35,861 bases of DNA from Thermoplasmatota archaeon (GTDB lineage Archaea > Thermoplasmatota > E2 > DHVEG-1), in NCBI GenBank assembly GCA_030619765.1, contig JAUXAU010000031.1, forward strand, positions 1 to 35,861. Direction: 5' to 3'. Below the pieces are notes generated by a model, which worked only from the letters and a program-made list of their open reading frames with translations, was not told the origin of the DNA and did no database searches. Of this stretch, positions 1 to 35,861 are shown one piece after another. The position numbers and the translations under genes were made by a program. Numbering within the stretch: the first letter of the stretch is position 1; every line of letters starts with the position of its first letter.

Positions 1-400
1 TATACACCAGACCCAGATTTCTATGGTACAGATAGTTTCACTTATACTGTGGATGATGACGACGGAGATACATCAAATGAGGCGACAGTGAATATTACTG
101 TTGGTCCAGTGAATGATCCTCCGGTTGCAGTGAATGATACTGCGAGTACGGATGAGGATATTGCAGTGTGGATTAATGTGACAGCTAACGATTATGATAT
201 TGATGGTACGTTAGATCTTTCATCGGTGACGGTGACTGATGGTGGTCCGTCTCATGGTGGTACGTTTGTTAACACAACGACTGGTGAGATTGAGTATACT
301 CCTGATCCTGATTACTTTGGCCCTGACAGCTTTACCTATGAGGTGGATGATGATGATGGTGCAACATCAAATGTCGCTACGGTCATCATAATTGTGGATG
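1..400 (+). repeat. Tandem coding repeat of the cadherin-like domain
   Basis: The stretch at about 1-105 is repeated at about 295-400 at recognisable DNA level: both encode YTPDPD-(Y/F)-(F/Y)-G-x-DSFTY-x-VDDDDG-x-TSN-x-AT. The period is about 294 bases, one domain. The array probably continues to the left of the window. Confidence 0.7.
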
Positions 401-1599
401 ATGTAAATGATCCTCCAAATACTCCAAGCAATCCTGAACCAGATGATGGTGCTACAGATATAGATGTCAATGCTGATCTTAGCTGGAACTGTAGCGATCT
501 GGATCCTGGTGACAATCTCACCTACGATGTTTACTTTGGAACTGCTTCATCTCCGCCAAAAGTCTCCAGTAATCAATCAAATACCACTTATGATCCTGGA
601 ACATTAGGTCTTGGAACCACCTACTACTGGATGATTATAGCATGGGATAACAATAGTGCATTTAATGAAAGTCCAGTATGGAGTTTTAAAACCACAAGTC
701 CGCCATCACCACCAGCAACAAAAGATCCAACTGCTGATGCTGATGGACCATACTATGGATTTGTAGATGAAGAAATCGAGTTCGATGGGACAAATAGTGA
801 AGATAACGATGAAAATGGTGAGTCTATTGTCCGGTATGATTGGAAGTTTTTCGATGAAGATACATGGCATGAGGATCTAGGGGCAAATCCAAACCACACC
901 TATGAAGTAAAAGGAGAATATACAATTACGCTAAGGGTAACCGATGACGAAGGAACTACAGATACTGATACAGCCACGGTTTATATTACCACACCAAACA
1001 ATCCGCCTACACAACCCACCTTGGATGGTCCAACATTTGGACATAAACAAACACCACTAGATTATGATGTAGTTTCAATAGATCTAGATAACGATACAAT
1101 CAGGTATGTTTTTGACTGGGGTGACGACACCAATACAACCACAGAATATTTTACAAATGGTACAACAGCTACACAAAACCATAGTTGGTCAACCTATGGT
1201 GAATACCTCATAACTATATATGCAGAGGATATAAACGACGCTATCTCAGCGATAACAACTTATACAATTTTAATAGATGTACATCTAATCGATGATAAAA
1301 TTAAAGGAGAACTAATAGATCTTGACAGTAACAATACTTGGGATGTATTTTATAATGATGCAACGGGGAATCAGACAGATCTTGGACAGGAAAACAGTAC
1401 TTATCTAATAGACGGTGATGGAGACGGCAAGTGGGATTATGTCTATAATCTAGAAACAGAATTATCAACGTATTATGATTATGTATATCAGAAATATCTG
1501 AATATATATGAAATGGAGAAGATACCTGGATTTGAGACAATATCTTTATTGGCAATGATAGCACTAGTATTGGTCATCCTGAGAAAAAAGAGAAGATAA
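1..1599 (+). CDS. Large surface protein, C-terminal part (cadherin-like/PKD domains, PGF-type anchor)
   Basis: The reading frame is open from base 1, so the gene starts outside the window and only about 532 C-terminal residues are seen. The first part has repeats of a cadherin-like/bacterial Ig domain (VNDPP linkers, YTPDPDYFGPDSFTYEVDDDDG-like cores). An FN3-like module (WSFKTTSPPSPP end) and two PKD-like modules follow, one with the VRYDWKFFDE and YTITLRVTDDEG signature. The tail IPGFETISLLAMIALVLVIL followed by RKKRR matches the layout of archaeal PGF-CTERM sorting signals: a PGF motif, a hydrophobic helix and a basic end. The protein is therefore probably exported, processed and lipid-anchored, as known for the archaeosortase system. 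It is rich in Asp and Asn-x-Thr/Ser, which suggests calcium binding and N-glycosylation. Ligand and role cannot be told. Confidence 0.85.
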   Translation, partial: YTPDPDFYGTDSFTYTVDDDDGDTSNEATVNITVGPVNDPPVAVNDTASTDEDIAVWINVTANDYDIDGTLDLSSVTVTDGGPSHGGTFVNTTTGEIEYTPDPDYFGPDSFTYEVDDDDGATSNVATVIIIVDDVNDPPNTPSNPEPDDGATDIDVNADLSWNCSDLDPGDNLTYDVYFGTASSPPKVSSNQSNTTYDPGTLGLGTTYYWMIIAWDNNSAFNESPVWSFKTTSPPSPPATKDPTADADGPYYGFVDEEIEFDGTNSEDNDENGESIVRYDWKFFDEDTWHEDLGANPNHTYEVKGEYTITLRVTDDEGTTDTDTATVYITTPNNPPTQPTLDGPTFGHKQTPLDYDVVSIDLDNDTIRYVFDWGDDTNTTTEYFTNGTTATQNHSWSTYGEYLITIYAEDINDAISAITTYTILIDVHLIDDKIKGELIDLDSNNTWDVFYNDATGNQTDLGQENSTYLIDGDGDGKWDYVYNLETELSTYYDYVYQKYLNIYEMEKIPGFETISLLAMIALVLVILRKKRR

Positions 1600-1621
1600 A
1601 CATCCTTTGAAGATCGCTGAA

Positions 1622-3574
1622 TTATTTGGTCTCCATCTCCCAGACGCCGTCCCAATCTTGAGAGGGCGGATTCTTTAAGAATTCCTGACAGCGGGCTATA
1701 AACACATGGGAGGCATTATCCTCCATGAGCTTAAGGGCTTCCTGGAAGGATTTGATAGCTGGTTTCCACTTCTTTTTAAAGTAGAGTTCAAGACCAGCCT
1801 CATAGAGCCTGACAAAATCGCGTTGCTTCTTGCTGAATCTGTCCTTTTGGGAGAGGAGTTCATAGATAAGGATTGGTTTCTTCTTCCCCATTACTTTGAC
1901 AGCATCAAGCTTCCTAGTCTCGAATTTATCTTGGACAACCTTATGGGTGTTTTCGGTTATTATTATATTAGTACCATAGAGCTTATTAAGGCCTTCCATA
2001 CGGGAGGCAAGGTTGACATTGTCACCAATTGCAGTGTAGTCAAATCTTTTTAAGGAGCCCATGTTGCCCACAATAGCATCACCACTGTTTAGACCTATTC
2101 CAATATCAAAAGATGGTATGCCCTCTTTTTTCCACTTATTCTGGAGCTCTTTGAGCTTATCCATCATCTCCAGACTGCTTGAGCATGCCAACTCAGTGTG
2201 ATTGGGCTGTTCAAGAGGTGCTCCCCAGAAGGCCATGATAGCGTCACCCATGTACTTGTCAACAAGCCCCTGGTCCTTTATTATTATCGAGGTCATCTCG
2301 GTTAGGTACTCGTTTAGGAGGCGGACAAGCTCCTCAGGGTCGAGTCTCTCTGATATAGAGGTGAATCCTCTTATGTCAGAGAAGAAAATGGTTATGTTCT
2401 TCTTCTCCCCTCCCAGGTTTATCCTATCAGGGTTCTTTATGAGGTTGTCTATCACCACAGGTGAAACATACTTTCCAAAGATCGAGGTTATCCACTTCCT
2501 GCTCTTCTCCTCTGTTAGATAGTATATCACAACGAGAGTGATGTAGACCAATGTTATGGAAAGTAGAGGGTAGAGCATATTCATGATGATTCCAGAATCA
2601 AATGTATAGATGGAAAAGAAGATGTAGACTATGGCAAGCACTGCCAAAAGGATAGTAGCTATATGTATCCTAAATCTGAAGAGTATAAAGCCTGCGAGCA
2701 GGGTAAACAGGAATATAACTCCTATAGCAGAGAAATCATCCTGATAATACAGGAAGTCCCTCGTGAGTATGGACTGTACAAGATTGGCATTGACCTCAAC
2801 ACCAGGCATAGCTTGGTTGGATATAGGAGTTATGACATCGTCATGGAGATCTGCTGCAGTGGCACCGATGAGAACTATCTTATCCTTGAAGTAGGAAGGG
2901 TCTGTATTATTGTTGTAGACATCAGAAAATGATATGTATTCGTAACCCCCTGGAGGAGCAAAGAAGTTTATCAGCATTCTGGAGCTTCCCAAGTCGGGAG
3001 TGATTCCAAGGTATTCACCAACAACAACCATAGAAATGTGGTCGTAGTCTTCGATGCCGGATATGTAAGGGCTAAAGGATCTTGTCACACCATCTGAGTC
3101 TGTGTAAAGGTTGACAAAGCCTGTCTCGAAATCCACACCTAGGGTGCCCAGGGTAGTGGTTGGTTTGAGCAGGCTCTCCCCATACAGTTCACCATTTTTG
3201 TGGGAAAAGGATGTGTACTCCATGGCCAAGACAACGTTGCCTGTCTTGAGAGAATCGGCTAGCTCAGAATCTCCTTCGGCAGGCTCAAAAAAGGAAATAT
3301 CTATCCCGATTACTGAGCTCTGGTTTAGGTACTCTATAACCCTAGCAAAGTGGTCCCTGGGCCAGGGCCACCTACCAAGTTCCCGGAGGCTCTCGTCATC
3401 TATGGCTACTATCACTATCTCATCAAGTGTATTACCAGGAGCATAAAAGGCATCCGAGATCTTGGATTCCCATGTATCTAAGAAGCCTGCAGTCATAAGC
3501 ATGGTGACTATGGCTGAGATAAATAGTGAGATAAGTAGTGTCTTTGTGAGTTTGTTTTTAAGTATACCGGGCAT
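1622..3574 (-). CDS. CHASE2-domain class III adenylate/guanylate cyclase
   Basis: A 650-residue membrane receptor cyclase that would make cAMP (or cGMP) from ATP (or GTP). The N-terminal helix (residues 12-30) leads into an extracellular CHASE2 sensor (about 31-275, with IDDESLRELGRWPWPRDHFA and the late IVLIGATAADLHDD). Three membrane helices follow (about 283-352), then the cyclase domain (about 390-570). Catalytic residues appear intact: metal-binding Asp400 (FFSDIRGFT) and Asp444 (DKYMGDAIMAFWGAP), base-contacting Lys440, and Asn521/Arg525 (NLASR). The C-terminal 75 residues are TPR-like and end in NPPSQDWDGVW, a tail I know from bacterial CHASE2 cyclases. It lies 14 bases after the FecR-domain gene, so the two are probably one operon. 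CHASE2 cyclases are mainly bacterial; transfer into this archaeon is my inference. Nucleotide specificity cannot be settled by eye. Confidence 0.93.
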   Translation of the reverse strand: MPGILKNKLTKTLLISLFISAIVTMLMTAGFLDTWESKISDAFYAPGNTLDEIVIVAIDDESLRELGRWPWPRDHFARVIEYLNQSSVIGIDISFFEPAEGDSELADSLKTGNVVLAMEYTSFSHKNGELYGESLLKPTTTLGTLGVDFETGFVNLYTDSDGVTRSFSPYISGIEDYDHISMVVVGEYLGITPDLGSSRMLINFFAPPGGYEYISFSDVYNNNTDPSYFKDKIVLIGATAADLHDDVITPISNQAMPGVEVNANLVQSILTRDFLYYQDDFSAIGVIFLFTLLAGFILFRFRIHIATILLAVLAIVYIFFSIYTFDSGIIMNMLYPLLSITLVYITLVVIYYLTEEKSRKWITSIFGKYVSPVVIDNLIKNPDRINLGGEKKNITIFFSDIRGFTSISERLDPEELVRLLNEYLTEMTSIIIKDQGLVDKYMGDAIMAFWGAPLEQPNHTELACSSSLEMMDKLKELQNKWKKEGIPSFDIGIGLNSGDAIVGNMGSLKRFDYTAIGDNVNLASRMEGLNKLYGTNIIITENTHKVVQDKFETRKLDAVKVMGKKKPILIYELLSQKDRFSKKQRDFVRLYEAGLELYFKKKWKPAIKSFQEALKLMEDNASHVFIARCQEFLKNPPSQDWDGVWEMETK

Positions 3575-3588
3575 TATAAACCACTGGC

Positions 3589-4476
3589 TCAGGTCAATTC
3601 AAATAATTTTCTAGCCCACTCTGGTGAATCAGATGGTAGGTCGAAGTATCCCATGACGTAACCGTCTATGAGAGCCTCCAATTCTTGGTCAGTTAAGCCA
3701 TACTGCTCTTTTAATTCGGGTAAAAATGGTTCAATTCTTTTATACAGCTCTTCCTTCAGGCTCCCCTTGAATTCATCATCTTTTTGTTGATTCCCAAGTA
3801 TCCATTCGTCCTTTACATAGGGTTGGGGTTCAGGAGTTTCGTTAAGATTATCAGGATCGACTGATACAGATAAATTCTCAGGGACCTCAATCGAAGACAT
3901 AATCTGACCGTTTTCATAGGTTGTAACATTAACAGTCCCATTGCCTACACTTATAATTATATTGCCATCTGCAAGGATATATACATCAAAAGATGTCCCG
4001 CGAACACTTGCAACTGTTGTGGGGGTATGGACCTCGTAGTTGTCTATACCACTCATCTTGGAAATTGTGTTCCATGTCCTTCCATAATCCTGTTTTATCT
4101 CAACACTGGTTTCTTCCTCCTGTTGGATGAGTTCTTGGATTGTCACCTCTGTATTGCTGTCGAGCCTAATTATACTGCTCTCGAAAAGGATTATTGACGC
4201 AGATGTATTGTCTCCTGTCTTCACTGAATCAGACTGGTGGAGAAGCATGCTATTTTGGGCAGAGGTCCATGATCCTCCTGCGTGTTTTACCTGGACAGTG
4301 CCAGATTCAACAATAAGTTGGGCGTTGACCACATCAGTGGTTTGTGTGAACCACATAAATCCGATGATGCAAACAATAATTATTACGGGGATTATCAAGA
4401 GAAATATTTTTCTCATGGATTTTGATTTTGCCTTTTTATTAGACTTGATTTCTTTATTGTCAATTTTTTTTGCCAA
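3589..4476 (-). CDS. FecR-domain membrane protein, partner of the CHASE2 cyclase
   Basis: About 295 residues: a Lys-rich cytoplasmic N-terminus, one membrane helix (IFLLIIPVIIIVCIIGFMWF), then an external FecR domain (VNAQLIVESGTVQV, SVKTGDNTSASIIL, RLDSNTEVTIQE, YEVHTPTTVASVRGTSFDVY). The C-terminal part is charged and helical. FecR domains are perceived as periplasmic or external scaffolds in signalling; in bacteria, FecR-domain proteins are often encoded beside CHASE2 cyclases. I chose the TTG at 4474-4476 because a strong Shine-Dalgarno GGAGGGG (4482-4488) precedes it, with GGAG eight bases before the codon. A TTG at 4492-4494 would extend it by six residues but lies upstream of that site. 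A TATA-like sequence lies at 4501-4513. It is upstream of, and probably co-transcribed with, the cyclase. Confidence 0.85.
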   Translation of the reverse strand: MAKKIDNKEIKSNKKAKSKSMRKIFLLIIPVIIIVCIIGFMWFTQTTDVVNAQLIVESGTVQVKHAGGSWTSAQNSMLLHQSDSVKTGDNTSASIILFESSIIRLDSNTEVTIQELIQQEEETSVEIKQDYGRTWNTISKMSGIDNYEVHTPTTVASVRGTSFDVYILADGNIIISVGNGTVNVTTYENGQIMSSIEVPENLSVSVDPDNLNETPEPQPYVKDEWILGNQQKDDEFKGSLKEELYKRIEPFLPELKEQYGLTDQELEALIDGYVMGYFDLPSDSPEWARKLFELT

Positions 4477-4694
4477 AATATCCCCTCCATACAATTATAT
4501 TTTTATATAAAAAGATTTGGGGAGGAATTATTAGCTCTTTCTTTGTATGTCTTGATCCAGTTCCAGGATGATAATAAGATTGACTAGTCTAGATAGATTT
4601 TCTTCTGATGTTACTTCTTCTGAGAGTACGCATTACCAGAGGTCTGATTACGTATGTGTTTTCACCATGGGTAGCTGCATTCTTCCATCACAAT

Positions 4695-4713
4695 ACCACC
4701 TCTCCGAGGTGGT
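4695..4713. repeat. Perfect 8-bp inverted repeat (hairpin)
   Basis: ACCACCTC (4695-4702), a three-base loop, then GAGGTGGT (4706-4713). The stem is GC-rich in an AT-rich spacer. No T-run follows on either strand, so it does not look like a simple terminator. Operator or transcript end structure are both possible. Confidence 0.4.
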
Positions 4714-4756
4714 GAATGAGAGCCACACAAAAAGAATTTCTACACGCCTCTAATTA

Positions 4757-4773
4757 GGAAATATTTTTAAATG
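4757..4773 (+). promoter_or_regulatory. Archaeal BRE/TATA promoter of the 96-aa gene
   Basis: The sequence GAAATATTTTTAAATG, centred about 32 bases before the ATG at 4798, fits a BRE plus TATA box. No Shine-Dalgarno precedes the ATG, so the transcript is probably leaderless or nearly so. Confidence 0.5.
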
Positions 4774-4797
4774 TAAAAAAGATGCAAACACGATAAA

Positions 4798-5088
4798 ATG
4801 TACGCAATAGTCTATTTTAATTTTAGTGGTAGCAAAGAAGAGTTTGAGGAAGCAAAAAAAACTATGATGCAAGCATCAAAAAAAGTTGATAATGTGGAGC
4901 TGATGGATATATTAAAACCATCAAGTGAATGGAACTATGCTGCTCTCTTGAAATTTAAGGAGTTTAAATCATTTCTTAAATTTACCAAAAAGATTAGAGA
5001 AGAACCAATCACTTTTTTTTCAAAAAGAGGACTTGAAGCTCCACCAAGGAAACTTGAATTGCTTGTGGATTTAGAGTATCTAGAATAA
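4798..5088 (+). CDS. Hypothetical 96-aa protein
   Basis: Not recognised. A small soluble protein with alternating strand/helix character (MYAIVYFNFSG, a charged helix, VELMDILKPSSEWNYAALLKF, helix, KLELLVDLEYL). This layout would suit a ferredoxin-like or dimeric alpha-beta-barrel fold; that is a guess from pattern only. The TATA box at the right distance and the AT-rich codon use typical of the host support a real gene. It stands alone, 230 bases before the acetyltransferase/cyclic-nucleotide-binding gene; whether it shares their function is unknown. Confidence 0.65.
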   Translation: MYAIVYFNFSGSKEEFEEAKKTMMQASKKVDNVELMDILKPSSEWNYAALLKFKEFKSFLKFTKKIREEPITFFSKRGLEAPPRKLELLVDLEYLE

Positions 5089-5248
5089 ATCTTTCTCTAT
5101 ACTTCTTTATTTACGCACGGAAACAGAGTCTTCAGTTTCACGTATTTAAAACATATAGACCTTGGTCCCTACATAATCAAATGTGGATTAAATGTTGATG
5201 TAACGTAAAGAAAATAGGGCTTTAAGAACATTTTTTCCATTAAAATAG

Positions 5249-5262
5249 AGAAAATTATAAAA
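5249..5262 (+). promoter_or_regulatory. Candidate TATA box of the GNAT/cNMP gene
   Basis: AAAATTATAAAAGAGG, about 65 bases upstream of the ATG at 5320, would start a transcript that includes the strong Shine-Dalgarno GGGAGGT at 5306-5312. A second TATA-like string at 5280-5288 lies too close to leave the Shine-Dalgarno in the message. Confidence 0.35.
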
Positions 5263-5319
5263 GAGGTAATTATTTTTGGATTATATACGCTTCTGGATAG
5301 TGGAAAGGGAGGTCACAGC

Positions 5320-6897
5320 ATGGAAATTACACAAGCTGACGAAAATGATGCGCAACAAATTATGAATCTTTTTGTAAAAATCTATGGTCTCGGTTATCCA
5401 TTCAAGAAATTTTACGATACCAAATGGCTTACTAAAAGTATCTATTCTGATGATAACTTATTTATGGTTGCTAAGGAGAAAAACCGGATAATTGGTACGG
5501 GTTCAGTTTATCTGACGGCGGGCGGATTCTCTGATTTGATAGGTGAGTTTGGACGTCTAGTAGTGGACCCAAAATACGGTCGAAAGGGTACCGGCACTGA
5601 AATCTTAACTAGTTTAATGGAATCAATCTCAGAAATGGTCCAATTTGGCTTTGCTGAGTGTAGGGTTGTTCACCCAGGGGCCCAAAAGATCTCTGAGCGG
5701 TGTGGATTTTTCCCAACAGGGTTTGAACCAAATAAGTATCAACTTGCGACAGCCCGGGAGAGCGTGGTTTTTGTCACCAAACTCTTCGAACCTGCTCTCT
5801 CTTTGAGAAGGAACAATCCTCGAGTTATTGCTAGTATCTACCCCATGGCAGCTAAAAGCATGCAAAATCTTGGCTTACCCGTGGATCTCATAGTTGAAGA
5901 CGAAATAGATGGTTATCCAACAGAGAAGTCTTTTAATACTAAGGAACTCCAATCCGCTGGGGTTTCACCTCTTCTCCGTATTGAACGAGGACGGATCAAG
6001 AATCCTGAGGTATTCGGCAATCTGAGTTTAAGTTATGGATTCTTTAAAATTGCCACGAATCAGGCACACTATTTGGTAGCCAAAGATAAGGGTGTAACCT
6101 TGGGCGCGATTGGCTTCACCGTGGACGATATTGATAAGAAGGTTAAGGTACTCGAACTTATTGAGTTCGACGATGAAGTGAAAGGGTTCTTGTTATCAAC
6201 ACTGGTCAAGTTGGCCCCGCAGAAATATAGGGCTCAGTATATTGAAATGGATGTAAGCGCATATTCTCCTCAAATGCAAAAGACCTTAGATAGGTTAGGA
6301 TTTGTTCCGGTGGCCTATTGCCCCTCAATGGTATTCCGGGGAGTGGAACGACTTGATGTGGTCCGAATGGCTAAGTTGCTTATACCTCCTGACGTGAGAG
6401 ACATAAAGCTTACCCCAATGGCCAAAGATATGTTTAAACTGGTAATGAAGGACTTGGAATGTAAGAAAATTGGTCTAGAAATCACCAAAATAACGCGACA
6501 ATCCGACATTTTCCAGGGTCTTTCCGATGGGGAGTTATCACAACTGGCTCAGATCTGTAAGATGGTCTCCTATCCTGCAGGTAAGACTATATGCAGTGAA
6601 GGTGAGTGTGGGAGCGAAATTTTTGTTCTTGCAGAGGGCAAAGCTTCAGTTTTCGCCAAGAGAACTGGAAAAAAAAGATCTAAAATCGGCACAATTGGTC
6701 AGGGAGAGATTTTTGGCGAGATGTCAATCATTGAGGATTTGCCTAGAGTCGCTGATTTAGTAACAGATGTAGATTCTAAGCTCGTTGTGATAGATCGGTT
6801 TGAACTAGAAAATCTGATGAACAAAAATAGTCATCTTGGCAAGGTAGTGATGCAGAACATGGCAAAGGGACTCTCTAGAAAACTGCGCCGCAGCTAA
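5320..6897 (+). CDS. Double-GNAT acetyltransferase with C-terminal cyclic-nucleotide-binding domain
   Basis: 525 residues. Residues 1-145 are a GNAT acetyltransferase domain with the acetyl-CoA loop in VVDPKYGRKGTGTEILTSLM (81-100). Residues about 225-345 look like a second, degenerate GNAT half (YLVAKDKGVTLGAIGFTVDD, later LDRLGFVPVAYCPSMVF) without a clear acetyl-CoA loop. Residues about 396-515 are a cNMP-binding domain: the phosphate-binding cassette reads GEIFGEMSIIEDLPRVADL, keeping the Glu (467) and Arg (476) that hold ribose and cyclic phosphate. The protein is therefore probably an acetyltransferase switched by cAMP or cGMP. In mycobacterial Pat, a known cAMP-controlled lysine acetyltransferase, the order is reversed (cNMP first). 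GGAG sits eight bases before the ATG. The nearby cyclase could supply the ligand. The acetylation target is unknown. Confidence 0.9.
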   Translation: MEITQADENDAQQIMNLFVKIYGLGYPFKKFYDTKWLTKSIYSDDNLFMVAKEKNRIIGTGSVYLTAGGFSDLIGEFGRLVVDPKYGRKGTGTEILTSLMESISEMVQFGFAECRVVHPGAQKISERCGFFPTGFEPNKYQLATARESVVFVTKLFEPALSLRRNNPRVIASIYPMAAKSMQNLGLPVDLIVEDEIDGYPTEKSFNTKELQSAGVSPLLRIERGRIKNPEVFGNLSLSYGFFKIATNQAHYLVAKDKGVTLGAIGFTVDDIDKKVKVLELIEFDDEVKGFLLSTLVKLAPQKYRAQYIEMDVSAYSPQMQKTLDRLGFVPVAYCPSMVFRGVERLDVVRMAKLLIPPDVRDIKLTPMAKDMFKLVMKDLECKKIGLEITKITRQSDIFQGLSDGELSQLAQICKMVSYPAGKTICSEGECGSEIFVLAEGKASVFAKRTGKKRSKIGTIGQGEIFGEMSIIEDLPRVADLVTDVDSKLVVIDRFELENLMNKNSHLGKVVMQNMAKGLSRKLRRS

Positions 6898-7007
6898 GCC
6901 CCAATAACGGATTTATTACTAACACCAGAAAGTCAAAAAGCAGGAGTTATAAGCATAAAGGTTTTTAAGAAAACTGTGTTGCCATACAATGTATTGGAGT
7001 TGATTAA

Positions 7008-7781
7008 CTGATAGTAAAGTTTTTAGGTGCACATAACGCGGAATCAAGAGACACAAGGCTGATCTCCATTATAATTGATGAAGTCTTAGCTGTGGATGCA
7101 GGGAGCCTCGCTTCGGAACTTTCTTTTTCAGAGCAAGAAAAGATAAAGGCAATCTTGCTATCTCATGGACATTACGATCATATTAGAGGGGTTCCGGCTT
7201 TTGCCTTCAATAATCCCGATCAAACTACTGAGATTTTTGCCACACCCCAGACGCTTAAAATCCTTTCCTCTCATCTTATAGATGGTGTAATTTATCCCAA
7301 ATTCACAAAAAAGATTCCCTTTTTCTTAGAAAAACCATCACTCAAGTTTGTGGCTTTAGAACCCTTTGTTCCAGTAGATATTGAAGGTTATCAGGTTTTA
7401 CCTCTACCGGTAAGGCATACTATTAACGCGGTAGGCTTTGAACTCACTTCCAAAGATGGAAAGAAGGTTTTCTACTCTGGTGATACCGGTCCAGGTCTTT
7501 CAGCTCTTTGGGAACACATATCACCTCAGCTTATTATCGTGGAAGTAACGTTTCCCAATAGATTAGAAAATAGAGCAATTAATTCAGCACACCTATGTCC
7601 TAAAATGTTAAAAAAGGAGTTGATAGATTTTCATCGAATCAAAGGATGTTATCCACAGGTCATCTTATTTCATTTAAGCCCGAAACTTGAAGAAGAAATC
7701 AAGAAAGAAGTAAAGGAAGTATCTAAGGAATTAAAACTTAATATCGGTATTGCCTGCGAGGGTGAGAAGATTATTGTTTAG
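7008..7781 (+). CDS. Metallo-beta-lactamase-fold hydrolase, possible class II cyclic-nucleotide phosphodiesterase
   Basis: About 257 residues with the MBL metal site: HGHYDH (LLSHGHYDHIRGVPAFAF), a later PVRHT and the Asp in FYSGDTGPG. The stretch after the first motif (a short strand, then TLKILSSHLIDGVIYPKF) resembles class II 3',5'-cyclic-nucleotide phosphodiesterases such as yeast Pde1, in which a similar TI..L..H.FN..IWP segment follows HxHLDH. With a cyclase and a cNMP-binding enzyme nearby, cAMP hydrolysis is an attractive role, but an RNase Z-like or other MBL activity is not excluded. The conserved frame begins with IVKFLGAHNAESRDT, upstream of the first GTG (7092). An in-frame TAA at 7005-7007 leaves only CTG (7008) or ATA (7011) as start. 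CTG lies eight bases after GGAG (6996-6999), so I chose it. Confidence 0.75.
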   Translation: MIVKFLGAHNAESRDTRLISIIIDEVLAVDAGSLASELSFSEQEKIKAILLSHGHYDHIRGVPAFAFNNPDQTTEIFATPQTLKILSSHLIDGVIYPKFTKKIPFFLEKPSLKFVALEPFVPVDIEGYQVLPLPVRHTINAVGFELTSKDGKKVFYSGDTGPGLSALWEHISPQLIIVEVTFPNRLENRAINSAHLCPKMLKKELIDFHRIKGCYPQVILFHLSPKLEEEIKKEVKEVSKELKLNIGIACEGEKIIV

Positions 7782-7792
7782 GGGGAGTATGT

Positions 7793-9250
7793 ATAGCTAA
7801 GAGAGAACCGTTACACAAATATGATCTGGTGGTTCTTGGCTCGGGCCCAGCAGGTGAGAAAGGCGCCGCACAGACTGCCTATTTTGGTAAGAATGTAGCT
7901 ATGGTGGAACGGGACCTCTATTTAGGCGGTGCTGCAGCTGGCACTACGATCCCAAGCAAAACCCTGCGAGAAACGTCATTAACACTCTCAGGGATACGTG
8001 CACGTCGTCTCCACGGCGTGGATCTTTCACTCAAACGTCGGGCCACGGCCCGGGACTTTCTCCATCATGAGCGCGTAGTGAAAAATGCTGAGCGTACCCG
8101 AGTCATGAATAACATGCTTCTCCATAACGTGGACGTCTTCAAGGGCATGGGTTCGTTTGTAGATAAGCGAACAATCAAGGTCGAGGCCCGCGGCAAAGCA
8201 CCTGAGTTCCTTAGGGGCGATATTATCTTGATTGCAACGGGTTCGAATCCACGCCGCCCCGACAACATCCCTAAAGACCCGTGTATCTACGACTCGGATT
8301 CTATCCTACAGATCAAAAGTCCAATGCCAAAGAATATGGTAGTTGTGGGTGGTGGTGTCATCGGCTGTGAATATGCCTGTACCTTCGCTGCATTGGGTGT
8401 AGATGTGTCCTTAGTTCACAACAAGGAGATTCTGCTACCTTTCCTAGATCGCGATATCTCATTTGCACTCGAGAACAGCATGTCAAAGATGGGAATTAAA
8501 CTGCTGAAACCTGAGAGCGTGGAATCTTGTACTGTGAAGGCTAACGGACTAGAAATTAAACTGAGCTCTGGGAAAGTTAGCAAGTACGAGACGGTAATGC
8601 TCGCGACGGGGCGAACTAGCAACACCGGGGAACTGAATCTCGGGGTCGCTGGGATCACACCTGGCAAATATGGCTTATTGGCGGTAGATCAAAACTACCA
8701 GGTTATACATCCAGAGACAAAAAAACCTGTGCCGGGCATCTATGCCGCCGGAGATGTCATTGGCAGGCCTGCCCTAGCCTCGACTTCCATGGAACAGGCT
8801 CGCTTCGCCATGATCAAAGCCTTTAACCTAGAACCCTACAAGGAGCACGTGGCACCTATTTTGCCACTTGGTATTTACACAATCCCCGAGTGCTCTATGG
8901 CGGGCAAAACCGAGGAAGAATGCCGGGAGGAAAAGATCGATTATGTGGTGGGCAAGGCTACCTACAACCAGAATGCCCGAGGCATGATCATCGGTGACTG
9001 CGATGGTTTTTTGAAATTAATCTTTGAGTTCAATAACGACCTCAGTCGCCCCATGAAACTGCTGGGCATTCATGTCATTGGTGAGATCGCCTCCGAATTG
9101 ATCCACATTGGCGTCAGTGCCCTGATAATGAACGCAGGCAGCAATCTGTTTATTGACACCTGTTTTAACTATCCCACCCTCGGCGAACTCTACAAATATG
9201 CTACATATGACGCTATGGGCAACCGTTTGAAGCGCCTCGGATCAGAATAG
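7793..9250 (+). CDS. sthA: Soluble pyridine nucleotide transhydrogenase-like flavoprotein
   Basis: About 485 residues of the two-dinucleotide-binding-domain flavoprotein family. FAD site GSGPAGEKGA near the N-terminus; NAD(P) site VVVGGGVIGCEYACTFAALG; second FAD motif GIYAAGDVIGRPALAS. The redox Cys pair of lipoamide dehydrogenases is absent (LGGAAAGTTIPSKTLRE). Stretches IYDSDSIL, VIGCEYA and GIYTIPE match what I recall of E. coli SthA, which exchanges hydride between NADPH and NAD+. Start: the Rossmann strand needs residues before the GTG at 7829. The frame back to a TGA at 7763 has no ATG, GTG or TTG; ATA at 7793 gives IAKREPLHKYDLVVLGSGPAG and lies five bases after GGGGGAG (7781-7787). 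It is 11 bases after the MBL gene, hence likely co-transcribed. The gene is visibly richer in G+C than its neighbours, suggesting transfer. Confidence 0.85.
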   Translation: MAKREPLHKYDLVVLGSGPAGEKGAAQTAYFGKNVAMVERDLYLGGAAAGTTIPSKTLRETSLTLSGIRARRLHGVDLSLKRRATARDFLHHERVVKNAERTRVMNNMLLHNVDVFKGMGSFVDKRTIKVEARGKAPEFLRGDIILIATGSNPRRPDNIPKDPCIYDSDSILQIKSPMPKNMVVVGGGVIGCEYACTFAALGVDVSLVHNKEILLPFLDRDISFALENSMSKMGIKLLKPESVESCTVKANGLEIKLSSGKVSKYETVMLATGRTSNTGELNLGVAGITPGKYGLLAVDQNYQVIHPETKKPVPGIYAAGDVIGRPALASTSMEQARFAMIKAFNLEPYKEHVAPILPLGIYTIPECSMAGKTEEECREEKIDYVVGKATYNQNARGMIIGDCDGFLKLIFEFNNDLSRPMKLLGIHVIGEIASELIHIGVSALIMNAGSNLFIDTCFNYPTLGELYKYATYDAMGNRLKRLGSE

Positions 9251-9273
9251 TCTATTTCTCTTTCTTTAACTTA

Positions 9274-9549
9274 TCAATACATATGTTTATACAACCTTTT
9301 GACACTTTTATCGTAACTGAGCCAGCGTCTAGGCAAATCAGGATTATGTAATGTTAGTTCATCCAAGACGCTTTTTTTGATCTCACTGGTCTTAAGCTCA
9401 TCTTTAGGGTGTTTCTCAATCTTATCAGCAATACCACGTGCCACCTTTACCGGTGCACCAGTTTTTACAGCACTAACCACAATTTTTTCTTTTACGAAAG
9501 GTTCCTTTCTTCCATCCTTTTTAATGACAGTTTTAGGCGTATACCTCAA
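9274..9549 (-). CDS. Stand-alone ATP-cone domain protein
   Basis: About 91 residues or fewer that amount to a single ATP-cone: TVIKKDGRKEPFVKEKIVVSAVKTGA at the start and LTLHNPDLPRRWLSYDKSVKRLYK at the end. ATP-cones bind (d)ATP and usually sit at the N-terminus of ribonucleotide reductases or, after a zinc ribbon, in NrdR repressors. Here there is no zinc ribbon and no enzyme, so the role is open; a nucleotide sensor or partner subunit is possible. The TTG at 9547-9549 directly abuts the Shine-Dalgarno GGGAG (9550-9554), which is too close. The family's usual Met position falls on ACG at 9538-9540, nine bases after that site. It converges with sthA, 23 bases away. Confidence 0.75.
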   Translation of the reverse strand: MRYTPKTVIKKDGRKEPFVKEKIVVSAVKTGAPVKVARGIADKIEKHPKDELKTSEIKKSVLDELTLHNPDLPRRWLSYDKSVKRLYKHMY

Positions 9550-9670
9550 CTCCCACTAACAAAAACCAGTTTTAAAGTAAATAGTTTCTGCCAAGTAAAA
9601 AACCAATCATGATTTTTGAGGAAGATAAAAATGGATTAAAAAAACTGCAGCGGTAGAGTTGAATATCCAA

Positions 9671-10915
9671 TTACTTAGATTCCCAACCGTACTTGAAAAC
9701 CCAAGACATAAAATCTTGACCAGGATTTACCCCAACCGAGCCAGCATGAATTTCATTTTTCCCGTCGTTATCACAATCCCCAATACAGACAACAGCCAAT
9801 AACCCAAATGTTTCATCAATAACTGCCTCTTCAACATACGTGGAACCATTCCATTGCAATATATGTATCACATCTGTTCCTGCACATACCTCTGCTATGC
9901 CATCATCATCAACATCACCAACATCAAGGCCTTCAATTAACCCTTCTTCACCAAGCCATTCTTTTTCAAATTTAATTTCATATCCAGTGCCGTTCCATTC
10001 AAAAATCGTGATCTTAGGGGCCCAGTATCCAACATGAATCTCATTTTTTCCATCCATATCACTATCTTTGACGATGCAGGCAAACGGATGATTTTCCCAA
10101 CCTGAAGCTGGATCATCACTTACAATGGTTGGTTCAAACTCCTTACTCTCCTTATTCCAATTAAGAACAACAACTTTATCACCAGAACCAAGAACGATTT
10201 CGTTTTCTCCATCTCCATCGGTATCTCCCAGTCCTGCCATGAAAACTTCACCGTTTATGCCAGGATCATCCCACTCTGCAACTTTTACAATTCGCCATCC
10301 ATTCCATTTAAAGACAACAATTTCGGGAATAGACCTTGACCAATCCCGACAGCTCATAACTAATTCATTCTTTCCATCATTATCACAATCACCGATATAA
10401 CAATCTGGACTACCACCACCACTCCATTCTATCCAAGGATTCCACCCAATAATTCTATATCTTCCTCTAATCCATTTATGAACGGTAACGTACCAAGAAA
10501 CAGCAATCTCATTTTTCCCATCACCTGTTAAATCACCAATAGCAAAACCATCAGCATCAAGTCGTCGAAAAGGATAAAAAGGGCAATGCAACAAATGAGT
10601 CTCTTCATATGTTTGCTTCTCTTCATTCCATTCCATAACTCTCAAAACGGCATCTCGTCCACCAATGAGTAACTCATTGTCACCGTCATTATCACAATCC
10701 CCAATGGGTTGGGGGCCCTCATACCTAGCATTATTCCATGGATTGGAACCATAACTCTTCTCCCACTGAATACCATAATCATTACTAAAGTCTACCATTC
10801 TAGGAATATGATTCCTCTCATCAAAGAAAATTGTATATTCATACGCGCCTGCCATCCCAACACTAACCAAAGCTAGACATAACACAAACAAGATTGCATT
10901 TAATTTATTCTTCAT
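9671..10915 (-). CDS. Secreted FG-GAP/VCBS-type beta-propeller protein
   Basis: 414 residues with a signal peptide (MKNKLNAILFVLCLALVSVGMAGA, cleavage probably after AGA) and about seven repeats of the type IGDCDNDGDNELLIGGRD / GLGDTDGDGENEIVLGSGD. The D-x-D-x-DG loops are calcium-binding integrin-like (FG-GAP/VCBS) signatures, so a secreted, calcium-stabilised propeller is expected. No anchor or catalytic domain is visible. The same repeat type forms the middle of the large subtilase at 27795-34208. TATA-like sequence at 10931-10943 (minus strand). The binding partner is unknown. Confidence 0.85.
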   Translation of the reverse strand: MKNKLNAILFVLCLALVSVGMAGAYEYTIFFDERNHIPRMVDFSNDYGIQWEKSYGSNPWNNARYEGPQPIGDCDNDGDNELLIGGRDAVLRVMEWNEEKQTYEETHLLHCPFYPFRRLDADGFAIGDLTGDGKNEIAVSWYVTVHKWIRGRYRIIGWNPWIEWSGGGSPDCYIGDCDNDGKNELVMSCRDWSRSIPEIVVFKWNGWRIVKVAEWDDPGINGEVFMAGLGDTDGDGENEIVLGSGDKVVVLNWNKESKEFEPTIVSDDPASGWENHPFACIVKDSDMDGKNEIHVGYWAPKITIFEWNGTGYEIKFEKEWLGEEGLIEGLDVGDVDDDGIAEVCAGTDVIHILQWNGSTYVEEAVIDETFGLLAVVCIGDCDNDGKNEIHAGSVGVNPGQDFMSWVFKYGWESK

Positions 10916-10930
10916 ATTTACAAATCCCCA

Positions 10931-10943
10931 TTATTTATAATAT
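10931..10943 (-). promoter_or_regulatory. TATA box of the FG-GAP gene
   Basis: Read on the minus strand, ATTATAAATAATG lies about 20-28 bases before the ATG (10915), followed by GGGG. It fits an archaeal promoter with a very short leader. Confidence 0.4.
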
Positions 10944-11061
10944 GTCCTCAAATATAAATATTTCTAACAAAATGTTTTATGAAAATTAAAGGTTATCAAC
11001 AGGACTCGAACATCTAATTTACCGCCATAAAATATATTTTCATTGGATCTGTAAAAATTAT

Positions 11062-11826
11062 TTATTTTATCTCTTTATTGATAATATTAAGAAATCTTTT
11101 GTTGGAAATATAATGGTCTATGAGGAGTTTTCCATTATATACTAAGTTAAATGTAGAGTATATTGAGGGAGCGTTTTGTGCTTGCTTTGCGCTTTTTAAT
11201 TCAGTTACTTTTAGTTTCACCCCTTTTTTCTTTGCGATCTCGTCTAGATCTTTAATGGATCTGGCAACCCAAGGACATTGATTTGCATAGATAATATTCA
11301 GTCCTTTATATTTGCCAAGTTGCTTTTCCCAATCCTTTAATTTTGGCAAAGGGCCTTTTTTTAAGATTTTAATCATCAATTCAAATGAAGGTTTGACTTT
11401 AGCCACAGACTTGAATTCATTTTTTAAAAAAAGATCTTTGCCTGCCATGAATGGGCCTTCACTTGCAACCACAGCAACACCATATTTTCCTTCTTTCTTT
11501 GCGTCTTTAATGCATTCTTTAATTAAAAGTGAACCATACCCTTTTTGTTTGTACTTGTTTGGAGAAATCCAGAGACAATGAATAAACATATACCCCTTTG
11601 CATCAATAGCTCTCCACGTATACTCTCCTGGTATGTATTCGATAAAACCAATACATTTTTTCTCTTTTTCTGGATATAATTGTTTAATTTTCAGACCTTC
11701 GGAAAAACGCTTTTTTAACCAATCAAGCTTTATTTGATACCCTTCATTTTTTGGATTTAGAAAGCATTTAGGTGGATATTCAGAAATATTATTTTTGTCA
11801 ATGTTTATGATTACAATGTCTGGCAT
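11062..11826 (-). CDS. GNAT acetyltransferase with YoaP-like C-terminal domain
   Basis: 254 residues. The N-terminal half is a GNAT domain (IGFIEYIPGEYTWRAIDAKGYMFIHCLWISPN, acetyl-CoA loop KQKGYGSLLI at about 93-102). The C-terminal half (about 160-254) resembles the YoaP-like domain found behind GNAT domains in many anaerobes, with a Cys-Pro motif in ANQCPWVARS and a thioredoxin-like strand/helix order. Substrate unknown. The gene stands alone; TATTATAAC just upstream of the ATG on the minus strand is a candidate TATA box. Base composition is like the host's. Confidence 0.8.
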   Translation of the reverse strand: MPDIVIINIDKNNISEYPPKCFLNPKNEGYQIKLDWLKKRFSEGLKIKQLYPEKEKKCIGFIEYIPGEYTWRAIDAKGYMFIHCLWISPNKYKQKGYGSLLIKECIKDAKKEGKYGVAVVASEGPFMAGKDLFLKNEFKSVAKVKPSFELMIKILKKGPLPKLKDWEKQLGKYKGLNIIYANQCPWVARSIKDLDEIAKKKGVKLKVTELKSAKQAQNAPSIYSTFNLVYNGKLLIDHYISNKRFLNIINKEIK

Positions 11827-12161
11827 AGAGATATAGTTATAATAAGAACAATTAAAATCTTTTGTTAGATTCCTGATTTTCTAATAAATATTGAAAAATA
11901 TATTTTATGAATGTTTAACATGACAAATGCTCTTATGTTACTTTTAATATTATATAATTATATGTAATGATAACACGTATAAAGCAATTTTAAAATATTA
12001 ACCTCATCTAATTTAGACAAGGCTAAAATATCTGATATTTTCTGTAATGAAATCAATGTGAATAAAGCCGAATTTTAAATTACATGTTTGTGTAATAAAA
12101 TTATAAGTTATATTACATGTCCATAGAAACATTTATAAATAGATTCATATTTATCATACGT
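11827..12161. other. Divergent intergenic region, about 335 bases
   Basis: Very AT-rich. It carries promoters for the genes on both sides and a 9-bp direct repeat, ATTACATGT, at 12079-12087 and 12112-12120, just before the TATA box of the ATPase gene. No RNA or coding signal seen. Confidence 0.4.
12131..12140 (+). promoter_or_regulatory. TATA box that fixes the ATPase start
   Basis: ATTTATAAAT lies 22-31 bases before the ATG at 12162. A transcript starting at the usual distance would begin at or just before that ATG, so the upstream in-frame ATG at 12117 cannot be on the message. Confidence 0.55.
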
Positions 12162-13406
12162 ATGAAAGAATCTATACAAAGATGGAATGTCTGGTGGGAA
12201 AATCCACAAGAAATAAAAAAATTCATTGGCACAGAACGAATAACATTATCACAGATGCTAATGGAACTTAAAATTCCACATATTAAAGATATAATTGGAG
12301 TTAGAAGATGCGGAAAGACTGTTTTATTGTACCAAATAATATCCAAATTGATGGAACAAAATATTAAACCTAAAAATATACTATATTTAAATTTTGATGA
12401 TCCTGAATTGATAGACCTTGAAGAGGCCATAAAAACTTCTTTACATATTAATCCAGATATTTCCCATGTGTTTTTAGATGAAATTCAGAATGTTAAAGAA
12501 TGGGAGAGAATAATAAGGGTTTATTATGATAGAAAAAAATTCAGGCAGATATTTGTTTCAGGCTCTTCTGCTTCTTTGATCTCAAGAGATGTTGGAAAAA
12601 CGCTTACTGGTAGACATATTACAAAAATTCTTACACCTTTTTCTTTTAAAGAGTATCTAATACAACAAAGAATTGAGAAACCAGCAGATATTTCAAACAG
12701 GGAAAAAGTGATACATTATCTTGAAATCTATTTGAAAAACGGTGGGTTTCCTGAAACAATTGGTACAGATCGTCTAACTTCTAAAACGATACTTGTTGAT
12801 CTTTACAATGACATACTTTCAAGAGATATTGTTTCACGTTTTGACGCGGATTTAGACATAGTAAAAAAAATTGGTTATTATTTAATGACGAATATAGGCG
12901 CTCTTTATTCTTATAACAGTGTAGCCAGAGCATTAAATTTACATTATGACACTGTTAAAAAATATGTTCCATACTTTGAGGAAGTATTTCTTTTCTTTGT
13001 TGTCCCATTTTTTTCATGGAAAATTAAATCAACAATTAAAAAAGACATGAAATGTTATTCTATAGATACGGGCATTAGAAATGCCGTTTCATTTAAGTTT
13101 TCAGATGACTTAGGAAAACTAGCAGAAAACCTTGTTTTAATAGAATTAAAAAGAAGAGGTAAAGAAGTTTACTTCTGGAGGGAAAAAAGAGAAGTAGATT
13201 TTATAATTAGAGAAGAAAGCAACTTAACTGCAATGAATGTAACCTACACCGATGATATATCTAAAAGAGAAAAAGAAGGTTTGTTAGAATTCAAAGAAAA
13301 ATACAAGAATGCAAAAATTGTAATACTTACAAAGGAATTAGAACAAACAGATAAAAATGGAATAAAATATATTCCTTTATGGAAATGGTTAACGAAAAAA
13401 CAGTAA
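12162..13406 (+). CDS. AAA-family ATPase with DUF4143 domain
   Basis: 414 residues. An N-terminal P-loop ATPase of the archaeal/bacterial AAA_14 type: Walker A GVRRCGKT (46-53), Walker B HVFLDEIQNV (Asp106/Glu107) and IFVSGSSASLIS. The C-terminal part has DUF4143 features (a helical middle, then ENLVLIELKRRGKEVYFWREKREVDFII, reminiscent of a nuclease-like fold). Such proteins are abundant in archaea in multiple copies; their cellular role is not established. I start at 12162 because the TATA box falls inside the longer reading frame from 12117. No partner gene in the neighbourhood. Confidence 0.88.
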   Translation: MKESIQRWNVWWENPQEIKKFIGTERITLSQMLMELKIPHIKDIIGVRRCGKTVLLYQIISKLMEQNIKPKNILYLNFDDPELIDLEEAIKTSLHINPDISHVFLDEIQNVKEWERIIRVYYDRKKFRQIFVSGSSASLISRDVGKTLTGRHITKILTPFSFKEYLIQQRIEKPADISNREKVIHYLEIYLKNGGFPETIGTDRLTSKTILVDLYNDILSRDIVSRFDADLDIVKKIGYYLMTNIGALYSYNSVARALNLHYDTVKKYVPYFEEVFLFFVVPFFSWKIKSTIKKDMKCYSIDTGIRNAVSFKFSDDLGKLAENLVLIELKRRGKEVYFWREKREVDFIIREESNLTAMNVTYTDDISKREKEGLLEFKEKYKNAKIVILTKELEQTDKNGIKYIPLWKWLTKKQ

Positions 13407-13610
13407 AACATTAGATATGACTGTTAAAGTAAAAAAGGTTTTTATTATGCTTAACCTTCATAAAATATATTTTCTATTTGTTGAAATATTTTCGTTTTTT
13501 TAATCCTAGAATCTCATTTTAGAATAGTAAATTTTGCATGTTTTCATATAATATTGCAAGATCTTGATATAAAACTTCTTTGAAAAATGAATGCGGCTAG
13601 CTGTTAAAAT

Positions 13611-13636
13611 GCTGGGTGTAGGCCGTAAGCCTCTTT
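13611..13636. repeat. Direct repeat of the rnpB 3' end (distal, attachment-site-like copy)
   Basis: 26 bases matching 25/26 to the 3' end of the RNase P RNA gene (14889-14914), in the same orientation, 1278 bases apart. The one difference (G at 13618 versus C at 14896) makes this distal copy a perfect complement of the 5' strand of helix P1, whereas the copy inside the gene has a mismatch there. This is the pattern expected when an element inserts into an RNA gene 3' end and displaces the original end. Confidence 0.7.
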
Positions 13637-13721
13637 GCAACAGGAGAAAAACAAAGATTTTTAGAATTTTATAAGACAGAAGAACATTCCACCATTATTA
13701 ATACAACAGCCCTTGAAGAAA

Positions 13722-13731
13722 CTTATAAATA
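13722..13731 (+). promoter_or_regulatory. TATA box of the NosD-like gene
   Basis: CTTATAAATA lies 33-42 bases before the chosen ATG (13764). It leaves room for a short leader that includes GGGG just before that ATG. Confidence 0.5.
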
Positions 13732-13763
13732 CCATCGCCTACATGAGAATATGGGGAAAGGTA

Positions 13764-14810
13764 ATGATTCAGAAGGGTTTGGCAGTAGCTGTTATACTTC
13801 TCTTCATAGGAACCTGCATCATTCCATCTGCAACATCTGAACTAACTAATAGTAAGAGACTAACTAATGGTAAGAATATCATAACGGTTGATGATGAACC
13901 TGGAGATGCAGACTTTACATCAATAAAGGAAGCGGTGAATTATTCGAGTCCTGGAGATACTATCGAGGTGTATAGTGGGACTTATCCTGAAGAAGGAATC
14001 CGAATTGTAAAAGATAACATTACACTTCTAGGTATAGCTCATGAACTTGGGGAAGGCAATGATAGCGGAAAGCCTTTTATTAAAGGGAATGGAACAGAAT
14101 CAGTCATTCAAGTTGAAGCATGCTATGTAATTGTCTCGAATTTTAAAATTGAAAATCCATGGCCTAAACCTAAATTTGCTTGTGGTATTTACATAAATAT
14201 CGATTATTATCCATTTGAACCAAGAAATATTACAATATCAGATTGTAATATCAGTAATTCACCACATGCAGGGATTTATATGTATGAGCCTTATGGTGAA
14301 AATATTACAATTATTAATAATCACATAAGCCATTGTAATGATGATGGAATCGAAATTCATTCACAGAGTTGTACCATTACAGGAAATATCGTAACAGATT
14401 GTCGTGAAATAGGTATTTTAGCCGGGAGAAATCTGCGAAATTTTTCAGGAAATAGAATTAAACGATGTAAAATTGGAATACAATTTGGAGGTGAAAATAA
14501 TATTGTATATGGTAATGATATTGAAAATTGTGCTGTCGGGATTCAAAATGCAGGCTGGGGAAGTATTATTACAAAGAATAATTTTAAGAATTATAGCCAA
14601 ATTGGATTTTGGTTTGTAGGAACGTTTGGAGAACGATTTATTGAGGGTTATAAGAAAAGTAGATGGATAGGTAATTATTGGGATACTTGGAGTGGTGTTG
14701 GTCCAAAGATAATACTGGGAATGAAAGTTTTATGGATTAGAATACTATATTTTCTGATTCCATGGTTTGCCTTTGATTGGCATCCTGCAAAAGAACCATA
14801 TGATATTTAG
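13764..14810 (+). CDS. Secreted NosD-like right-handed beta-helix protein
   Basis: 348 residues. Signal peptide MIQKGLAVAVILLFIGTCII followed by PSATS. The body starts with ITVDDEPGDADFTSIKEAVNYSSPGDTIEVYSGTYPE, the usual entry of archaeal NosD-like proteins, and continues with parallel beta-helix rungs (NITISDCNISNSPHAGIYM, NITIINNHISHCNDDGIEI, CTITGNIVTDC, NIVYGNDIENCAVGIQN). It ends in GNYWDTWSG and FDWHPAKEPYDI. These folds often bind or process polysaccharide; no catalytic set can be named. I chose the ATG at 13764 because GGGG lies 7 bases before it and the signal peptide then starts cleanly. It is the only gene between the two rnpB 3'-end repeats, so it may be element cargo. A T-rich tract follows the stop at 14835-14862. 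Confidence 0.85.
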   Translation: MIQKGLAVAVILLFIGTCIIPSATSELTNSKRLTNGKNIITVDDEPGDADFTSIKEAVNYSSPGDTIEVYSGTYPEEGIRIVKDNITLLGIAHELGEGNDSGKPFIKGNGTESVIQVEACYVIVSNFKIENPWPKPKFACGIYINIDYYPFEPRNITISDCNISNSPHAGIYMYEPYGENITIINNHISHCNDDGIEIHSQSCTITGNIVTDCREIGILAGRNLRNFSGNRIKRCKIGIQFGGENNIVYGNDIENCAVGIQNAGWGSIITKNNFKNYSQIGFWFVGTFGERFIEGYKKSRWIGNYWDTWSGVGPKIILGMKVLWIRILYFLIPWFAFDWHPAKEPYDI

Positions 14811-14888
14811 ATAGTATCTAAGGAGTAAAGATTTACTTTCTTTTTTCTTTCTCTTTTCTTCTATATAATGGGGTAAGAATAATTAGGT

Positions 14889-14914
14889 GCTGGGTCTAGG
14901 CCGTAAGCCTCTTT
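14889..14914. repeat. Direct repeat at the rnpB 3' end (proximal copy)
   Basis: The 3'-terminal 26 bases of rnpB (helix P1 3' strand plus the conserved AAAGAGGCTTAC segment). Repeated at 13611-13636 with a single substitution that leaves a P1 mismatch here. The flanking bases differ, except for a T just before each copy, so the repeat boundary matches the gene end. Confidence 0.7.
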
Positions 14915-15189
14915 CTGTTCTAACGGTATTCGTCTATGCGCCCCACCTTCGAGCAGTCTGAATAACTGATCCCGATATTTGGGCTTGCTCCAGGAGCAGA
15001 TTGGCCGTTTCACCAAATCCCAAGGAGAACTCATCATCAAATGAATCATAGCATATTCCAAGAGCTGTGTCGTTTCTGCGCCTCTGCTAAGACTCCCGCC
15101 TTAACCGCTTGCACGGTATCCTGATTCAGAGTGAGAGAGGACTTTCCTCAGCGAAATAAATCGCCGTCAACCGTCCACCTACACCCAGC
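14889..15189 (-). ncRNA. rnpB: RNase P RNA
   Basis: On the minus strand the sequence starts GCTGGGTGTAGG, reaches the universal GAGGAAAGTCC element (CR-I), has CAGAAACGACA in the middle and ends with AGAAAGAGGCTTACGGCC then TAGACCCAGC. The ends form helix P1: 12 positions with one G-G mismatch (the G read at 14896 against the eighth base of the 5' strand). The length, about 301 nt, fits archaeal type A RNase P RNA, the catalytic RNA that removes tRNA 5' leaders. A TATA box lies about 28 bases before the first base. The open frame at 14861-15061 is an accident inside this RNA. The last 26 bases are duplicated at 13611-13636. Confidence 0.92.
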
Positions 15190-15210
15190 AAATAATAACT
15201 TATGAAAAAC

Positions 15211-15224
15211 TGGTTATAAACTTT
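15211..15224 (-). promoter_or_regulatory. TATA box of rnpB
   Basis: Minus-strand AAAGTTTATAACCA, centred about 28 bases before the first base of the RNA at 15189. The spacing is that of a normal archaeal promoter and supports the 5' end chosen from helix P1. Confidence 0.6.
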
Positions 15225-15277
15225 TTTATCTCACTTCACCTGGTTGATAAGCATCATTTGATTTTAAAAAGAAATGA

Positions 15278-16840
15278 TCAAGGAAAACTTGAGTTAGATT
15301 CTTTTTCATTAACAATTTTGTTGTTCAGATGAATCTGGGTTTTGAGTGTTGTAGAAATTCCCTGAGGTACATTTACCTTTAAATCGACTATTTTCTTATT
15401 TCCTGTAGCCAAAGAGGGTACTAATGTCTCTTCTTGATTGAAAATACTATTTTGGCTATAAAACGCACCTAAAATCTTGAAATTACTGGCAGATTCTCTC
15501 CCAAGATTTTCTACTATAATTTTTAGCTTGACATAATCTGATTCATCGCTACCGCTAAAACGGGTTGCATTCTTCCAGCTATGGATAAGGAGAGGTCGTA
15601 TCGATATCGGATAGATCGTTACATTTGACAGATTTTTATACTCTGGAGGGACTTTTCCCAAAATCCACCCGATACTAGTCGTTTCTAGAAAGTAATATTC
15701 TTCTATATAATAGTCAAAAATTGTTTCACTTTCGTCCAAATGGACGCCAACTGCCACATGATTCGGTAATTTTAAGAGTGAAACGTTAAACCCCATGCTA
15801 TCAAGAATAGATACAGCAAGCATCGCTTTATCTTCACAATCTCCTTGTGAGTCTTTTAACATCTCTACAGGATAACGTGGATATTCACATGTGGGGTCAT
15901 CGGGGTCGTCCTCAGCATAATCTAGATTTTGGATAAAAGATGCTACAAAATTGATTTTACCCACTTTTCCTGATGCGTCAGTAAGAGATAACAATCTTTT
16001 GACAACCAAATCCATATATTGATCGTCGTACATATCAAACACGTACGCAGCATAATCCTCTAAAACGAGACGTTCTAAATTGCTATAGTATTCGTATAAA
16101 AATTCAATATCTGGTAGAACAAGATTATTATTTCCTAAATACCACCAGTTATACTTTAATTCAGATATATTTTCAGATAAAAAAATGGTATGCGAAGTAT
16201 TTGCAATTATGTCTTCTTCATTGTTTTTCAATGATATCTTCATTAGGCTTTTTTTTGATAATATATCATTAATATAAACAAAACAATATACATTTCTGCT
16301 TTGATGTGGCAAAATTACTGTTGGTAAGATAAGCCCAGATGATTTTTTGTTATCAATTTGGACATCTGCAATATATGGGTATCCAGGTAAATCACCGTAA
16401 TTCATTATGGTTATGTTCAGTCCAACGAGCGAATATTTGCTATCTTCTAACCACCAATTTTCGTTAACCTCAATAATAGAGAGATTCTGACCTTCAAAAA
16501 AAAGCTCGTTTTCAAAAATTAAATTTCCATTTTCGTCATAGCATTTTAGATCATACCTGCCAGAAGATGGAGTTTTTCTATATTCATCGAGATAAGCCAT
16601 TACGTTGTGAATCCCCTTATAATAATCATCTAAAAAAAGAACATCTCCATCAGGACCAAACAGCTTTAGTGTCGTTTTATCAGACGTATTAAAACTAATT
16701 GACATACCTACGAATCCACCATCATCATCTATAACTAAAGAAATCAACGAAAATTCGGTTTTATTAAAGAGTGTGCATCCCGAAAAGGAACTTAACAATA
16801 CTACGATGACTAGTACAACAACTTTCTTATCTACTGGCAT
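15278..16840 (-). CDS. Lipoprotein with transglutaminase-like domain
   Basis: 520 residues. The N-terminus KKVVVLVIVVLLSSFSGC is a signal peptide with a lipobox-like end (Cys22), so it is probably lipid-anchored outside the cell. A beta-rich region (to about 230) is followed by a transglutaminase-like domain: Cys335 in SQGDCEDKAM, His361 in LPNHVAVGVH and Glu386 in YYFLETTS form the expected triad. A CARDB-like beta domain ends the protein (LKIIVENLGRESASNFKILGAFYS). The fold serves proteases, peptide-N-glycanases and cross-linkers; which applies is not visible. The ATG overlaps the last codons of the aminotransferase gene by 10 bases, so the two are probably co-transcribed, although their functions seem unrelated. 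Confidence 0.82.
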   Translation of the reverse strand: MPVDKKVVVLVIVVLLSSFSGCTLFNKTEFSLISLVIDDDGGFVGMSISFNTSDKTTLKLFGPDGDVLFLDDYYKGIHNVMAYLDEYRKTPSSGRYDLKCYDENGNLIFENELFFEGQNLSIIEVNENWWLEDSKYSLVGLNITIMNYGDLPGYPYIADVQIDNKKSSGLILPTVILPHQSRNVYCFVYINDILSKKSLMKISLKNNEEDIIANTSHTIFLSENISELKYNWWYLGNNNLVLPDIEFLYEYYSNLERLVLEDYAAYVFDMYDDQYMDLVVKRLLSLTDASGKVGKINFVASFIQNLDYAEDDPDDPTCEYPRYPVEMLKDSQGDCEDKAMLAVSILDSMGFNVSLLKLPNHVAVGVHLDESETIFDYYIEEYYFLETTSIGWILGKVPPEYKNLSNVTIYPISIRPLLIHSWKNATRFSGSDESDYVKLKIIVENLGRESASNFKILGAFYSQNSIFNQEETLVPSLATGNKKIVDLKVNVPQGISTTLKTQIHLNNKIVNEKESNSSFP

Positions 16841-18048
16841 AGAACTTTCAATTTTTTGTCGATTACTGCACCTAATCGTTTCATCCCCTCTTCGATCTGT
16901 TCATTACTAGCGTATGAAAAATTCAACCTCATGGATCTGCCGCCACTTCCATCAACGCAAAATGCTTTTCCATGAACATATGCAACTTTTTCTTTCAAAG
17001 CATCTAGAAATAGTATTTCAGTATCAATCCCTTCAGGAAGTGTAACCCAGGCAAACATACCACCTTTTGGTTTATTGCATATGTGGTCATCTGGGAAATA
17101 TTTCTCCATGGCGTTCATCATAATATCTCGTTTTGGTTTGTACATCTCACAGATCTTCATTATATGCAAATCAAGAGAACCACTTTTAATAAATTCATTG
17201 GCAATAAACTGAGTAAAGGTATTTGTACAAAGATCTAAGGCCTGTTTACAGATAATCATTTTTCTTGTAAGCTTTTCAGATGCAATAGCCCATGCTAGTC
17301 GGAATCCAGGAGATAGAATCTTTGAAAAAGTTGACATATATATTACTCGACCTTCATCGTCAAAAGCCTTTATAGGTTTTATATGGGGTATATCAAAACG
17401 AAGTTTGCTATATGGGTCGTCTTCTACTATTACGAGATCATATTCATTTGCAACATCAATAAGTTTTTTTCTACGCGACTCTGGCATAACAACGCTAGCA
17501 GGGTTCTGAAATGTTGGAACTGAGTAAATAAACTTTGGAGTAAATTTTTCTTTTAGAAGTTCTTTTATTTTTTCTTCTAGAGCATCTATTATCATACCAT
17601 CTTTATCAAGTGGTATACCTATCAAATTGGCTTCATAGCTTCGAAACGCGTTGATGCCACCAAGATAGGTTGGCAATCCAACCAATGGAATGTCTCCAGG
17701 ATTTAGAAATATCTTACCAACAGTATCTAATGCCTGTTGTGAACCACTTGTGATTATAATATTATCCGCTGTCACATCCATTCCATCCTTACGAGATCGT
17801 TCTGCGATATTTTCTCTTAATTCATCTAATCCTTGAGTAGTTCCATATTGAAGTGCAGTTTTTCCATGATGGTCTAAAACAGTTTGTACAACACCTTGTA
17901 AATCTTGTATTGGAAAAGATTGTGGATTTGGTAAACCACCGGCAAAGGAAATTATCTCAGGATCCTGTGTTACTTTTAAAAGCTCACGTATCTCTGATTT
18001 TCTCATTTTTCCTGCTCTATCTGAATATAGCCTACTGATATTTTCCAT
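16831..18048 (-). CDS. PLP-dependent aminotransferase (class I/II, LysN/MocR-like)
   Basis: 405 residues of fold type I aminotransferases, nearest by motif to 2-aminoadipate/aromatic aminotransferases (LysN-like): SFAGGLPNPQSFP near the start, SGSQQALDTVGKIFLNPGD, Tyr in PTYLGGINAF, FIYSVPTFQNPASV, VEDDPYSKLRF, the PLP lysine Lys243 in MSTFSKILSPGFRLAW, and GGMFAWVTLPEG near the end. There is no N-terminal DNA-binding domain, so it is an enzyme and not a MocR regulator. The start has a good Shine-Dalgarno (GGAGGG, six bases before ATG counted from GGAG) and a TATA-like ACATATAAAAC at 18078-18088. The substrate is uncertain (2-aminoadipate, aromatic or branched-chain amino acid). Confidence 0.9.
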   Translation of the reverse strand: MENISRLYSDRAGKMRKSEIRELLKVTQDPEIISFAGGLPNPQSFPIQDLQGVVQTVLDHHGKTALQYGTTQGLDELRENIAERSRKDGMDVTADNIIITSGSQQALDTVGKIFLNPGDIPLVGLPTYLGGINAFRSYEANLIGIPLDKDGMIIDALEEKIKELLKEKFTPKFIYSVPTFQNPASVVMPESRRKKLIDVANEYDLVIVEDDPYSKLRFDIPHIKPIKAFDDEGRVIYMSTFSKILSPGFRLAWAIASEKLTRKMIICKQALDLCTNTFTQFIANEFIKSGSLDLHIMKICEMYKPKRDIMMNAMEKYFPDDHICNKPKGGMFAWVTLPEGIDTEILFLDALKEKVAYVHGKAFCVDGSGGRSMRLNFSYASNEQIEEGMKRLGAVIDKKLKVLCQ

Positions 18049-18335
18049 AAAACCCTCCGCTTCTCCGAATCTAGTAAAGTTTTATATGTATTTTGGTTAA
18101 TTTAACTCAGATGAATATGACAATTTTGTAACAAATTATTCGAGCTTTTTAATTAATTATTGTTTTATAAGCTTTACTATTTGACATATTAGTTGCATTT
18201 AATGAGTAGCACGGTTTTATGAGTTATATTGGATATATCATTGTTGTGGGTTTGTTGGTTTTACACCTTTATTCAACAATCTCTTTTTTATATAGTCCGT
18301 AAAAAGATAGAAATTATGCAAACTTAGATTATGAG

Positions 18336-18527
18336 CTATTCTTTTTTCCGCTCAGGGAATAACTCTTTCAGGTGTTCTTCAAAAGCAGGCATACATTCAA
18401 TGGTTTCTATATCTGAGTTGAATCTATGCATAAAGAAAGCCAACTCTTCATCCAATGTCATTGGTTCTTTTCGATCTAAAAACATACGACTTGTTTCTTC
18501 TTCCGATTCTTCTATTTCTTCTCCCAT
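18336..18527 (-). CDS. Small acidic hypothetical protein (63 aa)
   Basis: Not recognised. A short, highly charged, helical protein (MGEEIEESEEETSRMFLDRKEPMTL..., EEHLKELFPERKKE). ATG start, host-like codon use; TTTATTAAC about 30 bases upstream could be a TATA box. The opposite-strand frame over the same bases is Ser-rich and looks like its shadow. Could be a real small soluble protein; evidence is limited to composition. Confidence 0.5.
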   Translation of the reverse strand: MGEEIEESEEETSRMFLDRKEPMTLDEELAFFMHRFNSDIETIECMPAFEEHLKELFPERKKE

Positions 18528-18649
18528 ATTTTCATAATTGAACTCAATTAGATGTTAATAAACTTTTCTCCTCTTCTTGAATAAGTTCGTAATAATCAAA
18601 AAATTTTTATAACAACTATCTGTTATTAATATGATAAGGGGAATAAAAT

Positions 18650-20599
18650 ATGAAAAAAGGAAAAATTTTGATAATTGCAATTATACTCGTACAATTGATA
18701 CTATTATCTAGTAGTATTAATGCAGTTTATATTACATCCGACTACGAGCAGATAGAAAAATCAAATGCTAATACAATCGAAGTTTTTCAACGATTTTCAA
18801 CACCAGAGATAAAAGATAACAACGAATTTTTAAATATTCATCTTAAAGAAACAAATTCATTTATTATGAATGCTGGAGAACCTATTTTACCTATTTACTT
18901 AAAAACAATTGAATTACCACTTGGTACTCGAATCAAAGAAATAAGATGTACATATTCTGAAGTGGAAGAGATTCATATCTCAAAAAAGGTTATTCCTGCG
19001 TCAAAACCACTCCCATGGAATAATAAAAAAGATACAATACAAATAGAAAAAAATGAGAATATCTATAATAGTAATGCATTATTTCCAGAAAGTTGGTATT
19101 TGTACAAGCTTGCAGGTGGATTAAACAGAAATAATGAACATACAACATTTTTAACCATACAGATGAATCCTGTAAAATATAATCCGATTAAAGATAACTT
19201 ACAATTTGTAAGTTTCATCAAATTGGAAATATCTTATGAAGAACCCCTTGAACCACTTGTGTTTGCTGACGAATATGATCTGATGATCATTACGTATGAC
19301 TGGTATAAGCCATTTCTTAACCGTCTTGTTGATCATAAGGAGAGTCATGACATAAAAACTAAACTCGTGACGCTTAAAGATATCTATAATAGTGTTTATT
19401 TTCCAGTTAATGGTAAGGATAATCCAGAAAAAATAAAGTATTTTATTAAGGATGCCGTTGAAAATTGGGGAGTGACATATGTAATGCTTGTCGGAAACTT
19501 TAGAAAGATGCCAATAAGGTATACCAACCTTGAGACAGATGCTGGAGGCCTCTATGAAGAATTACAGTTTGCAAGCGATCTTTACTATGCTGACATCTAT
19601 GACTCCGAGGGTAACTTTTCTAGTTGGGATACTGATGATGATGGTATTTATGGCGAATGGCCGGATAATGGGCTTCGTGAAGATATTGTTGATCTCTCTC
19701 CTGATGTTCACGTTGGTAGGTTAGCTTGCATGTTTGGCTTTGAAGTAAGAACCCTTGTGAAGAAGATAATCGATTACGAGGAAAACGCAAATGACTCAGA
19801 ATGGTTTAACACTATGATAGTGTGTGGTGGCGACACGTTTGATAAAAAGTGGGAAGGTGGAACAGATTATAATGAAGGGGAAGTAGCAAACGAGAAAGCG
19901 TTAGAGTTTATGTCAGAATTCAAGCCAGTACGATTATATGCATCTCTTGGAAATCTGACAAAAGCAAATATGCACAACGAAATAAGTAAGGGTGCAGGTT
20001 TTCTCTACTTTGTGGGCCATGGAAATCCAAGGTTTTGGAGTACCCATGAGAATGGTGATTATGTAAACTGGACTCAAGGATTTTCAAATAAAGATATGCT
20101 GAAACTTACAAACAAAGGTATGTATCCTATCGTGATGGTTGGTGGATGTCATAACAGCGAAATCGATGTCACCCCGTTAAATATTATAAAAGGTCTCCTT
20201 GAAGAAGGACTCGGGTACTTTTTATACAGCGAAGATGGTTTTGGTTCTTACTGGCTAACAAATTGGATTCCTGAATGTTGGAGCTGGGTCTTTGTAAAGA
20301 AAAACGGGGGAGGAGCTATAGCATCCATGGGGAGCGTTGGATATGGTGGTGTGAGTATTGGAGATCACAACAGTAATGGTATACCAGATTGTATCGAAGG
20401 ACTTGATGGATGGTTTGAAACACAATTTTTTAGATTATATAATGAGGAAAACATAGACATTTTAGGAGAAACATATGGACAAACTGTAACAGATTATGTG
20501 AATAACTTTCCTGTGTATACTGATAGATACGATTGTAAAATTGTAGAAACACATGTACTCCTTGGGGACCCAAGTCTGAAAATTGGCGGATACGAATAA
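18650..20599 (+). CDS. Secreted gingipain-type cysteine peptidase (C25 family)
   Basis: 649 residues. Signal peptide MKKGKILIIAIILVQLILLS followed by SSINA. An N-terminal propeptide-like beta domain (to about 200) precedes the caspase-fold catalytic domain: EYDLMIITYDWYKPFLNRLVDHKESHDIKT, YVMLVGN, ASDLYYADIYDS, a calcium-like DTDDDG loop, VGRLACM, then catalytic His457 (FVGHGNPRFWS) and Cys500 (VGGCHNSEID). This is the C25 (gingipain) pattern known from bacterial and archaeal secreted proteases. The protein ends in ETHVLLGDPSLKIGGYE without a sorting domain. Start supported by AAGGGG eight bases upstream and a TATA-like TTTTTATAAC. It likely degrades extracellular protein, fitting the other secreted peptidase in the window. 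Confidence 0.88.
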   Translation: MKKGKILIIAIILVQLILLSSSINAVYITSDYEQIEKSNANTIEVFQRFSTPEIKDNNEFLNIHLKETNSFIMNAGEPILPIYLKTIELPLGTRIKEIRCTYSEVEEIHISKKVIPASKPLPWNNKKDTIQIEKNENIYNSNALFPESWYLYKLAGGLNRNNEHTTFLTIQMNPVKYNPIKDNLQFVSFIKLEISYEEPLEPLVFADEYDLMIITYDWYKPFLNRLVDHKESHDIKTKLVTLKDIYNSVYFPVNGKDNPEKIKYFIKDAVENWGVTYVMLVGNFRKMPIRYTNLETDAGGLYEELQFASDLYYADIYDSEGNFSSWDTDDDGIYGEWPDNGLREDIVDLSPDVHVGRLACMFGFEVRTLVKKIIDYEENANDSEWFNTMIVCGGDTFDKKWEGGTDYNEGEVANEKALEFMSEFKPVRLYASLGNLTKANMHNEISKGAGFLYFVGHGNPRFWSTHENGDYVNWTQGFSNKDMLKLTNKGMYPIVMVGGCHNSEIDVTPLNIIKGLLEEGLGYFLYSEDGFGSYWLTNWIPECWSWVFVKKNGGGAIASMGSVGYGGVSIGDHNSNGIPDCIEGLDGWFETQFFRLYNEENIDILGETYGQTVTDYVNNFPVYTDRYDCKIVETHVLLGDPSLKIGGYE

Positions 20600-20643
20600 T
20601 TCCTGCTCTAATCACAAAAATATAAAATAATCTAGATATGGAT

Positions 20644-21000
20644 CTAGGTGTTGTAAGACCGAATTAACCATGCATTTCCTGGTATTTTCTGATAGATGTT
20701 ATAAGGATCTTCTTCCACGATGGATTTCCTGTACGCTTCTTCTTTTATGGCATCATTATTAAAAGACCAGAAATATTTTCGCATGAATTTTCCTTTCTCT
20801 TTGTATTCCTCTCTCCTCAATTTAAGAAAATGCTCCCTATGTAATTCATAAAATAAGGAACGTGCATGCTTATCAATAGTCATATCCTCGACTTCTTTTT
20901 CTCCATTAAAAATTTCTTCGACAGTTTTAGCAAGAGATGTTGCATCGTCCTGCGTCATCTCAAACTTCTTTTTTAAGGCCTTTACAAATAAACCATTCAT
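20644..21000 (-). CDS. Hypothetical 118-aa protein
   Basis: Not recognised with certainty. A soluble, charged helical protein (MNGLFVKALKKKFEMTQDDATSLAKTVEEIFNG, then EVEDMTIDKHARSLFYELHREHFLKLRREEYKEKGK). The N-terminal half could be a small helical DNA- or protein-binding domain. ATG preceded by GGTGATC and, 35-44 bases upstream, TATA-like CTTTATAAAG. Just above the TATA box lie two GTTACC-type words (21059-21087), possibly regulatory. Confidence 0.65.
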   Translation of the reverse strand: MNGLFVKALKKKFEMTQDDATSLAKTVEEIFNGEKEVEDMTIDKHARSLFYELHREHFLKLRREEYKEKGKFMRKYFWSFNNDAIKEEAYRKSIVEEDPYNIYQKIPGNAWLIRSYNT

Positions 21001-21172
21001 AAGTGATCACCACAAACATACTTTTGCTGATCTCTTTATAAAGGATTTATTGTACAACTGTTACCCAGTATCTTTACAGTTGTTACCAAAAAATTTAAAG
21101 AAAATTATTTTTTAGAACCATTAAAAATAAAACATAAAAAGTTTAAACCATTTTTCACTATTATCTACTAAC

Positions 21173-21838
21173 ATGACTGAATATATTTTTCAAAATTATG
21201 ATAAACAGGTGAACATAGGAAAAATAATTTGTTTGGCAAGAACCTATAAGAGACACGCTCAAGAAATGAATACCAAGGTAACGGAAGATCCCCTTTTGTT
21301 TCTGAAACCTGAAAGCTCTGTTATCTTTAACAATAAATCAATAATACTTCCTAAAATGTCAAAATGTTTGCATCATGAAGTAGAATTAGGCGTAGTAATA
21401 GGAAAAAATGGAAAACATATTTCACAAGATGATTCAACAGATCATGTTTTAGGTTATCTAATTGCACTTGACATTACTGCAAGAGATATACAATCTGTTG
21501 CAAAAAAGAATGGCTGGCCGTGGAGTATAGCAAAAGGCTTTGACACATTTGCTCCTATAAGCAACGTTATCTTAAAAGATGAAATATCAAATCCACACAA
21601 TCTTGATCTCAAATTGAAGGTAAATGGCAAGTTAAAACAGGAATCAAATACAAGGTATATGATATATTCAATAGAAAGGATAATCGAGTTTGTTTCAAAA
21701 ATAATGACTCTTAAAAGAGGGGATTTGATACTAACAGGAACTCCAGAAGGTGTAGGAGAAATATTCGACGGTGATGTTATCGAAGCATATCTAGGAAATA
21801 TTTGTTCTTTAAAAGTTGATGTAAGAAGGGAAAAATAA
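21173..21838 (+). CDS. Fumarylacetoacetate hydrolase (FAH) family protein
   Basis: 221 residues, the full size of the FAHD1/YcgM-like subgroup. GKIICLARTYKRHAQEMN at the start, LHHEVELGVVIG with the metal-binding glutamates, YLIALDITARDIQSVAKKNGWPWSIAKGFDTFAP with the third metal ligand Asp, and LILTGTPEGVGEIFDGDVIEAYL at the end. The family hydrolyses acylpyruvates or decarboxylates oxaloacetate in a Mg2+-dependent way; 2-hydroxyhepta-2,4-dienedioate isomerase is another common annotation. TTTAAACC about 30 bases before the ATG suggests a leaderless message. Converges with the next gene, with two bases between the stops. Confidence 0.88.
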   Translation: MTEYIFQNYDKQVNIGKIICLARTYKRHAQEMNTKVTEDPLLFLKPESSVIFNNKSIILPKMSKCLHHEVELGVVIGKNGKHISQDDSTDHVLGYLIALDITARDIQSVAKKNGWPWSIAKGFDTFAPISNVILKDEISNPHNLDLKLKVNGKLKQESNTRYMIYSIERIIEFVSKIMTLKRGDLILTGTPEGVGEIFDGDVIEAYLGNICSLKVDVRREK

Positions 21839-21840
21839 CA

Positions 21841-22755
21841 TCATAAAATCCTCTCTTTCAAAATACAAGTTTTACAGACATTCTGAGATGTAGGTTCACC
21901 ACATTTTTTACATCGGTTTAGGTTGGCTGGTGGATATTTTTGAAATAACAAATCTTTGATGTTATCATAGCTATTAAGAATACTGTGTCTTGTACCTGGA
22001 TTGTTATGTTCTAGATTATCTACAATATCTCGGAAATGTCTTCTTGAAGCACGGAGGGAATAAGGGCATTCTGCATTGTGAAACTCAATATTTTTTAATA
22101 TAGCATAGAGCATTACCTCTTTTTCTGGGATGATTCTTAAAGGGATAACACGTGGCACTAGACCGGGTTGAACCTTTTTATGGGGACCAAGTCTTGCAAG
22201 TTTTTGCATATCGCCACCAACAAAATTCATGAGAATTGATTGAGACATATCGTCTAGATTATGTCCAGTAACTAGTTTATCGATACCAAGTTCTTTTGTC
22301 TTTTTGTTGAGGCAGAATCTTCTAAACACCCCGCAATAGGTACATTCTCCTAGCTCGTTATTCATATTAGCTATTTCATCCATGGTTTTTCCAATAATCT
22401 CTTTAAACGATATGATATGATGTTCTATACCAAGCATCTTACAGTTCTTGTCAGCAGTTTTTATACTTTTGTCCCTGTAGCCTTTAATGCCTTCATCAAC
22501 GGTTATTGCGTATAAAGAGACGGTCGGCCTTTTGGAGAAAATATCATTCATTGTTTGTAGAGCAACAGCACTATCTTTTCCACCTGAAATTGCAATGCCA
22601 ATTTTTGTTTTTTCCTCGGTTTTACCTTGTTTTTTAATCTCTTTTTTAACCCTTTTTTCAAAATATTCGATAAAATGATTTTTACATAAATGTGTTCCAT
22701 TGTATCTAATAAATGTCACAGCAGGTTTTTTGCATTTAATACAACTTAATGTCAT
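21841..22755 (-). CDS. ttuA: tRNA 2-thiolation enzyme, TtuA/NcsA type
   Basis: 304 residues. N-terminal zinc finger (Cys5, Cys8, Cys24, His27), PP-loop ISGGKDS (Ser57-Ser62) that activates the tRNA uridine by adenylation, CTYCG and ECPY cysteines expected to hold an Fe-S cluster, TGHNLDDMSQSILMNF, and a C-terminal zinc knuckle (CKKCGEPTSQNVCKTC). These are the marks of TtuA/Ncs6-type enzymes, which thiolate U54 in thermophiles or wobble U34 (NcsA). Which uridine is meant here cannot be told; the symbol is tentative. Its ATG overlaps the stop of pheT by one base (TAATG), so both are translated from one message: two tRNA-related steps in one operon. Confidence 0.9.
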   Translation of the reverse strand: MTLSCIKCKKPAVTFIRYNGTHLCKNHFIEYFEKRVKKEIKKQGKTEEKTKIGIAISGGKDSAVALQTMNDIFSKRPTVSLYAITVDEGIKGYRDKSIKTADKNCKMLGIEHHIISFKEIIGKTMDEIANMNNELGECTYCGVFRRFCLNKKTKELGIDKLVTGHNLDDMSQSILMNFVGGDMQKLARLGPHKKVQPGLVPRVIPLRIIPEKEVMLYAILKNIEFHNAECPYSLRASRRHFRDIVDNLEHNNPGTRHSILNSYDNIKDLLFQKYPPANLNRCKKCGEPTSQNVCKTCILKERIL

Positions 22756-24398
22756 TAAAAAACCTGAGAAAGAAATTCTACTTTTAATTCAAAAGCCATA
22801 ATTGGATGCTCAAGTTCAAAAATTTGGATAGTCCTTGGATGTAACTCACCAAAGAGCCCTATTTCTTTTTCATCTTTAATAATGGATCCACATCTACCCT
22901 CGATAAAAGCAGGATGATTTCCCTCGGTTATTGAATGAGTGATTCCTATGTCCCTTAATACCGCTTCTATAATAGATTTAGATTCAGTAAAGTTTGCCTT
23001 TGCATCTATTTTAATCCCAGCAAGATTATGGCGATTTTTCGCGTGTTCATCAACTACTATTCCTAACTCAAATATCCGCTGAGGCAATGGATGATGCCTG
23101 TTCTCCCTTAATATTTTAAGGAGTGAGGGCAATAGGTTTGTACGCAGACCAGAGTATTCTTCGCCTATTGGATTTTCTATTTCAACCATCTTTCCAATTT
23201 CCAGTCCTATATTGGTAAATTCATCTTTTTCGTTTGATATGGTAAATGTTGTAACCTCGTTGAATCCAAGCCCAATCATAATGCTTCTTAAACTATCTAA
23301 TAAATCATGATGAGGTAAGGTTCTTCCAAATGTTAATTCCTTGGGAAAATCTATTTCAAATTTATCAAAACCATATCCAATTGCTACATCTTCAACTAAG
23401 TCAATCTCATGTAAAATATCTGGTCTCCATGCAGGTATCTCGACTTCGATTTTATTTTTCTTTAGTTCTGTAGAACCATATCCCATTTTTCCCAGATAAT
23501 TCATAACTTCTTTTTCTTTTAACCTCGTTCCAAGAATCTTATTTACATAATCAACTGACAAGCTCCTTTTAATAGGATTTAAGTCTGGAGAAGAATATGT
23601 TTTTCCTTCATCATAAATAGTAGTACTAAAAATCTGACTGCCACGTTCAGCAAGGGCAGTCGCCACAATATTCAAAGCATAATTTATTGATTTTCTATCT
23701 GAACCAGTAACATCGATAAATATATTTTTTGTAAAGGGGGCTACCTCAGTTAAACTACCATTAATAATCGGAGGAAAAGAAAGTACATTATTGTTAGCAT
23801 CTACGATAAGTGGATATTTGTCAAATTCCTCAAGAAGATAGGCATAATCAATCCCTTTTTCATGCTTCTCCAATATTTCACTAAGTGTCATGTATTCATC
23901 TTTTGCAAGGGGAATAAACTGCACAGAATCCGGATCAACAGCCTTATACGTAAAAGGGGGCGTCACTGGCTCGAAATTATGAACGCCTATTGCAACCTTT
24001 CTTCTATTTCTCCCAAGCCCAAAATGAAGCTTTTCTTGCATGTCCATAAGCGAGGCTATCAGTTCGTCAGTCATAGTAACATTTTTTATGAGAGCGGTGG
24101 TTACAAAAGGTCTAACTCCTTTTACTGAAGGATCCACAGTTATTGAAATATCTGATTTTGCAATATCGTATTTTTTTAATCCCGCCTCAAATTCAAAAAA
24201 AGCTCTTGCTGCCCTAGCAATACCTTCAACGGACGTTAAATCAGGTCTGTTTGGGAAAAACTCTATACTGAGTTCATCATCTTCGACCTTGTCAAAGTCT
24301 CCGCCAATCATTGGCAGTTTTTCTATTAGTTTTTCCTTTGGAATATTGTAACCAAGAAGGTCGATGAAATCATTATAATCAAATGTAACTAAAGGCAT
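22755..24398 (-). CDS. pheT: Phenylalanine-tRNA ligase beta subunit
   Basis: 547 residues when started at the ATG 24396-24398 ([22 protein letters not shown]), the usual archaeal length. A further 65 codons open upstream (to 24593) read as low-complexity Lys/Phe/Tyr sequence and are not part of the protein. [27 protein letters not shown] is the archaeal/eukaryotic PheT entry; a B3/4 editing region, a B5 domain ([30 protein letters not shown]) and the catalytic-like core ([34 protein letters not shown]) follow. With the alpha chain (PheS, not in the window) it charges tRNA-Phe. A TATA-like TTATAAACC lies about 25-32 bases before the start. First gene of an operon with ttuA. Confidence 0.95.
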
Positions 24399-24513
24399 AC
24401 AAAAAGGTGAATATATTTTTGGTTTATAACACCTTTTTATCCAATATTCTTGGCGAAAATACACTCTAAACCTTTTTTTTCTTTTTTTAATTTGATTGTT
24501 GATTGTCTCAATA

Positions 24514-24544
24514 GTTACATTAAAAGTAACAAAAATTTTGTTAC
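24514..24544. promoter_or_regulatory. Operator-like palindrome in the pheT/winged-helix divergent promoter
   Basis: GTAACAAAA-A-TTTTGTTAC (24526-24544) is a perfect 9+1+9 palindrome ending 27 bases before the ATG of the winged-helix protein gene. A further GTTAC at 24514-24518 forms another inverted pair with the left arm. Position and symmetry suit a dimeric repressor site, perhaps autoregulation. Confidence 0.5.
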
Positions 24545-24571
24545 CATCTGTATAGTGGAGGAACAGATTTA

Positions 24572-25405
24572 ATGCATTCCAACTCCCAGACAAAAAAGGT
24601 GCTAGATTTTCTAAGAAAGAATGCTCAACATGAATATAATGCTAATACAATTGACCGTACGCTATTGGGAGAAAAAGATTATAAAAAAGATAAAAAGCGA
24701 ATAGGTACAATTAAAACCATTTTATCACGTCTTACTAAACAGGGGAAAATAAGTCGGACAAAGCGTGGGTTCTATCAGGCAAATATCGATATATCACTTC
24801 TGCATCAACTTGAGAATCCACCTTTAATGTTACATGGTATAATGTTAGAATGTAAAACAACAAAAAAGTTACAAAAACACATACAGGGCATACCATCCAA
24901 GGAATATACTACGGAGGCTTTGCAACTTTTAAATGCTCTTGATTTCATTCCCTCTACAAATTATCGATATTATAGGGATTTATGGTTTGAAGGCAGGAAG
25001 ATAACAGTCACAGTTCATTTGATGGGAAAGGTCGATGTACATATTAACAGCACTAAGAATCCGCTTAGTTACCCTGATTTTTTGAAGGTGCTGACGTATC
25101 TTGGTGGATTTTTAGAAAAGTTATCTCCCTTTAGCGATAGAAAAGTTGTACAAGTTTTAGAGATGGGTGTTGCAAAGGATTTTAGACAGTTAAGATTAGA
25201 CGGTGTTAAATCTGTCTCCCTAAAAAATTTCACGAATGCTTGGGCTCGTATTTATTACAAGGATGATATAAAGGCGACAAGGATTGAACATCATATCACT
25301 GGAAGGATGACACTGGACGACGCTTTAAAGTCATTATCAATCTTAACTAATCCCATTAATTATAGTAGGGAATCAGCATCCGATTCTTTCATGGATGTCA
25401 CGTAA
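24572..25405 (+). CDS. Winged-helix domain protein of unknown function
   Basis: 277 residues. The first 75 residues read as a winged helix-turn-helix (KKVLDFLRKNAQHEYNANTIDRTLLG..., IGTIKTILSRLTKQGKISRTKRGFYQANI). The remaining 200 residues form an alpha/beta domain I do not recognise (FEGRKITVTVHLMGKVDVHINSTKNPLSYPDFLKVLTYLGGFLEKLSP, WARIYYKDDIKATRIEHHITGRMTLDDALKSLSIL). GGAGG precedes the ATG, 10 bases away. The palindrome at 24526-24544 may be its own target. The gene is divergent from pheT. It could be a transcription regulator or a mobile-element-linked DNA-binding protein; not decided. Confidence 0.7.
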   Translation: MHSNSQTKKVLDFLRKNAQHEYNANTIDRTLLGEKDYKKDKKRIGTIKTILSRLTKQGKISRTKRGFYQANIDISLLHQLENPPLMLHGIMLECKTTKKLQKHIQGIPSKEYTTEALQLLNALDFIPSTNYRYYRDLWFEGRKITVTVHLMGKVDVHINSTKNPLSYPDFLKVLTYLGGFLEKLSPFSDRKVVQVLEMGVAKDFRQLRLDGVKSVSLKNFTNAWARIYYKDDIKATRIEHHITGRMTLDDALKSLSILTNPINYSRESASDSFMDVT

Positions 25406-25504
25406 TAATTGGAGTATAAAAATCGGAATGCAAACGAGGTTGGATATCACTATCTCATAGAATGCATCCTACGGAGGATTTTAACATATTTACGGAAACG
25501 GCCC

Positions 25505-25770
25505 CTACAAGCGCATATCTCCATGCATCAAGGAATATTGACCCTGTTGCTCTCTCCTTAGTCTTCTGTATCTATCATCTGCGACATCATTCATTATTAT
25601 CATCGAAGGCATAGCAGAAGAGTTGAAAGACTGCATTGTTTTAACGTCTTTACGAATTGCCTTAGTAGATTTTGTAGGAGCGTTTTTTTCTTTTTAGCAA
25701 TCACCTTGTCAATCAACTCCTGGCGTGTGAGACCAGCGGAATTGACCCGCGGGTTGACAATATCAAAAAG
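25505..25770 (-). pseudogene. Degraded gene remnant with a frameshift in an A-run
   Basis: On the minus strand a frame without a start codon reads FDIVNPRVNSAGLTRQELIDKV then IAKKKK. After the A-run (A7 opposite 25683-25689) a second frame continues protein-like: APTKSTKAIRKDVKTMQSFN and on to ADDRYRRLRREQQGQYS, stopping at 25505-25507. The two parts together look like the end of one soluble protein broken by a frameshift and missing its 5' part. The family is not recognised. A programmed shift in the A-run is possible but there is no start. The rest of the 25406-25773 gap shows nothing else. Confidence 0.35.
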
Positions 25771-25773
25771 TTA

Positions 25774-26172
25774 TTAGTTTGATATTAATTTGCATTTTAA
25801 GACAAAAAGAGCGATTATTACTGCCAAAATTGTACTTATAAGAAGTGAAAAAAATAGAACGTTGGTTGTACCGCTTATGGGGGCTAAATCTCCTGGTGTT
25901 AATATATATGTTATATATGTTGGAATGTTTCTAGGTAGAATGATGTTAAATGTGAAAATAAACAATGCTAAGCCAAGTCCGATAAATGAGAAGGCTTCAT
26001 GTCTAATTTTTTCCAAAAAGTTTGCTCTCAGTAGAAAAGCGGCTATCAAAACTCCCCCTACTACTCCAATGAGAATGCCGATTATTTGCACGTAAGATAG
26101 CCAGGGGAGGCTTTGTCGCAAAAGTCCTGATTTTGTCTCTAAAGTCTCTTGACTAAAGAAAGATTTGTACAA
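25774..26172 (-). CDS. Small membrane protein, three predicted helices
   Basis: 132 residues, not recognised. Helices at about 28-49 (QIIGILIGVVGGVLIAAFLL), 60-80 (FSFIGLGLALFIFTFNIIL) and 105-127 (VLFFSLLISTILAVIIALFVL). TTG at 26170-26172 follows directly after an in-frame TAA with no Shine-Dalgarno, so the start is doubtful; the GTG at Val28 would begin at the first helix. The gene may be truncated at its 5' end. It lies between a degraded gene and another membrane protein, so this stretch seems to be in flux. Confidence 0.55.
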   Translation of the reverse strand: MYKSFFSQETLETKSGLLRQSLPWLSYVQIIGILIGVVGGVLIAAFLLRANFLEKIRHEAFSFIGLGLALFIFTFNIILPRNIPTYITYILTPGDLAPISGTTNVLFFSLLISTILAVIIALFVLKCKLISN

Positions 26173-26218
26173 TTAATAGGCAATTTGCACAATAATTATC
26201 TCTCAAATGTACAGTGTT

Positions 26219-27307
26219 TCATAAAGATCCAGCCAAGGATAATTTTTCATTTATTTTTTTAATTATTTTACATTCAAAATCAAAATCTCGTTCAGATGTA
26301 ATATCCATTCCAAAGAGAACAAGATACCCCATATAATATTTTAAAGCAGCTACAGGAAAACATTCTGATTCTTCACCTACTACCTGATCTAGTCGTGTTG
26401 AGAAAAGCCTATAAAATTCCATATTTTCTTTTTCACAATTTATCGCAGCTCTAAATTCTGTAATATCCATTTCTCCAATATCTCGTAGAAAATCCGCTAT
26501 AGGAGTTGCTATTAAATTTCGATTTTTAGTAAAAAAAGTTGTTGTATGAACACCAAAATTTTTGAATAAGCATGTATCAATTAATGAACCGGCTGTTAAT
26601 CTCGGTTGTAAAACTAATTGGTTATGCAGAATATTATGCTGAAGTATTGTCATACTACCTGTATTTATTTCATATGTTTCAACACCAGGGCTAGTAATTC
26701 CGCCAGTATTATTCCTGGAGTTCCATGATTTCCAAAAAGCCAAATCCTTTACATTTATAAATACACCACCATCATGAATATATTTTTTTATTCTCATAAA
26801 AGTTTTCAAATTGGAAAAATCTTCTTCAATATAAACTCCTCCAAATGGATTAATTATCATCGAATAATCATTTGATATTCTTGATATTGAAATTAGATCG
26901 ACTTTTAAACGATCATCCTCCAATCTTTTTTTCCATTTTCTAATGGAAAATCTTGTTATTGGAATAGTATGTGACATCAATTCATGTATTCTTCCATCAA
27001 GAATAGCAATTTTTTGATGTTCACATCTATTTTTAACGTATTTTTTCATTAAAAATAATCTTATCTTTTTAGATTTAAAAATAATAATTCCAAGGAATAT
27101 GAAAGATACAATAATGAGAATTATTGAATAAATATCTATACTACCATTTGAAAAATAGCTATTCAATGAATTTGCAAGAGCAAATACTGCGAATGTTAAA
27201 AATACTAATTCAAATGCTATATGTTCATTATACACTAGTTGACTTGCTTCAATTATAATTCTTAATATTTTTCTCCTAATTTTTTGAAATAGATGCAGGT
27301 TTATCAC
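26219..27307 (-). CDS. Membrane protein with a glutamine-amidotransferase-like cytoplasmic domain
   Basis: About 362 residues. Two membrane helices (about 32-50, FELVFLTFAVFALANS; 60-78, IYSIILIIVSFIFLGIIIF), then a soluble part. The soluble part has KKIAILDG-like first strand (QKIAILDGRIHE), DYSMIINPFGGVYIEEDFSN and RIKKYIHDGGVFINVKDLAFWKSW, the pattern of ThuA/GATase-1-like folds in which a strand ends in a negative Gly and the elbow residue has been lost. Function unknown. GTG (27305-27307) overlaps the Shine-Dalgarno GGAG; CTG at 27296-27298 is eight bases after it, the spacing seen at well-defined starts in this window. Confidence 0.65.
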   Translation of the reverse strand: MINLHLFQKIRRKILRIIIEASQLVYNEHIAFELVFLTFAVFALANSLNSYFSNGSIDIYSIILIIVSFIFLGIIIFKSKKIRLFLMKKYVKNRCEHQKIAILDGRIHELMSHTIPITRFSIRKWKKRLEDDRLKVDLISISRISNDYSMIINPFGGVYIEEDFSNLKTFMRIKKYIHDGGVFINVKDLAFWKSWNSRNNTGGITSPGVETYEINTGSMTILQHNILHNQLVLQPRLTAGSLIDTCLFKNFGVHTTTFFTKNRNLIATPIADFLRDIGEMDITEFRAAINCEKENMEFYRLFSTRLDQVVGEESECFPVAALKYYMGYLVLFGMDITSERDFDFECKIIKKINEKLSLAGSL

Positions 27308-27496
27308 TCCAAATTTTTGTTTTCCTCCCCATTTTCAAATCTATTTACAGTTTCTAACCTCTCTTATGGATTCTTTCTAATCGATTGTATCTTATTTAAA
27401 TAATACCCTCCGTAACAATTGATTACTGTACTGATTTACTCTTTACATCTTTTACAATTAACTCGGCGGCATATCGGGATTTTTTCCTCTAAAATA

Positions 27497-27544
27497 CGAT
27501 ATTCGTATATCGCAATTTTCCCTTATGACGATATATGAATATCG
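27497..27544. promoter_or_regulatory. Pair of CGATAT-N4-ATATCG dyads
   Basis: CGATATTCGTATATCG (27497-27512) and CGATATATGAATATCG (27529-27544). Each is a 6+4+6 dyad, and the two are inverted copies of each other at 15 of 16 positions. Centre-to-centre distance is 32 bases, about three helical turns. A third copy lies at 35722-35737. This looks like a repressor operator. Confidence 0.5.
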
Positions 27545-27563
27545 GAATCATCCTTGAGGTAAA

Positions 27564-27728
27564 ACGGTTATCTTTCTTGAGGATAAATCAAATATTGCCG
27601 TTAAAGCACTTCTTGAGACTTCAAACAAGAAAATTATCAGTTATCAGGAATTGAAACAGATAACGAAGGTTTTTGATACAGAACTGAATCAGCATGAGAA
27701 AAAACAATTCCTTTACTCCAAATATTAG
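27564..27728 (+). pseudogene. Short ORF or gene remnant (54 codons) without a standard start
   Basis: After an in-frame TGA (27555-27557) the frame reads TVIFLEDKSNIAVKALLETS, then NKKIISYQELKQITKVFDTE and LNQHEKKQFLYSKY before TAG. The composition is protein-like (amphipathic helices, Lys/Glu-rich). GAGG lies just upstream, but the codon where a start is expected is ACG (27564-27566), and no ATG, GTG or TTG is available before the middle. It may be a remnant, or a real small protein with an unusual start controlled by the dyads at 27497-27544. Confidence 0.35.
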
Positions 27729-27749
27729 TTTTATTAGAATAAATATTTT

Positions 27750-27777
27750 AAAAAGAAAATCGGGCGGTATTGCCCGA
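27750..27777 (-). terminator. Hairpin plus T-run after the subtilase gene
   Basis: Minus strand: TCGGGC, six-base loop, GCCCGA, then TTTTCTTTTT. The 6-bp GC stem and T-run begin 17 bases after the stop of the subtilase gene. Archaea usually stop at T-runs alone, so the hairpin is an extra feature. Confidence 0.55.
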
Positions 27778-27794
27778 CCTAAATTTTTAGTCTT

Positions 27795-30700
27795 CTAATC
27801 AAAGGTTATGTTGAACTCACACCAGGCTTCCAGCTTTCTCTCACATATCAATACATTCCCATCAATGTCTCTGAAAGCGACATAGACGCGATATGTGCCA
27901 CTACCGAACTCTGATAGATCATTTGTGTTCACTAGACCATTGAATATTGTATCCAATCCAAGTTGCCCCCTTGCCTTTATTATTCGTGGCATTGTCTCAT
28001 TCACAGTGTCATCAGCGACAATCCACTGCTGTTTTCTTTCATTAAAGTAATGAACCTGCATCAGCAGATAACCTTCGATGTCAGTAGAGCCGGTGTTATT
28101 TATCTTTGATTGATTTTCATAAAAACATTGAGCATCGGCAGAACTAGGTGATGATTCGACAATATCGTTCTTGGTTCCTATGCTGTAGAACTCGTAATAA
28201 CCCCTGCCCTCTGGAAAGTCGAAGTCCCAGCTCCAAGGACTACTTGTATCCGGGTTGCTACTATTATTCCAGACCACCCAAGATGAATTATCGGATGAAT
28301 ACTGATACCATAGCGAGACGTTATCCAAATCTGGAGAACCAGACGCTGTAACCGTCAAAGGAGAGGAAACCTGGATATAAGGACTGATTGCATCAACTGA
28401 GGTGGTTACTCCAGTCGTTGTCTCAGCTGTTTTTGGTGCATCGCCAAATGGTGCCGTTGAATTACCGCATGATCGCCAACCAGCATCATCTGCATACGCC
28501 CAAGCTTTATAATAATATGAAGTTCCTGGGATGCGGTTTTCATGGATAAAACTCTCTCCTGCGACATACCCGTCTGCATCTACTTTTGTGTGATCCCCTG
28601 GATCCCAAGAACTATCAGATGATGTAAACCATTCGATGTATGCGCCATCACCACCATCATTATTCGACCATGTGAGATTGACCTGCTCTTCATATGCAGT
28701 TGCAGTAAAACCAGTAAGAGTATCTGGTTTTGTAAGGAAACCAGTGGAAATTCCACTGCGGACAACTGAAGGATAAACACTATGTCTAAGTCGTGCATAA
28801 TAGCTTCCATGTCGGCCTTCATCGAGGGAGGATAAGTAGGTGTAGAAAGATTCGTCTGTAGCTACGCTCCCTGTCCAACTTGTTGAACTTGACACAGGTT
28901 CTCCATAAATCCATGCATCATATGAAAAACTATACTGGCAATCATCTCCGCCATCGGATATTACCTCACCGTTCATACGTACATATGATTCCTCAACATA
29001 GGATGCTGGGTTCGTTTGAGTTTCTGGCGGAGCAAGATACTCAATTACAAGTTTTGGATCATAAATAGTCCCACTTTTCTCCCTTGAGAAATACTTAGCC
29101 GCGCGGCTCAACGCAGTGCCTTCGTTTTCATCTCCTAAAAGCCACCCATAGTTATCCAGATCGCCTTCTACAAAATCCTGTACATTGTCTGTTACATCAT
29201 CCCAGCTTTTAATTCCATATTCACCAAGGACAATGTAATCCTCTAATGCATCCAGATCGGGCTGATTATTCCAAGTTACTCCATTTTCATCCCATGGCTC
29301 TTCTATTCTCCAGCATTCATGCGTCCGATATCGCGGATTAATACCGGAGTGCGTGTAATACCGTATCTTCAACGTCGCAGATTCAATATATGCATCAATG
29401 AGTTCACTAGGCAAATCCATCTGGACGAGCATACGATTTGTTTGAGTAAGCTTGGGGTCAATCCACATATACGTTTCATTACCATAATTATTGTTGGGAT
29501 AATGCTTTCTCAAATAACTGTCATTTGTAGAATATACGGTTATTTCTAAGCCGGAAGCGTCATGCCAAAACAACATCACTTGCTTTTCCTGACTTTGGTT
29601 TAACGTGCCAACCCTGATTGCAAGGGTAACAGGGGCATTATACTGGCCTTCACGTGATTTTATCATAACCTTATAAGGGACTGTTTTATTCCATCTAAGA
29701 TACAAGTCTTTATAGCTATTGTTGCCCATGTTTTCCTTGATGCGGAACCGCCCATCGGATAAATTTGTATATGTAACATCAATGGTTTCATTGAGATAGA
29801 AAGAGGTATCGTTGATCTCGATATAGTCATTTTCAGGTGTCATATCAATCTGTATATCGTTGATCTCCCAAGCAAAACCAATCACATAGGGGATGGCATC
29901 TTCAAGGTTCTTAATATATGGGATAATGGTGAGCTCATTGTCATCTATACCAAGATGATACCTGATTGCGAGTCTAAAATCGTAGCCATTATATGTTAGG
30001 TCTTTCCACAATGTAGCGTTCACAAATGTCTCATTGTCTGTTTCGATATTTTTGTTAAAACCACTTAACTCATCTGTCCGATAAATTAGATTCCACTGGT
30101 CGTTGTTGTAATACCCAAGCATCATTACATTATGCGACCAGTACTCGTTGTAATAGTTGGTAAGTTGGATACCACTACTTGTGTTGAAATAATAGCTATC
30201 ATATCTATTCCAGATATGGAGGACTTTGTTGTCATCTAGCAACTCGTATCCAATCGGGGATGGTTCACTTGGCGGGTCATCGGGTGGCGGTGGGTCACCT
30301 GGCGGATCGGTGATATTTATTGTCTCATTATTACTATATTCATCTTTCATCGTACATACCGACATGATCGCTTGACGCTTATAACCGACAAGTATACCAT
30401 CAGCAAAATATCCAGATACATTTCCGCTTTCAAGCGGTCTTATTTCCAGATCATAAATAACACCAGAAAAACTGCGTAACTCATTTATTGAAGTTATCGG
30501 CTTCAAAGAAGTATCATTTGTACCTGGTGTATTTTCAAGTAGATAATAATCTATTCCTGCATCATCAGCTTCCATCCACTCAGTTCCATTTATAAAGAGG
30601 AAATGATTCGATGTGACCTTGATATTACCTTCAAAGTTGTAATTAATATCGAGGGGGGGTTCAGGTAATTCTGTAAATTCTGTATATTCATGAACGGCGA

Positions 30701-33700
30701 TAACTTCTGCAGAAACGACCTCCTGAAGTTCAAGATCATAAGAAGAGATGTAGTCCCCTACTTCAATATCTTCAATATTTTTCACTGATGGGGAGGAACC
30801 GGAAGCCATGTTGATCTGCGTTTCTTCAACACACCCATGTGACACGGCTATCTCCAATGGATCTGACCATTCACTCATCGTCCCGTAAACATCTTTTGCT
30901 CTGACTCTGACATAATAGGTTCCCCCAGAGAACGCATGACTTGTCTCGCATTCCTCCCCAGAATTATAGGGACCAATCCAACCGCTGTTCGACCCGTCCC
31001 CCCATTCCCATACATAGTATATTCCATCGTCATTTTCATCAGTCGTACTCGTTGTAAACCAATATTCTCTCAAGATGGGGTCAATGGTTTCTTTCATTGG
31101 TTTATTGGGTTTATTGGGAGGAACATTACTTGGAGGAATATAATACCCAGTATGCTGTGGATCATGTTGGAACATCGTCCACTCTAAGGTATCTGGATCA
31201 CTTTCCCCTCCTGGAGTCCAGCAATGTACCGCCTCATGCAACGATGGATTTATTATATCTATATATCCGTCTGCATTAATATCTGCAATTAAAGAGCCTG
31301 GCATGTGAATAGCAAAGATACCGTTATTACGGACATAATTCGGCCAGTCTTCGAGAATCTCATACGGTCCTCCTTCTTGATCAACTTTGAAAAGTCGAAC
31401 CTCGTGTTGCGATCGCCCTATGATTTCCAACCAGGGGTCGGAGTCAACATTTGCAATCGAACAGTATGTGAAAAGTCCTTTGCCTGCTTGATCACCTATG
31501 GATAGAGGGAATCCAGAAACTTGGGTTCCATCGCCATTAAACGCATATAAAAGGTTATCGTGATTTTCCCTGTTGAGGGTAATCTCCGGTAATCCGTCGA
31601 AATCAATATCGCCCAACCCGAAGTTATGACTCCCACCATTTTCAGTAGTCTGAGGCCACCCTTCACATACAGACCCGTCTGATTCAAACATCCATAAGTT
31701 ATCTTCCCCTGAAGGATTCCTTTTACCATCTACGATAATTTCCAGGTTTCCATCACCATCAAAATCAGCAATTGCAGGACCGCTATCTTGATATTGAAAT
31801 TCCTCGACAAAAAGTTGAAACGGCCATCCGTCATAAATGGATCCATCATGGTTGTAAACATACACTTTGTGATCGGGTGCAAGCACAACTACCTCTAAGT
31901 CCCCATTGTTATCAAGGTCAGCAATGGCTGGAACCGATATTGGATCCCCATAAAAAAGAGGGTTAATCGTGATTGGCCATCCTTCGACATCCGTTCCATC
32001 ATAATTAATAGCAAAAATCTTCCCGCCCTGCCCAGTCGCAACAATTTCGAGGTACCCATCATTGTCCAAATCCACCAAAGCAGGAGATGGGAGGAAAGCA
32101 TCGGATGTTTTTTTCCATAGCAAAGTACCATCGTAGTGGAGCACGTATAAATATTGCCAATCAGCTACTACAATCTCCGCTTCTCCATCGTCATTTAAAT
32201 CACCTATTGCTGCAGGAAATTCTATTGGCCACTCAGTCTCAAAAGGCCAGTTTGTAACAATATCCCCACCAGAGTTAATAACAAACACCTGGCCATTATC
32301 ATTTAAATCGTCCCAAGAGGTCCAGGTTCCATACGTGCATTGTACTATCTCCTGCTTTCCATCGCCATCAAAATCAAAAGCATTGGGTGAAGCGAAAATT
32401 GCTCCTGTGCTTAGATAAGAGGGCCAACCTTCCGTGAGTAATGGATCGAAATACACTAGAGCGTAATCCCACACAACTTTTAGATCGTCAGAGGTGGCAG
32501 CCAATTTGATTGTATAATACCCCTCATTTTGAAGATCAGATAGATCCCAGACCGCTAATAGACCATCCTCTACAGGAGAAGAAGATTCTTCTATTAAAAT
32601 CCAATTGTTGGGATAAATCCCTTCTCCATAATAAACTTCGTAAGATCGAAAATTATCAGAATACGATTTTGCAGTACCTCGTATTTCAAGTGAAAACGGC
32701 CCAATAAAGCGCTCATCCAAATAGGAGTTTAATTTGGCAATTAAGTGGGGGTTCAAGGTCAGGGCTTCATATGCATTGATCCGCCCTGTTCCAATGTACT
32801 GGTCAGAAATTACTGGATCAGTAGTTGAATGGAGAATAGTCCTGATCTCATCGGGAGAAAGGAACGGATTATGAGAAATCATGAGTCCAATCAATCCTGA
32901 AACATGGGGACAAGCAAAGGAGGTGCCAGATAGGTAATCCCAATTTAACTGATAGCCTTCGTCATTCATATAGACGTGGTAGGTTGGGAGCAGTGTGAGA
33001 ATATGCTCTCCAGGTGCAGCTACATCGGTCCACGATCCAAAGCAAGAAAATTCGGCCCTCGCATCAGTATTGGTTGTGGCAGCTACAGAGATTACGTTGT
33101 CGTAGATAGCTGGGTAGGTTTTCCTATCTTCCAATAGATTCCCCTGTGCTGCAACGAGCACAACACCATGCTGAGAGGCATAGTCCAGAGCGTTTTTCAC
33201 GGTAGTATCAGGAATTACAGAGGTAAAACTCATGCTAATGACATCTGCTCCGTTATCCACTGCGTATTCAATACCACTTGCAATACCCGAAGCGTAGCCA
33301 CCACCAGTCTCATCCATGACTTTTATTGGCATAATCTTACAGTACCAACTGACGCCAGCTATGTATTGAGAGTTATTCGTCGTGGCAGAGGCAATAGCAG
33401 AACAAGCGGTGCCATGACCATTGTCATCGATTGGATCATTATCATTGTTAAAAAAATCCCAACCCATAACATCATCTATATAACCATTGTCATCATCATC
33501 GATACCATTACCAGGAATTTCATCATCGTTAACCCACATATTATCAGCAAGATCTGGATGGGTATAATCAACACCTGTGTCAATGATTGCGATAACAACA
33601 TCTGGATCACCTGTCTCTATGTCCCACGCTTCTGGAGCATCGATGTCATGATCGTTAGCCTGATGAAGTGCCCATTGGCTTGAGAAAAAAGGATCGTTTG

Positions 33701-34208
33701 GTGTTATGCATGTTTGGTAACGGGTATTTAAATCCACATATTCGACATTTGGATCTTTGTTGTAGATAACAATACATTTACGAATATCAATTGTTTTTGG
33801 GAATTTAAAGACATAAGTGTTGGAAAAATCAGATGAACACTTTTCAGTAAACACTTTTTCAATTTTTACTACATTGTAGTTAGTATTCAATTGATCTATC
33901 GATGACAATCCAGTTAGGATAAATCCGTTTTCGTTTTGAGAAATATTCACCACCACACTTTTTCTAAATTTAATGATGATATCGGTAGGAGAAAAATTAA
34001 ACTTTAAATTATCATAATATCTGGTTAATTCTATCGGCATTGTTTCATCGAAATCATTAAGTAAAATTTGGTTGTATTCTTGTTCTTTTTCATAGTTTTC
34101 TATGTTATTACTTTTATTGTTACAATTAATTCCTTGAGTTCCGCTCACTCCAATTAGCAGTATCATTAGCCCACAAACTAAAGCCTTTTTCCAAATATCA
34201 TTTTTCAT
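27795..34208 (-). CDS. Giant secreted subtilase with FG-GAP propeller, PKD-like, Hint, DNRLRE and FN3-like domains
   Basis: 2137 residues. Signal peptide MKNDIWKKALVCGLMILLIG; propeptide-like region (about 65-165); S8 peptidase domain with Asp210 (IAIIDTGVDYTHPDL), His265 (DDNGHGTACSAIA) and Ser430 (LSGTSFACPHVSG). Residues about 590-1010 are FG-GAP-type repeats (AFDFDGDGKQEIVQ, ALVDLDNDGYLEIVATG, AIADLDNNGDLEVVV). A PKD-like module (about 1045-1125) precedes a Hint domain (about 1126-1278) with Cys1126, a TxxH block (TSNH, Thr1199-His1202) and YDLEIRP/GYFADGILVGYK. A beta-sandwich region, a DNRLRE domain (about 1555-1730) and FN3-like modules follow. I start at 34208 because GGGGAG (34218-34223) directly touches the ATG at 34217 but lies nine bases before this one. 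Probably a surface protease that matures itself; substrate unknown. Confidence 0.9.
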   Translation of the reverse strand: MKNDIWKKALVCGLMILLIGVSGTQGINCNNKSNNIENYEKEQEYNQILLNDFDETMPIELTRYYDNLKFNFSPTDIIIKFRKSVVVNISQNENGFILTGLSSIDQLNTNYNVVKIEKVFTEKCSSDFSNTYVFKFPKTIDIRKCIVIYNKDPNVEYVDLNTRYQTCITPNDPFFSSQWALHQANDHDIDAPEAWDIETGDPDVVIAIIDTGVDYTHPDLADNMWVNDDEIPGNGIDDDDNGYIDDVMGWDFFNNDNDPIDDNGHGTACSAIASATTNNSQYIAGVSWYCKIMPIKVMDETGGGYASGIASGIEYAVDNGADVISMSFTSVIPDTTVKNALDYASQHGVVLVAAQGNLLEDRKTYPAIYDNVISVAATTNTDARAEFSCFGSWTDVAAPGEHILTLLPTYHVYMNDEGYQLNWDYLSGTSFACPHVSGLIGLMISHNPFLSPDEIRTILHSTTDPVISDQYIGTGRINAYEALTLNPHLIAKLNSYLDERFIGPFSLEIRGTAKSYSDNFRSYEVYYGEGIYPNNWILIEESSSPVEDGLLAVWDLSDLQNEGYYTIKLAATSDDLKVVWDYALVYFDPLLTEGWPSYLSTGAIFASPNAFDFDGDGKQEIVQCTYGTWTSWDDLNDNGQVFVINSGGDIVTNWPFETEWPIEFPAAIGDLNDDGEAEIVVADWQYLYVLHYDGTLLWKKTSDAFLPSPALVDLDNDGYLEIVATGQGGKIFAINYDGTDVEGWPITINPLFYGDPISVPAIADLDNNGDLEVVVLAPDHKVYVYNHDGSIYDGWPFQLFVEEFQYQDSGPAIADFDGDGNLEIIVDGKRNPSGEDNLWMFESDGSVCEGWPQTTENGGSHNFGLGDIDFDGLPEITLNRENHDNLLYAFNGDGTQVSGFPLSIGDQAGKGLFTYCSIANVDSDPWLEIIGRSQHEVRLFKVDQEGGPYEILEDWPNYVRNNGIFAIHMPGSLIADINADGYIDIINPSLHEAVHCWTPGGESDPDTLEWTMFQHDPQHTGYYIPPSNVPPNKPNKPMKETIDPILREYWFTTSTTDENDDGIYYVWEWGDGSNSGWIGPYNSGEECETSHAFSGGTYYVRVRAKDVYGTMSEWSDPLEIAVSHGCVEETQINMASGSSPSVKNIEDIEVGDYISSYDLELQEVVSAEVIAVHEYTEFTELPEPPLDINYNFEGNIKVTSNHFLFINGTEWMEADDAGIDYYLLENTPGTNDTSLKPITSINELRSFSGVIYDLEIRPLESGNVSGYFADGILVGYKRQAIMSVCTMKDEYSNNETINITDPPGDPPPPDDPPSEPSPIGYELLDDNKVLHIWNRYDSYYFNTSSGIQLTNYYNEYWSHNVMMLGYYNNDQWNLIYRTDELSGFNKNIETDNETFVNATLWKDLTYNGYDFRLAIRYHLGIDDNELTIIPYIKNLEDAIPYVIGFAWEINDIQIDMTPENDYIEINDTSFYLNETIDVTYTNLSDGRFRIKENMGNNSYKDLYLRWNKTVPYKVMIKSREGQYNAPVTLAIRVGTLNQSQEKQVMLFWHDASGLEITVYSTNDSYLRKHYPNNNYGNETYMWIDPKLTQTNRMLVQMDLPSELIDAYIESATLKIRYYTHSGINPRYRTHECWRIEEPWDENGVTWNNQPDLDALEDYIVLGEYGIKSWDDVTDNVQDFVEGDLDNYGWLLGDENEGTALSRAAKYFSREKSGTIYDPKLVIEYLAPPETQTNPASYVEESYVRMNGEVISDGGDDCQYSFSYDAWIYGEPVSSSTSWTGSVATDESFYTYLSSLDEGRHGSYYARLRHSVYPSVVRSGISTGFLTKPDTLTGFTATAYEEQVNLTWSNNDGGDGAYIEWFTSSDSSWDPGDHTKVDADGYVAGESFIHENRIPGTSYYYKAWAYADDAGWRSCGNSTAPFGDAPKTAETTTGVTTSVDAISPYIQVSSPLTVTASGSPDLDNVSLWYQYSSDNSSWVVWNNSSNPDTSSPWSWDFDFPEGRGYYEFYSIGTKNDIVESSPSSADAQCFYENQSKINNTGSTDIEGYLLMQVHYFNERKQQWIVADDTVNETMPRIIKARGQLGLDTIFNGLVNTNDLSEFGSGTYRVYVAFRDIDGNVLICERKLEAWCEFNITFD

Positions 34209-34238
34209 TTTTTTCATCTCCCCATTATTTTTTAAAAC

Positions 34239-34261
34239 ATGTAATTAGAAATGTAATTAGA
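34239..34261. repeat. Tandem 11-bp repeat in the subtilase leader
   Basis: ATGTAATTAGA at 34239-34249 and again at 34251-34261, a 12-base period. It sits between the TATA box and the Shine-Dalgarno of the subtilase gene, so it would be around the transcription start. Confidence 0.4.
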
Positions 34262-34267
34262 GCAATG

Positions 34268-34278
34268 TTTATAAAAAG
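34268..34278 (-). promoter_or_regulatory. TATA box of the subtilase gene, with GTAACA direct repeat upstream
   Basis: Minus-strand TTTTTATAAAC at 34268-34278, about 65 bases before the ATG. Upstream of it (34302-34315) the plus strand reads GTAACAGTTGTAAC, two direct GTAAC words nine bases apart, placed where an activator or repressor could act. Confidence 0.45.
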
Positions 34279-34321
34279 ATCGGATTTTTTAAAATTTTAT
34301 ACGTAACAGTTGTAACATATT

Positions 34322-35317
34322 TTACCCAGCAGAAATTTGCTGAAGGAATATATAAATATGATTTATTAATTGTAATAGGAAGATAAATATTTTATTCGAA
34401 AAAATATTTCGGCTCTGACTCTGTGGAATACTATTAACGACATTACTTGCTGCTGAGTTTCCTGCAAAGTCATAGGCAATTGCCTGTGCGGTGTGACTGC
34501 CACTACCAGCCCATCTCCATTCGTACGGTCCTGGAGCATAAACAATGCCATCGAGCTGACCATCAATGTAAAATTCAACCCTGTCAATACCACTGATTCC
34601 ATCTAATGCTTCTGCGGTGAATTTCCACATAATAACTCCAATTTTTTTCCCAGTGAGTGTTATTTCAGGTGGTGTGGCATCTAATTTAACTATTACCTCC
34701 TTTACATCTTCTGCATTTCCTGCATAATCAACTGAATAATACTCTATCACGTGCTCGCCATCAAAACTAAGCGTGATCGGCATGGAACAAACAAACCAAC
34801 TTCCTCCGTTGACACGACAATATACTGCTGTTACTCCAGACATATCGTCCGTGGCTTTAAATTCAATGTAATCAAGTTTTTTTAGCCAGCCGTTTTCACC
34901 CCATATACCATGGATACGGACAGTTGTGACGGGAGGTACTACATCCACCTTACAGCTTGCTAGTTTTACACTCTCCATATTCCCAGCGTTATCAATCGAA
35001 TAGTATTCAATCGTGTATTGGTTAGAGTTGTTAAAGACAAAAGGATATTCGTAGATCTCCCATCCTTGGTTGTTTACTCTGTAATAGGTGACATTCACAC
35101 CAGACATATCATCTGTTGCATTCAAAGTAACTTCAACATCGCTAACATACCAGTCGTTTAAGCCATCTGGTTCTGCTGGGTCGAGTGTACATGCTGTAAC
35201 AGGTGGCGTAATGTCATCACGATTGGTCGCTCCTATGTCTCCCATTACAGGAATAATGCTCATTCCAACAATAAGTATAATTATTGCACAGACTAATAGT
35301 TTTCCAGAATTGGACAT
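34322..35317 (-). CDS. Secreted protein with three Ig-like repeats
   Basis: 331 residues. Signal peptide SGKLLVCAIIILIVGMSIIP then VMG. Three repeats of an Ig-like domain follow: TPPVTACTLDPAEP... with TLNATDDMSGVNVTYYRVNNQGW and IEYYSIDNAGN; then VPPVTTVRI ... EFKATDDMSGVTAVYCRVNGGSW and IEYYSVDYAGN; then TPPEITLTGKKIG ... AEALDGISGIDRVEFYIDGQ and AIAYDFAGN. These resemble OmpL47-like/Big_3-type surface repeats. The C-terminus (NSIPQSQSRNIF... then FIFLLQLINHIYIFL) is hydrophobic and may be an anchor. I chose the ATG at 35317 because GAGGG lies five bases before it; a GTG at 35332 sits upstream of that site. Likely an adhesin or structural surface protein. Confidence 0.82.
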   Translation of the reverse strand: MSNSGKLLVCAIIILIVGMSIIPVMGDIGATNRDDITPPVTACTLDPAEPDGLNDWYVSDVEVTLNATDDMSGVNVTYYRVNNQGWEIYEYPFVFNNSNQYTIEYYSIDNAGNMESVKLASCKVDVVPPVTTVRIHGIWGENGWLKKLDYIEFKATDDMSGVTAVYCRVNGGSWFVCSMPITLSFDGEHVIEYYSVDYAGNAEDVKEVIVKLDATPPEITLTGKKIGVIMWKFTAEALDGISGIDRVEFYIDGQLDGIVYAPGPYEWRWAGSGSHTAQAIAYDFAGNSAASNVVNSIPQSQSRNIFSNKIFIFLLQLINHIYIFLQQISAG

Positions 35318-35439
35318 ATTTTCCCTCTTCACAAACTGTAATCTATGGTATGGTATTTAAAATTTTCTAACTTGGATAAAATTTATAAACATTTATATAC
35401 TAAAAACTCCATTTTTATATATAAAATAAAGGGAAAGAC

Positions 35440-35640
35440 ATAAAAAACAATTTGTTTAAAAAAGGCTTTATTTGCGAAATAATAGCTTTGTTTATTGGTA
35501 TGAGTATCATGCCAATAGCTGGAAGTATGCTGGTTAATACTCGTGGAGATATATTATATAAAAAAGATACCTATACTATTCGTTGCAAAGCCAATTTTTA
35601 TACAAATAAATTCTCAAAAAAACTGGATGCCTATCTGTAA
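35440..35640 (+). pseudogene. Truncated secreted-protein gene
   Basis: The frame encodes a signal peptide of the local type (LFKKGFICEIIALFIGMSIM, then PIAGSMLVNTRGD), close to that of the Ig-like repeat protein next door, but stops after about 66 codons (CKANFYTNKFSKKLDAYL). There is no ATG: either TTG at 35452 or ATA at 35440 (giving IKNNLFKKG..., parallel to the MKNKL and MKND starts of other secreted proteins here). A TATA box (TTTATATATAAAA) lies at 35414-35426. It looks like the remaining 5' end of a paralogous surface-protein gene. Confidence 0.45.
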
Positions 35641-35721
35641 AATCACTCCAAATTTCGCTCAACGAATTTTTTGGGGTGGGCTATGGCAAAAATTGGCGAA
35701 AAATCTCCCACTCCTAGAATA

Positions 35722-35737
35722 CGATATACCTATATCG
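35722..35737. promoter_or_regulatory. Third CGATAT-N4-ATATCG dyad
   Basis: CGATATACCTATATCG, same 6+4+6 design as the pair at 27497-27544, with similar flanks (AATA before; AATTT one base or none after). It precedes the right edge of the window; the gene it might control is not visible. Confidence 0.45.
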
Positions 35738-35861
35738 AATTTAGTGTCTAATAGCGATAGAACCTATTTATGTTGTTGAACTCATGCTGAGAAAATAAGA
35801 ATCCGGAATACCTGGGTTTCTCCTTAAGATCAAATATTTTATGAAAATCCCCAAAGAAGAA

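Follow-up and report, generated by a model that had tools for sequence, protein, structure and literature searches.

The detection of cAMP in archaea dates back decades, and the proteins that make, bind and destroy it there have stayed essentially unknown: CYTH-family proteins annotated as ‘class IV cyclases’ in archaea proved to be a triphosphatase in the single case tested, and predicted archaeal class III cyclases are very few (PMC8233210, PMC8646023). A literature search, mostly outside subscription journals, returned no paper that treats a class III cyclase of archaea together with cNMP proteins. Among the closest described systems, the mycobacterial acetyltransferase Pat is activated by cAMP (PMC8556138), the type V tandem GNATs (Eis) have two GNAT modules with a clear acetyl-CoA loop only in the first (PMC8556138), and the atypical class II phosphodiesterases Rv1339 and CpdA combine a [T/S]HxHxDH motif with PF12706 (PMC9293780). 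A FecR gene beside a CHASE2 cyclase is an arrangement known in bacteria.

Here, we describe a locus of a Thermoplasmatota archaeon whose gene content makes it likely to be a self-contained cAMP signalling cassette. The window, i.e. the whole stretch of 35,861 nucleotides that was analysed, is a Thermoplasmatota contig encoding a receptor cyclase, a FecR partner, a GNAT-cNMP fusion and an MBL-fold protein; the original prediction had named these four proteins, and we could confirm the coordinates and strands of all of them. Beyond the four genes, a PKD surface protein, a 96-aa ORF and a SthA-like flavoprotein travel with the block, which the original prediction had not counted among its members. 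Contamination was rejected as an explanation: the relatives of the block sit in Thermoplasmatales/Thermoplasmata archaeon genomes. The flanks of the block, judged from the sequences themselves, hold SecY-like, ribosomal-protein, adenylate-kinase and pseudouridine-synthase-like genes in G020 and a topoisomerase VI-like gene in G041.

Pfam matches, aligned catalytic residues and predicted helices identify the CHASE2 receptor adenylate cyclase (650 aa; 1622..3574, minus strand). It consists of one N-terminal helix, an extracellular CHASE2 domain (residues 21-294; PF05226, 175 bits against a cut-off of 26.3), three helices and a class III cyclase domain (391-567; Guanylate_cyc PF00211, 102 bits against a curated cut-off of 21.9), with the membrane helices at 13-31, 281-299, 305-323 and 333-351 and CHASE2 between the first and the other three. 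Alignment with adenylate cyclases of known structure from bacteria and cyanobacteria, e.g. 3r5g and 1wc0, revealed that Asp400, Asp444, Lys440, Thr514, Asn521 and Arg525 are all present. We take Asp400 and Asp444 to bind metal, Lys440 and Thr514 to form the adenine base pair, and Asn521 and Arg525 to stabilise the transition state. The catalytic residues are thus intact, as originally predicted, and the adenine-type pair suggests a class III (IIIb) adenylate cyclase that would form cAMP. The operon is led by the gene for the FecR-domain protein (3589..4494, minus strand; PF04773, 45 bits; one N-terminal membrane helix, FecR domain at 89-188), which is separated from the cyclase gene by a 14-bp gap and adjoins it in every relative with a readable flank. 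On the other side lies a PKD/cadherin-like surface protein (49..1599, plus strand; Pfam PKD_4 and Big_9) with a single C-terminal membrane helix (492-510) and a sorting-type tail (NCBIfam Loki-CTERM, 24 bits against a cut-off of 19.9). Its gene neighbours the cyclase gene in the window, G021, G026, G037, G040, G042, G043, G047 and bin33, converging on it in most relatives; in G043 and G047 it precedes the cyclase gene in the same orientation.

A divergent region (4495..4797) separates this operon from a second one. TATA-like boxes are conserved on both of its sides in an alignment of five genomes, a box of the type CTTTTTATATAAAAAT towards FecR and a GAAATATTTTTA box towards the ORF, and may act as promoters. 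The second operon begins with a 96-aa ORF to which no family could be assigned (4798..5088, plus strand); it lies directly upstream of the fusion gene in conserved order and occurs in 6 of 52 genomes, every one with the fusion gene. The fusion itself (525 aa; 5320..6897, plus strand; PF00027 65 bits, PF00583 41 bits), present in seven of the 52 genomes of the order, comprises a GNAT module (13-130), a second GNAT-like module (~200-345) and a cNMP domain (396-524). The second module is weak, with no recognisable acetyl-CoA loop and 17.2 bits to Acetyltransf_18 (cut-off 22.7), and the score of 25.2 bits to the Pat model ActPatMycb56, against a cut-off of 460, places the protein outside type III. 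The cNMP domain carries FGEMSIIEDLPR, in which Glu467 and Arg476, nine residues apart, and the surrounding motif are invariant across seven fusion proteins; the phosphate-binding pair reported in the original prediction is therefore indeed intact. The residue after the pocket Arg is Val; in cGMP sites it is typically Thr or Ser. The last gene of the operon (~7790..9250, plus strand) encodes a soluble transhydrogenase-like flavoprotein (NCBIfam PRK05249, 455.7 bits against a cut-off of 465) of the SthA/lipoamide-dehydrogenase family in which the redox Cys pair is absent; the listed ORF starts at 7829, the conserved reading extends further upstream, and the gene occurs in 6 of 52 genomes, every one with the fusion.

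Between the two lies the gene for an MBL-fold phosphodiesterase (7008..7781, plus strand), a probable cyclic-nucleotide eraser judging from its PF12706 and PF02112 matches and its conserved ligand set. A start at GTG 7092 was replaced by CTG 7008; at this site most relatives have ATG, GTG or TTG, and thus the protein has 257 aa. It contains the motif SHGHYDH at 51 and invariant His136, Asp158, His194 and His221, and scores 61.1 bits with PF12706, more than with PDEase_II PF02112 (26.8 bits, just above the cut-off of 23.7). The class II signature HxHLDH is replaced by HGHYDH, while the relative in G059 has HSHLDH; the combination of a [T/S]HxHxDH motif with PF12706 is the one described for the atypical class II enzymes. 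Scores of 51.3 bits to the RNase Z equivalog TIGR02651 (cut-off 292.95) and 28.3 bits to the cyclic-nucleotide phosphodiesterase equivalog NF041851 (cut-off 400) leave the protein outside both models; the PhnP model gave 31.6 bits. When the family profile was compared with the PDB, the top match was yeast 3',5'-cyclic-nucleotide phosphodiesterase 1 (PDE1), ahead of PhnP and YhfI. Together with the PF02112 match, this supports the relationship to class II cyclic-nucleotide phosphodiesterases that had been proposed. Owing to shallow alignments, the AlphaFold models of the MBL protein (mean pLDDT 50) and the fusion (mean pLDDT 47) were not of usable quality.

The search of related genomes for co-occurrence, suggested with the original prediction, revealed a strong association. 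Among the 45 genomes of the family, the identical ten contain the MBL gene and the cNMP domain (10/10; hypergeometric P = 3e-10, genome relatedness ignored), and nine of the ten also contain the cyclase (P = 1e-7, again ignoring relatedness). The GNAT-cNMP gene, the 96-aa ORF and the transhydrogenase-like gene are confined to those ten. The neighbourhood is conserved in six fusion-bearing genomes; in G038 the cyclase gene is far from the effector-eraser operon, and in G020 we looked for a cyclase and detected none, with assembly gaps nearby in both cases. Trees of the MBL protein and the cyclase are weakly supported, and species history and gene history of the cassette type are not separable in them. 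This conservation and co-inheritance uphold the view of synthase, effector and likely eraser as one archaeal set.

The PKD-FecR-cyclase-MBL set of other genera has a different linked effector, a PLP decarboxylase that carries a cNMP domain, and is accompanied by an HD-domain protein. In G043, where a version of the set lies on one strand, synthase and eraser stand beside this decarboxylase-cNMP effector, and in G037 it occurs in the divergent layout of the window (two contigs joined by an overlap of exactly 144 bp). The pocket Glu and Arg are present in all three decarboxylase-cNMP fusions, for which the same literature search, mostly outside subscription journals, found no paper. The distant relative G059 has consecutive genes for a cyclase, an MBL protein and a cNMP protein, and its MBL protein matches the class II cAMP phosphodiesterase family PF02112 best (64.3 bits, cut-off 23.7). 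In two other proteins a pocket residue is missing: the Glu in the D-2-hydroxyacid dehydrogenase-cNMP fusion of G040 and the Arg in the 986-aa cNMP protein of G059.

On balance, we favour a modular archaeal cAMP pathway in which the cNMP domain rides on exchangeable enzymes (acetyltransferase, PLP decarboxylase) while synthase and eraser are kept, and in which enzymes would be controlled directly, without a transcription factor or kinase. CHASE2, for which FecR and the PKD surface protein are probable extracellular partners, would sense a surface signal and turn on the class IIIb adenylate cyclase inside the cell; cAMP would then bind the cNMP domain at the C-terminus of the tandem-GNAT fusion and alter its acetyltransferase activity, and the MBL phosphodiesterase, encoded in one operon with this effector, would hydrolyse cAMP and reset the system. 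We infer the identity of cAMP, its binding, the direction of its effect and the acetyltransferase substrate; by analogy with mycobacterial Pat, activation is the more likely direction. As sister genera have synthase and eraser beside a PLP decarboxylase-cNMP fusion, the predicted direct target of cAMP is an enzyme and not a transcription factor.

The MBL protein might instead belong to the metabolic pathway of the effector, as an RNase Z- or PhnP-like phosphodiesterase that processes RNA ends or a different cyclic phosphate. Its scores with RNase Z and PhnP do exceed that with NF041851, but every RNase Z equivalog cut-off is missed by a wide margin, yeast PDE1 outranks PhnP and YhfI in the profile comparison, and PDEase_II is the best match of the G059 relative. 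Moreover, the gene directly follows the cyclase gene in G047 and G059 and stays with the cyclase despite the effector swap, which renders this explanation rather unlikely. We consider it quite improbable that the cNMP domain is a relic, structural or retuned, with another ligand or none, and that the cyclase acts through some unrelated receptor. Nucleotide binding is often lost in cNMP folds, as the two proteins of these genomes lacking Glu or Arg illustrate, yet in the fusions the pocket and its motif do not vary, the decarboxylase fusions beside the same cyclase, though unrelated, have these pocket residues too, and cNMP domains of family f1 are confined to genomes with the MBL gene.

The messenger could also be cGMP or another 3',5'-cNMP, given that class III enzymes can be promiscuous and that base choice was predicted from just two residues. 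These two, Lys440 and Thr514, agree with solved adenylate cyclases, however, and Val after the pocket Arg of the fusion differs from the residues general knowledge assigns to cGMP sites, so that we regard a messenger other than cAMP as very unlikely. Finally, almost all of the sharing genomes belong to a single family, some of them at 91-94% identity with G021, as expected if the genes were only neighbours kept by descent in a few close relatives with no joint pathway. Against this highly improbable scenario, the set was gained or lost jointly across the 45 genomes, its linkage survives shifts between operon and divergent layouts, the effector was swapped with synthase and eraser retained, and the set recurs in the distant G059 with other flanks.

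We believe that an apparently full chain at one locus, recurring with another target enzyme, makes archaeal cAMP signalling directly testable: three candidate proteins lie side by side, each open to its own assay, and the effector swap predicts direct control of enzymes by cAMP. If true, cAMP-controlled acetylation would have arisen separately outside actinobacteria. The proposal that the whole set was acquired from bacteria is unsupported as worded, even though bacteria do have FecR genes beside CHASE2 cyclases: searches of plasmids gave no full-length relative of the GNAT-cNMP fusion, and a scan of 84,980 prokaryote species, at its sensitivity, gave archaeal relatives only, so that no bacterial source was found. 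The one-strand version in G043 would at most be a possible starting point for the later split onto two strands that was also proposed.

As in the bacterial FecR-CHASE2 pairs (plasmids of Shinella, Ensifer and Methylocystis), a FecR gene adjoins a CHASE2-type class III cyclase, with about 30% identity over >80% of the protein; the bacterial pairs examined, in contrast, adjoin export or other genes, without a cNMP-fused enzyme or such a phosphodiesterase. The MBL protein shares its fold, PF12706/PF02112 and an RNase Z-like ligand set with Rv1339, C. glutamicum CpdA, YhfI and yeast PDE1, but is archaeal and shares an operon with the effector. The fusion may resemble the type V GNATs (Eis) in having two GNAT modules with a clear acetyl-CoA loop in the first alone, the second being matched weakly, but it ends in a cNMP domain and lacks the C-terminal region of Eis. 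Mycobacterial Pat (Rv0998, MSMEG_5458; ‘type III GNAT’) also unites cNMP and GNAT domains in one chain; there the cNMP domain is N-terminal and the GNAT domain C-terminal, whereas the archaeal fusion has the reverse order, GNAT first and cNMP last, and an extra GNAT-like module, so that the likeness is limited to the general folds, and, unlike Pat, it has cyclase and eraser genes adjacent at its own locus.

The window comprises contig 29 of a 3.17-Mb genome bin in full, and its closest named relatives in the genome collection are assemblies labelled 'Thermoplasmatales archaeon' and 'Thermoplasmata archaeon'. All four proteins of the original prediction, a CHASE2 receptor cyclase, a FecR-domain protein, an acetyltransferase with a cyclic-nucleotide-binding (cNMP) domain and an MBL-fold candidate eraser, were found where it had placed them, and the finding is stronger than first stated: judged from sequence, they belong to a conserved, modular, probably cAMP-based cassette of archaea.

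The check proposed at that time, a search for a conserved neighbourhood of the four families, recovered the same gene arrangement in the stretches fetched from relatives. In the window, in genomes G021, G040 and G042 and on the chromosome of another relative (bin33), the genes for a PKD surface protein, the cyclase and FecR lie on one side and those for a 96-aa ORF, the GNAT-cNMP fusion, the MBL protein and a transhydrogenase-like flavoprotein on the other; G041 has the identical order from cyclase through MBL, with assembly gaps at both sides and no flavoprotein gene. Within the order, the fusion occurs in 7 of 52 genomes, the cyclase in 10 and the MBL protein in 10, while the flavoprotein and the 96-aa ORF (6/52 each) are restricted to genomes with the fusion. 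Of 390 genomes sampled across the phylum, 10 have CHASE2, 11 a member of the MBL family, 29 at least one cNMP domain and 19 at least one class III cyclase. In the 45-genome family, MBL and cNMP proteins occupy the same ten genomes (hypergeometric 3e-10), nine of which also have the cyclase (1e-7), both values ignoring genome relatedness, so that the real significance is weaker.

The effector appears to be exchangeable. G043 carries, on a single strand, genes for PKD, FecR, cyclase, an HD-domain protein, MBL and a 753-aa protein that joins a PLP-dependent decarboxylase domain to a cNMP domain. Two contigs of G037 share an overlap of exactly 144 identical bases; in the joined sequence, decarboxylase-cNMP, MBL and HD genes lie on one strand, FecR and cyclase genes lie on the opposite strand and the PKD gene is convergent, which is the divergent layout of the window with the other effector in the operon. 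At its contig end, G026 has an HD gene that diverges from those for FecR and cyclase. Within the order the decarboxylase fusion is confined to three genomes, all three with cyclase and MBL; its cNMP domains retain the Glu and Arg, and the GNAT and decarboxylase parts are not related to each other. The HD-domain protein of this version (HD_5, HDIGK...; fetched stretches L038 7850-9592, L042 5131-6699 and L040 1-690) could act as a second phosphodiesterase or as a sensor. G047, whose MBL gene sits at a contig end, is alone among the cassette genomes in having no detected enzyme fusion; it encodes a potassium-channel-like protein that carries a cNMP domain at its C-terminus (L114, 6360-7667). G040 additionally has a D-2-hydroxyacid dehydrogenase with an N-terminal cNMP domain (L115, 212-1678), which probably does not bind cAMP since the pocket Glu is replaced by Ile.

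The cyclase (1622-3574, minus strand) consists of one N-terminal helix, the CHASE2 domain, three helices and a class III cyclase domain, and the FecR gene lies 14 bp upstream. A profile from eleven relatives aligns to solved adenylate cyclases, and the catalytic residues are intact, as had been claimed: the metal residues Asp400 and Asp444, Lys440 and Thr514, the combination typical of class IIIb enzymes specific for adenine, and Asn521 and Arg525. The fusion (5320-6897, plus strand) has an N-terminal GNAT, a weak second GNAT-like module and a C-terminal cNMP domain, whose pocket was rightly described as intact: Glu467 and Arg476, nine residues apart, are invariant in seven relatives. With only the GNAT part as query, 80 genomes of the class yielded no close homologue lacking the cNMP domain, and one weak match (G247, 142 residues at 27% identity). 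The contig also encodes, at 11062-11826, another GNAT protein, whose C-terminal domain is YoaP-like; in G042 its gene follows the flavoprotein gene as well. The flavoprotein gene (7790-9250) has 50% GC against about 35% in the rest of the contig, no clear start codon, and lacks the redox Cys pair. Its position next to the cassette genes invites the speculation that the regulated process is redox or acetyl-CoA metabolism.

The MBL gene is present as predicted, and only its extent had been called too short. Its start is probably the non-canonical CTG at 7008, which aligns exactly with the ATG, GTG or TTG starts of most relatives (7008-7010 reads CTG in the window genome and G021, and ATG, GTG or TTG in the other nine) and is preceded by a conserved ribosome-binding-like GGAG/GAGG. 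HxHxDH, His136, Asp158, His194 and His221, the ligand and proton-donor set of RNase Z-type phosphodiesterases, are kept in 12/12 MBL sequences, G059 included. The suggested likeness to class II cyclic-nucleotide phosphodiesterases gained support: among all solved chains, the family profile matched yeast 3',5'-cyclic-nucleotide phosphodiesterase 1 best (E 5.6e-7), with a common block around His88-Leu89 and Pro96, followed by PhnP and YhfI. G059, a member of another family within the phylum, has three genes in a row on one strand, for a soluble class III cyclase, for a homologue of the MBL protein (34% identity to that of the window) and for a 986-aa protein; the top-scoring model for this homologue is PF02112, class II cAMP phosphodiesterase (64.3 bits, cut-off 23.7). 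The 986-aa protein (L113, 7136-10096) ends in a cNMP domain without the pocket Arg and otherwise has only a weak TPR-S match. Genomes of a further Thermoplasmatota family, f14 (G354, G232, G279 and G055), have up to eight class III cyclases each and several cNMP proteins, some of them within a few kilobases of one another.

It had also been proposed that the set was acquired from bacteria as a block. FecR adjoins a CHASE2 cyclase in all three annotated bacterial plasmid neighbourhoods inspected (about 30% identity), so a bacterial ancestry is possible for the receptor pair. Import of the whole set is not supported, since on plasmids the fusion is matched through its cNMP domain alone, and its relatives from the genome collection are all archaeal, in a scan that detects close relatives only.

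From these parts we infer a scheme in which an outside cue would act on CHASE2, with FecR and PKD proteins as likely extracellular partners; the cyclase would then produce cAMP, whose binding to the fusion would alter acetyl transfer, and the MBL phosphodiesterase would reset the system. Mycobacterial Pat is a GNAT activated by cAMP through a cNMP domain in the same chain (PMC8556138), although there the cNMP domain comes first, whereas in the window it is C-terminal. In Eis-type tandem GNATs the first module alone stays active, which is compatible with a weak second module in the fusion. Atypical class II phosphodiesterases are defined by [T/S]HxHxDH and PF12706 (Thomson et al. 2022, PMC9293780), and one of them, Rv1339, hydrolyses 3',5'-cAMP and cGMP (PMC9293780). 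The window MBL has both features and falls below the equivalog cut-offs of NF041851 and RNase Z, which by sequence puts it close to a characterised subfamily rather than inside one. The domain families are all known; what is new is their combination, its occurrence in archaea and the swapping of one effector enzyme for another.
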